Source: Flammeovirgaceae bacterium (GTDB taxonomy: Bacteria > Bacteroidota > Bacteroidia > Cytophagales > Cyclobacteriaceae). From it: DNA of 64,000 nt. Numbering within the stretch: the first letter of the stretch is position 1; the number at the start of each line of letters is the position of its first letter. The DNA is taken from the NCBI GenBank assembly GCA_027487845.1, contig JAIYCV010000040.1, positions 1-64,000 of the forward strand. Direction: 5' to 3'. The notes under the pieces are model-generated. The model saw only the letters and a list, made by a program, of their open reading frames with translations. It was not told the origin of the DNA and made no database searches. A program made the translations under genes and the position numbers. Shown here piece after piece: positions 1-64,000 of the stretch.

Positions 1-197
1 CAACCTTATTGCTGACAAGTTGCTCTCCAGCAGAGCTTGATTCCTCTTCAGGCTGACGCGCTAATTTTAACAAATTATCGCATCAAAGTCACCAACTATT
101 TTTCAGTACATTACCTAAAATTGCAAATTCTGGGTATCGGTAGGGCTGAAAACCAATAATTGCTGCTAAAAAAAGCGCTTATTTTGAGCTTCTTGGT
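1..197. other. left edge, no confident gene
   Basis: No complete gene is visible. On the minus strand a short open stretch of about 25 codons runs off the left edge at 1-77, rich in Glu, Ser and Gln. It has no ATG start and could be chance. On the plus strand all frames close within about 60 bases. Confidence 0.4.
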
Positions 198-1154
198 TTA
201 TAACTTTTTTAAGTACCCCTTCACATAATCTTCTGTTCCCTCTTCCAAACTATAAAATGGCTTTGAGTATCCAATCTCCTTAAGCTTATTCATATTGGCT
301 TCGGTGAAATACTGATACTTATCTCTTATATCGGCTGGAGTGTCGATAAATTCTATGTCTTCTTTCTTACCCATTGATTTAAAAACAGCTTTTGTTAAAT
401 CAAGAAATGTTCTGGCTTTACCAGAACCCAGGTTATAGATGCCCGAGTTTTTTCGGTGGTGCATTAAAAAATAACAGACTTCCACCACATCTTTTACGTA
501 CACGAAGTCGCGCATTTGCTCACCGTCTTTATAGGCAGGATTGTGCGATTTGAACAGTTTCATTTTCCCTGTCTTATTGATCTGGTTATAAGCATGCCAA
601 ATGACGGAGGCCATTCGACCTTTATGAAATTCGTTGGGTCCATACACATTGAAGAACTTCAAGCCAGCCCAAAAGAAAGGTTTTGTTTTTTGTTGCAGCG
701 CCCATACATCAAAATCTTGTTTTGATTGCCCGTAAGGATTTAATGGTTTTAAGAGATTGATGTTGGTTTCGTCATCATCGTACCCGTTTTCGCCCAATCC
801 ATAAGTGGCTGCCGATGAGGCATACACGAGTGGTATTTGATACCGAATGCATCGCTTCCACACGCCTTTTGTATATTGGGTATTCATCCGCGTAAGCAGG
901 TCAACATCAAATTCTGCGGTATCCGTCTTCGCACCAATGTGAAAAATGAATTCAACCAACTCATTGTTATTATCTAGCCAATCCATGAAAAGATCTCGAT
1001 CAACGAATTCCTGCACTTTTAACCCCTGCAGGTTTTTTGATTTTGACGGCACGTCAAACTTGTCCACCGCAATAATGGCATTAAAGTTTTCGGCATTTAA
1101 TTTTTGAATAAGGTAACTGCCAATAAAACCTGCCGCGCCTGTAACTATGATCAT
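198..1154 (-). CDS. hldD: ADP-glyceromanno-heptose 6-epimerase-like NAD-dependent epimerase
   Basis: This 318-aa protein is an extended short-chain dehydrogenase/epimerase most like HldD (RfaD), which converts ADP-D-glycero-mannoheptose to the L-glycero form for the LPS core. The N-terminal Rossmann motif TGAAGFIGS is at residues 5-13. The catalytic Tyr141 and Lys145 form the YxxxK motif in NPYGQSK, and the YASSAATYG serine segment lies at 111-119. Length matches the family (about 310-330). The frame is open upstream to 1214, but the ATG at 1154 puts the Rossmann motif at the very N-terminus as in the family, so I chose it. lpxB nearby fits a lipopolysaccharide context. A related sugar-nucleotide epimerase is the alternative. 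Confidence 0.85.
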   Translation of the reverse strand: MIIVTGAAGFIGSYLIQKLNAENFNAIIAVDKFDVPSKSKNLQGLKVQEFVDRDLFMDWLDNNNELVEFIFHIGAKTDTAEFDVDLLTRMNTQYTKGVWKRCIRYQIPLVYASSAATYGLGENGYDDDETNINLLKPLNPYGQSKQDFDVWALQQKTKPFFWAGLKFFNVYGPNEFHKGRMASVIWHAYNQINKTGKMKLFKSHNPAYKDGEQMRDFVYVKDVVEVCYFLMHHRKNSGIYNLGSGKARTFLDLTKAVFKSMGKKEDIEFIDTPADIRDKYQYFTEANMNKLKEIGYSKPFYSLEEGTEDYVKGYLKKL

Positions 1155-1224
1155 AACCTTTTTTTTGCAATTTAAGAGAAAGCAATTGGTTAATTGCCAT
1201 TCAGGTATCACCAAAAAGTGTATC

Positions 1225-1232
1225 TATATTTG
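1225..1232 (+). promoter_or_regulatory. Bacteroidota-type -7 box of queD
   Basis: TATATTTG matches the TAnnTTTG consensus of the Bacteroidota primary sigma factor. It lies eight bases before ATG 1241. It overlaps the alternative GTG at 1232, so the GTG cannot be the start on a transcript from this promoter. No clear -33 TTG is seen at the usual spacing. Confidence 0.5.
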
Positions 1233-1240
1233 TGGAATTT

Positions 1241-1681
1241 ATGATTTACGTTAGCAGAAAAGAGCATTTCAACGCAGCGCACAAGCTTTATAATCCGGCT
1301 TGGAGCAAAGACAGGAACGTGGAGGTATTTGGCCCTTGCGCGAACGAAAATTGGCATGGTCATAATTTTGAATTGATTGTAACCGTGGCCGGAAATCCCG
1401 ACCCAGATACTGGATTTGTGATTGATCTAAAAAAGCTAAGCACGCTAATCCGTAACGAAGTGGTAGAAAAGCTAGACCACAAAAATTTGAACCTCGATGT
1501 AGATTTTATGAAGGATAAATTGGCGAGCTGTGAGACACTGATTATTGAAATATGGAAAATACTGGCTCCCGAAATTTCCTCCATCAGTAAGTTTGGAAAG
1601 CTTCACGCCATTCGCCTGTATGAAACACCTCGCAATTACGTGGATTATTTTGGCGAATCATCAACCGCTTCCGCGCGATGA
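1241..1681 (+). CDS. queD: 6-carboxytetrahydropterin synthase / PTPS family
   Basis: This 146-aa protein belongs to the 6-pyruvoyl-tetrahydropterin synthase fold. In bacteria it usually makes 6-carboxy-5,6,7,8-tetrahydropterin from dihydroneopterin triphosphate for queuosine synthesis. Zinc-binding histidines are seen as His14 in FNAAHKL and His39/His41 in NWHGHNF. Cys33 is the likely catalytic cysteine, the LDHKNL motif holds Asp79/His80, and YETPRNYV near the C-terminus is typical. The start is ATG 1241 because the GTG at 1232 sits inside the -7 box. The stop overlaps the ATG of lpxB by four bases, so the two are translationally coupled. The presence of tgt in the same window fits queuosine synthesis, though a pterin role cannot be excluded. 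Confidence 0.88.
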   Translation: MIYVSRKEHFNAAHKLYNPAWSKDRNVEVFGPCANENWHGHNFELIVTVAGNPDPDTGFVIDLKKLSTLIRNEVVEKLDHKNLNLDVDFMKDKLASCETLIIEIWKILAPEISSISKFGKLHAIRLYETPRNYVDYFGESSTASAR

Positions 1682-2802
1682 AGTATTATTTGATTGCCGG
1701 TGAGCGCTCTGGCGACCTTCATGGCGGAAACTTGCTCAAAGCACTAAAACCTCTTGATAATTCCGCGCATTTCCGTGGGTTTGGAGGTGACTATATGCAG
1801 GCAGAAGGCCTTGACCTAGTGGTTCATTATAACCAAATGGCATTTATGGGCCTTGCTGCATTGGTTACAAACGCCAAAACTATTTATGACCGAATTAAAT
1901 TTTGCAAAGCTGATATTCTGATGTATCGCCCGGATGTTGTTGTGTTGATTGATTACGGAGGATTCAATCGAAGAATAGCGAAGTTCTGCAAAGTCAATGG
2001 TATACTGGTTTTTTATTATATATCGCCAAAAGTATGGGCATGGTACACGTCTCGTGCGTGGGAGCTTAAACGCAATGTGGATCGGATGTTTGTAATCCTG
2101 CCGTTCGAAAAGCAGTTCTTCAAACAGTTTGATTTCGAAGTGGATTATGTGGGTAATCCAGTGTTGGATTCAGTGAAAGCATTTGTCCCAGACCGAGACT
2201 TTCGAAAGAAAAATGATTTTGCAGAAAGCAAAAAAATAGTGGCGTTGCTTCCAGGAAGCCGGAAGATGGAGTTAAAGAGAATGATCCCGGTTATGGCCGA
2301 GGTGGTGAGAATGAACCCACAATTTCAATTTGTTGTGGCTGCCATTGACACATTGCCCCAAGAACTTTACGGGCCGTTAAGGACTATTTCTTTTGTCAAA
2401 TTTGTCTATAACTCTACCTACGATTTGCTAAAAATTGCTGACGCAGCAATCGTTACCAGTGGAACGGCAACGCTTGAGACTGGGCTTTTTAATGTACCTC
2501 AAGTAGTGATATATAAAGGAGGTAAGTTAGAAATAGCTATTATTAGAACGTTGGTAAAAGTGCCCTTCATTTCGCTTATCAACTTGATTGCGAACAAGCC
2601 AGTTATAAAAGAGCTCATACAACATGATGCGCATTTTGACGCAATTGATGCTGAGTTAAAGAAACTTCTATCCGATGGACAATATCGAACATCAATGATC
2701 CAACAATATGAGTGTATCTACCAAACACTCGATATCGGTTCTGCCTCTGAAAATGCAGCGAGCTTGATGGTCAAATACCTTTCTAAACAAACGGGCGTTT
2801 AG
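1678..2802 (+). CDS. lpxB: lipid-A-disaccharide synthase
   Basis: This 374-aa GT19 glycosyltransferase condenses UDP-2,3-diacylglucosamine with lipid X to make lipid A disaccharide at the inner face of the cytoplasmic membrane. The N-terminal AGERSGDLHGG motif (residues 7-17), the SPKVWAW segment, the LLPGSRKMELKR loop in the second half and the SGTATLE motif near residue 261 are all typical. Length agrees with the family. Its start overlaps the queD stop by four bases (ATGA). It ends convergently with the first TerB-like gene, overlapping it by four bases, which leaves no room for a separate terminator. Confidence 0.95.
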   Translation: MKYYLIAGERSGDLHGGNLLKALKPLDNSAHFRGFGGDYMQAEGLDLVVHYNQMAFMGLAALVTNAKTIYDRIKFCKADILMYRPDVVVLIDYGGFNRRIAKFCKVNGILVFYYISPKVWAWYTSRAWELKRNVDRMFVILPFEKQFFKQFDFEVDYVGNPVLDSVKAFVPDRDFRKKNDFAESKKIVALLPGSRKMELKRMIPVMAEVVRMNPQFQFVVAAIDTLPQELYGPLRTISFVKFVYNSTYDLLKIADAAIVTSGTATLETGLFNVPQVVIYKGGKLEIAIIRTLVKVPFISLINLIANKPVIKELIQHDAHFDAIDAELKKLLSDGQYRTSMIQQYECIYQTLDIGSASENAASLMVKYLSKQTGV

Positions 2803-3233
2803 ATAAGTCTTAAGACTCTACCCATCGTATCGTCAGCGTCTCTATTGTATTCTATACAAGACAAAATAGATTGTATCAGTTGATCGATATTATCGCGATC
2901 GTAACCAAATTTTATTGCAAAAAGATTACATAGCTTCATTTCTTCTTCGTGGATAGATTTATCCACACACATCATGTGCACAAGGTCGTAGAATTGATGA
3001 AATCGTTCTTTTTTATTTGAAGGAATTTCTAATTTAATGTTTTTTTGGTTACGTCTTATTTGTTCTAGCTGCTTTTCAGAAATCCCATTTCTTTTAGCAA
3101 TAGATTTTAATAAGCTCGATTCCACCGCAAGAAAGTCTCCATCGGCAGCTGCCATTTCAATGAGGTTCTTTATATGACTTTTTGCAGTTCCCCCGCCCTG
3201 CTTAAACGCTTTCAAAAGATCTAATAAACTCAT
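2799..3233 (-). CDS. TerB-like helical protein, copy 1
   Basis: This 144-aa protein is cytosolic, with no signal peptide or TM segment. It resembles the TerB (tellurite-resistance) helical fold: the acidic AAADGDF loop (residues 28-34), a helix-rich middle and the MCVDKSIHEEE second loop look like the two metal-binding loops of that family. That assignment is by pattern only. It is about half identical to the next gene (3250-3687), so the pair arose by tandem duplication, with 16 bp between them. The role is unknown. TerB domains are usually found in stress or membrane-associated complexes, but none of the other ter genes is nearby. Confidence 0.7.
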   Translation of the reverse strand: MSLLDLLKAFKQGGGTAKSHIKNLIEMAAADGDFLAVESSLLKSIAKRNGISEKQLEQIRRNQKNIKLEIPSNKKERFHQFYDLVHMMCVDKSIHEEEMKLCNLFAIKFGYDRDNIDQLIQSILSCIEYNRDADDTMGRVLRLI

Positions 3234-3249
3234 TGTCGTTAACTTAATT

Positions 3250-3687
3250 TTACGAAATCAAAAGGGAAACGCGTTTCATTGTTTCCGTTGCATTTTGCCC
3301 ATTTTTTATATTTGCTCGAATTATCTCCAACAGATCTTTGATACGATCGCGCTGATAACCAAATCTAATGGCGAATAAATTGCAAAGTTTTGCTTCCTCA
3401 GGGTGAACATCATTGTCAATACTCATCATCTGAACAAGATCATATAATTGCTTAAATCGTTCGGTTTCATCTTTAGGAACTTCAAACTTAATACCACTTG
3501 GGTTCTTGCGAATATCTTTGAGCTGACCTTCTGATATTCCATTTTGTTTGGCAATACTCTTCAATAAGTCAAATTCCAAATCTATAAAATTGCCATCGGC
3601 CGCAGCCATTTCTATCAGGTTCTTCATATGGCTTTTTACGGTGCCCTTGCCTTGCTTGAAGAGATTTAGTATTTCTGAAAAATTCAT
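3250..3687 (-). CDS. TerB-like helical protein, copy 2
   Basis: This 145-aa protein is a paralogue of copy 1. The same blocks are present in the same order: FKQGKGTVKSHMKNLIEMAA at the N-terminus, the AAADGNF acidic loop, LLKSIAKQNGISEGQL, and the MSIDNDVHPEEAKLCNLFAI segment. No membrane segment or signal peptide is seen. It is transcribed toward copy 1 with a 16-bp gap, probably as one unit. The function is unknown, and TerB-like is a fold-level guess. A third, decayed copy lies upstream, which shows repeated local duplication. Confidence 0.7.
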   Translation of the reverse strand: MNFSEILNLFKQGKGTVKSHMKNLIEMAAADGNFIDLEFDLLKSIAKQNGISEGQLKDIRKNPSGIKFEVPKDETERFKQLYDLVQMMSIDNDVHPEEAKLCNLFAIRFGYQRDRIKDLLEIIRANIKNGQNATETMKRVSLLIS

Positions 3688-3797
3688 ATCGATAAATGTT
3701 ATTGAAAAATCAAATATGCTTTAACCAATTATGATCGAAACTCGCTTTCTGGTTTTTTGAACAAGTTGCCCCTTTTTTTATAATTGCCCATATCATG

Positions 3798-4148
3798 TCA
3801 TTTAATTCCCTTACACACTGAAGATGGTATTCGAAATGGACTGCAAAGCTCAGCCCCTTTAAAGTGCACTCGATGGTCGATAATCATTATATTAACAAGG
3901 TCGTATAAATGCCGAAATTTTTCATCACTATTTTTTGAAATTTCGAATTTAATATTACTCGGATGCTTTCTTATGTCGCTCAAGTGAGATTCAGATATTC
4001 CATGCTCGTTGGCATTGGGTTTTAATAGATCATATTCCTTGTCCATAAAATTTCTTTCAGCCGCGGCCATTTCGACTATATTTCTCACACGCTTTTTGGT
4101 CACTCCATTTCCTTTTTTTATGACTGAAAACAGGTCTGAACAGCTCAC
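3798..4148 (-). pseudogene. decayed third TerB-like copy
   Basis: The frame aligns with the two neighbouring TerB-like proteins over most of their length (GNGVTKKRVRNIVEMAAAE, EYDLLKPNANEHGISESHL, DEKFRHLYDLVNIM). The position of the paralogues' ATG holds GTG (4146-4148). The acidic loop AAADG is changed to AAAERN. After HFKGAELC the sequence diverges and stops about 25 residues early, losing the last helix. An ATG further up at 4214 would add a hydrophobic, AT-rich extension with no match in the paralogues. I infer gene decay. A divergent functional copy starting at GTG is possible but less likely. Confidence 0.6.
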
Positions 4149-4228
4149 GATCTTGGGATTTAGGAAATAAATGTAAAGATTTTTTTTAGTTAAAAAAATC
4201 AAATTTTGGTACATGTTTATTACTTTGA

Positions 4229-5857
4229 TTATCTCCGTTTTATCAAACGACCAGGCCTTAGGTTCGTGTGTTCTCCGTTTTGTAGCACCTGACCCCCATT
4301 TACAAATACGTGTATCACCCCTTCGGCATATTGATGGGGTAATTCAAATGTGGCCAGGTCTTTCACCTTCTCAGGACTAAAAACGGCTACATCAGCATAA
4401 TTCCCTACTTTTAAAAGCCCCCTATTTTTTATATTCAGATGGGTGGCTGGCAGCAAAGTCATTCTTCTAATGGCTTCTTGCAAACTCATAATTTTCTCAT
4501 CGCGCACATATTTTCCTAATAGTCTGGCAAAACTGCCATACGTCCGCGGATGAGCACCGTCATTCATATTTGCTCCTTCGGCAGCTATGGAGCCAGCATC
4601 AGAGCAAATGCTTACATAAGGCAACTTTAGCATTCGTTTTACATTGTCCTCAGAGATCAGGAAAAATATAGCAGGGATGGATGACTTATCTGCCACAATT
4701 AGGTCAAGCATTGTCTCGTCCGCATTTTTGCCATGAATTCGCGCTATTTCATCCAATCGTTTCGCTTTGTAAAGTTTGTTCAAGGAATCTTTTCTGAAGC
4801 CCAAGAGCATCACATTTTTAGGATCTGAGTTTTTGGAAGGTATACCGAGCGCCAAATCGGAGAGTACCTTTTTTCGGGTTATGGGATCAACCAATCGCTT
4901 GCGCATCGCTGCCGGACCACCGTCTTGCACCCAAGTGGGTAACCTTGCAGTAAGGCTCGTGCCACTCGCGTTGTATGTATACATATTGGCCGAAATTTTC
5001 AATCCGGCTTTCTGAGCGCTATCTATTTTCGCGATCACGGTATCAATCTTATTCCAATTCCAAGGTTGATTAATCTTTAGATGATAAATCTCTGTTGGTA
5101 TTTCTGCTTCGCTTGCAATTCTCAACGTTTCGTTAATAGCTAACAAGATTTTGTCGCTTTCGCTACGCATGTGGGTGATATACATCCCGCCATAGCGGGA
5201 TGCTACCTTGCTCAATTCAATCAACTCCTCGGTGGAAGCAAAATCAGCTGGCGCATAAATAAGCGAAGAACCTAAGCCCATAGCGCCCTCTTCCATGGCT
5301 TGCTTTACCAGCGATTTCATTTTCTCCATTTCTTGAGTGGTTGCCTTTCGGTTGGCGTTTCCTATCACATACGTGCGCACTGTAGTAGCACCGACAAACG
5401 AAGCAAAATTAGGGCTCACACCAAGCTTCTCTAAATGTCTAAAATACTCGCCTAGCGACCTCCAAGGAGCCGACTTTGTAGCCTGCAACTTAGGGCCTGG
5501 GCTCCAGCCTTCGCCAAATACTTCAAGCGTAACGCCTTGTTTTATATCACTCATGCTACGGCCATCTTTGAGCAAACTACCATCTGCCCAGCTAAGCATA
5601 TTTATGAATCCGGGAGAAACTGCAAGCCCAGTTGCATCAATTACTTTTTTTGCTTGATCGCGCGATAAATCGCCTAGGGCGGCAATTGTATCGCCATTAA
5701 TGGCAAGATCCGCTTTATACGGCTCAGATCCCGTTCCATCGAAAATAGTTCCATCCTTTATCAGTATATCAAATTGCCGGGGGTCTTGAGGAGTTCGGCA
5801 GGCAAGAAATAATGAGACATAAACTAAAAGGCAGAGGAATAAAAAAGCGCGAATCAT
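4229..5857 (-). CDS. amidohydrolase lipoprotein, D-aminoacylase family
   Basis: This 542-aa amidohydrolase resembles N-acyl-D-amino-acid deacylases/dihydroorotase-like enzymes. The N-terminus is a lipoprotein signal with lipobox LFLA before Cys20, so it is likely anchored facing the periplasm. Family blocks are the N-terminal DILIKDGTIFDGTG, the central ITHMRSESD and PTEIYHLKIN histidine strands, a late ICSDAG aspartate, and the C-terminal GNYADVAVFSPEKV. The usual HxH metal pair after PGFI is replaced by PGFINMLSWADG, a variant that probably marks a subfamily with a changed metal site. I chose ATG 5857 because it places the signal peptide directly; an in-frame ATG at 5896 adds 13 residues. 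The substrate is unknown. Confidence 0.75.
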   Translation of the reverse strand: MIRAFLFLCLLVYVSLFLACRTPQDPRQFDILIKDGTIFDGTGSEPYKADLAINGDTIAALGDLSRDQAKKVIDATGLAVSPGFINMLSWADGSLLKDGRSMSDIKQGVTLEVFGEGWSPGPKLQATKSAPWRSLGEYFRHLEKLGVSPNFASFVGATTVRTYVIGNANRKATTQEMEKMKSLVKQAMEEGAMGLGSSLIYAPADFASTEELIELSKVASRYGGMYITHMRSESDKILLAINETLRIASEAEIPTEIYHLKINQPWNWNKIDTVIAKIDSAQKAGLKISANMYTYNASGTSLTARLPTWVQDGGPAAMRKRLVDPITRKKVLSDLALGIPSKNSDPKNVMLLGFRKDSLNKLYKAKRLDEIARIHGKNADETMLDLIVADKSSIPAIFFLISEDNVKRMLKLPYVSICSDAGSIAAEGANMNDGAHPRTYGSFARLLGKYVRDEKIMSLQEAIRRMTLLPATHLNIKNRGLLKVGNYADVAVFSPEKVKDLATFELPHQYAEGVIHVFVNGGQVLQNGEHTNLRPGRLIKRR

Positions 5858-5921
5858 GGCTAAAGAAAACGAAAAAGAACTGGCTTTAAAAGGCAAAAAC
5901 AGATTCTTTTACAAGGTTGAT

Positions 5922-5929
5922 TATATTTG
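5922..5929 (+). promoter_or_regulatory. -7 box of toxin-antitoxin operon
   Basis: TATATTTG fits the Bacteroidota TAnnTTTG consensus and lies 21 bases before ATG 5951. It overlaps the TTG at 5927, an alternative start in the same frame, which argues for the ATG. Confidence 0.4.
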
Positions 5930-5950
5930 AGTAACAACAAACTCAAGTTT

Positions 5951-6178
5951 ATGGATATCCAAGCAGAGAAACTACAGCTAATTGAATGGTTGGCAAAGCT
6001 TAATAATGCAAATACACTAAAACGATTTATTGCATTAAAAAAAGAAGCTGAAAAAGATTGGTGGGATGAGCTTAGTTCATCTGAAAAAGCAGAGATTGAA
6101 GAAGGACTTGCGCAAGCTCATCGTGGTGAAGTTACAACCCATCAAGAAGTAATGTCAAAATACGAGAAATGGCGTTAA
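5951..6178 (+). CDS. antitoxin-like protein of a RelE/ParE module
   Basis: This 75-aa hydrophilic, charged protein is of the type found directly upstream of RelE/ParE-family toxins in Bacteroidota. It has an N-terminal helix (MDIQAEKLQLIEWLAKL), a DWWDELSSSEKAEIEEGLAQ block and a C-terminal HQEVMSKYEKW segment. No classical DNA-binding domain is obvious. It overlaps the toxin gene by ten bases. The frame stays open to a TTG at 5927, but ATG 5951 matches the family N-terminus and lies downstream of the -7 box. If the toxin is inactive as I suspect, this antitoxin is an orphan, though it could still repress its own promoter or bind related toxins. Confidence 0.7.
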   Translation: MDIQAEKLQLIEWLAKLNNANTLKRFIALKKEAEKDWWDELSSSEKAEIEEGLAQAHRGEVTTHQEVMSKYEKWR

Positions 6179-6372
6179 GTTTAGTTTGGACGAAACGAGC
6201 TGTTAGAGGCTTTGATGCATACCCAGAGTTCCTCCAAAAAACAGGACGCCATAAAAATGTTTATCGTGGCCCAATGAACAAGCTGACTGTTATTACGTAT
6301 CGAGTAAAACCACGGAAGCAACAAATTGAAATAATTAATGTTCGAGGCACAAGGCAAAAACCATTGAAATAG
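6169..6372 (+). pseudogene. RelE/ParE-family toxin with internal in-frame deletion
   Basis: The ORF encodes 67 aa with a clear toxin N-terminus (SLVWTKRAVRGFDA) and a clear toxin C-terminus (KTGRHKNVYRGPMNKLTVI, then a RGTRQKP end), but about 30 residues that normally lie between them are missing. The join is at FDA/YPEF, where full-length members have two helices before a Y-PE motif. The reading frame is kept, so a small protein is still made, but it should lack the helical core of the RelE fold (usually about 95-100 aa). I infer an inactivated toxin. A genuinely miniature toxin is possible but unlikely. Confidence 0.65.
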
Positions 6373-6384
6373 ACTTTAGGCTAT

Positions 6385-7647
6385 ATGAACAAACGCACTT
6401 TTCTTAAAAACATTTCTGCATTTGGCTTGGCAGGATTAACTCCGTTAGAATCCTTTGCCAATTGGATGAGTATGCATGAAAATATTCCTGTCGATGAGTT
6501 ATCGAAAGATGAAGACTTTTGGCTTGGAATAAGAAATGGATATCGGCTTAAGCCAGATTACATTAACCTAGAAAATGGATACTATTGCTTTCTTCCGCAA
6601 GAACTTCTGGAGAGTTATTTAAACCATGTCCGTGAGGTAAACTATCAAGGCTCCTACTATATGCGAACCGTCCAGTTCGACAACAAGAAAAAGATTGCAG
6701 CACGGTTGGCTGAATTGGCAGGTTGCTCAACTGAAGAACTAATTATTACCCGCAACACGACCGAATCGCTTGATATGGTGATAGGTGGTTTCCACTGGAA
6801 AGAACGTGATGAGGCCGTGATGGCCGAACAAGATTATGGAGCCATGTTGGATATGTTTAAACTTGTCGAGAAAAGATTTGGTGTAGTAAACAAAATTGTT
6901 TCGATACCAAACAATCCTACGTCTGACGAAGAGCTAGTGCAACTCTACGCGAATGCCATTACTACTAAAACCAAGCTGCTAATGGTTTGCCACATGGTGA
7001 ACATTACAGGTCAAATTATGCCGGTGCAAAAAATTGCCGACATGGCGCATAGTAAAGGTGTGCAAGTACTGGCGGATGGCGCTCATGCCTTTGCCCATAT
7101 TCAATACAAAATACCAGATCTTCATTGCGATTATTATGCTGCCAGTTTGCACAAATGGTTGAGCGTTCCACTCGGTGCGGGAATATTGTATGTAAAGAAA
7201 GAGAACATACCTACGATATGGCCTTTGCTTGCAGATGGCGAGCCCGATGAAACTAAAATTGGCCGCCTCAACCACATTGGCACGCACCCTGTTCATACTG
7301 ACTTAGCCATTGCCAATTCCATCGACTTCTATTTAAAACTTGGGGCCGAAAGAAAAGAAGCGCGACTGAGGTTTCTCCAACATTATTGGACCTCTAGAGT
7401 AAGAGGCGTTACTAACCTAATTTTAAACACACCGGAAGATAGCAAGCGCACATGTGGTATCGCCAACGTAGGCATTAAGGGCATGAAACCGGGTGACATG
7501 GCAAAAATTCTATTAGAGAAATATAAAGTGTATACTGTAGCGATTGATGGCGCAAATGTTCACGGTTGCAGAATAACACCGAATATTTATACAACTACCC
7601 AAGAGTTGGATGTATTTGTAAAGGCATTGAAAGAGATGGCTGCATAA
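6385..7647 (+). CDS. class V aminotransferase-fold PLP enzyme, exported
   Basis: This 420-aa protein is a fold-type I PLP enzyme of the class V (cysteine desulfurase/isopenicillin N epimerase) group. The PLP lysine is in the motif SLHKWLSVPLGAG. A DGAHAF block with the PLP-contacting Asp and a TRNTTESLD phosphate-binding turn are also visible. The N-terminus (NKRTFLKNISAFGLAGLTPL) looks like a Tat or Sec signal of the XRXFLK type with only one arginine of the twin pair, so export is likely but unproven. It begins a rightward run that leads, with gaps of 13, 16 and 12 bp, through a lipoprotein into hutH and hutU, so it may be co-transcribed with the histidine genes. The substrate is not predictable. 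Confidence 0.75.
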   Translation: MNKRTFLKNISAFGLAGLTPLESFANWMSMHENIPVDELSKDEDFWLGIRNGYRLKPDYINLENGYYCFLPQELLESYLNHVREVNYQGSYYMRTVQFDNKKKIAARLAELAGCSTEELIITRNTTESLDMVIGGFHWKERDEAVMAEQDYGAMLDMFKLVEKRFGVVNKIVSIPNNPTSDEELVQLYANAITTKTKLLMVCHMVNITGQIMPVQKIADMAHSKGVQVLADGAHAFAHIQYKIPDLHCDYYAASLHKWLSVPLGAGILYVKKENIPTIWPLLADGEPDETKIGRLNHIGTHPVHTDLAIANSIDFYLKLGAERKEARLRFLQHYWTSRVRGVTNLILNTPEDSKRTCGIANVGIKGMKPGDMAKILLEKYKVYTVAIDGANVHGCRITPNIYTTTQELDVFVKALKEMAA

Positions 7648-7660
7648 TTAAAATCTAATT

Positions 7661-8440
7661 ATGAAAAAACTAATCGTATTGATCCTGTTATTTACCGCTT
7701 GCTCTAAACCACAAGAACAGAAGCAAACTCCGTTTCCAATAGTTGCCTCATCAGAAAATGATTGGGTAGTTTATGAAGGCAGAGTACGAGATAAGAAAGG
7801 GCACGTAATTGATATTGAACTTTCGCTTGAGCAAGATGCAGTTGGCTTAGAAGCCGATTTCAAATTGAACATAAACGCCAAAAACAATAACTATCAAACA
7901 GCGTTCGCCCCCACCGGCAAATATTCAATTTCTTATGGATTTCCAAATCAAGAAAAAGGTATAACGGTCGAATGTCAAGCGAAAGGTAATCCAGCAAGCG
8001 AAAGTTTTATAAAAGAATTAAACAAAAAAATCAAATTCCCTGAATTAGCCGATGGTGAAAATCTCTTCTTTCTAACCGAAAATTCAGAGAAGTTAATTCT
8101 TACCGATTCACATTTTAGTCCGTTGATCAATTCATCGAACGCTCTTTACCATCGGTCAAACCTCTTTACAGCCGAAGGTTATGTAACTGCCGATTCTGTT
8201 ACCTCAGAATTTTTTGAACGAAACACGAGTGAAAAATGGGAACTTGCAAAATTGGTTGAGTATGACTCGATAAAAACTACTTACCAAAAACTTGCTACTG
8301 AGAAAAATGAAGGCATCTATTTGAAAGCGCTAGCCTATTCAATTGAAGATTTAGACTCAGTTAACATATCGCATAAATCAATAGTTATCAAGAGTATTCT
8401 TCGGATGGAGAAAAGTTCTCTTAAAAATAGGATAGATTAG
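7661..8440 (+). CDS. predicted lipoprotein, function unknown
   Basis: This 259-aa protein has a short signal peptide and lipobox LFTA before Cys14, followed by a Lys/Gln-rich linker. The mature part begins with a WVVYEGRVRDKKGHVIDIEL segment and is beta-rich. The pattern of a Cys lipoprotein followed by a small barrel-like repeat recalls NlpE-like copper/stress lipoproteins, but no CxxC motif is visible, so I do not assign it. It lies 13 bp after the PLP enzyme and 16 bp before hutH, probably in the same transcript. The C-terminal part (from about residue 170) is helix-rich and unrelated to anything I recognise. Confidence 0.6.
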   Translation: MKKLIVLILLFTACSKPQEQKQTPFPIVASSENDWVVYEGRVRDKKGHVIDIELSLEQDAVGLEADFKLNINAKNNNYQTAFAPTGKYSISYGFPNQEKGITVECQAKGNPASESFIKELNKKIKFPELADGENLFFLTENSEKLILTDSHFSPLINSSNALYHRSNLFTAEGYVTADSVTSEFFERNTSEKWELAKLVEYDSIKTTYQKLATEKNEGIYLKALAYSIEDLDSVNISHKSIVIKSILRMEKSSLKNRID

Positions 8441-8456
8441 ATTTCAAAAATAACTC

Positions 8457-10019
8457 ATGCCAACAACTTTCAATTACGGAATCGATACACTTTCAATTAG
8501 TACTTGCATCGCTCTTGCAAAAGGCGAAATAAAAGGAATTCTCAGCACGGAAGCGCAAAAAAAAATTATCAAGAGCCAGCAACATGTAAAAACGATCGTA
8601 GAAAACAATAAAACAGTATATGGTATTAATACTGGTTTTGGCATCTTAGCCGACAAACGAATTTCCGAACAAGACACACAAACACTTCAACATAAAATTC
8701 TCCAAAGTCACAGTGTTGGTGTTGGCAATGCCATTCCACCATTCATTGCCAAGTTGATGCTCATTACAAAACTTCAATCGCTAGCACAAGGCTTTTCGGG
8801 AGTGCAATTAACAACCTTAGAACGGATACTCTGGCACATCGAAAATGATATAATCCCAGTGGTTCCCGAAAAAGGTAGTGTAGGAGCCTCGGGCGATCTG
8901 GCACCTTTAAGTCATCTGTTTTTGCCACTTACTGGCTTAGGTGAAGTATCCGTAAAAGAAAAAATTGAACCAACTCCTGCCATTCTAAAATTTTACAATC
9001 TTAGTCCTCTAAAACTAGCGCCTAAAGAAGGGTTGGCTTTAATTAATGGTACTCAGTTTATCCTTGCGCATGCAGTAAATGCGCTCTATCAAATGCACAA
9101 TTGCCTGGAAGTTGCCGACATCATTGGCGCCATGAGTTTAGAAGCACTCACCGGAACAAGCGCTCCTTTTGATGCACGGCTACATGCACTTAGACCCTTT
9201 CGAGGAAACCAACTAGTAGCTCAACGAATGCGAATGCTGTTGAGTGGCTCCAACATTATGGAAAGTCATGTGGACTGTGGCCGGGTGCAAGACCCCTATT
9301 CACTCCGTTGCATCCCGCAAGTGCATGGCGCAAGTCGCAATGCCTGGCATCACCTAAAACAACTCACAGAAATTGAATTGAATTCAGTCACAGATAATCC
9401 CATCATCTTTAATGAATCTGACACTATAAGTGGTGGAAATTTCCACGGGCAGCCGTTAGCGCTTGCATTAGATTATAATTGTGTGGCAGCCTCTGAACTA
9501 GGCAACATTTCAGATAGAAGATGTTATCTCTTGTTAGAAGGTAAATGGGGCTTACCTGTTTTATTGATGAAGGATGTAGGATTAAATAGTGGCTTCATGA
9601 TTCCACAATACACAACCGCTGCGTTAGTTACAGAAAATAAAACACTCTGCTTTCCTGCTAGTGCGGATAGCATACCAACTTCGTTAGGGCAGGAAGATCA
9701 CGTAAGTATGGGAAGCATTAGTGGAAGACGACTCAATATGATTATTGACAATCTGGAGTATATTCTGGCAATTGAACTAATGAGTGGTTGTCAGGCAATA
9801 GAGTTCAGACGTCCACTAAAAAGCAGTGAGCTTTTAGAGTTTGCTCATGACCGAGTTCGCAGCTATGTGAGCTTTGCCGAGGAAGACCGAATTTTTGCCG
9901 ATGACATCAAAAAGATAAAAGCAATTATTCATGACTTGTCATTCGTAAATGATGTAAACAATTTTGCTGTTTCTAAGAATATAGATTTAAATACGGGTTA
10001 TAATGAATTCAAACTTTAA
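8457..10019 (+). CDS. hutH: histidine ammonia-lyase
   Basis: This 520-aa enzyme deaminates L-histidine to trans-urocanate, the first step of histidine degradation in the cytosol. Ala144-Ser145-Gly146, inside GSVGASGDLAPLSHL, form the self-made MIO electrophile. Tyr55 in VYGINTGFG is the conserved catalytic tyrosine loop, and SVTDNPIIF and SGGNFHGQPLA are further signature blocks. Length fits the family (about 500). It is the first core gene of a hutH-hutU-hutI-hutG run with tight spacing (12 bp to hutU). No obvious regulator such as hutC or hutP is in the window. Confidence 0.97.
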   Translation: MPTTFNYGIDTLSISTCIALAKGEIKGILSTEAQKKIIKSQQHVKTIVENNKTVYGINTGFGILADKRISEQDTQTLQHKILQSHSVGVGNAIPPFIAKLMLITKLQSLAQGFSGVQLTTLERILWHIENDIIPVVPEKGSVGASGDLAPLSHLFLPLTGLGEVSVKEKIEPTPAILKFYNLSPLKLAPKEGLALINGTQFILAHAVNALYQMHNCLEVADIIGAMSLEALTGTSAPFDARLHALRPFRGNQLVAQRMRMLLSGSNIMESHVDCGRVQDPYSLRCIPQVHGASRNAWHHLKQLTEIELNSVTDNPIIFNESDTISGGNFHGQPLALALDYNCVAASELGNISDRRCYLLLEGKWGLPVLLMKDVGLNSGFMIPQYTTAALVTENKTLCFPASADSIPTSLGQEDHVSMGSISGRRLNMIIDNLEYILAIELMSGCQAIEFRRPLKSSELLEFAHDRVRSYVSFAEEDRIFADDIKKIKAIIHDLSFVNDVNNFAVSKNIDLNTGYNEFKL

Positions 10020-10031
10020 AATTAGGTCGAT

Positions 10032-11705
10032 ATGAATACAACGATAGGTTACGATGTCAACAAATACAAAACTCCGACAGGGTCAACGCTTTCATGCAAA
10101 GGCTGGATTCAGGAAGCAGCCCTCCGTATGTTGTTGAACAATCTCGATCCCGATGTGGCAGAAAAGCCAGAGGAACTAATTGTATATGGAGGCCGTGGCA
10201 AGGCTGCTAGGAATTTTGAAAGCCTGGATTTGATTATCAAAGGACTCAAACAGTTAGAAAGCAATGAAACGTTACTGGTGCAAAGTGGTAAGCCCGTTGG
10301 GATTTTGCAAACACATGAAAACGCGCCACGTGTGTTGATTTCCAATTCACAATTGGTACCGAATTGGGCAAATTGGAAACACTTTGATGAACTCGAACAA
10401 AAAGGGTTGATCATGTACGGACAGATGACTGCCGGCAGTTGGATTTACATTGGCTCGCAAGGGATTGTGCAAGGAACATATGAAACTTTTGGAGCTGTTG
10501 CCAATAAACATTTCAACGGCAGTTTAAAGGGCACTATTAGCGTAACTGCTGGCCTTGGCGGGATGGGTGGCGCGCAACCGCTGGCCATTACCATGAATGA
10601 AGGCGTTTGCCTCGCAGCCGAAGTGGAAAAATGGCGTATTGAAAAGAGGTTAGAGACCAAGTACATTGATGTGATGGTGGAGGATATTGACGAAGCGATA
10701 GATGTTGCCTGGCAAGCCAAGAAGGACGGTAAGGCCTTAAGTATTGGTGTCATTTGTAATGCAGTGGCATTATTAGAAAGGTTAATTGAGCGTAATTTAA
10801 TTCCTGATGTACTAACAGATCAGACTTCGGCACATGATCCTTTGATCGGCTACATTCCTCATACACTAAACATAACGCAAGCTAATGTGCTGCGAAAAGA
10901 AAATCCAGATGAATATGTGAAGCGAAGTTATGAAAGCATGAGACTTCACGTAGAACTTATGTTGGAATTGCAAAAGCGCGGAGCTATTACATTCGACTAC
11001 GGAAATAACATTCGCGCAAGAGCAAAAGAACAAGGATTGCAAAATGCTTTTGATTTTCCGGGCTTTGTACCAGCTTATATCCGCCCACTTTTTTGTGAAG
11101 GAAAGGGACCGTTCCGCTGGGCTGCATTAAGTGGCGACCCCAATGATATTGCTGTGACCGATGAAGTAATCAGTAAGCTGTTCCCTGAAAATAAGGGGTT
11201 GCAGCGTTGGTTAACGCTAGCGAAAGAACGCATTAAGTTTCAAGGATTGCCCGCACGCATCTGCTGGTTAGGTCAGGGTGAAAGAGAGAAAGCCGGGCTA
11301 GCCTTTAACGAGCTTGTGCGAACAGGTAAAGTAAAAGCCCCCATTGTAATTGGGCGCGATCATTTAGACACTGGCTCGGTGGCATCACCAAATAGGGAAA
11401 CAGAAAGCATGAAAGATGGCAGCGATGCAATAGCCGATTGGCCGATCTTAAATGCGTTGGTTAATACTGCCGGGGGTGCTAGTTGGGTGAGCCTCCATCA
11501 TGGCGGAGGTGTCGGTATGGGTTACAGCATTCATGCCGGTATGGTGATTGTGGCAGATGGCACAGACGAAGCAGCAGCGAGATTGAGTAGAGTATTACGC
11601 AATGATCCAGGGATGGGAGTTATTCGTCATGCAGATGCCAGATACGAGGTTGCTATTGAAACAGCCACAACACACAGTTTAGATTTAAGGCAACGTCTTA
11701 AGTGA
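10032..11705 (+). CDS. hutU: urocanate hydratase
   Basis: This 557-aa NAD-dependent hydratase converts urocanate to imidazolone propionate. The tightly bound NAD uses a Rossmann segment with GLGGMGG at residues 174-180. The characteristic blocks [10 protein letters not shown] near residue 52, NFHGxx-like glycine turns and ICWLGQGER late in the protein are present. Length matches the family. It is 12 bp downstream of hutH, and its TGA stop shares a base with the ATG of hutI (TGATG), so translation is probably coupled. Confidence 0.97.
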
Positions 11706-12943
11706 TGATCACATTATTCAAAAATATAAAGCAGTTAGTCAATGTTCGTGAACAAAATGAATTGTTGAGAGGCAAGAGTCTGGCTAGCTTACCGACATTA
11801 ACCAATGCGTGGCTATTAGTTGAAGACGATCGTATTACCGATTATGGCCCGATGGATAGCATTCCTGAAAATCTTGAGTTAGTTAAACAAATTGTTGATG
11901 TAAGCGGATGTTTTATCTTACCTGCATGGTGCGATAGCCACACCCACATTGTTTTCGCTGCTACCCGCGAAGAAGAATTTGTAGACAAAATCAATGGTCT
12001 CGGCTATGCTGAAATTGCGGCAAAAGGCGGTGGTATTTTAAATTCTGCCAATAAAGTTGCTGCAGCCAGCGAAGATGAATTGTTTGCAAGTGCCTGGAAC
12101 AGGCTCGAACAAATCGCTAAGACTGGAACAGGCGCGGTGGAAATAAAAAGTGGTTATGGTCTCACTACCGAAAGTGAATTGAAAATGCTTCGCGTAATAA
12201 AGAAGCTAAAAGAAAAATCAAATCTGTCAATCAAGGCAACTTTTTTAGGGGCACATACTTATCCGCAGCAATATAAAAACAATCATCAAGGGTATATTGA
12301 TTTGATTAAAAATGAAATGCTGCCCGTCATCGCCAAAGAAAATCTTGCCGATTACGTGGATGTTTTTTGTGAGGATGGATTCTTTTCGCCAGAAGAAACA
12401 ATGGAGGTTTGCACTGCCGCGAAACAGTTTGGAATTAAAACAAAGTTACACGCCAATCAATTGCATTGTTCGGGCGGTGTACAAGCGGGAGTTAATTTAG
12501 ATGCCGTTTCCGTAGACCATTTAGAAAGTATGGATGAGGATGCCATTGAAGAGTTAAGTAAGTCAAACACCATTGGAACGCTTTTGCCCAGTGCTGCCTT
12601 CTTTCTTAGGATGAATTATCCCCCGGCAAGAAAACTAGTGGAAGCGGGTGCAGCTATTGCCCTTGCTACTGACTTTAACCCCGGCTCCTCTCCTAGCGGA
12701 AATATGAACTTGGTGCTTTCTCTAGCATGTATTCAAATGCGTATGTTACCCGAAGAAGCAATCAACGCGGCAACCATAAACGGTGCTTATGCAATGGAAC
12801 TAGAGAAAGAAGTGGGCAGCATTCGAAAAGGTAAGTTGGCGAATTTGATAATTACGAAACCAGTTAGCACACTCGCCTACTTACCTTATTCTTTTGGCGA
12901 AAATTGGATTGAACGGGTTATGATAAAAGGAGAGTTTGTATGA
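11705..12943 (+). CDS. hutI: imidazolonepropionase
   Basis: This 412-aa amidohydrolase opens the imidazolone ring to give N-formimino-L-glutamate. Metal and catalytic motifs are CDSHTHIVF (HxH), a central KLHANQLH histidine strand, SVDHLES, and a late ALATDFNPG aspartate. The EIKSGYGLT segment is typical of HutI. I chose ATG 11705, which overlaps the last base of the hutU stop. The frame is also open from GTG 11702, which would add one residue. It is followed closely by hutG. Confidence 0.96.
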   Translation: MITLFKNIKQLVNVREQNELLRGKSLASLPTLTNAWLLVEDDRITDYGPMDSIPENLELVKQIVDVSGCFILPAWCDSHTHIVFAATREEEFVDKINGLGYAEIAAKGGGILNSANKVAAASEDELFASAWNRLEQIAKTGTGAVEIKSGYGLTTESELKMLRVIKKLKEKSNLSIKATFLGAHTYPQQYKNNHQGYIDLIKNEMLPVIAKENLADYVDVFCEDGFFSPEETMEVCTAAKQFGIKTKLHANQLHCSGGVQAGVNLDAVSVDHLESMDEDAIEELSKSNTIGTLLPSAAFFLRMNYPPARKLVEAGAAIALATDFNPGSSPSGNMNLVLSLACIQMRMLPEEAINAATINGAYAMELEKEVGSIRKGKLANLIITKPVSTLAYLPYSFGENWIERVMIKGEFV

Positions 12944-12953
12944 TAGAAATACG

Positions 12954-13973
12954 ATGAAACATTTTATTCCATTTACCAAAACACAGCTCAATGAACTTGT
13001 AAAAAAAAGAGCGAATGAAACAAAATTTGGTGAAACTATTGACGTGCCACAAGGCGAGTCAATCGGTTCATTCTTGAAAAATACAGATGCCAGTTTTGTA
13101 CTTTTCGGGATCGCGGAAGATATTGGTGTGCTTGCTAATTATGGAAATGCGGGAACGGCCAAAGCATGGCATTCCTTTTTACCTCCCTTTCTAACTATTC
13201 AGGCGAATGACTTTACCCAAACTAATCTTGCAATAGTTGGTCATTTCTCTTTTGATGAACTCAAAGAAAGCATCAATAGAAATTCCATCAACGAAGAATC
13301 CAAAATCCAAGAATATAGAAATGCTGTTACAACAATAGATAGTGAAGTTGCCGAACTTATTCAATTGATTGTTTCTCATGATAAAATACCCATCATCATC
13401 GGTGGTGGGCATAACAATTCATATCCCATCATAAAAGGCACCTCGCTAGCTTTAAAGTCAACCATCAATTGCATCAATGTAGATGCTCATATTGACTATA
13501 GACTAGCCGAAGGGCGGCACAGCGGCAATGGTTTTCGATACGCCAAACAAGAAGGTTTTTTGAAAAAATATTTTGTAGTGGGCCTTCATGAAAATTATAT
13601 CCCGCAGCCCATCTTAGAAGAGATAGAAAAAGATGTCGAGGTTAATTTCATTACCTACGAATCGATTTTCATCCGACAGGAAAAAAACTGGCAGCAATCA
13701 TTAGAAGAAGCGGCTCAATTTGTTGATAGCAATTCTACCATTGGATTGGAACTAGATTTGGACGCGATCGAAAACATTTCGTCAAGCGCAATGTCTCCTT
13801 CTGGTATTTCTGCGCTCGAAGCAAGACAATATGTTTCAATCATTTCATCCAAAAGCAAGATCGCCTATCTCCATATCTGTGAGGGAATCCCATCAAATGA
13901 GACATCGGTCAAAACAGTTGGTAAACTCATTAGCTATTTAGTAAGTGATTTTTTCAAGTCATTCCATTCCTAA
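12954..13973 (+). CDS. hutG: formimidoylglutamase, arginase family
   Basis: This 339-aa member of the ureohydrolase (arginase/agmatinase) family is placed as the last step of the pathway, hydrolysing formiminoglutamate to glutamate and formamide. The binuclear manganese ligands are seen as His153 in GGGHNN, Asp177/His179/Asp181 in DAHID, and the ELDLDAIE strand near residue 260. The usual GGGHD/E is GGGHNN, and the final SxDxD motif is ELDLD, so the subfamily is divergent. The frame is open from TTG 12936, inside hutI, but ATG 12954 lies 11 bases after the hutI stop and fits better. Operon position supports the assignment more than sequence alone. Confidence 0.85.
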   Translation: MKHFIPFTKTQLNELVKKRANETKFGETIDVPQGESIGSFLKNTDASFVLFGIAEDIGVLANYGNAGTAKAWHSFLPPFLTIQANDFTQTNLAIVGHFSFDELKESINRNSINEESKIQEYRNAVTTIDSEVAELIQLIVSHDKIPIIIGGGHNNSYPIIKGTSLALKSTINCINVDAHIDYRLAEGRHSGNGFRYAKQEGFLKKYFVVGLHENYIPQPILEEIEKDVEVNFITYESIFIRQEKNWQQSLEEAAQFVDSNSTIGLELDLDAIENISSSAMSPSGISALEARQYVSIISSKSKIAYLHICEGIPSNETSVKTVGKLISYLVSDFFKSFHS

Positions 13974-14074
13974 GTTGTAGTTTTTGCGCACTAAAAAATT
14001 ATTTGCCGTATCTGTGCAACCTCTGGCAATTTTGTGAGTATCTCTAACATCCCATATTCAAAGCAGGGCCAACC

Positions 14075-16462
14075 ATGATCAAAAACTACTTTAAAATTGC
14101 TTTCCGCAATCTCATCAAACAAAAAGGGTATTCGTTTATCAATATTGCAGGACTCGCCACCGGTATGGCGGTTGCCATTTTAATTGGGCTTTGGATCTGG
14201 GACGAACTATCGTACGATAAATATCATAAAAACTATAACCGCATTGCCCAAGTATGGCAACACGTTATCTACAACGGAAATGTTGGTTCGCAAATGGCCA
14301 ACCCTGCTTTAATGGGCGAAGAAATACGGAACAACTTCGGCAGCGATTTTAAATATGTCTTGCAGGCTTCGTGGAACAACACTCATATTTTAACTTCCGG
14401 TGAAAAGAAATTCAACAAAGACGGCTACTATTTTGAGCCACAAGTAACCGAAATGTTGTCTTTGAAAATGATCAAAGGAACAAGGGGTGGCCTAAAAGAA
14501 CCTTATTCCATTTTACTATCGGCCTCCACTGCCAAAGCCTACTTTGGTGAGGTCGATCCAATGAATCAGGTGATTCGTATCGACAATAAATATGACGTGA
14601 AAGTAACGGGTGTTTATGAAGATTTGCCTTACAATACCTTCTTCCGAAATATGAATTATCTCTTGCCCTGGGAACTCTATCTCATCAGTAATGAGTGGAT
14701 CAAGAAAATGGAGAACCCTTGGGGTAGCAACTTTACGCAAACATTTGTGCAGGTGGCTGAAAATGCTGACATGAGCAACGTGTCCGCGAAAATAAAAGAT
14801 GTAAAATTCAATAAACTAAAAGATGAAGGCGATCGGAAATACAGGCCGATTGTTTTTTTGCACCCCATGAGTAAATGGCACCTGTACTCAGAGTTTAAAA
14901 ATGGAAATAACATTGGCGGCCGCATAGAGTTTGTCTGGCTGTTTGGCATCATTGGCGTTTTCGTATTGATGTTGGCCTGTATTAATTTCATGAACTTGAG
15001 CACGGCTCGCTCTGAGAAAAGAGCAAAAGAAGTCGGGATCAGAAAATCAATCGGTTCGGTGCGAGGTCAACTTATATATCAGTTCTTCAGCGAATCGCTG
15101 GTGGTAGCCATTCTTGCCTTTTTTGTTTCGCTTCTATTTGTTCAATTGATGTTGCCCGGGTTTAATCAAGTGGCCGATAAAAAATTGGTGTTGCCATGGC
15201 TTAATCCCATCTTTTGGATTTTAGGAATTAGCTTTAGCTTGCTCACCGGAATAATAGCAGGAAGCTACCCAGCGCTTTACCTTTCATCGTTTAATCCGGT
15301 GCAAGTTTTGAAAGGCACTTTTCGCGTAGGTAGATTCGCCTCGGTGCCGCGCAAAGTTTTAGTGGTGTTACAATTTACTGTTTCCGTTACCTTAATCATC
15401 GGTACAATCATCGTCTTCAACCAAATTCAACACGCAAAAAGCAGACCAATTGGGTACGATCGCAATGGCCTGATAAGTATGTTCATGTCCACAGAAGATA
15501 TTCATAAACATTTCGATGCTGTGCGCAACGAATTAAAAGCGTCTGGTGCTGCCTTGGAAATGACAGAATCGGGAAGCCCAGTAACGCAAGTGTGGAATAC
15601 CAATGGGGGCTTTGATTGGAAAGGTAAAGACCCAAGTCTGGCAGTGGATTTTCCAAACAACGGAGTTACCTATGAGTATGGAAAAACAATTGGATGGCAA
15701 TTTAAAGAGGGCCGCGATTTCTCAAGAGATCACGCAACGGACTCACTGGCCTTTGTTATCAATGAAGCGGCTGCCAAATTTCTTGGCTTCAAGAACACTA
15801 TTGGAGAGACATTGACATGGGAAGGCAAACCCTATACCATTATCGGCATTATTAAAGACATGGTGGTAGAGTCACCCTACGAACCAGCAAGGGCTTCTTT
15901 ATTTCATATTTCAAGAGATGGCGGAAGCGTTATGATCGTGAAGATAAATCCTGAAATGAGTTCGCGAGAAGCATTGTCCAAAATTGAAGGTGTCTTCAAA
16001 AAGTATAACCCCGAAGCTCCCTTTGAATACAAGTTTGTAGATGAAGACTATGCCCGCAAGTTTAACGATGAAGAGCGCATTGGCAAACTAGCCAGCTTCT
16101 TTGCCGCGCTGGCTATCTTTATAAGTTGCTTAGGCATATTTGGCTTGGCGTCATTTGTAGCTGAACAAAAGGCCAAAGAAATTGGAGTTAGAAAAGTATT
16201 GGGCGCATCGGTGTTTACACTGTGGAAAATGCTTTCGCGCGATTTCATATTACTAGTAACTATCTCTCTGTTAATTGCCATCCCTAGCTCCTTCTACTTT
16301 ATGAGCGGCTGGTTGAGCAAGTATGAATACCGAACCGAAATATCGTGGTGGATTTTTGTCGTTGCCGGAATGGGAGCTTTGTTGATCACCTTGGCCACCG
16401 TGAGCTATCAAGCCATTAAAGCTGCATTGGCAAATCCGGTGAATAGTTTGAGGACGGAGTAA
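14075..16462 (+). CDS. ABC transporter permease, FtsX/MacB type
   Basis: This 795-aa membrane protein has the double MacB-PCD/FtsX architecture typical of Bacteroidota. The N-terminal signature NYFKIAFRNLIKQKGYSFIN is followed by a TM helix (about 20-40), a large periplasmic domain, three TM helices around 285-405 with the SEKRAKEVGIRKSIGSVRGQ coupling motif, a second periplasmic domain, and a last block of three helices around 680-785 with the matching EIGVRKVLGAS motif. No ATP-binding subunit lies beside it, so it must pair with one elsewhere. Such permeases act in lipoprotein or peptide export and stress responses; the substrate is unknown. It stands alone, downstream of the hut run. Confidence 0.85.
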   Translation: MIKNYFKIAFRNLIKQKGYSFINIAGLATGMAVAILIGLWIWDELSYDKYHKNYNRIAQVWQHVIYNGNVGSQMANPALMGEEIRNNFGSDFKYVLQASWNNTHILTSGEKKFNKDGYYFEPQVTEMLSLKMIKGTRGGLKEPYSILLSASTAKAYFGEVDPMNQVIRIDNKYDVKVTGVYEDLPYNTFFRNMNYLLPWELYLISNEWIKKMENPWGSNFTQTFVQVAENADMSNVSAKIKDVKFNKLKDEGDRKYRPIVFLHPMSKWHLYSEFKNGNNIGGRIEFVWLFGIIGVFVLMLACINFMNLSTARSEKRAKEVGIRKSIGSVRGQLIYQFFSESLVVAILAFFVSLLFVQLMLPGFNQVADKKLVLPWLNPIFWILGISFSLLTGIIAGSYPALYLSSFNPVQVLKGTFRVGRFASVPRKVLVVLQFTVSVTLIIGTIIVFNQIQHAKSRPIGYDRNGLISMFMSTEDIHKHFDAVRNELKASGAALEMTESGSPVTQVWNTNGGFDWKGKDPSLAVDFPNNGVTYEYGKTIGWQFKEGRDFSRDHATDSLAFVINEAAAKFLGFKNTIGETLTWEGKPYTIIGIIKDMVVESPYEPARASLFHISRDGGSVMIVKINPEMSSREALSKIEGVFKKYNPEAPFEYKFVDEDYARKFNDEERIGKLASFFAALAIFISCLGIFGLASFVAEQKAKEIGVRKVLGASVFTLWKMLSRDFILLVTISLLIAIPSSFYFMSGWLSKYEYRTEISWWIFVVAGMGALLITLATVSYQAIKAALANPVNSLRTE

Positions 16463-16596
16463 GTGGAGTAATTGATATTAAGGCGCAAAACTTTTGATCG
16501 CATTTGGTGATTAAAAACTACGGATAACAAACTAAGTGTACGAATTCTGAACTCGTTCCTAACCATCTTTGTTGGTTACACGATTCGTATTCAACC

Positions 16597-17604
16597 ATGG
16601 CAAAAAACCTTCATGATATTCCATTATCAGTTCTTGATCTTTCCAATCTTATTCAAGGCGATTCCTCCTTTGGAGACGCTTTCAAACGCAGCCTTCGGTT
16701 TGCACAACAAGCAGAGGAGTTAGGTTATAATCGATATTGGTTTGCAGAGCATCATAATATGGAAAGTGTTGCTTCAGCCGCGACTGCGCTTCTTATTGGC
16801 TATGTAGCGCAAGGCACGTCAACCATCAGAGTGGGCTCTGGCGGCATCATGTTACCAAACCATGCCCCACTCATTATTGCCGAACAGTTTGGTACGCTTG
16901 AATCGTTGTATCCAGGCCGCATTGACTTAGGCTTGGGTCGCGCACCAGGCACTGACCAAGCGACAGCATATGCATTGAGAAGAAATTTACATAATGATGT
17001 GGATACTTTTCCCAACGATGTTCTTGAACTGTTGCAATACCTTGGCCCTGCTGACCAGCAAGGAAAAGTGAGAGCGATTCCGGGCGTAGGAACCAATGTG
17101 CCTGTTTGGTTGCTTGGCTCAAGCACGTTTAGTGCACAACTGGCAGCTAAGTTAGGTTTGCCATTTGCCTTTGCTTCACATTTTGCTCCTTCTCAATTAT
17201 TTCCTGCGTTGCAAATTTATCGGTCATCGTTTAAGCCATCGGTGTATCTCAACAAACCTTATGCTATGGCTTGTGTAAATGTTATTGCTGCTGATACTGA
17301 TAAAGAAGCTCATTATTTGGCAACCTCCGCTTATCAGCTTGTGCTGGGGCTCATTCGCAACAACCGAAAACCATTGGCTCCGCCCACAGACAACATGTTA
17401 TGGAGTTTGGAAGAACAAGCCGCTGTAAAACAAATGTTCTATTATTCTTTTGTTGGAGGTAAGGAAACACTTGCCAACGAACTAACAACATTTGTTGGAA
17501 ATACTGACGTGGATGAGATTATGACCACGACTCACGTGTATGATATGAATGCCAAAATTCGTTCGATGGAAATTACCGCAAGCTTGTTTAAAACAAATAG
17601 ATAA
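16597..17604 (+). CDS. LLM-class flavin-dependent oxidoreductase
   Basis: This 335-aa protein has the luciferase-like monooxygenase TIM-barrel fold. The family blocks [12 protein letters not shown] at the N-terminus, [13 protein letters not shown] near residue 45, [15 protein letters not shown] near 76 and the [14 protein letters not shown] block near 107 are all present and match the MsnO8-type subgroup. It should use reduced FMN to oxidise an unknown small molecule in the cytosol. It is a single gene; the next gene is convergent, 75 bp away. There is no linked flavin reductase. Confidence 0.88.
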
Positions 17605-17678
17605 TGACCGATTCCGATAAGAGCTGATCCAACATTAATTGATACTTTTCAATTAGTCATTCATTCGCTATTTTGATT

Positions 17679-18203
17679 CTATAATCCTAGGTCTTGTCTT
17701 GCCTTTACCATTGCAGCATCAATTAGTTTTCGACTGAATCTTCTGTCAATTCTAATTTTCTCAATATCAGCATAATCAAAATATCCCATCAAATGAAGTC
17801 TAGCCAAAAGATAGAGGGTACCGTTAAGTCTAATATTCATATTTGTTGCAACACCACGGGCATCCTTTTCATCGAGCGTGCAAGTAATATTTCCCTCTTC
17901 AACTTTAAGATCTTGTTGGATTTGTTTGTACTGAGCAATAGCTTCTCGCTCTCCTTCATCAATCTTTCTGTCTGTAGCCAAAATAGCCATAATATCAGAC
18001 TGATATGTCTGGCATTTCTTAAACCATTTATTTTCCTCATAAAAATTGAGCAAAAAATTTAATCGATTATCTGAATCAACTTTTAGAAACTGAGCTTCTA
18101 CTGTGATTGGAACATAAACCTCATTAAAAATTTGATTGAGATATTTGATAGAATTCAGATGATAAAAAGTAATTAGGACAGATGTATCGATTACGGTAAT
18201 CAT
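17679..18203 (-). CDS. PIN-domain protein, DUF3368-like, partner of TIR gene
   Basis: This 174-aa protein begins with the PIN-like strand ITVIDTSVLITFY (Asp6), then has Glu36 in PITVEAQF, the DEGEREAIAQYK acidic helix near residue 81 and the LDEKDARGVA aspartates near 108. These are the positions of the acidic cluster of PIN ribonucleases of the DUF3368 type. The NGTLYLLARL segment is also typical. Its start overlaps the end of the upstream TIR gene by four bases, so the two are one operon. No small DNA-binding antitoxin is present, so this is not a standard VapBC pair. I infer an RNase effector or regulator acting together with the TIR protein. Confidence 0.65.
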   Translation of the reverse strand: MITVIDTSVLITFYHLNSIKYLNQIFNEVYVPITVEAQFLKVDSDNRLNFLLNFYEENKWFKKCQTYQSDIMAILATDRKIDEGEREAIAQYKQIQQDLKVEEGNITCTLDEKDARGVATNMNIRLNGTLYLLARLHLMGYFDYADIEKIRIDRRFSRKLIDAAMVKARQDLGL

Positions 18204-18718
18204 TTCTTCCCACTTTCAGACATGAAGGCAGCTAACAACAAAAGCCCAAGACCTACGAGGAGGAACGCACCGAATGAATCAGATTCTTCATTTTTTGCTT
18301 TTGTTGACATTGGCCTTCGTCCATCTGCACTCGGTTTCTTCGATCTTGTTTCAGTTAATATTTTATTAATTAACTTTTCGGGTCTATCCTCCTTGTGGTC
18401 GTACTCAACTTCAACTACTCCTTTTAGTTTTAGATTTTTTCCAACGTCTTTATCGTAAATGACAATAATTTTCCGTTTAAGAGTTCTAGCATAAGTAATT
18501 TCCTCTCTTACCGATTTAGATAAGTTTCGAGTAGAAAAAACAATAAACAGGTTTGAATCTTGAATGCGTTGTTTGGTTGCATCCTTTAACGTTATCGAAC
18601 CGATACGATCAGGAAGTGAAATGTTTAGACCATATAAAGAACCAAGTGTCTGTAAACGCAATGCTAGACTTTGCTCAGAATTCACGCTTGGATTGTAAGA
18701 AACAAAAATCTTGTTCAT
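18200..18718 (-). CDS. TIR-like domain protein with C-terminal membrane helix
   Basis: This 172-aa protein starts with the TIR-type strand NKIFVSYNPSVNSEQSLALR, then has a DATKQRIQDSNLFIVFST strand and the SKSVREEITYA helix, where Glu73 (or Glu72) is at the place of the catalytic glutamate of TIR NADases. KIIVIYDKD follows as the next strand. Residues about 125-145 are a Lys/Ser/Glu-rich linker, and 148-165 (FGAFLLVGLGLLLLAAF) are one TM helix near the C-terminus. So it is a tail-anchored TIR-like protein. It is first in a two-gene operon with the PIN protein. Bacterial TIR proteins often work in phage defence through NAD or nucleotide signals. A role here is inferred, not shown. Confidence 0.65.
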   Translation of the reverse strand: MNKIFVSYNPSVNSEQSLALRLQTLGSLYGLNISLPDRIGSITLKDATKQRIQDSNLFIVFSTRNLSKSVREEITYARTLKRKIIVIYDKDVGKNLKLKGVVEVEYDHKEDRPEKLINKILTETRSKKPSADGRRPMSTKAKNEESDSFGAFLLVGLGLLLLAAFMSESGKK

Positions 18719-18861
18719 TCTATAAAATTAAGCAATTCATTAATTCAATGACGTCTAAATTAGTTAAGTTAATGTTTTCACACGGTTCAAGTAAAATATT
18801 TCATCATAACTTCTTTGTCAGATCGAATTATCCAAGAAAACGCTCTCTTGGGCACAAATAG

Positions 18862-18933
18862 TGACCCCGGCAGGAATCGAACCTGCATCCTCAGAATCGG
18901 AATCTGAGATTCTATCCATTGAAATACGGAGCC
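18862..18933 (-). tRNA. tRNA-Arg(CCG)
   Basis: On the minus strand a 72-nt cloverleaf can be folded. The acceptor stem pairs GGCTCCG with CGGGGTC (with G-T pairs), the anticodon stem CTCAGA/TCTGAG encloses the loop TTCCGAT, and the T arm is GCAGG-TTCGATT-CCTGC. The discriminator base is A and CCA is not encoded. The anticodon CCG reads the CGG arginine codon. It lies between the TIR/PIN module and a gene remnant. tRNA genes are common integration sites, but no attachment duplicate or integrase is seen here. Confidence 0.93.
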
Positions 18934-18964
18934 ATTAACTTAGCTAGAGACAAAAGTACTCAAA

Positions 18965-19225
18965 GAGTTTGATTTGCCAATCACGCAATTGCAACCAATC
19001 GATTTCATTTGGATAGTTTTCACATCAACCAATTCTCCAAATTCGCCACCAAAAATTCGTTGCCAAAATCAGACTCCATTTTGGAGATCGGTGGTTACTT
19101 CAACAAAATCCAATGGTATTTTTGTGAGGGGATCAACGGCATAATCCAGTTGACCAAGAGATAGGCAAGGGCTTCAGGAATATTCAAAAATTCAATATGA
19201 TATACTTCATAACCTCCAAATTCAG
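18965..19225 (-). pseudogene. frameshifted gene remnant
   Basis: On the minus strand a protein-like reading EFGGYEVYHIEFLNIPEALA is followed by a jump into a second frame near 19150 that reads DYAVDPLTKIPLDFVEVTT, then a TGA at about 19067-19069, then FGGEFGELVDVKTIQMKSIG in the same frame. Codon use and amino acid composition look like real coding sequence, but there is a frameshift, a stop and no start. I do not recognise the family. It fills most of the gap between the tRNA and the RCC1-repeat gene. Confidence 0.45.
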
Positions 19226-19334
19226 TTTTACTTATCCTTCAAAGAGTCGCTTTTTCTGACAAAATAATAATGTTAATTTTGATGATGGTGCCAAATTCAA
19301 ATCAAAAACCCTAAGCTAAGAACTTGATCACCGC

Positions 19335-21500
19335 ATGAAAAAAATTTACACCATTGCTTTTATCTACTTATTAGCCACATCGCTTTATGCTCAATGTTGG
19401 CAAACAGTTTCAGCCGGACGCGATCATACCATAGCCATTAAACCTAACGGTACGCTGTGGGCGTGGGGGTATAATGGATATGGTCAATTAGGAGACGGAA
19501 CAAAAGTTGAAAAAACAGCCCCTGTTCAGATTGGAGTAGATTCAAACTGGAAAACTGTCTCAGCGGGCAGCAACTCTTCGCTGGCCATAAAAACGGACGG
19601 AACACTGTGGGCGTGGGGCGACAATTTATTTGGCCAATTGGGCGATGGGTCATACGCAAATGTGAGGTTAGTACCTACAAGAATTGGCACAGATAGCAAC
19701 TGGAAATTAGTTTCAGAGGGAAGTCAATACGGCCTTGCAATCAAAACAGACGGCACCCTTTGGGCCTGGGGTGATAACACTTTTGGCCAGTTAGGTAATC
19801 AAGCGGTTTTTGCCATTATACCAAGGCAGGTGGGTGTAGGTTCTGACTGGGCAGCTATTTCGGCTGGTGATGTTCATACCGCGGCAATTAAAAAAGACGG
19901 CACTTTGTGGGCGTGGGGATTTAATTCCTATGGCCAGTTAGGAGATGCAACCACAACTTCCAAGCCTACCCCTACCAAAATTGGTTCAGATACCAATTGG
20001 CAATCAATTGATTGTGGGAGTGAATTTTCTTTGGCTATTAAAACCAATGGCACATTATGGACCTGGGGCAGCAACTATTTTGGTAAACTGGGCACTGGCA
20101 CATTTGATGATAAGAATGTTCCCACACAAATCGGCACCAGCAATAACTGGAAAAGCATTTCAGCTGGATATTATAATGCGATTGCAATTAAAACTGACGG
20201 GACATTATGGGGCTGGGGAGAAGTTATTGGAACAAGCAATGATAGGAGAAATATTGCAACACAAATTGGCACAGACACCGATTGGCTTACGCCATCAGCT
20301 GGTGAAAGGCACGCATTTGCCTTTAAAACAGACGGTTCACTTTGGGCGTGGGGAAATGGCAACTGGGGTAAACTTGGCGTTGGCTCATATCTTGACTTTT
20401 CTGCGCCCCAGCCAGTAACAGCGCCAGCGCCAAGCGGTTCGATAAATCAATTTTTTTGTAGTGCTACTACCATCAACGATTTAAAGGTAATTGGATCAAA
20501 CCTTAAATGGTATTCAACCCCAACTGGTGGCGATCCGCTGCAATTAACCACGCCTTTAGAAAACGGAAAAAGTTACTACGCAAGTCAAACTGTATCTGGC
20601 TGCGAATCTGCAACTAGACTAAATGTAACTGTTTCGGTTAATTTACTACCAACCCCTCCACCACCAGGGCCTTCTTCAACAATCTTTTGCGGCCCTTCTA
20701 CTTTGAATAACCTATCCTTAGTCGGCACCAATATTAATTGGTACGCTACCAGTGCAGGTGGTGCACCATTACCTTTGTCTACAACATTAGTAGATGGCAC
20801 TCATTATTTCGCCTCCCAAACTATCAATGGGTGTGAGTCGTCATCAAGATTAGAAATAGTTACCAACGCAGAAATAACCCCCGCACCAACTTACATTGCC
20901 TCTATCAGAGAGGTTTGTGGCGAGTTTAACATCTATTCAGTATTCTCAGTGCTCTACAATCCTGTTTATTTAACCCCAACCGGGGGTTCAAGAATCCCAA
21001 TTCAAACTAAAGTTATTGATGGAAATACATATTATGTTTCAGAAGTTGGGAAGTGTGGCGAATCATTGGCACGTACCAAAACAGTAATAAAAATTAATAG
21101 AACACCTTCACCTATTAGTTTAGCCAATGAGAAATGGATTTCTATTTTTGCTGGAGACGATTTTTCGGAGGCTGTAAGAGACGATGGAACACGCTGGTAC
21201 TGGGGGAGTAATCTCAATGGTAGCGATATTCCGAATCCTGTACGTTCAAGTGATAGTTGGCGTTTTATAACTGGCAATTCTGATAATACAATGGGGATTC
21301 AAACCAACGGGACTCTCTGGCTGAACAATAGACAGGTAGGCAACCAAATAGACTGGTTGACTATGGCTTCCTCATGGTCATTTAACACAATTGATCGTGA
21401 GTGGAGGGAGCATTATAGTGCCATAAAAACGGATGGGACTTTATGGACTTGCATCGCTATAACCAACGGGCCGTGGATTGATAAATACTTTTGTTTGTGA
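19335..21500 (+). CDS. secreted RCC1-repeat protein with Ig-like modules
   Basis: This 721-aa protein has a Sec signal peptide (about 1-20, ending YAQ). Residues about 20-365 hold seven RCC1-type beta-propeller blades, each with the pattern [25 protein letters not shown]; the blades are very alike. Residues about 368-590 hold three repeated domains with a cysteine near the start and the pattern [23 protein letters not shown], an Ig-like module common in Bacteroidota surface proteins. Residues 600-715 resume a degenerate RCC1-like section. It should be a surface or secreted binding protein. No type IX secretion C-terminal domain is seen; the end is abrupt and may be truncated. Confidence 0.8.
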
Positions 21501-21560
21501 CATACTTTTGAAACTCGCGCTTACTAAAATCAATACAAGAAAAGCTCTCTTCTATAAATA

Positions 21561-22169
21561 TCAGATATGCTCTTTCTTGTTCTTCACCAAATCATACATC
21601 AACTCGCGAGCGCGATGCAGTTGAGCCTTTACCGTTCCCAGCGGGGCTTCCAGCTCCACCGCTATCTCTTCATAAGATAGTTCATGAAAATATCTCAGTC
21701 TGACTAACTTCTGATACTTGGCAGGCAACATATTCACAAAAACTTGAATAATCTCTTCTTTTTGGGCTTTTATTGTCTCCTCTTGCGGATCCAGGTTTTT
21801 GTCCTCCACATCAATGGAAACGGAATCGCCATTGTCGTCTGTGTAGGTATTTTCAATACTGAGCGTATTAAGCTTCTTCTTACGAATGAAGTCAATTGTG
21901 TTATTGGTGGCGATCCGGAAAAGCCAGGTGCTGAACGTAAAATCCTTTTTGAACTTAGCCAGACTGCGAAATGCCTTCGCGAATGACTCAATGGTGAGAT
22001 CCTCCGCATCGTCAACATTTCGCACCATTTTTAAAATAACATGGTAAACGGGGCGCCTGTAACGCTGCAATAATTTGGCGTAGGCTTTCTCATCACCGTC
22101 CACGGCCATATCAATAAGCCTAAAATCTTCTAATGCCTTTGACGAAAACCGTTCTTCTACTTCTTCCAT
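21561..22169 (-). CDS. ECF-type RNA polymerase sigma factor
   Basis: This 202-aa sigma-70 family protein has region 2 at about residues 25-95 (the QRYRRPVYHVILKMVRN, DAEDLTIESFAKAF and FSTWLFRIATNNTIDFIRKK blocks) and region 4 at about 148-195 (LPAKYQKLVRLRYFHELSYE then GTVKAQLHRARELM). There is no region 1 or 3, as expected for ECF sigma factors. The middle linker is unusually long and acidic (about residues 100-135). No anti-sigma factor gene is adjacent; the upstream neighbour in the same direction is a glycosyltransferase, with which it overlaps by 13 bases. The regulon is unknown. Confidence 0.9.
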   Translation of the reverse strand: MEEVEERFSSKALEDFRLIDMAVDGDEKAYAKLLQRYRRPVYHVILKMVRNVDDAEDLTIESFAKAFRSLAKFKKDFTFSTWLFRIATNNTIDFIRKKKLNTLSIENTYTDDNGDSVSIDVEDKNLDPQEETIKAQKEEIIQVFVNMLPAKYQKLVRLRYFHELSYEEIAVELEAPLGTVKAQLHRARELMYDLVKNKKEHI

Positions 22170-23296
22170 TGTACTTTTTTAGCTACTAACGCAAACCAGC
22201 CCGCTACAAGATAGTAAAAGGCATAAATAAAATCTAAAAAGGGCGTTTTCCATACTTCAAAGTCCACACCTACGCCCTTAGATGCAACACGGAAGAGAAT
22301 AGTTAACAAAACCCACCGAAATGCCAGTAAGGCAAGCAAAACATAGGCGTGCGAACCAAAAAAGAGGCTCGGCAAAACAAAAAGCCAAGTCGAGACCAGC
22401 GTAAGCATAAAAAAGCCAAGCAGTAATTTTGTTTCGGTGCGATAAAATTTTCCGACCGATAAGTGCCTTATTTTCTGATAATAAAAATCTCGTATTGTGG
22501 TTTTAGGAGTTGAAAAAGTAACCGTTTCGAACCCCAAGGCAATTTGGGAGTTGGTTTTAGTAGCGTGTTGGTTTACAAATAAATCATCGTCTCCGCCAGT
22601 GACGGTCAAGTGTTTATTAAAACCCTTGTTATCCAAAAAGAGCGACTTTCGGTAAGCCAAATTTCTGCCCACACCCATATAGGGCTTGCCCAATAGTCCA
22701 AATCCTAAAAATTGAACCGCGGTGAGCAGCGTTTCAAAACGGATAAATGAATTAAGCAACCCTGGAAGTTTCTGGTAAGGGCTGTAGCCCACTACAATTT
22801 GAGCTTCAGGAGTAAAATGTTCGCTCATGCGGGCGATCCAGTTGTCGTTGGCGGGTCTGCAATCTGCATCCGTAAGCAACACCCAATCGTATTTGGCGGC
22901 CTTTATCCCCAACGTAATGCCAAATTTTTTGCCGTTCATGGCCTCAGGCTTGTTGGTTACACGCACCATTTTCAAGCGGCTATCGTGTTGGGTGGCTTCC
23001 AGCAAATAATCGTAAGTGCCATCGTTGCTGCGATCTTCGACAACAATTAACTCAAAAGCCGGATGATTTTGCCTAAGTATGACAGGAATCAGTTCTTTCA
23101 AGTTTTCTTCCTCATCGTGGGCGCACACAATCACAGAAACTGGCTGAACCGTGGTTTTAATAGCCTTTCGTTTTTGCAAAAAGGCGGCCAACAATGCAAG
23201 CAGATAAGCGATTTGAATTCCTAGAACAATAACACTAAGAAGGGTGATTACTTGCAAAAAAGTGGTTTTTGGGGTTTTACCACAAAGATAAAGCAA
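22157..23296 (-). CDS. family 2 glycosyltransferase, membrane-bound
   Basis: This 379-aa protein has an N-terminal TM helix (about 14-40), then a GT-A domain with VSVIVCAHDEEENLKELI, the acidic LIVVEDRSNDGT turn, the LLTDADCRP DxD motif near residue 132 and the GGDDDLFVNQ acceptor-site block near 233. A QKIRHL segment near 270 is close to the QxxRW motif of processive enzymes. Three or four TM helices follow (about 287-370). It should transfer a sugar from a nucleotide donor at the cytoplasmic membrane; the product is unknown. Its 3' end overlaps the sigma factor start by 13 bases, so both are probably on one transcript. Confidence 0.85.
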   Translation of the reverse strand: MLYLCGKTPKTTFLQVITLLSVIVLGIQIAYLLALLAAFLQKRKAIKTTVQPVSVIVCAHDEEENLKELIPVILRQNHPAFELIVVEDRSNDGTYDYLLEATQHDSRLKMVRVTNKPEAMNGKKFGITLGIKAAKYDWVLLTDADCRPANDNWIARMSEHFTPEAQIVVGYSPYQKLPGLLNSFIRFETLLTAVQFLGFGLLGKPYMGVGRNLAYRKSLFLDNKGFNKHLTVTGGDDDLFVNQHATKTNSQIALGFETVTFSTPKTTIRDFYYQKIRHLSVGKFYRTETKLLLGFFMLTLVSTWLFVLPSLFFGSHAYVLLALLAFRWVLLTILFRVASKGVGVDFEVWKTPFLDFIYAFYYLVAGWFALVAKKVQWKK

Positions 23297-23362
23297 TGCA
23301 CCGAAGATGAAAGAAGGGTGGGGCGTAAAGCTATAAAAAAGCTGACCATTCTGACCACCTAG

Positions 23363-23529
23363 CAGTTATCCCTAGTTAGCAAAGCAAAGTTTGAGGTTGG
23401 CTTACACGAATACAAAATAGGACGTTTGTTTACCACTATTTTTCAGTCAGAGGCCAACCAAGCGAGCACTAAATTGGCTTTAGAAAATATTGATTTTGCG
23501 GAATTGGAGGGTGACACTAAACAGGAATA
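23363..23529 (+). pseudogene. fragment of a gene C-terminus
   Basis: A 55-codon plus-strand frame without start codon reads as plausible protein (AKFEVGLHEYKIGRLFTTIF then EANQASTKLALENIDFAELE) and ends at TAA 23527-23529. The sequence upstream is closed by a stop at 23360. It looks like the last part of a lost gene. The family is not recognised. Confidence 0.3.
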
Positions 23530-23552
23530 AAGACTTGGCACCCAACGAAGTG

Positions 23553-24923
23553 TTATTTCAAAAGCTCCTCGATTTTACCAAAAAAAACGTCAAGGTCTAT
23601 AAGCTTTGATTGCACTGAGTAGCTGCTACTTTTTTGCCACACTTTGAAACTCTTCTCTTTCCATGGAATTGGGATTGCAGGACGTTCTTCGTTTGAATAC
23701 TCAGCTAACCAAAGCGGATATTTGGCGAACGTCTCGTTATTGAGATATTGGTTAGCAAATGCTTCATCCGTATAAATCATAGGCACACGACCAATGTTTC
23801 TTTCCAAATGATTAAGGAACAATAATAAATCAACCTGAATTTTTGTAGGCGAAGGTTGCACTCCGAGAGGAAGGCTTTCTTGCTCAATATCGACAATAGG
23901 AGTAATTGCATGAGGCTCGCGCCCTGTAACATCCAGAAAAAATTCTGCTTGCCTGATGGGATCATCTCCTGTGTGAAAAAAATGGTAAAACCCCCAAATA
24001 ACTCCTTTCTCCTTTAGGAACTTACTATTGGATGCAAAATCAGGGTCAACATAATCAATGCCTTCGCTAGCTTTGCAAATTGCAAAGGAAATACTGTCCA
24101 TCATGTTTAAATCAGTTAGTATGTTCCCATTCCATTGGGATAGGTCAATACCATAATGTACCTGGGATTGAGTGGGCTGCGCCCCAGAAGTGGACGGCAA
24201 AAGTACGTGTGCCCTAAGTTCTCTTAGGTTGCTTCTTATCTCCTTGTGGCTTTCCAGTAATTGGAGGAGCTTATTTTGGTGATCTTGTATTCTACTACGG
24301 AGGCTAAAAAAGAATCCAACTAATGCAAGCAGTATTATCGATGTTAAACACACCGTAATTATTGACATTTTGGATCCTTTAATTTTTAAACCCATTGATG
24401 CCGTTGACATATCCTTTGTAAGTATAAAACCACTAATTGTTGCTTTTGCAATCAAATCATAGGTTTCATGTTCGAAGAGTACACCTTTGCAAAATAGCTT
24501 TTTATCCTTAGTCAAAATGGTGTCGGAGGCAGACAAGCAGTCTCCAAAGGAATTCAAAACAATCGGATTTGTATTAGTTGGGGGTATTTTGTCAAATGAA
24601 TCCTGCAAATAATAAATAGGCATTTCAGTGCCGTTTGCAATGGGATGAAAAGAAATATACCCCTCGTTGGCAAGGTACTTTAGAAATGAAAAAAGGTTGA
24701 GAAACTTACTTATTTCTTCTCTTTTTTTGGCATTATCAATGAATGATTGATTTCCTATAAAAAACATAGCATACCTTGACTGCGCATTTAATATCAAGGC
24801 CTTAGCTGCATCTCGTCTGAAAAAAAATGAACTCAGAAAACCAATCATATCCATACTGATACCAGGCTGAAGGGATGACAGTTGTTGCAATATTTCTTTT
24901 TCCCAGTTGTTAAGATCTCTCAT
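23553..24923 (-). CDS. membrane-anchored GH25 muramidase
   Basis: This 456-aa protein has three parts. Residues 1-180 are a soluble domain I do not recognise. One TM helix lies at about 183-210 (ITVCLTSIILLALVGFFFSL), followed by a coiled-coil stretch to about 240. Residues about 255-456 are a glycoside hydrolase family 25 lysozyme domain: HYGIDLSQWNG at its start, AICKASEGIDYVDPDF, GFYHFFHTGDD, the PIVDIEQE acidic motif and PMIYTDEAF all match, with catalytic Asp and Glu in the DIE motif. It would cleave peptidoglycan, probably from the periplasmic side. It ends a leftward cluster with DUF2589 proteins, which suggests the muramidase opens the cell wall for whatever that system builds or secretes. 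Confidence 0.8.
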   Translation of the reverse strand: MRDLNNWEKEILQQLSSLQPGISMDMIGFLSSFFFRRDAAKALILNAQSRYAMFFIGNQSFIDNAKKREEISKFLNLFSFLKYLANEGYISFHPIANGTEMPIYYLQDSFDKIPPTNTNPIVLNSFGDCLSASDTILTKDKKLFCKGVLFEHETYDLIAKATISGFILTKDMSTASMGLKIKGSKMSIITVCLTSIILLALVGFFFSLRSRIQDHQNKLLQLLESHKEIRSNLRELRAHVLLPSTSGAQPTQSQVHYGIDLSQWNGNILTDLNMMDSISFAICKASEGIDYVDPDFASNSKFLKEKGVIWGFYHFFHTGDDPIRQAEFFLDVTGREPHAITPIVDIEQESLPLGVQPSPTKIQVDLLLFLNHLERNIGRVPMIYTDEAFANQYLNNETFAKYPLWLAEYSNEERPAIPIPWKEKSFKVWQKSSSYSVQSKLIDLDVFFGKIEELLK

Positions 24924-24950
24924 GATGATTAGAATTTAAAATTGCAATTG

Positions 24951-25586
24951 TCAATGAGGCATCTGTGCTCTTAGAATTTTTTCATACCCCTCTACAACTT
25001 TTCTTAATCCTTCTGTTTCCTTTCTGGGTTCCAACACTACCTCAAACTCTGTGAAGTATGAAATTGCATTGGCCGGAGTTTCAGATAATAGTTGAGTTCT
25101 ATTAGGGAAACTTATCATAAGTCTGCCATTTTCTTCCTGCACTTCAAGCATCGTTTTAAAACGCGCTTGCGAAATTTGTGTAGAGGGCATTGGAATCAAT
25201 GTGATAAGTGGAACATTGACATAATGAGGTTTTACACCCTCTTCGGTATTTGATGCATATTCAAGTTTAACCGTTTTAGGCATTAAAGTTTGTGTATTGA
25301 AGGCCTTCATATTCTTCGAATCGCCTCCAGAGTCGCCACTCAGTGCCCGGCTTGCTTCCTCTAGTGATTTCTTGACATTTGCAAATGAATCGCGCCCGGG
25401 TCGTGGGTTATTGAGGAGATCTTGAGTTGCTTTTAGCGCTGAATCAACAGACTCTTGCATCGCAGCAGCCTGTCCCGAGTCCTCAAAGTATTCACTAAAG
25501 AGATCAATATTGCGCTCCGAAAGTGAATTATTGGCAGCAATAACGGCATCGTGTATTGCTTTAATAAAATCATCAAAACCTATCAT
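24951..25586 (-). CDS. DUF2589-like protein 3
   Basis: This 211-aa protein has a helical N-terminus with a HDAVIAANNSLSERN segment, a low-complexity middle (Asp, Ser, Gly rich) and a C-terminal half with the DUF2589 core pattern: VNVPLITLIPMPSTQISQARFK, beta-rich, matching the LPVLTIIPINSLGV blocks of the two paralogues upstream. No signal peptide or TM is seen. It lies four bases after the zinc-ribbon gene and 27 bases before the GH25 gene in one direction, so these form an operon. The molecular role of DUF2589 is not known to me. Confidence 0.65.
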   Translation of the reverse strand: MIGFDDFIKAIHDAVIAANNSLSERNIDLFSEYFEDSGQAAAMQESVDSALKATQDLLNNPRPGRDSFANVKKSLEEASRALSGDSGGDSKNMKAFNTQTLMPKTVKLEYASNTEEGVKPHYVNVPLITLIPMPSTQISQARFKTMLEVQEENGRLMISFPNRTQLLSETPANAISYFTEFEVVLEPRKETEGLRKVVEGYEKILRAQMPH

Positions 25587-25590
25587 TATC

Positions 25591-25812
25591 TTAAGATTTA
25601 AAAGGTTTTTGAGAATTTGTAAATTTGCTCTTTAAATTTTCAAATTCACCTACTGCTTTGCGCGCTGCTCCGATGCTATTTTCCTGAATGCCAACTTGAC
25701 TTTTACATGTTGGGCATGAAAACTGCACCCCTTGCAGCAAGGCGCTTACTTCTATTTCTATTTTACTGCCCGATTCACAAACGGGACACTTTATGGAGGT
25801 TGTGTAGCTCAT
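25591..25812 (-). CDS. small zinc-ribbon protein
   Basis: This 73-aa protein has two CPxC knuckles (IKCPVCESG near residue 9 and FSCPTCKSQ near 34), a treble-clef or zinc-ribbon arrangement. A helical C-terminus (GAARKAVGEFENLKSKF) follows. The frame extends upstream to an ATG at 25875, but that would run into the preceding gene by 50 bases with a low-quality leader; ATG 25812 starts 13 bases after the preceding stop and is preferred. It may bind RNA, DNA or a protein partner of the DUF2589 set. The function is unknown. Confidence 0.65.
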   Translation of the reverse strand: MSYTTSIKCPVCESGSKIEIEVSALLQGVQFSCPTCKSQVGIQENSIGAARKAVGEFENLKSKFTNSQKPFKS

Positions 25813-25825
25813 TGTTAAGGAGTTT

Positions 25826-26377
25826 TTATTGTTCATTAATTTCGGTTGGGTGAATTGATTTGGAATACAGTTCAATGATATGCGTTATTCCAACTGGCAA
25901 GGGCAGACTACTTGCCTTGATGTTTACCAGTAGGTGAGCATCTTCTGACTGATCATCTTGCGCCCCTGCGTTGGGATAACTTTTTTTCCGAGAACCTATT
26001 ACGCCAGTTAGCACGGCACTGCGTTCATTTTCCTCTTTTCTGGCATAGTGCGATTTGATCTCCAGTGCAAAATCCAATTCCAAACTCTCAACACCAAGAG
26101 AGTTAATTGGGATAATCGTAAGCATGGGCAAATCGAAATAGCCAGTCACGCTTCCTATTTCCGTCTTCTTTGTCTTTACATAGTTTTTTGTAAGTGACAT
26201 TTTGATCATCACTGCGTGATAACCTTTTTCATCGTTAGTGAAACAATGAGTAAGAATAAAATTGGCTTGTTCGCGCGCCATCATACTATTGGCTCTTGCA
26301 GTCGCCACAAGCGGGGCACCAATCATATTATCTATGTTGATCCCCTGAAATTCGTTTGAGAAAGAGTTATTGGCCAT
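25826..26377 (-). CDS. DUF2589-like protein 2
   Basis: This 183-aa protein shares with the next upstream gene both the N-terminal block (INIDNMIGAPLVATARANSM versus LPLDSLIAGPLNASANANAA) and the core block (FDLPMLTIIPINSLGVESLE versus FNLPVLTIIPINSLGVDNVD). It also shares the C-terminal LPLPVGITHIIELYSKSI versus LPIPKGVNTIIEAFANAI. So it is a clear paralogue lacking the Ser-rich insert. It is cytosolic by sequence. A 12-bp inverted repeat lies between it and the upstream gene. The function is unknown. Confidence 0.7.
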   Translation of the reverse strand: MANNSFSNEFQGINIDNMIGAPLVATARANSMMAREQANFILTHCFTNDEKGYHAVMIKMSLTKNYVKTKKTEIGSVTGYFDLPMLTIIPINSLGVESLELDFALEIKSHYARKEENERSAVLTGVIGSRKKSYPNAGAQDDQSEDAHLLVNIKASSLPLPVGITHIIELYSKSIHPTEINEQ

Positions 26378-26391
26378 ATTTCCTTTTTTAA

Positions 26392-26420
26392 TTTTCCGGG
26401 GGGACTTGCCCCCCGGAAAA
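26392..26420. terminator. strong intercistronic hairpin
   Basis: A perfect 12-bp inverted repeat (TTTTCCGGGGGG / CCCCCCGGAAAA) with a five-base loop lies between two DUF2589 genes. There is no uridine tract beyond the stem on either strand except the stem's own A/T end. It may act as a partial terminator or as a processing/stability hairpin that sets a lower level for the downstream genes. Confidence 0.55.
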
Positions 26421-26429
26421 ATTGATTAA

Positions 26430-27128
26430 CTATTGTCTTGCACCACCCGAAGCTGGGGCAGCTGGAGCTGGCATGGTGATCGGCTGAATAGCATTAGCAA
26501 ATGCTTCAATAATCGTGTTCACACCTTTTGGAATAGGCAGTTGCCCTGCGTGAACTTTGATTGTGTATTTCGCACTATTGCTTGCTTGATAATGCGTGCT
26601 GTGCGTCTGCGAATCCTTATGATCATAGCTAACACTTCCGTGAACCGTTACCGAAACAGGACCCCAGCCTATTTTCGCTTCAAAGCCACCGTTTCCGCTA
26701 CTGCTATTGGAAGATGATTGCGAAGTGTCATCAGAGGAAGACGATTTCACATTCATTTCAAATTCCACGTCTACATTATCTACCCCTAAGGAGTTGATAG
26801 GGATGATAGTCAAAACAGGAAGGTTAAAAGAGGTAGTGAACTGTTTGATACTCGTTTCTACTGCAGGAGTTGCGGTAGCATCGCCAGGGGTTAAAACCCC
26901 ACGCGTCAGCGTCATCGAGATCATGATGGGATCATAGGTGGTTACGGCACTAGCCCCCGTACCAGTAGTTGTTTTGTTAAAACCATTGTCCAAGATGAAC
27001 TTTGTTTGCGTTAGTGCCATTGCTGCATTAGCGTTCGCTGACGCATTTAATGGACCAGCAATGAGTGAATCCAACGGCAAGCCCGAAAATTGCTGTGCCA
27101 TGGAAAGTAATTGAGGTGAATCTGCCAT
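26430..27128 (-). CDS. DUF2589-like protein 1
   Basis: This 232-aa protein is the first of three DUF2589-like paralogues. It has an Ala/Asn-rich N-terminal helix region, the core block FNLPVLTIIPINSLGVDNVD near residue 100, a Ser-rich linker at about 132-147, a beta-rich GGFEAKIGWGPVSVTVHGSV segment, and the LPIPKGVNTIIEAFANAI block near the end, followed by a Pro/Ala tail. No signal peptide is seen. The family is described as amphipathic, helix-plus-sheet proteins of unknown function. The gene starts about 26 bases after leader element A, so its expression is likely controlled by that leader. Confidence 0.7.
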   Translation of the reverse strand: MADSPQLLSMAQQFSGLPLDSLIAGPLNASANANAAMALTQTKFILDNGFNKTTTGTGASAVTTYDPIMISMTLTRGVLTPGDATATPAVETSIKQFTTSFNLPVLTIIPINSLGVDNVDVEFEMNVKSSSSDDTSQSSSNSSSGNGGFEAKIGWGPVSVTVHGSVSYDHKDSQTHSTHYQASNSAKYTIKVHAGQLPIPKGVNTIIEAFANAIQPITMPAPAAPASGGARQ

Positions 27129-27153
27129 ACTGTTATAAAATAATTAGGTCTTA

Positions 27154-27270
27154 CTCATGAGGCTTTTCAGTTTCCGCCTCCTGCTAAAACATCCTGAACA
27201 GGATCAGGCCGTTTGTTTTGCCATTCCGGATTATGGCAAAGTGGGTTCTGCTCCACTTTGGTTTTAAAAC
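27154..27270 (-). promoter_or_regulatory. repeated leader RNA element, copy A
   Basis: Leader of the DUF2589-1 gene. On the minus strand, 5' to 3', it has a hairpin GTGG-AGCAGAAC-CCAC (27241-27257), a second pairing CCTG with CAGG around 27179-27205, and the conserved end AGGCGGAAACTGAAAAGCCT then CATGAGTAAG. The start codon follows 26 bases later. It aligns block by block with copies C and D. Confidence 0.6.
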
Positions 27271-27502
27271 CTAAGGCTTTACTCGCTAACGAGCCACGTA
27301 GCTGCTGATGTCAGCTTATTGTGCGCTGCATCTAACTGACAATAGAAATTTCTTTTACTTTCTGACCCAGATCCGACTGAGAAGCATTACATGTAGTAAG
27401 AGAAATACATCTCTGCGCAACCTACTACGTTTTGCTCTGTTATGCCTTTTGGACAAATCGGACGAGTTGGTTTTACGTTTGAAATTTTTCTTCTCGGTTT
27501 CC
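27271..27502. other. gap without a clear gene
   Basis: No credible gene is seen. Frames on the minus strand are open but Arg/Lys-rich and low in coding character. The stretch may be the 3' untranslated part of the small gene to the right or decayed sequence. Confidence 0.4.
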
Positions 27503-27709
27503 TTATGAAGTTCTGTATGTGCTAACCGCAAGTAGCTCCTGAAATGTCTTCCACCTGCTTTGCCAATTTCGATTACTATTATATTTTGCCTGGTAATTGG
27601 ATCGAGCACCGAGTTTAGCTACATTAATATCAATGTTCTCTATTATGTCCGACATTACGTGCGCAGAATCCTGACTACATATTAATTGGGCTGTGTGTGT
27701 GCTTGGCAT
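27503..27709 (-). CDS. possible small protein after leader copy B
   Basis: A 68-aa frame begins with ATG 27709, placed 36 bases downstream of the conserved leader core of copy B, the same relation as for the other leader-controlled genes. The N-terminal half (HVMSDIIENIDINVAKLG) looks protein-like; the second half is rich in Asn, Arg and Trp and less convincing. A different frame over 27355-27609 is also open, so the 3' part may be frameshifted. I do not recognise it. It could be a decayed member of the set of tiny proteins in this cluster. Confidence 0.3.
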   Translation of the reverse strand: MPSTHTAQLICSQDSAHVMSDIIENIDINVAKLGARSNYQAKYNSNRNWQSRWKTFQELLAVSTYRTS

Positions 27710-27745
27710 ATTGTACGTTTTATTTTTTTACCTACTCTATAATTT

Positions 27746-27765
27746 AGGCTTTTCGGTTTCCGCCT
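27746..27765 (-). promoter_or_regulatory. repeated leader RNA element, copy B (core only)
   Basis: The minus strand carries AGGCGGAAACCGAAAAGCCT, identical to the consensus end hairpin, then TAGAGTAGG 8-16 bases later as in the other copies. The upstream hairpins of copies A, C and D are not visible, so this copy is shortened or degenerate. Confidence 0.5.
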
Positions 27766-27821
27766 TTTTGTTTTACTGACTTCCTCTCTTCTTTACAAAT
27801 AGGGATAGATAATTGCTCTGT

Positions 27822-27998
27822 TCATTTGACCGTCACCAAAACGTCACACGCGTTTAGAGCTGGCTTTGAAGCGTCCTGCCACGCGTTGTACGCCTGCTGA
27901 ATAGCTGCCTGCTGTGTTGCTGTAACTACCGTTTGTGCATAATCATAGACACCATTGGCTGGTCTTTTTTTACTAATACTTACTCTGAATGTTGCCAT
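27822..27998 (-). CDS. 58-aa protein after leader copy C
   Basis: This 58-aa protein has an N-terminal beta strand (ATFRVSISKKRP), then a helical, Gln/Ala-rich stretch (VVTATQQAAIQQAYNAW) and a C-terminal strand (ACDVLVTVK). No signal peptide is present. The frame is open back to 28052, but those 18 codons are the leader element itself, so ATG 27998 is the start, about 22 bases after the conserved leader core. Nothing in it is recognised. It belongs to the group of tiny leader-controlled genes beside the DUF2589 cluster. Confidence 0.55.
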   Translation of the reverse strand: MATFRVSISKKRPANGVYDYAQTVVTATQQAAIQQAYNAWQDASKPALNACDVLVTVK

Positions 27999-28022
27999 AA
28001 AATTGTTAGTTATATTTCCTAC

Positions 28023-28110
28023 TCTTTTGGCTTTTCGGTTTACGCCTCCCATTGAAATGATTGAATGGGCTCAATCGCATTTTGAGTTCTGCTCAACTTC
28101 TAAGTTTAAA
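28023..28110 (-). promoter_or_regulatory. repeated leader RNA element, copy C
   Basis: Leader of the 58-aa gene. The minus strand has hairpin TTGAGCAGAACTCAA (28082-28096), pairing CCCA with TGGG (28047-28070), and the core GGCGTAAACCGAAAAGCC (28029-28046) then AGAGTAGG. The CCCA/TGGG and TTGA/TCAA stems replace CCTG/CAGG and GTGG/CCAC of copies A and D, which keeps the pairings. Confidence 0.6.
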
Positions 28111-28127
28111 ATACCTAGTGACAAATC

Positions 28128-28361
28128 TTAGATCATGCGGTAGTTGGGCCCCGGATCCGCGGCTTTATTTTGGTTGATATTAAGTCTGTTAACGATCAGT
28201 CTGGCCGCTGGCACCCCATTCGCTACAAGACGATTAATAGAATCAGTTACTGCATCTGCTATCAAATTTGCGCAGTCACCGTGCGTAACCACATTGTTTC
28301 TTTTGTAGTTCTGAGTATAGCCTGTTGGACCATACGTAATTGTTACACTTCCCCAAGGCAT
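28128..28361 (-). CDS. 77-aa protein after leader copy D
   Basis: This 77-aa protein has a beta-like start (PWGSVTITYGPTGYTQNYKR) and a helical middle (CANLIADAVTDSINRLVANG), ending in a polar Asn-rich tail. There is no signal peptide or TM helix. It starts 49 bases after leader copy D, within which a 26-bp segment is duplicated. It is the most upstream gene of the leftward cluster. I do not recognise it. The Gly/Thr/Tyr-rich start and its abundance of Asn would fit a small structural or assembling protein, but that is only an impression. Confidence 0.5.
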   Translation of the reverse strand: MPWGSVTITYGPTGYTQNYKRNNVVTHGDCANLIADAVTDSINRLVANGVPAARLIVNRLNINQNKAADPGPNYRMI

Positions 28362-28363
28362 AA

Positions 28364-28415
28364 TTTGAATCTTTTAACTACCTACTCATTTTGAATCTTT
28401 TAACTACCTACTCAT
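28364..28415. repeat. 26-bp perfect tandem duplication
   Basis: The segment TTTGAATCTTTTAACTACCT plus ACTCAT occurs twice head to tail (28364-28389 and 28390-28415). It duplicates the spacer between leader D and the start of the 77-aa gene and so doubles the conserved GAGTAGG downstream of the leader core. Confidence 0.85.
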
Positions 28416-28503
28416 AAGGCTTTTCGGTTTTCGCCTCCTGTTGATTACTGAACAGGAACAGTTCGTTTATTTTAGTGGGTTCAGCTCCACGTGTCTTTTA
28501 AAA
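28411..28503 (-). promoter_or_regulatory. repeated leader RNA element, copy D
   Basis: Leader of the 77-aa gene. The minus strand has hairpin GTGGAGCTGAACCCAC (28475-28490), the stem CCTG/CAGG (28437-28455), and the core AGGCGAAAACCGAAAAGCCT (28417-28436) then TATGAGTAGG. An AT-rich inverted repeat TATTTTAAAA leads the element, as TTTTAAAAC does in copy A. Confidence 0.6.
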
Positions 28504-28601
28504 TAGTTGGAGAGATCACCTCCGATGCGCATCATCTTTAAGACAAGTCAAAGGTCAGGCAACCCATTCAGCGAAACATCGGCACAACGGGGTATATTGA
28601 G

Positions 28602-28620
28602 AAATACTACTTTTTAGGTA
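28602..28620. promoter_or_regulatory. putative LuxR/NarL-type operator, site 1
   Basis: AAATACTACTTTTTAGGTA. The inner 16 bp, TACTACT-TT-TTAGGTA, have the 7-2-7 layout of two inverted heptamers starting TAC, as in NarL-family sites. An identical copy lies 89 bp to the right. The neighbouring LuxR-type regulator is a candidate ligand. Confidence 0.5.
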
Positions 28621-28690
28621 GAAGGCAGCTCTCTCTCAGTTGATTAGGCGAAGTATTTCAGGGCCTTTAAACCAAAAGAGGTAAAAACGT

Positions 28691-28709
28691 AAATACTACT
28701 TTTTAGGTA
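28691..28709. promoter_or_regulatory. putative LuxR/NarL-type operator, site 2
   Basis: Exact copy of the 19-bp site at 28602, starting 89 bp (about 8.5 helical turns) later and 75 bp before the 127-aa gene. Two exact copies in a 110-bp stretch are unlikely by chance. Confidence 0.5.
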
Positions 28710-28784
28710 TTGCGCTTTTTAAAAAGGCCTCTACTTTTAGGACTTAAAATCTAAAAACTTATTTTTAACTTAAACTTTAAAAAA

Positions 28785-29168
28785 ATGGCAAATCGAATTA
28801 TTGTAGCGACCCTTTATCAAGGTACTTACAAAGAGACCAACCGCAAAGCAGCAACCGCTTACATGCTTAATGTTAGTCCAAGAAATTTTATAGCAAATGG
28901 TGGTGACCAAGTGTTTTTAACTGTTAATTTGGATTCTTCTGTAGCAAGTGGTGGAGGTTCTATATCAGGTAAAATCACATGGAATAACGGGAGTATTAAC
29001 CCTTTTTCGAAAACATTCGCTCTACCCACTGTACTTAACACCCCCACACTTATTGGAATTCTAAAAAAGGTGAAGTCAGAAAGTTCTGATAAAGCCGAAT
29101 ACACCTTGAGCATAACCTATAATGACAATACATACTCTGAAGACCCAGAAATGCAGATTGAGTCTTAA
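28785..29168 (+). CDS. 127-aa protein of unknown function
   Basis: This 127-aa protein is beta-rich and Ser/Thr/Asn-rich, without signal peptide or cysteines. Blocks include NRIIVATLYQGTYKETN at the start, VFLTVNLDSSVASGGGSISG in the middle and AEYTLSITYNDNTYSED at the end, like a small beta-sandwich. It lies 70 bases before the sensor kinase and behind two NarL-like sites, so it may be a target of that two-component pair. No known family is recognised. The lack of a signal peptide with a surface-like composition resembles the neighbouring DUF2589 and tiny proteins. Confidence 0.6.
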   Translation: MANRIIVATLYQGTYKETNRKAATAYMLNVSPRNFIANGGDQVFLTVNLDSSVASGGGSISGKITWNNGSINPFSKTFALPTVLNTPTLIGILKKVKSESSDKAEYTLSITYNDNTYSEDPEMQIES

Positions 29169-29238
29169 AATCTAATTTTTGGACTATATTTTTGCGATGA
29201 TAATTATCGGGTTTACTTTGCCCTGACAAATTTGATAA

Positions 29239-31125
29239 ATGAGATTTGTCTTTTTTCTAGTACCCATGTTTCTTGTAAGAACAATTAGTTTTCAGATAGC
29301 TTTTTTATGTTGTGCCTGCTTGATTGCTAAGGCACAAAACCAAGAACTGGCGGACAGCCTTGCCAAAATTTATCATCAAGGAAAACTTGGGGATTCTGCT
29401 AAATTGGAATTACTCGCAAAGTTATCTTTTAATGAAGTTAGCGACCTTAATTTAGCATTAAAATACTCTGAGGAATTAATTAACCTGGCTAAAAAAAGGG
29501 GTAATAATTTGTACCTACATAAAGGTTATTTTCGCAAAGCAAATAAGAAAAAACTACTAGGCGATCTTGAGCAGGCATTGGAGGCTTATTTGAAAGCCGC
29601 GGATGCGGCCACGAAAGCTGGTTATGATGCGGGTATAGGAAATACCTACAGTGCCATTGCTTCGGTTTATAGGGCAACGAATAACCATAGCAATGCCATG
29701 CTGCATTATTATAAGGCAATTGCAGTCTTGAGCCAAGGCAATAACGCCCTTGGTTTAGCGACTACTTTGTTAAATGCGGGTGAAGCCTTGCGCAAACATA
29801 AGGAGTATGATTCCGCACTACTTTATTTCAAGGAATCAGCCACCTTATTTGAAAAAGCAAATTCATTCACTGGCAAAGCATACAACCTCGGCAATGTAGG
29901 CATGGTGTATGCCAGTTTGGGTAAAAATGAGCTGGCAGAAAGAAATCTAAATGAGGCCATCCAACTGTTGGAAGGATTAAAAGACTACTACCCTATTTGC
30001 TCTTACTTTATTTCCATGGCCGACATTTATCTTGAAAAAGGTGATTTGACCATTGCGCTGAATTACGCAGGCCGCAGCTTAAAGCTGGCTCAGCAACACG
30101 GCCTGAAAGAACAAGCCAGCGAAGCCAGCCTCAAGCTTTCGCAGTTGCACGAGCAAGCTGGTAACACGGAGCAATCGTTAAAATATTACAAAGACCACAT
30201 TGCTTACCGCGATAGTGTGAACAACCTGGAAGTGGTGCAGAAGATTGCTGATCAGCGCACCCTGTTTGAAGTCAGCCTGAAGGAAAAAGAAATTGATCTT
30301 CTTCAGCAAGAGAAGATCATCCACAGGGTCTACATACTGGTTGCGTTTATTCTGCTTTTGTTGGCTGTGGTAGTGTTGCTCTACTTCCGTCAGCGTTTTA
30401 TACATACGCGCCTAATGGCCGACCACCAGCGAAAACTAAATGATGAAAAAATTGAAAACCTGCTAAAAGAACAAGAGGTTAGGGCTATGCAATCGCTGGT
30501 GGTAGGCAGGGAAGAAGAGCGCAAGCGCATTGCACATGACCTACACAACCACCTGGGCAGTTTGCTGGCCACCATCAAGGTGAACCTGAACGGCATACCT
30601 GAACGTAATATGCCCAACTTTAACACCATTACTTCCTTGGTCGATCAGGCATGTTCCGATGTGCGTGGCATGTCGCACTCCCTCAACATGGGAATATCGG
30701 AAGACTTCGGTCTGATCCCTGCCCTTAAAGACTTAGTGGCTCACCTCGGGCAATCGGGTGATCTCGAGGTGGAGTTCAACGCATCTGTGGCGGAATGCCA
30801 ATTAGATTCCGCTTCCGAAATCGCCATTTACCGAATCGTGCAAGAGCTGGTAAGTAACGTACTAAAACATGCCAGTGCTTCCAAGCTATCCATTTTGCTC
30901 ACGTGTTTTGCTGAAGACAACTTGGTAAACATTTTGGTACACGACAACGGCAAAGGGTTTAACCTTCCGGAAAACGGAGAACCTTCTACCGATGGTATGG
31001 GCCTTCATAGCATCCGGCAAATGGTAAAGCAGCAGCAAGGAGAGATCAACTTTGATAGCAACCCTGCCAGTGGCACTACCGTAAATATTGACCTGCCCAT
31101 TTCAAACAGTGTATCCTTACTATGA
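29239..31125 (+). CDS. tetratricopeptide sensor histidine kinase (HisKA_3)
   Basis: This 628-aa sensor has an N-terminal signal/anchor (ending AKAQ), six or more TPR motifs at about residues 35-330 in the periplasm, one TM helix at about 362-384, and a NarX-type kinase. The H-box ERKRIAHDLHNHLGSLLATI carries His near residue 431, and the ATPase domain has EIAIYRIVQELVSNVLKHAS, HDNGKGF and GMGLHSIRQM. Start is ATG 29239; ATG 29266 is also possible. Its stop overlaps the start of the LuxR regulator by four bases. It probably senses an envelope or protein signal through the TPRs. It lies divergent to the DUF2589 cluster. Confidence 0.9.
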   Translation: MRFVFFLVPMFLVRTISFQIAFLCCACLIAKAQNQELADSLAKIYHQGKLGDSAKLELLAKLSFNEVSDLNLALKYSEELINLAKKRGNNLYLHKGYFRKANKKKLLGDLEQALEAYLKAADAATKAGYDAGIGNTYSAIASVYRATNNHSNAMLHYYKAIAVLSQGNNALGLATTLLNAGEALRKHKEYDSALLYFKESATLFEKANSFTGKAYNLGNVGMVYASLGKNELAERNLNEAIQLLEGLKDYYPICSYFISMADIYLEKGDLTIALNYAGRSLKLAQQHGLKEQASEASLKLSQLHEQAGNTEQSLKYYKDHIAYRDSVNNLEVVQKIADQRTLFEVSLKEKEIDLLQQEKIIHRVYILVAFILLLLAVVVLLYFRQRFIHTRLMADHQRKLNDEKIENLLKEQEVRAMQSLVVGREEERKRIAHDLHNHLGSLLATIKVNLNGIPERNMPNFNTITSLVDQACSDVRGMSHSLNMGISEDFGLIPALKDLVAHLGQSGDLEVEFNASVAECQLDSASEIAIYRIVQELVSNVLKHASASKLSILLTCFAEDNLVNILVHDNGKGFNLPENGEPSTDGMGLHSIRQMVKQQQGEINFDSNPASGTTVNIDLPISNSVSLL

Positions 31126-31754
31126 TAAAGGTGCTAATAGTAGATGATCATGCATTGTTTGCCGAGGGCATGAAAGCCATGTTTAAACCCGATGATGACA
31201 TTGAAGTGGTAAGCCACACCACCAATGGGCACGAAGTGGTTTCCCTATTAGAGGCTGCACCAGTGAATGTGATCTTAATGGATATTGACATGCCTCTTAT
31301 TGACGGCATAGCCACGATGGAATTGGTCAGAGCGAAGGGAATTACCACGCCCATCCTCATGCTCACCATGCATCAATCTATGAAACAAATAAAGAAAGCG
31401 TTGGAGAAGGGTGCGCAGGGGTATATCCTCAAAGACGCTAACAAGCCTGAGTTGGTCGAGGCGATAACCACGGTTAGCCAGATGAAAAACTATTTTCATC
31501 CAAAAATAAACGAGCAGATATTCGATTACTTGCGTGGAAAGAGAACCTCAAAAATGAATTCTTCCGAACTATCTGAGCGGGAAATTGAGATCATCCGCTG
31601 TGTTGCTGAAGGGAAAAACAGCAAAGAAATAGCCAACCAACTTTACCTAAGCGAGTTTACAGTAAAAACCCACAGGCGAAACATTATGCATAAGCTGCAT
31701 GTAAAAACCTCGGCCGAGCTGATACATCTGGCTTCGGAGAAAGGAATACTTTAA
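31122..31754 (+). CDS. LuxR/NarL-type response regulator
   Basis: This 210-aa regulator has a receiver domain (VLIVDDHALFAEG, phospho-acceptor Asp54 in ILMDIDMP, and the switch Lys in GYILKDANKP) and a C-terminal LuxR helix-turn-helix (ELSEREIEIIRCVAEGKNSK then LYLSEFTVKTHRRNIMHKL). It is the cognate partner of the overlapping TPR kinase. Phosphorylated dimers of this class bind inverted heptamers starting TAC, which is why the two 16-bp palindromic sites upstream of the 127-aa gene are good candidate targets. Confidence 0.93.
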   Translation: MIKVLIVDDHALFAEGMKAMFKPDDDIEVVSHTTNGHEVVSLLEAAPVNVILMDIDMPLIDGIATMELVRAKGITTPILMLTMHQSMKQIKKALEKGAQGYILKDANKPELVEAITTVSQMKNYFHPKINEQIFDYLRGKRTSKMNSSELSEREIEIIRCVAEGKNSKEIANQLYLSEFTVKTHRRNIMHKLHVKTSAELIHLASEKGIL

Positions 31755-31799
31755 GCCATTTTAATTTGCCTCTTGCTGGGGCTTAATGAGGTGCGTTTT

Positions 31800-33116
31800 T
31801 CATTCTCTCATTAACGCATATTGCCCTCCGCCTTGTTTTAAAATCATGGTTTTAGCGGTGGGGTTAAACTCTAACACTATTCCTGCCTGGTCAAATTTGA
31901 AAATATCTTTGTCGGTGGCTTTAAGCGGAAACGAAGGTTGGCCGGTGGCTTGCGCAATTAAAGTAGCCCCGTCTTTTGTTATTGTGATTTTTAAGGGAAA
32001 CTCCTTAGCCGAATAAATACCAAGGTAGTTATCTAGGTCTTCTGAAGTAACAGCGTAGCTTTTAAAATCAGGAATGTCATATGGCTTATTGTAAACTGCA
32101 CTTAACACGGCAATTGAAATGTCATTGTTGTTAAAATTTGTTCCATTTGAAACTAACGCATAAGAAACAGTATTCTCGAAGTTTGAGAATATAGACGAAA
32201 ACCCATCGATTCCGCCTGTATGGCCATAACCAATTTTATCGTAGAAAGGAATTTGAAAGAGTCCATTTCCATAGTGGTCGATTGAGCTTTTCATAAAATC
32301 AAGGTTCTCGCTCTTCAATAATTTACCTGCAAACAGAGCATCACTAAATTTTACTAAGTCACTTGCTGTTGAAACTATCCCCCCTGCTCCTAGCGGAACT
32401 GACATATCGGTTTCTGGCTCTTGCTTCCATGTATTCAAATAGGTGTACGATTTACTCTCATTGTTCGAAGTATTGATTTTTCCACCAAAATAGGTGTTTG
32501 TTAATCCTATTGGCTGAGTGATGTGCTTAGTCAATAGTTTTGAGTATGAGCTTTTTAAAGTCTTTTCAAGAATGTAGGTGAGCAAAACAAAATTTGAATT
32601 ACTGTACGATGACTTTGTGTTTGGTTCAAAGTCAATTCCGCCTTTGGCTATAACTTCGACCATCTCTTTCTCTGTCTTGGGTTGCGTGTTCCAAGTCAAA
32701 TATTCTTTATCATCCGTAAAGTTGTGGATTCCGCTTCTATGATTAAGCAAATTCTTTAGCGTGATTTTATCTGAATTTTTAATGGTTGGAAACCATTTGC
32801 CTATCGTTTGGCTTAATTCCAATTTTTTTTCTTCCACTGCTTTTAAAATCAACACCGTTGTAAACGTTTTTGAAATAGAACCAATTCTATATTTTGATTC
32901 CACATTTGCTTTTACTTTGTTTTCCAAATCAATGTAGCCGAGCGATTTGGTGTAAATGATTTTACCATCTTTTGAAACCGCAACGTTTCCCATAAACTTA
33001 TCTCTTGTTTCAAGCGCATTGAAGTAACTATCCAACTTGGCCTTGTCAACGTCTTGTGAAAAGCCCTGTTGGATAAAACATCCAATCAATAAAGCGGCTA
33101 CTATTTTTGGTGTCAT
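31800..33116 (-). CDS. serine hydrolase, class C beta-lactamase family
   Basis: This 438-aa protein has a signal peptide (about 1-20) and the active-site set of the class C beta-lactamase/D-peptidase fold: Ser80-x-x-Lys83 in RIGSISKTFTT, Tyr171-x-Asn173 in SSYSNSNFVLL and a HTGG motif near residue 312. The C-terminal 100 residues are a small beta domain typical of such Bacteroidota hydrolases. Substrates in this family include peptides, esters and peptidoglycan; true beta-lactamase activity should not be assumed. It is a single gene convergent with the response regulator. Confidence 0.88.
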   Translation of the reverse strand: MTPKIVAALLIGCFIQQGFSQDVDKAKLDSYFNALETRDKFMGNVAVSKDGKIIYTKSLGYIDLENKVKANVESKYRIGSISKTFTTVLILKAVEEKKLELSQTIGKWFPTIKNSDKITLKNLLNHRSGIHNFTDDKEYLTWNTQPKTEKEMVEVIAKGGIDFEPNTKSSYSNSNFVLLTYILEKTLKSSYSKLLTKHITQPIGLTNTYFGGKINTSNNESKSYTYLNTWKQEPETDMSVPLGAGGIVSTASDLVKFSDALFAGKLLKSENLDFMKSSIDHYGNGLFQIPFYDKIGYGHTGGIDGFSSIFSNFENTVSYALVSNGTNFNNNDISIAVLSAVYNKPYDIPDFKSYAVTSEDLDNYLGIYSAKEFPLKITITKDGATLIAQATGQPSFPLKATDKDIFKFDQAGIVLEFNPTAKTMILKQGGGQYALMRE

Positions 33117-33226
33117 TTGCCTATCGTTTTTCGTTAAGTGAATTGTTTTAAAAAAGATGCCAACATTACCATCTTATATTCAAAGATAGAAATATATGCA
33201 ACAGCAGTTATGTTCATTCTTCCCTT

Positions 33227-33497
33227 GCTGTTCGACAAGTTAGCGAAGCGATTGTAGAACTCAGATAAAATCCGATTTCTAATCGATCTAGTATTCCGCT
33301 AGTTCTAACAAGCCTTTGTGAACTCCATACAATTGGCTGCAACTACTGTATAAATATTCTACCTCTTTTTTCACTATCCTGCCCCAACTGGTTGCATAGC
33401 TATGAACCATAGCGCAACTATAAATAGCTTCTCGTTGGGATTAAAAATCCTTCTCTATCTGTGGTTCGACAATCATTTCCTTAACTTGTCGAACAGC
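33227..33497. mobile_element. MITE-like element, copy 1 (271 bp)
   Basis: The ends are imperfect 29-bp inverted repeats, left GCTGTTCGACAAGTTAGCGA and onward, right the reverse complement with three or four changes. The inner part carries a CATAGCTATG palindrome and GGATTAAAAATCC. It shares the right half closely with copies at 46190 and 48183. There is no ORF. It sits between a serine hydrolase gene and a DUF3857 gene. Confidence 0.75.
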
Positions 33498-33537
33498 TGG
33501 GAAAAGCACAAGTATTAACAGCAAGTTTTTCATAAGG

Positions 33538-35544
33538 TTACTTTTTCTTTAACACGATTTGCTCTGCTTGCTTAGCTACAACCTGACTAAAAAACTCGCG
33601 GAGATTTGGATATTCTTCTTGTGTGAAAATTGATTTGTTAATACTCAAGCTACTAGTGATGCTAATTGTATTAGGCGTTTGTGAGACACTAAAAATATAT
33701 TTTGAAGCTTTTTCAGGTAAGTTTATTATTTTACTTTTAGGCAATTCATCTATGAAATAACCTTCAGGAATTGTGAACTTTGCGATGTAAACATAATCAA
33801 ACGAGTGTCCAAAATCAACTGGATAATTTCGTGTTTCAGCTTTGAAGGGATTTTCGATTTTCTGTCCGATTATAAATGGATCGAAGTATATTGTTTGGCC
33901 TCCTTCCGTTACATGCTCGCTAATCTTAATGTTGTGAATCTCTTTGAAAGATTGATCTAGTTCATTTACATTTTGAAAATCACTTTTTGAAAAAGTGCAA
34001 AACGAACTATTTGCTATTCTCTTTATATACTCCTTTTCACCTTTACCTAGGTATTCCTTCCTTGCAGCAGTTGAGTTGTAACCTGCCCGCTCAATTTTTA
34101 TACTTCCATCAAATACCCATTCCGTTGTTGCTATTAAATCAGCATTAAAGACTGTTCTTGTTTTGAGCAGAGGTGCTAATTCTATCCATTGAAAACCTTC
34201 CCGATTCACGCGAAAGCCTCGACCATTTAAGCATTTTTCAGGCAATGTTCCAAAAGGTAAGTATTTGTCAGTAGCATCCAACAAAAACATCTTTTCTCCT
34301 ATTTTTACTTCACAAACCACATAGTTGAATTGCGTTGATAATGGGTTGGATTCGCGAACAAATCCATGGTCGCGGGTGCTCAACAACACTGGATAAACCT
34401 GAATACCAGCCTTCTCTAATAAACTAGCAAGTAATAAGTTTATCTCAGCAGAACTGCCCTTTTTTTCCTGGATCGTTTTCTCAGGATCGTTCTCAGGATA
34501 CCTCCTTTCACTCCCTGTCCAAATAATATTTGTTTTTACATAATCGTATAAACGAATTGCTTGATGTTCTTGATTGGTGATGCCCGATGTTAGTTCTTCA
34601 ACTTTACCTCTAAGATTATTTACTACAAATACATCGTTTGCTATTCTATCCCAATAAGATTTTGCAATATCTTGCCAGCTTCCCATGTAACTAACAATGT
34701 CACTATTGGGAAATTTGATCCATGAAAGCTCAAAATTGATTTTAGAAATATAGTCACGTTCAGAGGGCATATGCGGTTCTGCTCTAAAAGAAGGGACATT
34801 TTTTGCAACCCAGCGAAATCTGTTTTCTTGGTAAACAACGTTCTCTTGGTCTAATGCGTTATATATCGATCGGCTCGTTCTGCTGCGAATTGAACTCAGC
34901 GCTATGGATCTTGGTGCACTTGTAGTCTCCTCAGTTTCTATGGGAATATAGCCTTGCATGAACTTCTCATATTTAAAGTACTGCGGGATATTGGCCCTAT
35001 ATTCTGACCATCTCGTAGGAACTGTTGATTGAAATTCCCAGTCCTGAAAATTAAAGAAAAAATTGGCCGAGATTTTATAAGATAATTCTAATACAGATCC
35101 TTCTTTCACATTTGTCCAAGCTACTTTAATTACATTGAAGTTAGCATCATATTTTTCTTTAAAGAAAGATTCACTGGTTGCTTTCGTTTCCGAGATTTTA
35201 CCGTTTTCAAGGTTATAAGTAACTACCTTTAAGTTGGATATTTTTTCTTCTTGATCGGAATCGTGATAAAGTGGGATGCTATAGTTGGCCAATCTCAGAC
35301 CTTCCTTGTTGATTATTTTGACTCTTCTAATTCTTTCGAAACTGAGATTAAAGCCAGTCGTTTGGTTAAAGTCTATGCCTGATTGCCCATAATCAACCAA
35401 CACCACCGCTTCTGCGGAAGAATCCAACGGGTAGATTTTCATCTTCATGTCCTCCATTGGTATGTCTCCAAATTTAATTGGTGCCTTCTGGGCATAGCTG
35501 AAAATGCAACTAGTCAAAAGCAAGAGGAGAATATTTGTTTTCAT
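33538..35544 (-). CDS. DUF3857/transglutaminase-like protein
   Basis: This 668-aa exported protein (signal peptide about 1-18) has an N-terminal DUF3857-type beta domain (about 40-270), a transglutaminase-like core (about 290-400) and a DUF2569/DUF3858-like beta tail. In the core, the place where catalytic Cys is usual reads EKKGSSAEINLLLASLLE, with Ser instead of Cys; the His (STRDHGFV) and Asp (FLLDATDKYLPFG) positions are kept. So it may be non-catalytic, a known tendency in this family. It is a single gene. The role in the envelope is unknown. Confidence 0.8.
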   Translation of the reverse strand: MKTNILLLLLTSCIFSYAQKAPIKFGDIPMEDMKMKIYPLDSSAEAVVLVDYGQSGIDFNQTTGFNLSFERIRRVKIINKEGLRLANYSIPLYHDSDQEEKISNLKVVTYNLENGKISETKATSESFFKEKYDANFNVIKVAWTNVKEGSVLELSYKISANFFFNFQDWEFQSTVPTRWSEYRANIPQYFKYEKFMQGYIPIETEETTSAPRSIALSSIRSRTSRSIYNALDQENVVYQENRFRWVAKNVPSFRAEPHMPSERDYISKINFELSWIKFPNSDIVSYMGSWQDIAKSYWDRIANDVFVVNNLRGKVEELTSGITNQEHQAIRLYDYVKTNIIWTGSERRYPENDPEKTIQEKKGSSAEINLLLASLLEKAGIQVYPVLLSTRDHGFVRESNPLSTQFNYVVCEVKIGEKMFLLDATDKYLPFGTLPEKCLNGRGFRVNREGFQWIELAPLLKTRTVFNADLIATTEWVFDGSIKIERAGYNSTAARKEYLGKGEKEYIKRIANSSFCTFSKSDFQNVNELDQSFKEIHNIKISEHVTEGGQTIYFDPFIIGQKIENPFKAETRNYPVDFGHSFDYVYIAKFTIPEGYFIDELPKSKIINLPEKASKYIFSVSQTPNTISITSSLSINKSIFTQEEYPNLREFFSQVVAKQAEQIVLKKK

Positions 35545-35733
35545 TGGGCTAATAAGTTTTAAGAAAAGTAGTGTTTTTTTTAAATTCTACATATAGCAGT
35601 GCTATCATTTCCAAAAACGGCTAACAAAATTTGCGCAACTTTAGCTCGAGCGGGCAAAGTATTTCGGTGAAAGTTGTATTCAGTTAATTTTAACGGGCCT
35701 TGGCGCTAAGACCAGTCGGGGATGGTTTTATAT

Positions 35734-38700
35734 TTACTCGAGCGCCCGCATTTGGTTAGTTATACTTTCTGTTTCTACACTTACGGTGCATACTTTTTTG
35801 AGCAGGTCTATTACGTGCTCTTTATAGTCTGCAAATTTGTAAGTGTTGAACTTCTCGGCAATGGTTGGGTCAGCAATTTTTGACTCTTTAAATTGATCCA
35901 GTATAATTTCCACTGCTGATTTATTACCCAGTTTATATTCCCAAGCTTCTCGCGGAATACCCGAAAGGGTGATTGACTCATCTATGATTATTAAGTTACT
36001 TTCCTTATCTGCTTTTAGTCTCAACTTTGGATTTGTAATGCCTTTCGTAATTATCTCTTTTAATTTAAAGGCGGGAACTGTTTCAAAGTTGAGATGCAAA
36101 TCAACCAAGGCTTTGCCCCAATCTACCCATTTAAAGAAGTTGGAATAGAAAGGGATTTTCGGAAAGTCTCGCTTTAAATTCTGACCGTATAGTTGCAGAT
36201 AGGCAGGATTATGAAGCACTGCATACACATAGTGAAAAATATCTTGTTTGGTAATTAACTTGCCTTCAAAGTCAGGTTTTCCTTTTTTCGGTTTAGTTGT
36301 AACGCTTGCAGTTTTATAGTGCTCTCTGAATTTATCAAGTGCCCAATCAGTAATGTTGTCTACTGGCTTCCCTTCGCTATCAAATACTATTAGAGGTATA
36401 CATTGACTGTCGCCTGTAAAATGCAAGTCCTGTATCGTGTTTCCAACTAACGTATGAAATTCCTTATTGTTACCAGCTGAATTTATTGCCAAATAAATAT
36501 TTTCATATTTGTGATTGAAGATATTCGGCCATTGGTAGGTTCGGCCATTAAAATTCTTATCAAAGTATAAGTACCTTTTTACAAAGGGTCTGTAAAGCGC
36601 TTGAATTATCTTTTGAGATTCAAACTTCTTTATGATACCTCTATCGCGATAGGCATCCAAATCTGCATCCCATTTTATACTGTGTTTATCTTTGAACTTC
36701 GCATCGTCCAATGTTTTCTTATAAACATCAATAAAGAATTGCATTTTCTGCTCAACTGCTTCTTTTGAAAAATCGTAAACCCATTCATCTCTTTGCGTTT
36801 TTAATCCGGCTGAGAATGTCTTAAATATTGCTTCTTCTGTATTTCCACTTTTTGCATTTTTATCGATAAGCGGTAATAGTTCATCAAAATCGTTTTCTGA
36901 TTGATTGATCCAATTATTTTTTTCATCTGGCCTTATCAATTCAAATTGAATGTCTTTCAATTTGTTTTCTGTTATGTATGCAAGTTTTTCCTCTGCTTTA
37001 GCATAGTCTTCTATTTCATCATAATATACTTGGCATCCCTTCTCATCCTCTTTCTTCACAAAGAAATAGATGGCTACACCAACTCTTATCTGGTCTAAGA
37101 AAACGTTGCCACCTTCTTTCCTTCTTCGTTCTCCACTTGTGCGCGCATTGCCCTTTAAGTTTATGATATATACATGGTTAAATTCGTCACCAATTACTTT
37201 TCTAAAACCGTCAAAGGTGTTGCTATCAATAAACGAGTTGTTTGAAACAAAGGCAACCACACCGTTCTCATTTAGCCTATCCATAGCCCAACGGATAAAC
37301 CGTGTGTACATATCGTACAGAACAATTTGGTTTTGCCCTTTGCCGTATTGGATAAATGTTTTCTTAATTCTTTCGTCTATTTCGGTATAGCCGCGGTTAG
37401 AGTTTTGAAAGTTATAGTTCTCTTGCTTTGCGTTGTAAGGTGGATTGCCAATGATAACCGAAATCTTCTTTTCATTTTGTCTTTTAATACGAGCTGAGTT
37501 TTCGGCACTTATTCCAAACATTGAAGTCTGCTTACCTTTGAAACCAAATCCCATGTTATCCAAGGTATCTACAAAGCAGAGGCTCTCAAACTCTGCGTAG
37601 GTGTTCATCTTCTGCTTATAGGTAAACTCAATATTTAAGTTTGCTATGTAGTAGGGTAGAATGGCTACCTCGTTTGCGTGTATCTCGTTTTTGTATTTGT
37701 ACGCTAGCTTGTTGGGGCGTATGTAGTCAATAATCTCGCAGATGTAGGTGCCAGTACCCGTGGCCGGGTCTAGTATCTCTACGTTTTTATCTTCTAAAAA
37801 CTTGTTGAAGTGTTTGTGCAAAAGATAGTCGGTGCTTTCTATCATAAAGCGCACAATCTCGTTGGGTGTATAGACCACGCCCAGGCGGTCGGCTGCCTTG
37901 GGGTTGTAGCTCTTGTAAAAGGTTTCGTATACTACTTTTAAAAACTTTGCTTTTCGTGGTGGTCGGCAATGCCTGCTGCCGCTGCGTTCATTGCTTGGTA
38001 GTAATGTTGAATAGTGCCTAGTGCTAGTTTTCGTATGCTTCCCGTGAAGAACGTATCTAGTACTTTTTCCAGTTCTTTGGCAATGTTGTTTTCGCGGTGG
38101 AAGTGTGGCTCGTCAAAAATAGTATTGAAGATGTCAGCAGTAAGAATGTGCTGAATCATCATTTCGTTAATGTCGTCTACCGTAATCAGTGGGTTAATGG
38201 CTTCCTTGCAAAGTTCGTGGAACTCATCGCGCTTAGCCGTAAACTTTTTATTGGTCTTTGCCTGTGCTTCTATAATGCCGCGCAAGGTTTCGGTAACTTT
38301 TGGAACGTCTTGCTTAAATAGCTCAATCGCCTTGCGGAAGTTTTGTACTTCGGGGCGTTCGTAGTTAATAAAGGTGTTTATTATCCTATGCAAGGCTTCT
38401 TCGTCTTGCATGTCCGCTCTTAGTTTTTCAAAGCCACTTTGAAACAAAACAGCCGTCTTGCTATCCTCAAAAAGGATATTGTCTTTAGGGTAATCTTTGG
38501 CAAACTTTTTTCTGATCTCTTCATTAATATCGTCCGCTTCGTCTTTGCTTTCCCAATAGCCCCAATCTTGGCGCAGGCTGTCTTTTAGTGTTCCATCAGG
38601 TGTTACGTTTTTTCCTTTGGCCGTGCGGATGGTTATTTCAGGGATGAGGAGAAGCCCTTTTTGCTTTGCGTATTCGTTCAATAAATTCTGAAAGGCCGTG

Positions 38701-38786
38701 CGTATGGCGGTTTCCTTTTTTGTGCCGCCATAGTGCATTATTTTTTCTACTTCTGCCTGATATTGCTTAACGGAGTGGATGCTCAT
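35734..38786 (-). pseudogene. type IIG/ISP-like restriction-methylation gene, frameshifted
   Basis: Two frames together make one protein of about 1017 aa. The first (38786-37938, 282 aa) has a PD-(D/E)xK nuclease site: PD at 63-64 and Glu79-Ser-Lys81 in GYWESKD. The second (35734-37878 by its first ATG, but open back to the break) has N6-adenine methyltransferase motif I DPATGTGTYICEI and motif IV NPPYNAKQ, then a target-recognition region. At 37940-37944 a run of five A (five T in the coding strand) is one base short: adding one T gives HEKQSFLKVVYETFYKSYNP and joins the frames. No helicase is present. It may be dead, phase-variable or a sequencing error. Confidence 0.75.
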
Positions 38787-38934
38787 TAATATCGAAAATA
38801 TATACTCCGTAAGGTATGTTTTTATTCTTTATCGTTCAATGGAAGGGGGCAGGCTCAACTAGATGAAATTGACTGAACCCGAGCGGACGCTCGAAAGTTT
38901 GAGGCCTTAGCGGATGATAAGAGCAGTGGGGTGT

Positions 38935-39849
38935 TTATTTCTGCTTAAATATTTGTTCGTTTTGAGCGTCAAATGAAGCGTAGGTCACGGCAGGAATCGT
39001 CAGATTATCCAAATCTTTTGCGGTTAAAAGACTAGTGAATTGTTTGATACTAAGTTTTTCTTTGCCTACTTTTTCCCAAACTAGGTAGGCTTTCCTGCAT
39101 AAAGGCCCAACATATTCATTATCGTTATAAGGCATAGGTACGGAAACCACACTAACATCAACTGGAGCTGAAAATATTACAGGGTCAGGGCCAACCATTC
39201 GGTTCATTGCTTTTAATATTTCGTAGGTCTGCTTCATAAGTGTTTCAACATTTTCAATACCTAACCCTTTAACTACACTTTGGTCTGGCAACTTATCTGG
39301 TTGTTGTCTACCTTCGTAACAGCAATCAAGTAACATCATATGATTAATCTTTGCTTGCTGAAATTTTTCATGGATATCCAAGGGTGCAATTCCATATTTA
39401 CTCCATTTCTCCAAATCCAATAATTCAGGATTTTGAACAAAATTCCCTGGTGGTAAAAATAGACCTTCAAACTGCGGACATGAAAAACCATGCCCTGCAT
39501 AATAAAACACTATAAAGGGATTTTTCTTTTTATCATTCTTGACTTTTAAGACTATTTCGTCTACTGCTTTAAAAAACTCATGCTTTAGCAATAATTTATT
39601 TGCCTTTGTTATAATGGTTTTACCGTATACTGCGCCAAAACTATCCAAAAGTACAGCCATTTTATTTGCGCTTGTTTCTGCGGCTTCAAGATTTAGCAAT
39701 CCATTAAAACCTGTGCTATATTTTTCATATTCAAGGCTATAATGGGCAGATCCTATAATTAAATAATAAACTGTGGCAGATTGTTGTGCATTATTGTTAA
39801 AAGTGACAACAAGTAGGAAAATTAATAATAGGCACAATTGTTTAGTCAT
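38935..39849 (-). CDS. exported caspase-like (peptidase C14) protein
   Basis: This 304-aa protein has a signal peptide (about 1-21, ending NAQ), then the caspase fold: YYLIIGSAHY strand, His120 in FIVFYYAGHGFS and the catalytic Cys177 in HMMLLDCCYEG. These are the His/Cys dyad of bacterial caspase-like or metacaspase proteases. The C-terminal part has a SAPVDVSV strand. Its 5' end overlaps the TM protein upstream by eight bases. An exported caspase-like protease in a three-gene operon next to a restriction gene is unusual. The role may be defence, signalling or envelope proteolysis, all inferred. Confidence 0.75.
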   Translation of the reverse strand: MTKQLCLLLIFLLVVTFNNNAQQSATVYYLIIGSAHYSLEYEKYSTGFNGLLNLEAAETSANKMAVLLDSFGAVYGKTIITKANKLLLKHEFFKAVDEIVLKVKNDKKKNPFIVFYYAGHGFSCPQFEGLFLPPGNFVQNPELLDLEKWSKYGIAPLDIHEKFQQAKINHMMLLDCCYEGRQQPDKLPDQSVVKGLGIENVETLMKQTYEILKAMNRMVGPDPVIFSAPVDVSVVSVPMPYNDNEYVGPLCRKAYLVWEKVGKEKLSIKQFTSLLTAKDLDNLTIPAVTYASFDAQNEQIFKQK

Positions 39850-40351
39850 ATAACAAATCCTGTTTTTTCTTTAGTGATGTGGATATATCTCTCATCAATT
39901 GCAACGCTTTTGTCTTTAAATGTATTTCAGATTTACGCCTCAGCTTGAAATCGTTTATTGCCGTAAGAAAAGAAACCATTTTTTGTTCCACCAGCGAATC
40001 CTCTACCACTACCATAGCTGAATAATATAAAAACTCAAATCTATTCTGCAAGCTATCGAAGGCCTGTTGGTCACTCCTTTTTATTATTAATTCACCAATT
40101 ACATCTGATAATTTGTTATAAGTTTCCAGTCGCTTTTCCCAAAGCTTTCGCCTAAATTCAAGCGTTTCATTAGTGCGCTGTTCATATTGAAAGGCAATAA
40201 TACCCCACACAAAACCTCCTGCTGCAATTAGAGCGGTAAGTATTTTTGATACATTGTCGACATAAACACTCCAATTATTGTTGTTAATCTTATTACGGCC
40301 TTGCATTATAATTCTTCTGTTTCCTCCAATCCTTTTATTATCGCTCCGCAT
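39842..40351 (-). CDS. single-TM coiled-coil protein in caspase operon
   Basis: This 169-aa protein has a basic N-terminus, one TM helix at about 36-55 (ILTALIAAGGFVWGIIAF) and a helical, charged rest that should form a coiled coil (LWEKRLETYNKLSDVIGELI and onward). A second ATG at 40306 would give 154 aa with the same TM helix. It overlaps the genes on both sides (14 and 8 bases), so the three are a tight operon. No known family is recognised. It may anchor or regulate the caspase-like partner at the membrane. Confidence 0.6.
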   Translation of the reverse strand: MRSDNKRIGGNRRIIMQGRNKINNNNWSVYVDNVSKILTALIAAGGFVWGIIAFQYEQRTNETLEFRRKLWEKRLETYNKLSDVIGELIIKRSDQQAFDSLQNRFEFLYYSAMVVVEDSLVEQKMVSFLTAINDFKLRRKSEIHLKTKALQLMRDISTSLKKKQDLLYD

Positions 40352-40772
40352 AATAATAGTACTCTGTAGTTTCTTGGATTTTAATTATGCCAGGTATTCT
40401 TAGTAAGAGAACTTCTTTATCCTTTCCGTTTATCTTTTCTTTATAAACTAATATTTCATAATTGATTTTATCTATTACCATAAAATATTCCTCAGGGCCT
40501 TTTTCTATTATTAAGTAGGCGTTTTTAATATTTTGATTTGAACCACAAGTTTGCGCAAAGTAGGTTTTGTTCGTCTTGTCGAATATGATAAACGCAAACT
40601 TACAATCAGACAAGGGCTGAATTCTATAACCCATACTTAATTGGCTTTTATTGAATACCCACCGCTTTTTGCTACCTCCTGTTAAATCATTTTCAATCTT
40701 ACTAATCCCCTGAGCACTTAAGGTTATCGAATGGTAGCCAATTATTAGAGTCGCTAGAATTTTCTTACACAT
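40338..40772 (-). CDS. exported small protein, first gene of caspase operon
   Basis: This 144-aa protein has a signal peptide (about 1-20, ending LSAQ) and a beta-rich mature part with two cysteines (CKFAFIIFD and TCGSNQN) that could form a disulfide. Blocks such as KTYFAQTCGSNQN and EYFMVIDKINYEILVYKEK look like a small beta-barrel. It starts the operon with the single-TM protein and the caspase-like protease. The function is unknown; it might be a sensor or inhibitor of the protease. Confidence 0.55.
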   Translation of the reverse strand: MCKKILATLIIGYHSITLSAQGISKIENDLTGGSKKRWVFNKSQLSMGYRIQPLSDCKFAFIIFDKTNKTYFAQTCGSNQNIKNAYLIIEKGPEEYFMVIDKINYEILVYKEKINGKDKEVLLLRIPGIIKIQETTEYYYYAER

Positions 40773-40843
40773 TATGAAATTGTTTAGTTGTTAGCTCTAC
40801 ATTTTTCCTTACTTCAAAACATTAATTCTAAGAAATCCAAAAA

Positions 40844-41875
40844 TTAAACTCTAAAGCACTCTTCATATCTATCTACGAGATTAAGTTGCGTTAACTTAAC
40901 ATGTAGATAAAGATGAATTATTTTGCGTTTTAAAAATCCAAAAATTACGATAGCAAAAAAAGTTTTACCAATTAGGCAAATAAAAAAAACTATGTTTGTG
41001 AACTTTACGTGACTACCAAAAGCATCTATTTGAAAAGTACCAAATAGTGGTTGTATTACTGCGTAAACTGGGAGAAGATATAAAATACCCCACCTAATTA
41101 CTATAGGCACCCTAATAACGGTTGTGTATTTTGCAAAAAATTCCATTGCTATAAATCTTGAAAACAATAGGAACATTGCAAATCCATTAACTATCCCAGC
41201 AATTAATGAAAATCTGTTTGCAATGAAATCTGAAGGCTCGTAAGTTAGTCTGTTAAAATAAATAAAATAAGCTATCGTATACCCTAAAAGAATAATCCAA
41301 ACAAAATGAAAATACAAACTTCCTAAATAGTTTGACTTATTGTTTTCGTCAACGGTCCAAGAATACAATACCAAAAAAGATACATATATAAAAAGAGAAC
41401 TAAGAAGATTAAAAAAGTCTTCTGCTATTTTAAGTGGGATATGGAATTGGTGTTTGTCATTGTAATCAATCAAATAGCAAGCATAGACTAAAATCAAACT
41501 TAAGGAATAAAAAATAACGTTTTTACATAATTGCTTTGTTAACAAATTCACTCTAAAGTTATACCAATCAGCATCACGTTTTTTAATTATTTCTGAGTCC
41601 AACACGATATCCATAAACTTAGTTTTACTGTTCTCAATTTCCTCGTCATCTGATCCCCTGAAATTAATTTCGTAGTTGTAAACCGAAAGGCTGATTGTTA
41701 AAAAGATCAATATTACCATATTAAACATAGCCAAAAGTATTTTGATATTTTCAGGTGATAAATTTGTGAAATTCAATTTCACTTCGGTAAAAAAATAAGT
41801 TAAAATCGGAACAAGTATTGCCAATACAACTTGAAATAAGTTCTCACCTTTCTGATACCATTTTTTGTTTTTCAT
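40844..41875 (-). CDS. multi-pass membrane protein of unknown function
   Basis: This 343-aa protein has about eight predicted TM helices (near residues 15-33, 45-67, 117-137, 155-176, 188-210, 222-242, 262-282 and 295-318) with a large cytosolic loop between the second and third (about 70-110). There are no transporter signature motifs and few charged residues inside the helices. It is transcribed toward the caspase operon with a 71-bp gap, so it may be its first gene or separate. I do not recognise a family. Codon use is AT-rich like the rest of this accessory region. Confidence 0.55.
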   Translation of the reverse strand: MKNKKWYQKGENLFQVVLAILVPILTYFFTEVKLNFTNLSPENIKILLAMFNMVILIFLTISLSVYNYEINFRGSDDEEIENSKTKFMDIVLDSEIIKKRDADWYNFRVNLLTKQLCKNVIFYSLSLILVYACYLIDYNDKHQFHIPLKIAEDFFNLLSSLFIYVSFLVLYSWTVDENNKSNYLGSLYFHFVWIILLGYTIAYFIYFNRLTYEPSDFIANRFSLIAGIVNGFAMFLLFSRFIAMEFFAKYTTVIRVPIVIRWGILYLLPVYAVIQPLFGTFQIDAFGSHVKFTNIVFFICLIGKTFFAIVIFGFLKRKIIHLYLHVKLTQLNLVDRYEECFRV

Positions 41876-41989
41876 ACTAGCTACTTTTTTGCTCCAATAA
41901 GTTTGCGATCTTAACGCTTAATTTTGCCACAGCTGGTTTTGTCACCAATCAGAAATTTACATTTTACCCTCGTTGGCGCGTGTTTTGCA

Positions 41990-42093
41990 TTTATTTCCTC
42001 GTAGAGTCTCTGCCTTACTGCCTTAGGACTCTGCGTATTTAATTTTTTTGCTTCGTTCTTCATTTACAGTTTCTGCTTCCGTCAGAGTCCCCG
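41990..42093. repeat. intergenic repeat R2, copy 1
   Basis: About 104 bp beginning TTTATTTCCTCGTAGAGTCT and ending CGTCAGAGTCCCCG, nearly identical to 44514-44609. It contains AGAGTCTCTG/GGACTCTGC inverted pairs followed by a T-rich tract, so it can fold. Confidence 0.7.
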
Positions 42094-42510
42094 CCCCCAA
42101 TTCCAAGGCGTTATTAAACATAAATAACTTTCGACACCAACTTTTACATGATCTACGACAACGGTTGGCACCTGCTTTATTATAGTATATGCCTCCGCAG
42201 CTGGTGAAATTAATACGTGTTCCAATTTTTCTAAAGTAATTGCTTCATCTGCATGAAATACCCAGTTGGGGAGTTTCACCACTGACAATGGGGTTTCTAA
42301 GATCATCTTTTAATAATTTTAAAATGTCTTTTGTTTTAATATTAAAATCAAGTCCAATACTTGAGACCGTACCATTAGCAGAAAGGTATTTAACAACACT
42401 GGTGTCAAATTTTATCTACTATTCAGTGGCTGTTGAGCATAAACGTTAATTGATAATTTTAATAGGAATGCCAGTGCTAGGATGTTCAAGACTTTAGATT
42501 TTTTTTTCAT
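42082..42510 (-). pseudogene. broken gene for an exported protein
   Basis: Starting at ATG 42510 the minus strand encodes a clear signal peptide (KVLNILALAFLLKLSINVYAQ), then a stop at 42412-42414. The coding pattern continues in a second frame (FDTSVVKYLSANGTVSSIGL then DILKLLKDDLRNPIV), and after another stop in a third (EAITLEKLEHVLISPAAEAY), which runs into repeat R2. So at least two frameshifts have broken it. The family is not recognised. Confidence 0.6.
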
Positions 42511-42579
42511 ATTAGCTTGTTTTTGTTTTTTTACACATCAAACCTGAATGACATAAATCTTTGTTGGCTGATGAGTGAT

Positions 42580-43698
42580 TTATTCAGAAATTTTATTTTT
42601 TTCAAATTCACGAATCATCTTTTCGATATTTTCTTTTTTGAACTTTAGACTTTGGGAACTCTTTGCTTTGTCCAGTAAGGAGATTAATTTGTCAACATAA
42701 TTATTGAATGCTTGGTCAAAAGGTTTTTCGTCTATTCCTTCTGAGTTAACCGAAGATTGATTGATTAGGGCAACTATATTAGTCACTGGTTTTAAATTAT
42801 TTATGGTAATGTAATCATCTAGCTTAAGATTGTCCTTTTCTGTTCGTTTAAAAATTAAATCTATTTTTTGCAGGGGATCTTGATTTTCCAATTCTTTAGA
42901 AATCGATTTTGAATAAATTGTATATTTTGATTCGAATTTTTTAAGATCACCTTGAAAGGTCTTGAGCTCGTCCCTAAATTCAGATGACACGACATCAAGT
43001 TCATTATAGAAATCTGTATAAGGCCTGATGTCATTCAAAAAGTCATTTATTGTAGTTTGTTTAATTTCTTTTTCCTTTTTATCTACAGCTTTCATCAATA
43101 TATTATGAGTCAATGTACCAATGGGGTTCGTATTAAGCAATGTAGCAAGAACAGGTGTATTGGTGATTCGATTTATCACATCAAGAAAAGCCTTTTTGGA
43201 GCTGGTATTCATATCTTTTATTAAAAGATTTTCACAGCTTTTTTTCACGACAGCCTGGAAGCTATTTCCTAAATCATTGTTTGTTGGATTATTCAGGCCA
43301 GAAGCCAAAGTGCCTACTATTGTTACTTTTAGTAGTTTGTCTAATTGAGCTATCTGTCTTTTCACTTTTTGTATATCGTTAAAAGCTCCAAGAATCAATT
43401 CATAATTGTTTTCATATAACTTTCTTTGTCGTCCTATATTTTCAGCTCTAGACGAGGTCAAATCATCCTTTATTTTTTTGTTTTCATTCTTTAATATTTC
43501 CATCTGGCTATGGAGACTGTCATATAGCTCTTTTAGTTCTTTAAAGCCTTTGTCTGTTTTGTCAATATTTTTTTGTGTTGCTATAATAGCTTGTTCGGTT
43601 GTTTGATTGGCCTGTTGTTGCGTGATTTCTTGAGTAATTTGTGAGAATGACAGTGTTATACTCAAAAAAACAAACACCATTGATGTAATTGTTTTCAT
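42580..43698 (-). CDS. exported coiled-coil protein, unknown
   Basis: This 372-aa protein has a signal peptide (about 1-20, ending SFSQ) and is almost wholly helical and charged after that. Heptad-like stretches with Gln/Lys/Glu (for example LKELYDSLHSQMEILKNEN) predict long coiled coils at about 35-110 and 225-260. The frame is open to 43743, but ATG 43698 places the signal peptide at the start. It lies 68 bp after the beta-barrel-like gene in the same direction, so the two may work together in the envelope. The function is unknown. Confidence 0.6.
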   Translation of the reverse strand: MKTITSMVFVFLSITLSFSQITQEITQQQANQTTEQAIIATQKNIDKTDKGFKELKELYDSLHSQMEILKNENKKIKDDLTSSRAENIGRQRKLYENNYELILGAFNDIQKVKRQIAQLDKLLKVTIVGTLASGLNNPTNNDLGNSFQAVVKKSCENLLIKDMNTSSKKAFLDVINRITNTPVLATLLNTNPIGTLTHNILMKAVDKKEKEIKQTTINDFLNDIRPYTDFYNELDVVSSEFRDELKTFQGDLKKFESKYTIYSKSISKELENQDPLQKIDLIFKRTEKDNLKLDDYITINNLKPVTNIVALINQSSVNSEGIDEKPFDQAFNNYVDKLISLLDKAKSSQSLKFKKENIEKMIREFEKNKISE

Positions 43699-43766
43699 AT
43701 ATTTTTGAATTAGGTGTCTTATAAATCGCTCATGTAGGGTCAAAAATTAAAGTTTAGGTTGTTGTT

Positions 43767-44447
43767 CTATTTGGCTTGTTTTGCTTTACTGAATGAATAG
43801 GCAATCTTAATTCCTATCGAGGGGAAAATTCTATTTACAAATATGGTGTTATCATCTACACTAATAGATTTAACGGGCTCTTGTGAGCCAGCCAAAATAA
43901 GTGGGAGGTTTTTATCTTTAAATTTATCGAGAAAATATTGCCGTGGCGTCCTAATTGGAGTAAACTCTAGCGTACCCAACACAAGAAAATTCTCGTTTCG
44001 AAAGCCAATTCCAAAGCCAACATCAATTGGCGAGTTTGTGTTTATTTGATCCGAAGAAAAGCCTAATTGAAATACATTTACTAATAATGCCGCTGCGAAA
44101 TGCCGTCTAGCCGCTTCATATCCTGCTAAAATCAGTTTATTTTTTCTGTATATTTCCTTGTTGGCTTCACTTAAATTTGGCAAAGGATTCCATACTAGAC
44201 CCAGAGAAAATCTTGTTAATATTGGAAAAGTCTTTTCGAACTGGATGGTATTATCATAAGGAGAAATCGCAACTGTATATTGATCTCCCGAAAACATGTA
44301 GGAAGCACCTGCTGCCGCAAAAAAGTTAAATGGCCTTTCAAACTCAATATCCTTTTCATTAGGTGTTTTGGTACTAGTAGTATCGTTCTGGCCAAAAAGT
44401 GCTATTAATCTAGAGGAAAATAATATTGTAAAAAAAATCCTTTTCAT
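43767..44447 (-). CDS. probable outer-membrane beta-barrel protein, unknown
   Basis: This 226-aa protein has a signal peptide (about 1-19, ending LFGQ) and alternating hydrophobic strands (FNFFAAAGASYMFSG, FSLGLVWNPL, VDVGFGIGFRN, GTLEFTPI), ending in a strand near the C-terminus (IGIKIAYSFS). This suggests a small outer-membrane barrel. It lies directly upstream of the exported coiled-coil gene. No known family is recognised. Confidence 0.5.
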   Translation of the reverse strand: MKRIFFTILFSSRLIALFGQNDTTSTKTPNEKDIEFERPFNFFAAAGASYMFSGDQYTVAISPYDNTIQFEKTFPILTRFSLGLVWNPLPNLSEANKEIYRKNKLILAGYEAARRHFAAALLVNVFQLGFSSDQINTNSPIDVGFGIGFRNENFLVLGTLEFTPIRTPRQYFLDKFKDKNLPLILAGSQEPVKSISVDDNTIFVNRIFPSIGIKIAYSFSKAKQAK

Positions 44448-44513
44448 ATAAAATAATTGTTTATCGGTATCAATATCCTAACTAATCCGGACACACTCTT
44501 CGAACATCCTTCT

Positions 44514-44628
44514 TTTATTTCCTCGCAGAGTCTCTGCCTCAGGACTCTGCGTATTTAATTTTTTTGCCTCGTTCTTCATTTACAATTTCTGCTTCCGTCA
44601 GAGTCCCCGAAGCGGGAGACTCTGCGGA
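44514..44628. repeat. intergenic repeat R2, copy 2
   Basis: Second copy of the R2 repeat. Here GCAGAGTC pairs with GACTCTGC (44525-44550), and the end CAGAGTCCCCGAAGCGGGAG pairs on itself, so two hairpins form. It lacks a short internal stretch of copy 1. Confidence 0.7.
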
Positions 44629-44633
44629 GAATT

Positions 44634-44663
44634 AAAAAGTTGGTGGTTCTTCACCAACTTTTT
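44634..44663. terminator. bidirectional hairpin terminator
   Basis: Perfect 12-bp inverted repeat AAAAAGTTGGTG / CACCAACTTTTT with a six-base loop, so each strand ends with a T5 tract. It lies 105 bp after the stop of the 133-aa gene on the minus strand. Confidence 0.65.
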
Positions 44664-44768
44664 GTTAACGCTTGTCTTCTTTTAAGAATTTAATTGCGTT
44701 ATCAACTTTGTCAAACTCCTAGGACATCTATGAAAAATTGAAAAGAGGTTTGCAAATTAGGGTGGATT

Positions 44769-45170
44769 TTAATTAACATCTTTTGTACCTACTCTTATGA
44801 AATCTTCCCAATAATATTCATCGCCTTTCTCTCGAAAAGGACTATATGACCTCTTCCAAAATCTATACCTCCACCGGTTGTTTCTAATCGTACAAATTAA
44901 TTTATAATTAGAAGCGTCAAGAATATCTAAAAAATTGTAATACGAAACAACACCATAAATTATATATGCATTATAATCATCTACCCTTGTATTTTCTACA
45001 TAGTCAAATGATGCACTCAAATACTTCCTGCCAATAAAACCTTCATTGAATCCATTTTTACACACAGCTTCTACGATTTCTCTGCATTCGTTAGCAGTAA
45101 GGTTTCGTTCAAATTGGCAATATGAATTTAAGGAAGTAAAAATTGCTAGAAGTGTAATGATTTGTTTCAT
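44769..45170 (-). CDS. small exported protein, unknown
   Basis: This 133-aa protein has a signal peptide (about 1-18, ending YCQ) and a mature part rich in aromatic residues (YNAYIIYGVVSYYNFLDIL, RWRYRFWKRSYSPF). There are three cysteines in the mature part. It is followed by a strong terminator and preceded by the 190-aa gene in the same direction (96 bp gap). No family is recognised. Confidence 0.5.
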   Translation of the reverse strand: MKQIITLLAIFTSLNSYCQFERNLTANECREIVEAVCKNGFNEGFIGRKYLSASFDYVENTRVDDYNAYIIYGVVSYYNFLDILDASNYKLICTIRNNRWRYRFWKRSYSPFREKGDEYYWEDFIRVGTKDVN

Positions 45171-45201
45171 TTATCAAATTTTTTGGATTATGACTCGCTC
45201 A

Positions 45202-45222
45202 AGTTGGTGTTCTGCACCAACT
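45202..45222. terminator. hairpin AGTTGGTG/CACCAACT
   Basis: Perfect 8-bp stem, five-base loop, 45 bp after the stop of the 190-aa gene. The stem is the same as in the terminator at 44634, but no T tract follows. It could be a weak terminator or a related repeat. Confidence 0.45.
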
Positions 45223-45266
45223 ATTTATACTCAATTCATTCGGGATATTTGTGGCAGCTATTCACC

Positions 45267-45839
45267 TCACAACTCCTTCACCTCTACATCTTCATTACCG
45301 GGCTTGTCGTGCGCGGTAATGGTAATTTTATCACCCGCCAGGGTGTCGTTTTGTACGGTGGCAGTGTAGAGCCATTCGTTAAGGTTGGCTTGCTGCACGG
45401 CAGGGCCGCTTTCCACCAAGCTACCATCGGGGTTAGCAATGGTTACCGTTACGTCTTTCACTTTAAAGTCATCGGCCACGGTTACTCTTATTTTGCTGCC
45501 CACCGCGCCTGTGTATTGGCTTACGTCTATTTCCTCAATATCGGGTGCGCTTAAAAAGTCGGCCACGGCCACGTTATAGGCGGTGGTAAATACATCGCCA
45601 TCGGCCTTGGCCACTTTTTCGTATTCGGCCTTGCTAGCAGGGTCGGCCAGTTGTCCCTTAGCATATAGGGCAGCTTGCTGAAACCTCAGGCGCACCGCCT
45701 TTTGCTTGTCGCTTAACTCTGCTGGTTGTTGGGGTTTGGTGCTTACAATGGTTTCTTTACCCACTTGCTTAAAAACGAGGGTATCGCCCAACATGCCGCT
45801 AATGCCTTTTGTAATAAGATTGTTTTTTACGTGTGCCAT
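45267..45839 (-). CDS. 190-aa protein with Ig-like C-terminus, unknown
   Basis: This 190-aa protein has no signal peptide. Residues 1-95 are helical (VKNNLITKGISGMLGDTLVF, then a long helix with LSDKQKAVRLRFQQAALYAK). Residues 110-190 are beta-rich with an Ig/FN3-like pattern (KIRVTVADDFKVKDVTVTI, EWLYTATVQNDTLAGDKITI). The N-terminus has a pattern I associate with conserved but uncharacterised Bacteroidota proteins. It stands alone and has higher GC than its neighbours on the left. The function is unknown. Confidence 0.6.
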   Translation of the reverse strand: MAHVKNNLITKGISGMLGDTLVFKQVGKETIVSTKPQQPAELSDKQKAVRLRFQQAALYAKGQLADPASKAEYEKVAKADGDVFTTAYNVAVADFLSAPDIEEIDVSQYTGAVGSKIRVTVADDFKVKDVTVTIANPDGSLVESGPAVQQANLNEWLYTATVQNDTLAGDKITITAHDKPGNEDVEVKEL

Positions 45840-45944
45840 ACTAGTAGTGTTTTTACTGGTTCTATTCTTAGTTTTTTACTATGCGTTTTTTCGGCCTCCT
45901 TACAATTGCTTTTGGTGTTGCCACACTGGCAATTGTTCTTTGCT

Positions 45945-46034
45945 GTGCCTTGTTGAGACAAAACTGGTAAGGGTTATAATTAAAATCAACCGTAGCGCTA
46001 CGGTATTTTTCGGTAAGGGTAAAGAAAATTAGGT
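45945..46034. repeat. 90-bp repeat R3, copy 1, with 16-bp palindrome
   Basis: About 85 percent identical to 49675-49764. It contains the perfect palindrome ACCGTAGCGCTACGGT (45989-46004), then ATTTTTCGGTAAGG. The copy lies upstream of the 190-aa gene. The TACGGTATTTTTCGGTA segment resembles the NarL-like sites at 28.6 kb. Confidence 0.65.
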
Positions 46035-46189
46035 AGTCGCTCGCCTTTCAACATCTATTCGTGCATTCGTGGCAGTTAAGGTAATTGCCACGAATGCACG
46101 AATTCTTGATGGAAAAGAAATGTTGTATTTCCGCTATTATGGAGCTTGAATTACTAATAGTGATCTAACGAAGGCCCTTCAACAATCTT

Positions 46190-46413
46190 GCTGTTCGACA
46201 AGTTAGCAAAGCGATTGCCGAACGTCAGATAAAATCCGATTTCTGATTGATTTAGTATTCCGCTAATTCTAACAGGCATTGAAGCTAACACTAAGCGGGG
46301 TCTCTTATGGTACAGCTACCAGCCATAGCGCACATATAACCAGCTTCTCGTTGGGATTAAAAATCCCTCGGTATCTGTAGCTCGACAATCACTTCGTTAA
46401 CTTGTCGAACAGC
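46190..46413. mobile_element. MITE-like element, copy 2 (224 bp)
   Basis: Left end GCTGTTCGACAAGTTAGCAA, right end its inverted counterpart (46385-46413). The right half matches copies 1 and 3 (CATAGCGCA, CTCGTTGGGATTAAAAATCC, CACTTCGTTAACTTGTCGAA). There is no ORF. No target duplication was found at the ends. Confidence 0.75.
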
Positions 46414-46428
46414 GGGTTCTAAATAATT

Positions 46429-47643
46429 TTACCCTACGGATGATGTTTTAAAAAGTGCAACGTTAAGCTTACCTGCAACTTTCGAGATTTTATCGACCGC
46501 ATAATCAATCTGTTCAATTGAATGAGTAGCCATAAGCGAAAAGCGTATCATGGATGAATCACTTCTAACTGCTGGCGACACAACAGGATTCACAAAAACA
46601 CCTTCCTCCAGAAGAATTTTTGTCATAAGAAAGGTTTTATCATTATCTCTAATAAAGATAGGAATAATTGGAGACTCCGAGCATCCAATATCAAAACCGG
46701 ATTTCTTAAAAAGACGTACTGCGTAATTTGTATTCTCCCAAAGCTTAGCTATTCGCTGTGGTTCTTGTTTAAGAATGGACAAAGCGGCTAACGCACTTGC
46801 TGCTGCGGAGGGTGCTATACTGGCACTAAACATCAACGTTCGTGCATAGTGCTTTAAATATTCAATGACTATTTCACTGCTCGCTATAAACCCGCCAATG
46901 GAAGCAAGGGATTTACTAAAGGTGCCCATTATTAAATCAACATCTGAAGCGAGACCAAAATGAGCGGCAGTTCCGTCACCGTAAGGACCAAGTACGCCAA
47001 GTGAATGAGCGTCATCTACAAAAACTGAAGCATCGTATTTTTTTGATAAGGCAACAATGTCACTTAGTTTAGCAATATCACCTTCCATACTAAACACTCC
47101 ATCTGTTACAATAAGCTTGAATGCATTTTCAGGTACGTTAGACAGCAGTCGCTCTAAATGGTTCATATCCGAATGCCGGTATTTTAAACACTTAGCGAAC
47201 GACAACCTTGCTCCATCAACAACACAAGCATGGTTATATTCATCTAAAAACAAAAAATCGTTTCTGCCCCCAAGTGCTGAAATAACTCCAAGATTCACCA
47301 AAAAGCCGGCACTGAAAACCAATGCGCTTTCTTTTCCAACAAACTTAGCCAATGCATCTTCTAATTCTAAATGCAAATCAATTGTTCCATTCAAAAACCT
47401 TGAGCCTGCACAGCCAGAACCATACTTATCAATTGCCATTTTGCCAGCCTCTTTAACCAAAGGATGATTTGTTAAGCCCAAGTAGCTATTTGAACCAAAC
47501 ATCAATACAGGTCTACCGTTGATCATTACTTGTGTATCCATATCCGACTGTAGCGGCCGGAAAAAAGGATAGATACCAGCCGCTTTAAGCCGATCAACTT
47601 CGGTATTTGCAGCAAGTTTATTTGATAAAATTCTATTCGTCAT
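46429..47643 (-). CDS. spt: serine palmitoyltransferase-like alpha-oxoamine synthase
   Basis: This 404-aa PLP enzyme of the alpha-oxoamine synthase family is most like bacterial serine palmitoyltransferase, which condenses serine with an acyl-CoA to start sphingolipid synthesis. The PLP lysine is Lys244 in GTFSKSLASIGG, His138 (DEYNHACVVDG) stacks on PLP, Asp210 is in VDDAHSLG, and YGSGCAGSRFLNGT near 74-87 is a strong signature. The frame is open to 47712, but ATG 47643 gives the family N-terminus. Sphingolipids are typical for Bacteroidota. A 2-amino-3-ketobutyrate CoA ligase or KAPA synthase are the alternatives. Confidence 0.82.
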   Translation of the reverse strand: MTNRILSNKLAANTEVDRLKAAGIYPFFRPLQSDMDTQVMINGRPVLMFGSNSYLGLTNHPLVKEAGKMAIDKYGSGCAGSRFLNGTIDLHLELEDALAKFVGKESALVFSAGFLVNLGVISALGGRNDFLFLDEYNHACVVDGARLSFAKCLKYRHSDMNHLERLLSNVPENAFKLIVTDGVFSMEGDIAKLSDIVALSKKYDASVFVDDAHSLGVLGPYGDGTAAHFGLASDVDLIMGTFSKSLASIGGFIASSEIVIEYLKHYARTLMFSASIAPSAAASALAALSILKQEPQRIAKLWENTNYAVRLFKKSGFDIGCSESPIIPIFIRDNDKTFLMTKILLEEGVFVNPVVSPAVRSDSSMIRFSLMATHSIEQIDYAVDKISKVAGKLNVALFKTSSVG

Positions 47644-47663
47644 ATACTGTGTTTTTGAAAAAA

Positions 47664-47848
47664 TCAAACAAGAGTGTTGAGTTGAGCATACTGGCTGAAC
47701 TCCGTCTCGCACGCATCCATAAAGTCAGGGGTAAACGTACCTAAGTTATCCTTCCATTTTACCCAATAAGTTTCGTCTACTTCAACTTTTATTGGTAAGA
47801 TTATTTTTGCAAAAGTGAGTACACGTAATCCTATAGGTTATTGGGCAA
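47664..47848 (-). pseudogene. gene fragment upstream of spt
   Basis: A frame with no start codon reads as plausible protein (AKIILPIKVEVDETYWVKW, then NLGTFTPDFMDACETEF) and stops at 47664, 20 bases before spt. It overlaps a second remnant in another frame. It looks like the end of a small lost gene, perhaps the partner of the antitoxin-like remnant. Confidence 0.35.
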
Positions 47849-47887
47849 TTTATCTTGCTCATTTTTGAGTTCCTCTTTTGTTGTCAT
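47801..47887 (-). pseudogene. DUF2281-like antitoxin remnant
   Basis: ATG 47887 begins MTTKEELKNEQDKLPNNL, which resembles the N-terminus of small antitoxins of the DUF2281 type, then meets TAG at 47831-47833. DYVYSLLQK follows in frame before a second stop. It is too short to be functional. Confidence 0.4.
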
Positions 47888-48020
47888 AAAAGCAATTTAA
47901 TTAATTTTTTTGCTATAAACAGAAGCTCACGGCAACTTGGGTGCGACCCTCAAGCGAGGGAGGCACGCCCTTGATGGACTGTACATGTTATGAAGTAGAC
48001 GCCCTCTTGGTCTTTTATGG
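47888..48020. other. non-coding stretch between remnants and repeats
   Basis: No gene is seen. It contains an inverted pair CCCTCAAGCGAGGG and ends with TTTTATGG, the left target duplication of the element at 48021. Confidence 0.5.
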
Positions 48021-48182
48021 GGGTGCATCCCAACTTGTCGCTTTCCTACCACCTCACCTCATCTTTGCAACTGCTGTGTGGCAGTTCACCCCACCCCTCT
48101 CCGTGCAGAGAGGGGACGAAAATCGTGCGGCCAACAAACCTCTTGTTGGGGTGAGGTTGATTGCGACAATTGGGATGCACCC
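48021..48182. mobile_element. 162-bp MITE-like element inserted into copy 3
   Basis: The ends are about 20-bp inverted repeats: left GGGTGCATCCCAACTTGTCG, right its complement with one base less (48163-48182). It is flanked by a perfect 8-bp direct repeat TTTTATGG (48013-48020 and 48183-48190), a target-site duplication. There is no ORF. The right duplicate is part of the older MITE-like sequence. Confidence 0.75.
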
Positions 48183-48293
48183 TTTTATGGTATAGCTATG
48201 AGCCATAGCGCAACTATAAATAGCTTGTCGTTGGGATTAAAAATCCTTCTGTATCTGTAGCTCGACAATCACTTCGTTAACTTGTCGAACAGC
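48183..48293. mobile_element. MITE-like element, copy 3 (right part)
   Basis: The right half of the family seen at 33227 and 46190, ending in the right inverted repeat 48265-48293. Its left continuation would be upstream of 48013, but only about 12 bp there match copy 2, so the left half is lost. Confidence 0.7.
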
Positions 48294-48471
48294 GGGGGAG
48301 GGACGCCCGCAGCAATCCCCTTTTTTACTTTGAAAAGAGACCGATTCGTGCATGGCAGTGAGAATTTCCTTTATTATCGAAAAAAATTAACCAACGCACA
48401 CTAAAAATAAAGAGCCATACAAGTATGTTGTAATACTTGTATGGCTCTCTTTACCTCAATAAATGGCGACA

Positions 48472-48654
48472 TTACACCTTCATTGCTTTAAGTCTGATGA
48501 GAATGTAAACAGTCATTAATAACGTTAACATGAATCCTGCCCCAGCTGCAACTATTCTCCACGTCTGGCTGGTTTCGATAGAACGAAGCAACACAAAGAA
48601 AGAATAGGTACAATATATCGGTAAGATAATATAAAAAATAAGATATCTTTTCAT
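48472..48654 (-). CDS. 60-aa two-TM protein
   Basis: This 60-aa protein has two TM helices (about 4-22 and 34-54) and short polar ends. It starts at ATG 48654, three bases after the stop of the glycine-zipper lipoprotein; an ATG at 48663 would overlap it. A longer frame reaching back to 48831 is an antisense-like shadow of the Gly-rich coding region and is not used. Small two-helix proteins directly downstream of bacteriocin-like genes are often immunity proteins, which is a possibility here but not shown. Confidence 0.5.
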   Translation of the reverse strand: MKRYLIFYIILPIYCTYSFFVLLRSIETSQTWRIVAAGAGFMLTLLMTVYILIRLKAMKV

Positions 48655-48656
48655 AG

Positions 48657-49436
48657 CTAGCATGCAGCAACAGCACCAGTTAACCCACCACCAATAGCCC
48701 CAGCAACAGCACCTACTGCCCCAGCCGAAACAGTTCCAATTATAGGTAAAGCAACTGTTCCAACAGCAGCTCCACCAAGTCCCAAAGTAGCGGCTCCAGT
48801 TACTGCACCACCGACTATTCCAGCGGCACATTTACCCCAGCTGCACCACCAATTACATTCCTTTGCAGGTGGATTCTTTGGATCAACTTTTGCATTTGGG
48901 TTAGAAATTAAAGTTCTTTTGCTTTCTGCTACTACAGCTTTGGCTTCCATGTAACCGACAAGTCGTTCTACAAAAACGATTTTGTTCATCAATATCTGTT
49001 TTTCTGATAAACTAGCGTTGTAGGAATAAATTTCAGTTTTTAAGTCTGAAAGTTTTGATAGGTAGTCATTTTGATCCGCTGAGCTTTTTGCAAATTCAGT
49101 CAATTTTTGTGAAATCTCCGCATCCATGCTGGTAACATAGAATTGTTGTTCTGTCGAAACTCGAGCATTGCCGCTGTTACTGGCAATTGAAACTCCATAT
49201 TGCTTCTCAAACGCAATGTTGTTGTTCGCAATTATTTTACCAGTTAACTCTGTGTTACCATAGTCTTTAAAATCAATTGAAGCTAAATAATCTACATTAA
49301 AATCAATGTAGTTGATTAACGTTTCAATACCCTTTTCATCAATCTTGATTTCGTTTTTTTCTGTTAAGTTGCTGTCATTACAAGAAAATGCAATTGCCAA
49401 CAATACAGTAGATAGAAAAATTCCTAGTTTTTTCAT
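48657..49436 (-). CDS. lipoprotein with glycine-zipper C-terminal domain
   Basis: This 259-aa protein has a lipoprotein signal (lipobox AFS before Cys19), a helical mature region (about 25-180), then CNWWCSWGKCAAGIVGGA and a long Gly/Ala-rich hydrophobic tail with many GxxxG patterns (about 195-259). The tail looks like glycine-zipper or two-peptide bacteriocin sequences that insert into membranes. Three Cys lie at the border and one at the very end. The pairing with a 60-aa two-TM gene recalls toxin and immunity, but a structural glycine-zipper lipoprotein is equally possible. Confidence 0.6.
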   Translation of the reverse strand: MKKLGIFLSTVLLAIAFSCNDSNLTEKNEIKIDEKGIETLINYIDFNVDYLASIDFKDYGNTELTGKIIANNNIAFEKQYGVSIASNSGNARVSTEQQFYVTSMDAEISQKLTEFAKSSADQNDYLSKLSDLKTEIYSYNASLSEKQILMNKIVFVERLVGYMEAKAVVAESKRTLISNPNAKVDPKNPPAKECNWWCSWGKCAAGIVGGAVTGAATLGLGGAAVGTVALPIIGTVSAGAVGAVAGAIGGGLTGAVAAC

Positions 49437-49854
49437 TTTTAGATTGGTTTTATTAACTATGTTATTTACTCTTAACGATTTTCAGAACCTCGACCGAGTA
49501 GTTAAGCACTCGGCAAGCTTTTTTTGTCACAAGGATGGTCAGTCCGATTTAACCTAAATTTTGCTTTAAATTGCGCTAGTTTTAGAAAAACCGCGGCATT
49601 GTTGCACTTATAATTCAAAAATAAAAAATACGCCCAACTTCTATTACTTGTGTTTCTAATTTGAAAAGACAACCGTGCCTTATTGAAACAAAACTCGTAT
49701 GGGTTATAATTAAAGTCAACCGTAGCACTACGGTATTTTTAGGTAAGGATAAAGAAAATTAGGGGGTAGCGTGCGTCAATGCGATTGGCTTCTCATCCGA
49801 ACAATCCGCTTTTTTAATGATAACACTGGCTTTGCTAATGCTGCCACCAAGGGT
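49437..49854. other. intergenic region with repeat R3
   Basis: No gene is seen. It holds repeat R3 copy 2 at 49675-49764 and otherwise AT-rich sequence. Confidence 0.6.
49675..49764. repeat. 90-bp repeat R3, copy 2
   Basis: It matches 45945-46034. The palindrome reads ACCGTAGCACTACGGT (49719-49734, one mismatch) and is followed by ATTTTTAGGTAAGG, so the segment TACGGTATTTTTAGGTA again resembles a NarL-like site. It lies beside a LuxR-type regulator gene. Confidence 0.65.
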
Positions 49855-50487
49855 TTAACCCAACCCCCACTTAGTGGCAAGCACCACCAATTGTTGTTTG
49901 TTGGTTATTTGTAGTTTTTGGTACAGCTTCTCGCGCAGGCCTTCCACCGTGCGGTGGCTCCTGAAAATTTTGCCGCCTATTTGCCTGCTTGTTTTGCCTT
50001 GCACTATCATGCGTATCAGGTTTAATTCTGCATCGGTAAAGTCCACAGGCAAGGTTTTGGCAACGGTAGTACTTAAGTACGTTTGTAGTTTAGCGGCCAC
50101 TTCATTGGGTAAGTACACGCCCCCTTCATGCACTATGTTTATCGCCTTTGGCAACACTACGGCATCTTCTTTTGGTATAAAGCTCTTCACGCCCAGCGCA
50201 TTCATTTTTACAATGTTCAACTCATTGTCAAACAAGCTGAGGGCAATTATTTTTAAGTGTGGGTAGGTGGCCATCACGGCCTTGGTGGCTTCAATACCAT
50301 CCATTACGGGCATTTGTATATCCATCAAAATAACATCGGGGTGGTGGGCAGGCAATTGGTCTATTAACTCCTTTCCGTTTTTGGCCTCCAATATTACTTC
50401 AATAGCGGGCTCTATTGCAAGTGCCATTTTTATGGATTTTCTAAAATGTGCATGGTCGTCTACAATGGCAACTTTTATTTTACGCAT
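49855..50487 (-). CDS. orphan LuxR/NarL-type response regulator
   Basis: This 210-aa regulator has a receiver domain (VAIVDDHAHFRKS, phospho-acceptor Asp56 in VILMDIQMP, switch Lys in SFIPKEDAVV) and a C-terminal LuxR-type helix-turn-helix (FTDAELNLIRMIVQGKTSRQ, FRSHRTVEGLREKLYQKL). There is no histidine kinase next to it, so the partner must be elsewhere. It shares the domain order with the regulator at 31122 but is only distantly similar. GC is higher than in its left neighbours. Confidence 0.9.
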   Translation of the reverse strand: MRKIKVAIVDDHAHFRKSIKMALAIEPAIEVILEAKNGKELIDQLPAHHPDVILMDIQMPVMDGIEATKAVMATYPHLKIIALSLFDNELNIVKMNALGVKSFIPKEDAVVLPKAINIVHEGGVYLPNEVAAKLQTYLSTTVAKTLPVDFTDAELNLIRMIVQGKTSRQIGGKIFRSHRTVEGLREKLYQKLQITNKQQLVVLATKWGLG

Positions 50488-50842
50488 GGGGCTGGCTTCA
50501 CATTAAGTTACTATCCTAAACCAAGATACAAACAATAGTTTGTTTTATGAGCGGGGGTCCGTCAAAAACCTCCTAAAAAAACCTCTTTCATCCGTTTATA
50601 CGGGGCTTTGAGACCATAATTAGCCTCGGTTATCATTCAGTATACCTTCATTCATTTACCGTCCATTTGCCGTTCATTTGCCGTTGATCTGCCGTCTTTC
50701 CTGTATGCTAGCTCCGCTCTCGCCCTATCCTTTCAAAAATCGCCCCAAGCTACCTCATCTGCCCTACCCAAAGGCTGCCACGGTGGCGGTAAATTTGTGC
50801 GCCAAATTGCGTTTTGGTTAGCCAAACTTCTTGCCAGACCTT
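50488..50842. other. divergent region between regulator and tgt
   Basis: No gene is seen. It holds four tandem 11-bp units (50653-50696) and the tgt promoter at its right end. The frame open from 50797 is upstream of the -7 box and is not translated. Confidence 0.6.
50653..50696. repeat. four tandem 11-bp repeats
   Basis: Units CATTTACCGTC, CATTTGCCGTT, CATTTGCCGTT and GATCTGCCGTC follow without gaps. The 11-bp period is close to one helical turn, so a protein could bind one face of the DNA. The stretch lies 165 bp upstream of the regulator gene and 160 bp before tgt. Confidence 0.7.
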
Positions 50843-50850
50843 TATCTTTG
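50843..50850 (+). promoter_or_regulatory. -7 box of tgt
   Basis: TATCTTTG fits TAnnTTTG and ends six bases before ATG 50857. The transcript would start almost at the gene, so the leader is very short and the upstream in-frame start at 50797 cannot be used. Confidence 0.5.
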
Positions 50851-50856
50851 CGGGCA

Positions 50857-51987
50857 ATGGACTTTAAACTTACGGCCAGCGATGCTCATTCAAAGGCCAG
50901 GGCAGGCGTTTTGGTTACCGATCATGGTGAAATACCCACCCCTATTTTTATGCCGGTGGGTACAGCGGGCTCCGTAAAGGCTGTTCACCAGCGCGAACTG
51001 GAAAATGACATCCACGCTAAAATCATTTTGGGGAACACCTACCACCTCTATCTAAGACCCGGCATCGGTCTACTCGAAAAAGCGGGCGGCTTGCACAAGT
51101 TCAATGGCTGGCGTCATCCTATTTTAACCGATAGTGGCGGCTACCAGGTGTACTCGCTTTCCGAAAACCGCAAGATCAATCAAGAGGGGGTAACCTTTAA
51201 ATCGCACATTGATGGCTCCAAGCATTTCTTCAGCCCTGAATCTGTCATGGACATTCAGCGGTCGATCGGGGCCGATATTATCATGGCCTTCGATGAATGT
51301 ACGCCTTACCCCTGCGAATATGACTACGCCAAGAAGTCGATGAAGCTTACGCATGATTGGCTTGCGCGATGTGTTGCCCGCATCCACTCTACGGAACCAA
51401 AATACGGCTATTCACAGACGCTTTTCCCTATTGTGCAGGGCAGCACGTTCAAAGATTTAAGGCAGCAGTCGGCCGAGTTCATTGCCTCGCAAAACCAAGA
51501 GGGCAATGCCATTGGCGGCCTCTCGGTAGGTGAACCGCACGAGCTAATGTATGAAATGACCGACCTAGTTTGCGGCATACTTCCGGCTGACAAACCGCGC
51601 TACTTGATGGGAGTTGGAACTCCCGAAAATATGCTGGAATGTATTGCACTTGGCGTGGATATGTTTGACTGCGTAATGCCCACCCGCAATGCTCGCAACG
51701 GAATGCTTTTTACCACGCAAGGAATAATCAACATCCGAAACGAAAAGTGGAAAGACGACCTCAGCGCCATTGACGAAACCCTTGGCGGATATGTCAGCAC
51801 TTTCCATTCAAAAGCGTATTTAAGACACCTAATTATCAATAAAGAAATTTTAGGCGCACAAATTGCTTCCATCCACAACTTAACCTTTTACCTATGGCTA
51901 GTGAAAGAGGCGAGGCGCAAAATAGAAGAAGGAACGTTCTATGAATGGAAAAACAGCATGGTGAAGACAGTTACAAACAGACTTTAG
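50857..51987 (+). CDS. tgt: tRNA-guanine transglycosylase
   Basis: This 376-aa TIM-barrel enzyme exchanges guanine 34 of tRNAs with GUN anticodons for preQ1, a step of queuosine synthesis. Signatures are PTPIFMPVGTAGSVKAV, LILGNTYHLYLRP-like NTYHLYLRPG, PILTDSGGYQVYSL with the catalytic base Asp, GGLSVGEP, and CVMPTRNARNG, which holds the second Asp region. The zinc CxCxxC that follows in most TGTs is missing: the segment reads DETLGGYVSTFHSKAYLRHL. I believe this is common in Bacteroidota. Gene order tgt-lptF/G is typical there. The start is fixed by the -7 box. Confidence 0.93.
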   Translation: MDFKLTASDAHSKARAGVLVTDHGEIPTPIFMPVGTAGSVKAVHQRELENDIHAKIILGNTYHLYLRPGIGLLEKAGGLHKFNGWRHPILTDSGGYQVYSLSENRKINQEGVTFKSHIDGSKHFFSPESVMDIQRSIGADIIMAFDECTPYPCEYDYAKKSMKLTHDWLARCVARIHSTEPKYGYSQTLFPIVQGSTFKDLRQQSAEFIASQNQEGNAIGGLSVGEPHELMYEMTDLVCGILPADKPRYLMGVGTPENMLECIALGVDMFDCVMPTRNARNGMLFTTQGIINIRNEKWKDDLSAIDETLGGYVSTFHSKAYLRHLIINKEILGAQIASIHNLTFYLWLVKEARRKIEEGTFYEWKNSMVKTVTNRL

Positions 51988-51989
51988 CT

Positions 51990-52052
51990 ATAAGACGTGA
52001 GATGTTAGATATAAGACAAGAGATGTTAGACATAAGACAAGAGACTTTAGAT
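51990..52052. repeat. three tandem 21-bp repeats
   Basis: Three units beginning ATAAGACGTGAGATGTTAGA, ATAAGACAAGAGATGTTAGA and ATAAGACAAGAGACTTTAGA run directly after tgt. The period is two helical turns. The units fill the gap before the permease gene. Confidence 0.8.
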
Positions 52053-52094
52053 ACCAGCTGTTACGGACTATTGATCCCAACCAATTGATTAACA

Positions 52095-53195
52095 ATGAAA
52101 ATAATAGACAAATACATTATCAAAAAAATACTCTCCACTTTTTTCTTTGTGGTAGTAATGCTCTCGGCTGTTATCGTTGCCATTGACATTACCGAAAAAA
52201 TAGATAAGTTCTCAAAAAACGATTTAGATGCGCTTACGGTACTTGGGTATTACCAAGACTTTGTGCCCTGGATTGCCGGCTTATTAACACCCATCACGGT
52301 ATTTATCGCAGTTGTGTTTGTTACCTCTCAAATGGCTGGCCGCACCGAAATCATCGCGATACTTAGCAGTGGCGTAAGTTTTCGCAGATTTTTAGTGCCT
52401 TACTTTTTGGCGTCAGCTGTTATTGGTGTTCTTAGCTTTGCGTTGAACGGATGGATTATTCCACAGTCTAACCGAACGCGGCTGGCTTTTCAAGCAAAGT
52501 ACTTCGATAACGTGTATTATTATGACAAAAGGAATGTGCACATGCAAATAGAACCTAATGTATATATGTATTTGCAGAATTATAATAATCAATCCAACAC
52601 GGGCTATCAGTTTACCTTAGAGCGGTTCGATAATAACAAACTGGTGGAGAAACTAACTGCAGATAACATTGCCTGGGATTCCGCCAAAAACAAATGGACA
52701 CTCCGCTATTGGAAAATGAAGAAGGTGGATAGCATTTTCAGGGTCACGAGCAAAGCAGAAAAAGTTCATCTAGCGAAAGAAGGTGATGCCATGGATACTA
52801 CCATTGCACTTTCCCCGAAAGACTTTGAAAACGACAACCGCCAATACGATGGCATGACCATACCAGAACTCAATCAGCATATTGCAAAGTTAAAATTCAG
52901 AGGGTCATCCGGTGTTGAACAATATGAGGTCGAAAAGCAAATACGCTTTTCTTCTCCCTTCACCATTTTCGTGCTGGTGTTTATGGGCGTTATCGTGTCA
53001 TCGCGCAAAAGCAGAGGCGGCACTGGCTTTCAAATTGCACTTGGTTTCCTGTTAAGCTTTGTATTTATTCTATTCTTCATGATGTCGCGTACCTTCGCTG
53101 AAACGGGTTCCCTTTCGCCTCTTCTGGCCGCTTGGATACCGAATATCGTATTCAGTGTTATTGCGGCATTTATGTTTAAATACGTGCCTCGTTGA
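52095..53195 (+). CDS. lptG: LptF/LptG-family permease
   Basis: This 366-aa inner-membrane protein of the YjgP/YjgQ family takes part in moving lipopolysaccharide from the inner membrane to the periplasmic bridge. The N-terminus KIIDKYIIKKILSTFFFVVV starts the first TM helix (about 12-32); helices at about 60-80 and 100-120 follow, then a periplasmic beta-jellyroll-like domain (about 130-270), then three helices (about 290-362). LptF and LptG cannot be told apart by sight; the symbol is tentative. It follows tgt and its last bases overlap the DMT transporter start. Confidence 0.88.
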   Translation: MKIIDKYIIKKILSTFFFVVVMLSAVIVAIDITEKIDKFSKNDLDALTVLGYYQDFVPWIAGLLTPITVFIAVVFVTSQMAGRTEIIAILSSGVSFRRFLVPYFLASAVIGVLSFALNGWIIPQSNRTRLAFQAKYFDNVYYYDKRNVHMQIEPNVYMYLQNYNNQSNTGYQFTLERFDNNKLVEKLTADNIAWDSAKNKWTLRYWKMKKVDSIFRVTSKAEKVHLAKEGDAMDTTIALSPKDFENDNRQYDGMTIPELNQHIAKLKFRGSSGVEQYEVEKQIRFSSPFTIFVLVFMGVIVSSRKSRGGTGFQIALGFLLSFVFILFFMMSRTFAETGSLSPLLAAWIPNIVFSVIAAFMFKYVPR

Positions 53196-54091
53196 TTCCA
53201 AGCAATCGGGACTTTCTTAAGCTTCACTTCATTGTTTTTTTGTGGGGCTTTACCGCGATATTGGGGAAGTTGGTACACATCTCCTCTGTGGAAATGGTAT
53301 TTTATCGATCCTTCCTTGCTTTCTTGGGCATAGGAGCACTCATGCTGCTATCAAAAGGCATTTCATTTAAAATTTCCAAAATAGATTTTTTGAAAGTGCT
53401 CTTCACGGGATTCATCGTGGCCATCCATTGGCTTAGTTTTTTCGGAGCAGGACGAATTTCAAATCCATCTACTAGCCTCATTGGCTTTGCTACGTGTTCT
53501 TTATGGGCGGCCTTTCTTGAGCCTTTAGCGAAGCGGAGAAAGATTAGCATGGTGGAAGTAGGGCTGGGTTTAGTTGTGATCGCGGGCCTTGTTATCATTT
53601 TCTCGTTCGACTTTGAGTACAAATTGGGGCTTTTTTTAGCAGTTATTTCTGGCTTAACGGCCGCCTTATTTAGTGTCATTAATTCTAAGCTGGTGACACG
53701 CGTAAATGAATTTGCCATTACGCTGTATGAAATGGCCGGGGCAAGTATAGCAGTGCTTTTGTTTTTTCCACTTTTTACAACTTTCATGGGTGGCGAAACG
53801 CCATTTGCAGAGATGCCCTCTTTTTCTGATTGGTTTTACATTGCGCTTATGGCTTTTGCCTGTTCCATTTACGCATATACGGTAAGCATAGATCTATCAA
53901 GGCGGATATCCGTTTTTGTCATTCAACTTACGCTCAATCTTGAGCCTGTCTATGGAATTGTTTTAGCATTAATTGTTTTTGGCAAACAAGAAGTAATGAA
54001 TGCTAATTTTTACGTTGGCACGTTAGTGATCCTAAGTGCTGTATTGTTTTACCCCTTCATAAAGAAGAGGATGAATAAAGTCCCCATCTAG
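53192..54091 (+). CDS. EamA/DMT-family transporter
   Basis: This 299-aa protein has ten TM helices arranged as two EamA halves, each of about 140 residues. The first half has FLWGFTAILGKLVHISSVEM and the FRSFLAFLGIGAL-like helix; the second begins about residue 150 with LFLAVISGLTAALFSVINSK. Members export metabolites such as amino acids or drugs; the substrate is unknown. The start is TTG 53192, overlapping the permease stop (TTGA), which is the only start that keeps the first helix. So it is translationally coupled to the LPS permease. Confidence 0.85.
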   Translation: MIPSNRDFLKLHFIVFLWGFTAILGKLVHISSVEMVFYRSFLAFLGIGALMLLSKGISFKISKIDFLKVLFTGFIVAIHWLSFFGAGRISNPSTSLIGFATCSLWAAFLEPLAKRRKISMVEVGLGLVVIAGLVIIFSFDFEYKLGLFLAVISGLTAALFSVINSKLVTRVNEFAITLYEMAGASIAVLLFFPLFTTFMGGETPFAEMPSFSDWFYIALMAFACSIYAYTVSIDLSRRISVFVIQLTLNLEPVYGIVLALIVFGKQEVMNANFYVGTLVILSAVLFYPFIKKRMNKVPI

Positions 54092-54143
54092 GAAGTGTGA
54101 TATTTTATTAAATTTGATTGATTTAATAAATGCAGGCAAATGA

Positions 54144-54305
54144 ATGTTATTACCAAGAAAACAAATTCGGGAAGTATAGAAACTCTTTTTAAGAGAATTT
54201 AAACCCAAAAAAAAGGGCTTCGATACTGAAGATTTTTCGGGCAAGCTAACTTGGAAAGGCAACCCTCTGGAAATCCAAAAAAAGCTGAGAGGAAATGATA
54301 GGTGA
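54144..54305 (+). pseudogene. broken antitoxin of a VapC-like pair
   Basis: The frame from ATG 54144 (MLLPRKQIREV) meets TAG at 54177-54179, after which coding continues in the same frame (KLFLREFKPKKKGFDTEDFS, then SGKLTWKGNPLEIQKKLRG) to TGA 54303-54305. The order antitoxin then PIN toxin with an 11-base overlap is typical. The nonsense codon makes a full antitoxin impossible without readthrough. Confidence 0.55.
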
Positions 54306-54664
54306 TATACTTGTTGACACCAACATCGTAATTTATTCCCTGCAAGGTATCACTCAAATTAACGAGCTCCTTTACGGAAAAAAAAATTTATGTCCCCTTC
54401 ATTACCGAGATTGAATTGTATTCGTGGCCTTCTATTGGCGAAAAAGACAGGAAACTAATACAAAGGTTGATTGAATCCTGCCAGATTATTGAATATTCCT
54501 CCCAGTTAAAAATAGAAGTAATTGAAGTCAGAAAAAAGTATAATTTAAAAATGGCCGATGCCTTTATTTCCGCAACCTTCTCTCAATATGATATTCCTTT
54601 GGTTTCCACGGATCCTATTTTTTCAAAAATATCTGAAATTAATTTTATTCAGGTAAGCATTTAA
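54295..54664 (+). pseudogene. PIN-domain (VapC-like) toxin, frameshifted
   Basis: ATG 54295 starts MIGDILVDTNIVIYSLQG, a PIN strand with Asp8 of the active site. At 54378-54386 a run of nine A puts translation out of frame; removing one A gives LLYGKKIYVPFITEIELYSW and the rest of the domain, including the acidic ADAFISAT helix and the VSTDPIF end. So the RNase toxin is broken by one extra base, unless slippage at the A9 run restores it in some cells. Confidence 0.65.
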
Positions 54665-54685
54665 TTTCATTAGTCTAATCAAGTC

Positions 54686-55612
54686 CTATTTCGCTGGCGT
54701 CACCACAATGTTCCGATACTCAATTGGCCCATGATCTCCTTGTATCATAAAAGGCCCCGGTTCTCCTTCGTTACTATCGATGGCACCTCCGGTAATCCCT
54801 GGAATGACTTGATTGGTAATAACGGCTACACCATTTGCAATGATTGTAACCATGCGACCGACTAACGTAATATCATAGGTCTGCCATTCGCCTGCATCCT
54901 TGGCAACCATTTCATTGGGCGGTAACAATCCGTAAACCCCGCCCAGCTGGTCATCCCACGGTTCCATTCCCTTGCTGTCGGCTACTTGAACTTCATAACG
55001 ACCTCGAAGATAGATTCCGCTGTTACTTCCTTTGGGATACCTGAACTCTATATGCAATTTGAAATCAGTAAATGATTGATCTGAGAACAGGTTAGAACCT
55101 GACTTTGGACTTTTCAACACACCCGATTCCACAATCCATTGATTAGCCCCGTCCGTATGCCAACCTTTCATATCCTTCCCATTGAAAAGAACTATTGGTG
55201 CTGTCCATTCAGGAGCTTTTGTCCTTTTAAGCGAGGGTGCTTTTACACCAGACCACGTATACTGTTTACCATCGAAATTTTTAAAGGTGCCTTTTATCTG
55301 CTCCCCAATAAGTGCGCCTTCAAATTCCACATTTGTATTGCTGTTGTCCCACTGCGGTGGAATTGAAAAACTAAACTTCCCGTTTTCAAAATTTATTTTT
55401 GAAATGGGGCGCGCGCTTCCGCTTGAAATCATTACTCTGCCCACCAATTTATTCACCCCCGAATGACGCACTTCAAGCCATGCTGGCTGCGACTTGCCTG
55501 CCCAATCAATTGTCAAATCCCAACGCCCTTCCAGAGGTGGAGGCCCTTGGTGTTCTTGTGCAAAAGAAGAAACACAAAAGAGAAGTAGAAAAAGTGAGCA
55601 GATAAATTTCAT
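54686..55612 (-). CDS. DUF1080 (3-keto-disaccharide hydrolase-like) exported protein
   Basis: This 308-aa protein has a signal peptide (about 1-18, ending SFAQ), an N-terminal beta domain (about 25-130), and a DUF1080 concanavalin-like domain (about 138-305): IVLFNGKDMKGWHTDGANQW, GSNSGIYLRGRYEVQVAD, and QTYDITLVGRMVTIIANG are the signature blocks. Recent work links this fold to 3-keto-glycoside hydrolysis; carbohydrate binding is the safe statement. It is next to a GH95 fucosidase-like gene in the same direction (55-bp gap), so both may act on a plant or algal glycan in the periplasm. Confidence 0.85.
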   Translation of the reverse strand: MKFICSLFLLLFCVSSFAQEHQGPPPLEGRWDLTIDWAGKSQPAWLEVRHSGVNKLVGRVMISSGSARPISKINFENGKFSFSIPPQWDNSNTNVEFEGALIGEQIKGTFKNFDGKQYTWSGVKAPSLKRTKAPEWTAPIVLFNGKDMKGWHTDGANQWIVESGVLKSPKSGSNLFSDQSFTDFKLHIEFRYPKGSNSGIYLRGRYEVQVADSKGMEPWDDQLGGVYGLLPPNEMVAKDAGEWQTYDITLVGRMVTIIANGVAVITNQVIPGITGGAIDSNEGEPGPFMIQGDHGPIEYRNIVVTPAK

Positions 55613-55667
55613 AACGCTATTGTTTAAATTGAACTGAATCTTATACCAGAAATATACGAGAAAAAAA

Positions 55668-58061
55668 TTACCACTCGATTGCTTTTATTTCGTTTGGCCG
55701 CAAGGTTATCTGTTTGGTTACACCTCGATAAATCAAAGTAGTTGTGCCACCATTTTTTGAAGAGAGTGTAGTCTTTACAATGGATTTATTGACCCATTTC
55801 ATTGTTATTTCAAAACCACCCCTTGCACAAATACCCTTCACTTCACCGGTCGGCCATGCATCTGGCAAAGCAGGCAATAATCTAATTTCATTCTCTGAAG
55901 ATTGAACGAGCATTTCGGCAAATGCTGCGGCACCACCAAAATTTCCGTCAATTTGAAATGGCGGATGGGCGTCAAACAAATTAGGATAGGTTCCCCCACC
56001 GCGTTGATAATCGGTTTTCATTTCGTCAGGCGGCACATACTTCAACAATTCGCGAATCATTTTGTACGCGTGGTTTCCATCCCACAATCGAGCCCACAAA
56101 TTAATGCGCCAACCCTTTGACCAACCGGTAGTTTCATCGCCTTTTATTTCAAGTGTTTTGCGGCTTGCCTTGGCGAGATCAGGCGTAGATGAAGGTGTCA
56201 CATGATGACCAGGGTAGAGCCCGAATAAATGAGATTGATGGCGATGCTTGGGATCCATATCCTCCCAATCAAAATACCACTCTTGTAGATTACCCTTTTT
56301 ACCAATTTGATAAGGATACAACTTGGCGAGTGCCTTTTCTATCTCGCTTCTAAATTCAGAGTCAGTGTTCAGCACTTTTGAAGCTGCCATGGTCTGCAAA
56401 AATAATTCCCGAATCATGGCAAGGTCAGCCGTGCCTCCATACATTGTTGCTCCAACATATCCTTGGCGGGAAACATACAAATTTTCTGGAGAAGTGGAGG
56501 GGGACGTAATCAAGTTTCCATTTTTATCTTCAACCAGCCAATCCAAACAAAACTGAGCAGCGCCTTTCATGGCAGGATATGCCTCCTTTTTCAACCAATC
56601 AATATCGAGAGAGAAAGTGTAATGCTCCCACAGATGGGTGCTAAGCCAAACTCCCCCCATGTTCCAGTTAGCCCACGATGGGTCACCTTTACCAAAGTTT
56701 CCAACTGGGTTGCTCATCGCCCATATATCTGAATTATGACCAGCGGCCCAGCCACGGGTTCCATAAAATGTTTTAGCCGTTACTTGGCCCGTCTGCGCTA
56801 CATTTTTTATAAACGTTAGCAAGGGGGCATGAATTTCTGACAGGTTCGTGTTTTCCGCTAACCAATAATTCTCCTCTGCATTTATGTTAATGGTGTAGTT
56901 ACTACTCCAGGGTGGCCTCATGTGAGGATTCCACAACCCTTGCAAATTGGCAGGAACGTCTGGAGTGCGCGAGCTGCTAATCAATAAGTAGCGCCCGTAA
57001 TTAAAATATAGCACTTCCAAATTTTTATCTTCTTTGCCCATGGCATATCTTTTCAACCTTTCATCTGTTGGCAGCTGAGGGGCTGTAGTTTCTCCAAGCG
57101 ATAGGTTTACGCGATTGAAATAAGCTTGGTAGTCGGCTACATGAGCCTTTTTAAGCTCATCAAACCCCTTTTGAACACCGCTCGTCAACTTCCGAAAGGC
57201 TATCTCCTTGTTATCCAAGCCTTCGGTTGCTGGATTCTTATCGAATCCATTAAAACTGGTAGCAATCGAAACATAAACCGTGGCCTCTGTTGCATCCTTC
57301 ACTCCAATTGCATGGGCTGTTTCATAAACTTCTCCATCGTAATTTTTAATCGCTGCCGAGGCGGTAAAACGCGTTCCCTTTGAAGCATCAAAAACGATGG
57401 CATTGGGCGTGTCGCCAAGGTAGCTTGGGTCTGCGTGCAGAGGGGCGTAGCCATTCATGTGCAAGCGATACAAGTCAGTTGTTGTTTCAAACTTCAATAG
57501 ACTGTTGAGTTCTAGTTCGAATGTTAGAGCACCTTTTTTTCCGCTGGTTAGCTCAATTGCCATTACTTGATCGGGATGAGAAATAAAATACTCACGCGTA
57601 AACAACACGCCATCTACCTCGTAACTAATTTTTGACGTGGCCTGACTAAGGTCTAATTCACGCGAATATTTTTTAGCCGCTCCTTTATGCTGGACATGGA
57701 TAAAAAGAGTTCCGAGGGGGGCGTATGATTCCGAAAACTTGCCTTGTAGTTTTTTGTTTAGTGAATCGGCTAGCTTGTAATTCTCACTCTTCAACGCTTC
57801 GCGAATAGCGGGTAAATTTTTGTATGCCTCCGGATTGATGTTCGCATCCACAGGCTCACCTGCCCAAAGCGTAATATCATTTAAAAATAGTTTGTCAGAG
57901 TTAACACCGCCAAAAATAGAAGCTCCTATTTTTCCGTTACCCAACACCAACGTCTCCTCGAAAAATTCAGCCGGTTTGTTAAATTGAAGCTTTGTTGGCG
58001 TCTGTGCCCAGCAGATACCAATGGCCAGGAATAAAAGGAGTAAGAAGAGTTGATTTTTCAT
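55668..58061 (-). CDS. GH95 alpha-L-fucosidase/galactosidase-like glycoside hydrolase
   Basis: This 797-aa exported enzyme (signal peptide about 1-19, ending CWAQ) has the GH95 layout: an N-terminal beta-supersandwich (AEFFEETLVLGNGKIGASIF, LNDITLWAGEP), an (alpha/alpha)6 barrel and a C-terminal beta domain. Catalytic-site blocks are NININAEENYWLAENTNLSE, VWLSTHLWEHYTFS with the general acid Glu, and FQIDGNFGGAAAFAEML with the Asp. GH95 enzymes invert fucose or galactose alpha-1,2 linkages; which sugar is used cannot be told. Length fits the family. It lies next to the DUF1080 gene. There is no susC/susD pair here. Confidence 0.88.
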   Translation of the reverse strand: MKNQLFLLLLFLAIGICWAQTPTKLQFNKPAEFFEETLVLGNGKIGASIFGGVNSDKLFLNDITLWAGEPVDANINPEAYKNLPAIREALKSENYKLADSLNKKLQGKFSESYAPLGTLFIHVQHKGAAKKYSRELDLSQATSKISYEVDGVLFTREYFISHPDQVMAIELTSGKKGALTFELELNSLLKFETTTDLYRLHMNGYAPLHADPSYLGDTPNAIVFDASKGTRFTASAAIKNYDGEVYETAHAIGVKDATEATVYVSIATSFNGFDKNPATEGLDNKEIAFRKLTSGVQKGFDELKKAHVADYQAYFNRVNLSLGETTAPQLPTDERLKRYAMGKEDKNLEVLYFNYGRYLLISSSRTPDVPANLQGLWNPHMRPPWSSNYTININAEENYWLAENTNLSEIHAPLLTFIKNVAQTGQVTAKTFYGTRGWAAGHNSDIWAMSNPVGNFGKGDPSWANWNMGGVWLSTHLWEHYTFSLDIDWLKKEAYPAMKGAAQFCLDWLVEDKNGNLITSPSTSPENLYVSRQGYVGATMYGGTADLAMIRELFLQTMAASKVLNTDSEFRSEIEKALAKLYPYQIGKKGNLQEWYFDWEDMDPKHRHQSHLFGLYPGHHVTPSSTPDLAKASRKTLEIKGDETTGWSKGWRINLWARLWDGNHAYKMIRELLKYVPPDEMKTDYQRGGGTYPNLFDAHPPFQIDGNFGGAAAFAEMLVQSSENEIRLLPALPDAWPTGEVKGICARGGFEITMKWVNKSIVKTTLSSKNGGTTTLIYRGVTKQITLRPNEIKAIEW

Positions 58062-58073
58062 AGCGATAATAGA

Positions 58074-58883
58074 TCATAATAAATTACCATCCCAATAGGT
58101 CATTCCAACATACTGGTCTTTCAAATCGACTTGATAGGCAAACAAACCAAACACGGTGGAGCCAGAACCACTCATGCTTGCATATGCTGCTCCTTGCGCA
58201 TAAAGCGAATCTTTCACTTCACCAATTAAGGGGTGCTGTTTAAAAACACTTTTCTCAAAATCATTGCTAAGTAAATGTCTCCATTGGTTTACTGGCTTTT
58301 TCAAAATAGTTTTGCTGCTATAGGGTGGCATCTGCGGAACTACTCCTGCATAGGCTTGCGCTGTAGACACATGGACGTTAGGATTTACGAGTACCAGGTA
58401 GTATCCTTTTAAATCTAAGCTAATTTCCGTCAACAATTCTCCTCTTCCTTCACCAAACATCGGCTTGCTTTCAATAAAAAAGCCGCAATCACTTCCCAAC
58501 TTGCTCGCATACTCTTGCAGTTGTTGAATGCCCAACTGAATATCGAATACTGAATTCAGAATTTTCAACGTGTAAGCTGCATCTGACGAGCCCCCACCTA
58601 AGCCTGCACCGGTAGGAATAATCTTGTGGAGATGAATGGAAACAGGGGGCAAATCAAAATCTTGTTGCAAAAGTTGATACGCCTTTACACATAGATTCTC
58701 ATCGTTTGCTCCTGGTATTGGCGTGCCGGACGAAGTGAACGAAAATTCTTTTGAGGGGACAATCTCCAAAATATCCGTCCAAGGTACGGGATAAAAACAG
58801 GTCTCAATATCGTGATAGCCATCCGCTCGCTTCGAGATGATGTTTAACCCCAAGTTGATTTTGCACGGAGGGAAAGAAATCAT
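58074..58883 (-). CDS. ispE: 4-diphosphocytidyl-2-C-methyl-D-erythritol kinase
   Basis: This 269-aa GHMP kinase phosphorylates CDP-methylerythritol in the non-mevalonate isoprenoid pathway. The catalytic Lys8 (CKINLGLNI) and the ATP loop PTGAGLGGGSSDAA at residues 90-103 with Asp101 are clear; the C-terminal SMSGSGSTVFGLF block is also typical. Length is slightly below the usual 280-290. It lies 12 bp before the GH95 gene start in the same direction, but functional linkage is unlikely. Confidence 0.95.
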   Translation of the reverse strand: MISFPPCKINLGLNIISKRADGYHDIETCFYPVPWTDILEIVPSKEFSFTSSGTPIPGANDENLCVKAYQLLQQDFDLPPVSIHLHKIIPTGAGLGGGSSDAAYTLKILNSVFDIQLGIQQLQEYASKLGSDCGFFIESKPMFGEGRGELLTEISLDLKGYYLVLVNPNVHVSTAQAYAGVVPQMPPYSSKTILKKPVNQWRHLLSNDFEKSVFKQHPLIGEVKDSLYAQGAAYASMSGSGSTVFGLFAYQVDLKDQYVGMTYWDGNLL

Positions 58884-58959
58884 TTGAAATTACAAATTCA
58901 ATATTCAACATTAAACCTCCATGAAAATGGAATCGTAAGCGAACGTCTTAGTGTTTATG

Positions 58960-59772
58960 CTACTTGGAAAGTCGATCTACCAACTCCTGTGTCATACCAG
59001 CTGAAGAGAAACCACCATCGTGCATAAGGTTTTGCATCGTAACCATGCGCGTGAAATCAGAAAATAGCGATACTGTATAATTAGCACAATCTTCAGCACT
59101 GGCGTTTCCAAGTGGCGACATCATATCCGCGAAATCAAAGAATACGTCAAAACCCGAAATACCGGCACCTGCCGTTGTGCGCGTGGGCGATTGCGAAATC
59201 GTATTGACGCGTACCTTCTTAAGTTTGGCAAAACGCGCTCCATAACTTCTTGCAATAGACTCCAGCATTGCCTTGGCTTGTGCCATGTCTGTATAGTCCG
59301 GATAACTTCTCTGCGCTGCTATATAAGTAAGCGCAACAATTGAACCCCATTCATTCATGGCGTCCGTCTTTTCAGCCGTCTGCATTAACTTATGAAAAGA
59401 TAAAGCCGAGATATCGAGCGTTTTCAAAAACCATTCATAGTTCATATCTCCATAAGGTTTCCCTTTGCGGATGTTTGGACTCATACCAATAGAATGCAAC
59501 ACAAAATCAATCTTGCCACCTAATTTTTCAACCGAAGCAATAAAAAGCTTGGTAAGGTCTTCTTCAGAAGTAGCATCAGCTGGAATAATGGCAGCATTGC
59601 ATTGCTCTGCTAGTTCATTTATTTTACCTAGGCGCATCGCTATTGGGGCGTTAGTGAGGGTAAACGACCCCCCTTCCTCCTTTACCTTCAGTGCGGTTTT
59701 CCAAGCAATTGAATCTTCATTTAATGCGCCAAAAATAATTCCTCGTTTTCCCTTGAGTAAGTTATAAGCCAT
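58960..59772 (-). CDS. fabI: enoyl-[acyl-carrier-protein] reductase (NADH)
   Basis: This 270-aa SDR enzyme reduces enoyl-ACP in the last step of fatty acid elongation. The N-terminal GIIFGALNEDSIAWK segment is the FabI-type dinucleotide loop, VLHSIGMSP follows near residue 91, and Tyr160-x6-Lys167 in YTDMAQAKA is the catalytic pair. RVNTISQSPTRTTAGAGI is the substrate-loop signature. Length matches. It is upstream of ispE on the same strand (76-bp gap) and divergent from murI, with a short AT-rich promoter region between. Confidence 0.95.
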   Translation of the reverse strand: MAYNLLKGKRGIIFGALNEDSIAWKTALKVKEEGGSFTLTNAPIAMRLGKINELAEQCNAAIIPADATSEEDLTKLFIASVEKLGGKIDFVLHSIGMSPNIRKGKPYGDMNYEWFLKTLDISALSFHKLMQTAEKTDAMNEWGSIVALTYIAAQRSYPDYTDMAQAKAMLESIARSYGARFAKLKKVRVNTISQSPTRTTAGAGISGFDVFFDFADMMSPLGNASAEDCANYTVSLFSDFTRMVTMQNLMHDGGFSSAGMTQELVDRLSK

Positions 59773-59835
59773 GATTGTTTATTTTTATGGTTTAAAATGA
59801 GGCACAATATAATTGATAATTGGTAATTGATTCGT

Positions 59836-60648
59836 ATGATTAACAATCCTTCTGCCCCGATCGGCATTTTTGATAGTGGAATAGGTGGTCTAACAGTGGC
59901 TCATGCCATTACACAATTGTTGCCCAACGAGCGCATTATTTATTTTGGCGATACCGCCCACCTCCCTTACGGGGATAAATCGGAGGCCGCCATCCAGGCG
60001 TACTCAATTAAAATCGCTGACGTACTTCTAAAAAGAGGATGTAAAGTAATTGTGATCGCTTGTAATTCTGCGAGTTCGGCAGCCTATGAGTTGCTCAAAG
60101 AATACGTTAACAAGCAAGCGCATGTAGTAAACGTAATTGACCCCATGGTGGAATTCGTGAGCTCTCATTTTCAAGACAAAAACATAGGATTGATTGGAAC
60201 CAAAAGGACAGTGCAATCTGGGATCTACTCAAAGAAAATACAAGAATATCAAAAAGGCATCCTATTAAAACCGTTGGCCACGCCACTTTTAGCACCTATG
60301 ATAGAAGAAGGATATTTCAACAATAAAATCAGTCATGATTTAATTGAAGAATACCTAAGCAACGATTCACTAAAAGAAATAAATGCCCTTATTTTGGCTT
60401 GCACACATTACCCGCTCATAAAAACTGAAATTAAAGACTTTTACAACGGGAGTGTTGAAATCCTTGATTCATCTGAGGTTGTAGCGTTGGCATTGAAAAA
60501 ATTACTTAAAAAAAACCAATTACTGGCCAATAATGTTTTGCCGACCCATTCTTTTTTGGTTTCTGATTTTACTGAATCCTTTGAGGTTTCTACTCAAATT
60601 TTCTTTGGCAGCATGGTCAGGCTTCAAATGCATACTTTATGGAGTTAA
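59836..60648 (+). CDS. murI: glutamate racemase
   Basis: This 270-aa enzyme makes D-glutamate for peptidoglycan. The N-terminal IGIFDSGIGGLTVAHAI, the GDTAHLPYG block and the two catalytic cysteines, Cys76 in VIVIACNSASS and Cys189 in LILACTHYPL, are all present. The frame begins at TTG 59827, but ATG 59836 is preferred and matches the family N-terminus. It is divergent from fabI and 108 bp before the sensor kinase. Confidence 0.95.
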   Translation: MINNPSAPIGIFDSGIGGLTVAHAITQLLPNERIIYFGDTAHLPYGDKSEAAIQAYSIKIADVLLKRGCKVIVIACNSASSAAYELLKEYVNKQAHVVNVIDPMVEFVSSHFQDKNIGLIGTKRTVQSGIYSKKIQEYQKGILLKPLATPLLAPMIEEGYFNNKISHDLIEEYLSNDSLKEINALILACTHYPLIKTEIKDFYNGSVEILDSSEVVALALKKLLKKNQLLANNVLPTHSFLVSDFTESFEVSTQIFFGSMVRLQMHTLWS

Positions 60649-60756
60649 TGGCTGGGTAACTACTAATGTAAGTTTTAGAGTGATTTAATTAATCTGTAAT
60701 CAAAATATTTTGGCAAATTTGTCGAACGTGTGTCTTGTCAAGTCTAATCTTACCTA

Positions 60757-62787
60757 ATGGCAAAAAGCATTTGCTTAATGATTGTTTCGCTATTATTTGC
60801 TGGCGATCGTTTCGCACTAGCACAAAGAGTCATTGACAGTCTCGAAAAAGAGTTGAAAAGCCCGTTGGGCGATTCTCAAAAAATAAAAACACTCATCGCA
60901 CTTTCGGAGGAATACCAATATATTGATTTTAATAATTCGATTCAATTAGCAAACGAGGCAGTTGAACTAGCAACTCAAAAAAATTGGAATTGGGCTCTTT
61001 CGATTGGATTGGAAAGAAAGTCGTACTTGAGCTCTATAAACGGAGACTTTCTTTCCGCTATTATCTTTGATCAGGATTTGCTGAAGCTAGCAATTAACAA
61101 AGGTGACAGTTCTAAACTTGCTGACTGTTTAAACTTTCTAGGATTTGATTACCAAGAGTTGGGCGAGTTTGACGAAGCGTATTATTATTTTTCTCAAACC
61201 TATAGAATATCAACCGCACTCCACGACTCTTCTAAAATAGCGCGAGCATACCTTAACTTGGGCTCTGTTTTCAAAGAGCTCGGCCAATTTGAACAAGCCT
61301 TAGAATATTTAAAGCTTTCAGGAAAAATTAGTAGCCTACTTAAAGACCAATCTGGAGAGCCTTATATTCTAGATGAAGAAGGCGATATCTACCAAAGCAG
61401 AGGGCAACTTGAAAAAGCAAAAAGTGTTTTGCTGCACGCCTTAAAGCTAACCCGACAGCAAAAACAACTCATTCTGGAGCCCAATATTTTCAAAAAGTTA
61501 GCACTCGTTGCGTTAAAGCAAGATAAATTCAAAGAGGCTATTAGCTACTACGATAGTGCCAATTCAATTTATTCAAAATCGAACAATAAATATGGTTTGT
61601 CGCAAGTGAAATTGGGTCTTGGAAAAATTTTCTTAAAGCAGGAAAAGCTAGACTCAGCATTAGGATTCATTGAAGAAAGCAGAACTATTGCCAAAAACAT
61701 TAATGCGAAAAACGCAGAAGCCGCGTGCCTAACATTATTGGCGGAGTTAGCCGAACGAAAAAAAGATTTCGAAAAAGCACTGCTATATTACAAATCTGCC
61801 AAAAAACTGAGCGATAGTTTGGTAAGCCAAGAAACGCTGACAAGAGCTTTCCAAAACCAACTGCGGTTTGAAACCGAAAACCGTGATACTGAAATTGCCG
61901 AACTTACTTCGTTCAAGTACCAGCAACTAAGAGCCATGAAACAAGAGGAGTTTGTGAGAAATATTCTCGTTGTGGCAATCGCCTTAACGGCCATCGTTCT
62001 ATTTACCGTTTATAGAAGCGGACAAAGACGACTGAGAATTAACAGACTTCTGTTAGATCATCAAGAGGAAATCAAACAACGAGCGATTGAATTAGAACAA
62101 CTAAATAAAGTTAAAGACAAATTCTTTTCAATTATTTCCCATGATTTAAGGTCACCTATAAATTCTTTGTCGGCAATTCTTTCTTTGATGGAGAATAAGA
62201 GCCTAACCAATGAGGAGTTTAATAGGCTTGCAAAAGAGCTAAGAATTCAATTTTCTACTACAAAAACACTAATAAATAATTTACTGGATTGGGCTCTTTT
62301 ACAAATGGATAAGCTAAAAATACAACCAGAGTTAGTTAATCTTTGTGACCTTGCCAACCAAAATTATGCACTCCTCAGTTCGCTTCATTTAAAAGAAGTG
62401 AAATTCATCAATCGAATAAATGAGACTCATGTTGGCTTTGTCGACACAAACATGATAAACCTTGTTTTTAGAAACTTAATAATGAACTCTTTAAAATTTA
62501 CCGAAACGGGAGGAGAGATCACATCAGATTCTTTCGATATGGGAAGTCACTATGAGATTTGTATCGGTGATAATGGTGTCGGAATGTCGGAAGAAGTCAA
62601 AAACACGATTTTTGAAAAACCGATCGGTTATAGCACACGTGGAACTGCCAATGAAAAAGGAACTGGCTTAGGCCTTATTCTTTGCAAAGAATTTGTAGAA
62701 CGAAACGGTGGAAAAATTCGAGTAGAAAGTGAATTAGGAAAGGGTAGTAAGTTTTACTTCACAGTCTTAAAGTCTTCTAGGTTATAA
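60757..62787 (+). CDS. tetratricopeptide sensor histidine kinase (HisKA), orphan
   Basis: This 676-aa sensor has a signal peptide (about 1-22, ending ALAQ), TPR-type repeats at about 30-350 (for example CLNFLGFDYQELGEFDEAYY), one TM helix at about 402-420, a short coiled coil, a HisKA domain with His near residue 461 in FFSIISHDLRSPINSLSAIL, and an ATPase domain with the N-box LVFRNLIMNSLKFTETGGEI, GDNGVGMSEE and GTGLGLILCKEF. No response regulator is adjacent. It differs from the kinase at 29239 in the HisKA class, so its partner is likely an OmpR or other regulator elsewhere. Confidence 0.9.
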   Translation: MAKSICLMIVSLLFAGDRFALAQRVIDSLEKELKSPLGDSQKIKTLIALSEEYQYIDFNNSIQLANEAVELATQKNWNWALSIGLERKSYLSSINGDFLSAIIFDQDLLKLAINKGDSSKLADCLNFLGFDYQELGEFDEAYYYFSQTYRISTALHDSSKIARAYLNLGSVFKELGQFEQALEYLKLSGKISSLLKDQSGEPYILDEEGDIYQSRGQLEKAKSVLLHALKLTRQQKQLILEPNIFKKLALVALKQDKFKEAISYYDSANSIYSKSNNKYGLSQVKLGLGKIFLKQEKLDSALGFIEESRTIAKNINAKNAEAACLTLLAELAERKKDFEKALLYYKSAKKLSDSLVSQETLTRAFQNQLRFETENRDTEIAELTSFKYQQLRAMKQEEFVRNILVVAIALTAIVLFTVYRSGQRRLRINRLLLDHQEEIKQRAIELEQLNKVKDKFFSIISHDLRSPINSLSAILSLMENKSLTNEEFNRLAKELRIQFSTTKTLINNLLDWALLQMDKLKIQPELVNLCDLANQNYALLSSLHLKEVKFINRINETHVGFVDTNMINLVFRNLIMNSLKFTETGGEITSDSFDMGSHYEICIGDNGVGMSEEVKNTIFEKPIGYSTRGTANEKGTGLGLILCKEFVERNGGKIRVESELGKGSKFYFTVLKSSRL

Positions 62788-62789
62788 AT

Positions 62790-63737
62790 CTAATTGCCTA
62801 GAATTTTAAATAATTCGTCCAGGTTTGGGGTTATTACTATTTCGGTTCTGCGATTCTTCTGCTTATTCTGGGGAGAATCATTATTTACTAACGGTGTAAA
62901 TTCACCTTTTCCTGCCGGCACCACTTGGTTGGGTAAAACACCAGCCTTTGTTAAAATGCGTGTAATCGAAGTCGCCCTTAACACGCTTAGATCCCAGTTG
63001 TCTTGCAAATACTCACTCTTTTTAGAGATAGGTACATTATCGGTATGGCCTTCTATCATTATCTGAATATCTTTTTGGTCTTTTATCGCTTTTGCCAGTT
63101 GCTGTATCGCTGTAACACCTTTCTTATCAACATCAATACTTCCAGAGCTAAACAAAAGTTGTTCAGACAGAGAAACGTACACCTTTCCATTCTTGATTTT
63201 TACTGTCAAGTCGTTCTCTTTGAAGTTGAGCAGTGAATTACTAATCCTATTTTTAAGATCGGTAACAGCTTTATCTTTATCTGATAAAACTTGTTCCAGT
63301 TCCTTTACTTTTCTCTCACGTTCCAAAAGGCTATTGCTCAGTGAGTCATTTTGCCTTCTTGTTTTATCTAGGCTTTCTTGAATATTCACCAATTGTTCGC
63401 GTTGTTGACTAACATCACGATTAAGCTTTCCGCTGCTGTTCAAAAGAGTTTTATAGATGGAATTTAACTGCTCGTGATCCTTCGATAAATTAGAAAGTTT
63501 CTTGCTGGTTGCCTTACTATCCGCAGCCAAATCAGAAGTATCTTGTTTTAACCTCTTGATCTTATCATTTAGCGAGATAATGCTAGTGTTAGCGCTATCT
63601 AAAGATTTGTTCTTTTGAGATAATTCACCATCAGCTTTAATCTTTTGAGCTAATATGTCATCAAACTTCTTTTTTGAAACGATGCAAGAGCTTAACAGAA
63701 AAGGGAATAGAAAAAAAGCAAAGAAAAAGGTCTTCAT
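62790..63737 (-). CDS. OmpA-family peptidoglycan-binding lipoprotein
   Basis: This 315-aa protein has a lipoprotein signal (lipobox LSS before Cys18), a long coiled coil (about 25-170, heptads rich in Lys, Asp, Ser and Leu), and a C-terminal OmpA-like domain (about 190-305): LLFSSGSIDVDKKGVTAIQQ, IQIMIEGHTDNVPI with the diaminopimelate-binding Asp, and NRRTEIVITP with the Arg. It should tie the outer membrane to peptidoglycan, with a motor-stator-like shape (the MotB-type order of coil then OmpA). It ends two bases after the kinase stop, convergently. Confidence 0.88.
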   Translation of the reverse strand: MKTFFFAFFLFPFLLSSCIVSKKKFDDILAQKIKADGELSQKNKSLDSANTSIISLNDKIKRLKQDTSDLAADSKATSKKLSNLSKDHEQLNSIYKTLLNSSGKLNRDVSQQREQLVNIQESLDKTRRQNDSLSNSLLERERKVKELEQVLSDKDKAVTDLKNRISNSLLNFKENDLTVKIKNGKVYVSLSEQLLFSSGSIDVDKKGVTAIQQLAKAIKDQKDIQIMIEGHTDNVPISKKSEYLQDNWDLSVLRATSITRILTKAGVLPNQVVPAGKGEFTPLVNNDSPQNKQKNRRTEIVITPNLDELFKILGN

Positions 63738-63913
63738 ATTTTAAAATGTGAAAACAAATTTATCCTTATTTATCGGCAAGCCAAATGACATGTGTTTTCT
63801 TGGGGGTTTAAATTGGCTCTTACACATAACAAAGTTCAGTTAGGCATTCCATTTTGTTTTGAAGTTTTGATAACGCTGTTATTGTTAATGCGTTGTTGCT
63901 AGCACAAAGCTCG

Positions 63914-64000
63914 CTAAAACCGAAACCCTATATCAAGACTTCCATAAATATGATCAATTCCTCCAGCGACTTCTTTACTGAGATGAGTAATTGTGGACGA
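63914..64000 (-). CDS. C-terminus of an outer-membrane beta-barrel protein (partial)
   Basis: From the right edge, 28 codons in one frame run to TAG at 63914. The last residues are YGSLDIGFRF, a final strand with a terminal Phe preceded by alternating hydrophobic residues, as in outer-membrane proteins. The rest of the gene lies beyond the window, so the product cannot be named. Confidence 0.45.
   Translation of the reverse strand, partial: SSTITHLSKEVAGGIDHIYGSLDIGFRF

Follow-up and report, generated by a model that had tools for sequence, protein, structure and literature searches.

A Probable Third Architecture in the RNA Clan DUF805/DUF805b, with an Inserted Pseudoknot, in a Flammeovirgaceae Bacterium

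Introduction

A repeated leader RNA was identified on the minus strand of the window, the 64,000-nucleotide stretch of DNA of a Flammeovirgaceae bacterium which was analysed here. Its core is the Rfam family DUF805b (RF02914), and its layout of hairpin, ACGG and core is that of the family DUF805 (RF03081), both of which belong to clan CL00115. The three full-length copies, designated A, C and D, almost certainly represent a third architecture of this clan that is described by neither Rfam model, with an H-type pseudoknot placed between the linker and the core. The structure of the leader, its borders, its position 5' of start codons and its occurrence ahead of unrelated genes are supported by the results. 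Taken jointly, this identity and its reading as a cis element which works at translation initiation and is read by a factor are probably correct. A preliminary description of the same DNA had reported the repeat as a candidate new RNA; it missed the H-type pseudoknot of which its second stem forms one half, the pairing of the GAGTAGG tail with the core loop, and the fact that the core is an Rfam family.

Leader Copies in the Window

All four copies claimed in the preliminary description were found at their positions on the minus strand, each 5' of an open reading frame. Copies A, C and D are full-length with 95-122 nt, and B consists of the 3' core alone. The scores below refer to the Rfam models and to the covariance model R2, which is defined in the next section.

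27148-27269, minus strand: leader copy A, 5' of a DUF2589 gene; R2 84.6 bits, RF02914 21.5 bits (under cut-off)
27241-27256, minus strand: hairpin P1 of copy A, GUGG-AGCAGAAC-CCAC, read from the sequence, with P1 covariation in relatives
27179-27208, minus strand: inserted H-type pseudoknot of copy A (P2a CCUG/CAGG; P2b CCUGU/GCAGG), from the swap test on relatives and MAFFT pair counts
27161-27178, minus strand: core hairpin P3 of copy A, GGC..GCC with loop ACUGAAAA, from the RF02914 alignment
27150-27156, minus strand: tail of copy A, GAGUAAG, in which the tail A pairs with the loop U to give the core pseudoknot P4
27729-27766, minus strand: leader copy B, core-only DUF805b type, 5' of a 68-aa ORF (27503-27709); RF02914 46.3 bits
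28016-28110, minus strand: leader copy C, 5' of a 58-aa ORF (27822-27998); R2 58.6 bits, RF02914 43.1 bits, RF03081 36.3 bits (under cut-off)
28082-28097, minus strand: P1 region of copy C, GUUGAGCAGAACUCAA (stem UUGA/UCAA, one-base register shift), read from the sequence
28047-28075, minus strand: inserted pseudoknot of copy C (P2a AUUG/CAAU; P2b CCCAUU/AAUGGG), from the swap test on relatives
28405-28503, minus strand: leader copy D, 5' of a 77-aa ORF (28128-28361); R2 101.6 bits, RF02914 33.5 bits (slightly under cut-off)
28475-28490, minus strand: P1 of copy D, GUGG-AGCUGAAC-CCAC, read from the sequence
28436-28462, minus strand: inserted pseudoknot of copy D (P2a ACUG/CAGU; P2b UCCUGUU/AACAGGA), from the swap test on relatives
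28407-28413, minus strand: tail of copy D, GAGUAGG, from the RF02914 alignment

From the end of GAGTAGG or GAGTAAG to the ATG, the distance is 21 nt for A, 21 nt for B, 19 nt for C and 45 nt for D (ATGs at 27128, 27709, 27998 and 28361); for copy C, the ATG 3' of the leader was chosen, a longer frame opening at 28052 with an ATG within the leader. The R2 search identified three full-length copies in this genome, all in the cluster at 27148-28503, and two more core-type matches were obtained, with 44.7 bits at C5:50979 and 24.7 bits at C5:55304.

Several further details of the window were recorded. A perfect 26-bp tandem duplication at 28364-28415 takes in the GAGTAGG tail of copy D, and the linker of copy A (27190-27250) contains an additional hairpin, UUGCCAU..AUGGCAA, which is not present in C and D. 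At 49463-49566 on the minus strand, a weak R2 match of 20.6 bits consists of a degenerate core with GAAAAUCG and GAGUAAAU, located 26 nt 5' of the ATG (49436) of a lipoprotein-like ORF that has 259 aa, is rich in glycine at its C-terminus and gave no Pfam family.

Occurrence in Other Genomes

Two covariance models were used. R1 was built from the window copies and two copies of the close relative L041, and holds P1, P2a and P3; R2 was built from 27 hits with a structure consisting of P1 and P3 only. A search with a model of the copies had been suggested in the preliminary description, and R1 indeed recovered relatives in family genomes outside the genus at 53-81 bits, so that chance is ruled out for the repeated leader. 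In the large genome searches with both models, ten candidates were scored per genome. On this basis, 15 of 390 genomes of the family, among them this one and the close relative, contained R1 hits above 50 bits, 26 in all. At E <= 0.01, 71 of the 390 matched, many of them with about 72 nt, by their length shorter DUF805-like forms. With R2, matches were obtained at E <= 0.001 in 53 of 390 genomes of the order, exceeding 60 bits outside the family in 7 genomes from two families, and at E <= 1e-4 in 31 of 395 genomes of the phylum, exceeding 60 bits outside the order in 6.

The number of matches per genome was 0-7 for DUF805b (58 genomes of the genus) and 0-4 for RF03081 (13 genomes). Plasmids searched with copy D gave no match, and viral contigs gave 0 matches to the long pattern. 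Twelve matches to the 16-base P1 pattern were found in viral contigs, one of which yields a 59-nt, 31-bit R2 hit at E <= 0.01; this hit, at 3850-3908 of contig L202, is perhaps a DUF805-type element in a phage.

Relation to the DUF805 and DUF805b Families

All four copies align to RF02914 over model positions 1-35, comprising the core hairpin with its GAAAA loop and the tail, which in A is GAGUAAG. The gathering cut-off of 35.6 is exceeded by B and C; D and A remain below it. A comparison with Rfam had been proposed in the preliminary description. The gathering cut-off of RF03081, 51.1, is reached by none of the three full-length copies, A and D being absent from its matches at E <= 0.001, and the extended elements listed by it for other genomes likewise remain under the cut-off at 33-43 bits.

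Like DUF805, the extended leader has a P1 of the form GUGGAG..CAG..CCAC, an A-rich linker ending in ACGG, a core GGCG..CCGAAAAGCC, a GAGUAGG tail and a place 5' of start codons. However, DUF805 has 68 nt, lacks the P2 pseudoknot and has the core directly after ACGG, and its P1 loop often has 10 nt compared to 8 in the extended form. In A, C and D, a pseudoknot of about 27-30 nt separates the linker from the core, so that the RF03081 layout of a linker joined to the core fails. P1 and the linker ACGR are present in A and D, and copy C has GCG; the AG..GA loop of P1, a trait of RF03081, is also found in A and D, the stem of copy C being shifted in register. DUF805b shares the core and the tail, but with 35 nt it has neither P1 nor P2, and its model draws as unpaired the tail that was found here to covary with the loop. 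By core, tail and place 5' of a start codon, the window copies belong to CL00115.

The claim of the preliminary description that the RNA matched no known class was thus not upheld for the core and the layout, which Rfam covers with DUF805b and DUF805, and an entirely new RNA class is ruled out by these matches; the form with the inserted pseudoknot does lie outside both models. RF02913 was considered as the clan partner and rejected: it is pemK and gave no match, the partner being RF03081. Weak Rfam matches to RalA, GP20-b, RF_site3 and others were discarded with scores far under their own cut-offs. No paper on the DUF805 or DUF805b RNA was found in the literature library searched.

P1 and the Core Pseudoknot

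For stem 1, the preliminary description had proposed covariation between copies. Within the window this was not borne out, TTGA/TCAA of C lying one base off GTGG/CCAC of A and D, but in relatives P1 does covary: 5 of its 5 pairs are changed on both sides, in an alignment fitted to a model containing P1. Together, P1 and P3 are paired in 95.2% of cells, a value reached in 0 of 500 shuffles (69 rows, in an alignment fitted to both helices).

The core is a small pseudoknot, formed by P3 and by P4, a pairing of the loop with the GAGUAGG tail in which the loop XCY pairs with the tail RGX'. Among 145 cores, loop C was combined with tail G in 111 and with tail A in 2, and loop U with tail G in 12 and with tail A in 20 (Fisher p = 2e-14, a value inflated by the relatedness of the sequences). 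The third, outer pair is Watson-Crick in 88 of the 145 versus 38 ± 4.8 after shuffling. These cores remained after exclusion of 62 of 207 core-pattern matches without loop NCY and tail RGN, most of which resemble chance matches of a loose pattern. Copy A itself represents a double change in P4, with loop U and tail A, against the other copies. Exceptions are C opposite A in the two cores mentioned (Dr of L041 and one in L026) and the 12 cores with U-G, and the core of L005 is also without that P4 pair. In L083, at 14482-14612 and 15082-15212, a hairpin is inserted in the GAAAA part of the core loop, which therefore tolerates a side domain.

The Inserted Pseudoknot

The second stem reported in the preliminary description was confirmed, with CCTGTT/AACAGG in D, CCTGT/GCAGG in A and CCCATT/AATGGG in C. 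It is P2b, the pairing of the P2a loop with the bases immediately 5' of the core. Neither R1 nor R2 models P2b; P2a is part of R1, the model that initially recovered the family loci, and absent from R2, with which the alignment was made. In the swap test, the 3' arms were exchanged among sequences. The sample consisted of 69 hits, of which 9 were outside the length filter; the remaining 60, with 3 DUF805-type hits with a misplaced core kept in, were reduced to 43 non-redundant ones. The P2b helix score was 6.96 versus 4.69 ± 0.17 with swapped arms (maximum of 1000 swaps 5.33; n = 43), and that of P2a was 4.57 versus 3.55 ± 0.14 (maximum of 1000 swaps 4.01; n = 43), related sequences being counted in this test as in the covariation test. 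The P2 pseudoknot is thus supported, because arms from the same sequence outscore 1000 arm swaps.

A structure-free MAFFT alignment of the best 26 of 44 hits contained double changes at 4 of 4 P2a and 6 of 6 P2b pairs. In this alignment, 79% of cells were paired for P2a, 85% for P2b and 86% for the whole structure, compared to 33-52% when the structure was slid, with the pairing columns picked from copy A and hence biased toward the unslid version. RNAalifold recovered P2b and P3 unaided, and in 51 of 60 sequences no gap separates the 3' arm of P2b from the core. P2b is weak in L167 and interrupted in L099. The view of the preliminary description that a selected RNA structure with covarying stems is present is therefore firmer than three copies could make it; that this structure regulates the genes behind it is what we infer.

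At copy A, the terminator scan lists a terminator-like stem at P2a, which would fit a transcription attenuator with an intrinsic terminator. However, the U-rich stretch 3' of P2a is not kept in C, D and most relatives, and about 19 nt to the ATG leave little room for a terminator, so that an attenuator is very improbable. With no conserved terminator among the leaders, the intrinsic terminator was rejected.

Placement before Start Codons

By script, 152 cores were sorted into 37 extended, 51 DUF805-type and 64 core-only elements. The clan is modular: it comprises the core alone, P1 with the core, and P1 with P2 and the core, and some hits carry P2 and the core without a clear P1. When the first ATG within 90 nt to open at least 35 codons was taken as the start, the median distance from the GAGUAGG end was 19 nt for extended elements (IQR 18-21, range 9-45; 37 of 37 with an ORF), 21 nt for DUF805-type elements (19-24; 49 of 51) and 22 nt for core-only elements (19-26, range 11-53; 61 of 64).

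The tight median spacing of 19-22 nt in all three architectures would also be expected of a constitutive structure that recruits ribosomes or enhances translation without switching. Shine-Dalgarno pairing is little used in Bacteroidota, which is in line with such a role. The copies are, however, few per genome and located on accessory genes, which suggests specific control; a purely constitutive element is therefore considered unlikely.

Two upstream sequence signals were inspected. The promoter box TAnnTTTG was rejected, with observed and shuffled counts of 0 and 1.0 for the 37 extended, 3 and 1.7 for the 51 DUF805-type and 5 and 1.6 for 63 core-only elements; it is not enriched upstream of extended or DUF805-type elements. 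A motif CTTTGAnTTRTC is present in a subset, picked by eye from those very sequences. The core-only elements of L017, L036, L037, L039 and L040 precede short ORFs, several with GG motifs which we take to resemble those of double-glycine peptide leaders, and four of these five have the core variant CGCGGAURCCGAAAAGCG.

Target Genes

In the window, a Pfam family was identified for the gene behind copy A and for further genes downstream of it:

26430-27128, minus strand: DUF2589 gene behind copy A (Pfam PF11655)
25826-26377 and 24951-25586, minus strand: further DUF2589 genes downstream (Pfam PF11655)

The ORFs behind B (68 aa), C (58 aa) and D (77 aa) gave no Pfam family above the cut-off. In total, 54 target proteins were scanned, 49 behind extended leaders and 5 behind shorter or unclear elements. 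The 49 were drawn from 57 proteins behind P2-bearing hits by exclusion of five near-duplicates and of L089:14467, L094:2365 and L085:16838. Pfam assigned PixA to 5 of the 54, DUF2589 to 2, DUF1843 to 2, and DUF1842, tyrosinase, phage collar and B_lectin to 1 each, among others. A putidacin-like lectin bacteriocin and a MakCD-type protein were identified in addition with NCBIfam, and the majority received no family. Behind the shorter leaders, one protein is a vWA protein and another is PixA-like by its letters. DUF805-type leaders were identified before a rhodopsin gene (PF01036) in L126 and before a cold-shock-domain protein in L115. By a crude hydrophobicity test, an N-terminal hydrophobic segment is present in 6 of 36 extended targets versus 42 of 107 for the other two forms (p = 0.014).

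These targets bear on the question whether the leader is a metabolite or ion riboswitch, with P1, P2 and the core as a small-molecule aptamer and the core tail as the expression platform. Compact pseudoknots, conserved loop letters and variable helices are aptamer-like, and the core-only form, with 35 nt, is similar in size to the preQ1-I aptamer. The preQ1-I riboswitch is also alike in its working, as a very small H-type pseudoknot shortly 5' of a start codon. However, no sequence relation is claimed, and between 26900 and 28800 no riboswitch family was matched by Rfam at E <= 10. The targets (PixA, DUF1842/1843, tyrosinase, lectin-like and phage-collar-like proteins, rhodopsin, cold-shock protein) are unrelated, with no metabolic pathway standing out, and a riboswitch is regarded as rather unlikely.

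Leaders were also found ahead of DUF1843 ORFs and their neighbours at 1615-5000 of L160 and 6700-9800 of L162, with one strong and one weak leader each. In L160, a pair of DUF1843 ORFs, the latter of which is preceded by a weak hit of 26.4 bits, is followed by a radical SAM/SPASM enzyme near TIGR03913 (525.9 bits against a cut-off of 591.75). As the leaders of L160 and L162 adjoin such an enzyme (tested in L160), a peptide-maturation cluster is possible. In Chromobacterium, DUF1842/DUF1843 genes and such a maturase are named among the genes analysed for quorum sensing (PMC12114271), and for Burkholderia thailandensis, DUF1842/1843 genes are listed as up in a comparison of exponential to stationary phase (PMC12322963).

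The Neighbouring NarL-Type Regulator

Beside the leader cluster, a divergent two-component system is encoded:

29239-31754, plus strand: TPR histidine kinase and NarL-type response regulator

A GerE (NarL-type) gene was identified within 7.5 kb of at least 12 of 18 leader clusters, compared to 0.86 expected from gene density, the cut-off of 7.5 kb having been chosen after the distances were seen; at 5 kb, the number was at least 9 of 18. The sample comprised the clusters of hits exceeding 50 bits in the 15 genomes of the family that contain them, several of these genomes being congeneric and some with short contigs. At least 9 of 11 clusters in eight genomes, picked after a motif scan had revealed regulators in several of them, had such a neighbour, and 3 of 7 in the other seven genomes. 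Tentatively, transcription of many clusters in this family may be set by the adjacent NarL-type system, and the RNA would then act as a second gate. Against this, up to 6 of the 18 clusters are without a NarL-type gene near, and the motif scan found no NarL-type regulator in the f26 loci.

Exchange of Targets

In the one genome pair compared, the window and L041 are homologous over leader D except for its last 4 nt, and homology starts again about 10 nt ahead of leader A. In the interval, the window has three ORFs with leaders B and C, and L041 has one different 74-aa ORF; the DUF2589 protein of L041 is 99% identical to that of the window. Between genera and families, BLASTN often covers the leader and little else (for example, window and L169, or L083 and L101).

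That the genes between D and A are wholly different in so close a relative, and that the leaders are more alike than their surroundings, could point to an attC- or REP-like repeat, of a mobile or recombination kind, instead of a regulator. The elements tabulated, however, lie in a single orientation upstream of an ORF at similar spacing, compensatory changes occur in both pseudoknots, and no copy is closely flanked by the sole inverted pair reported for 26500-29500. A mobile repeat is therefore extremely improbable; exchange by homologous recombination may occur as a side effect.

Proposed Mode of Action

The spacing, which places the P3/P4 pseudoknot at the upstream edge of the initiating ribosome, the lack of a conserved terminator and the diverse targets speak for control of translation initiation through a common factor and against metabolite sensing specific to each gene. 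For the leader as such, we infer a role at translation initiation with about even chances. The P3/P4 core would sit just 5' of the initiating ribosome, and the forming or melting of P4 would set the use of the start codon. P1 and P2 would form a docking or sensing module for a shared factor, either a protein or a general signal, since the targets have no visible common pathway. For switching, counterpoints are that the fixed spacing would also fit a constitutive element and that no alternative fold masking the start codon was noticed in the structures considered.

Going further, the DUF805 clan might be a modular, IRES-like ribosome-docking RNA in which the core pseudoknot, about 19 nt from the AUG, replaces the Shine-Dalgarno site and P1 and P2 make its use conditional, a proposal that we consider doubtful.

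For the two Rfam families, the analysis adds a modular architecture, two covariation-backed pseudoknots, a narrow range of spacing before the start codon, a list of targets and, in this family of bacteria, an often adjacent regulator. The present Rfam models miss a subfamily, all three full-length copies of the window falling short of the DUF805 cut-off. If the IRES-like reading were true, the clan would be a portable RNA switch of the Bacteroidota, by which accessory genes are drawn into a programme under control of density or stage.
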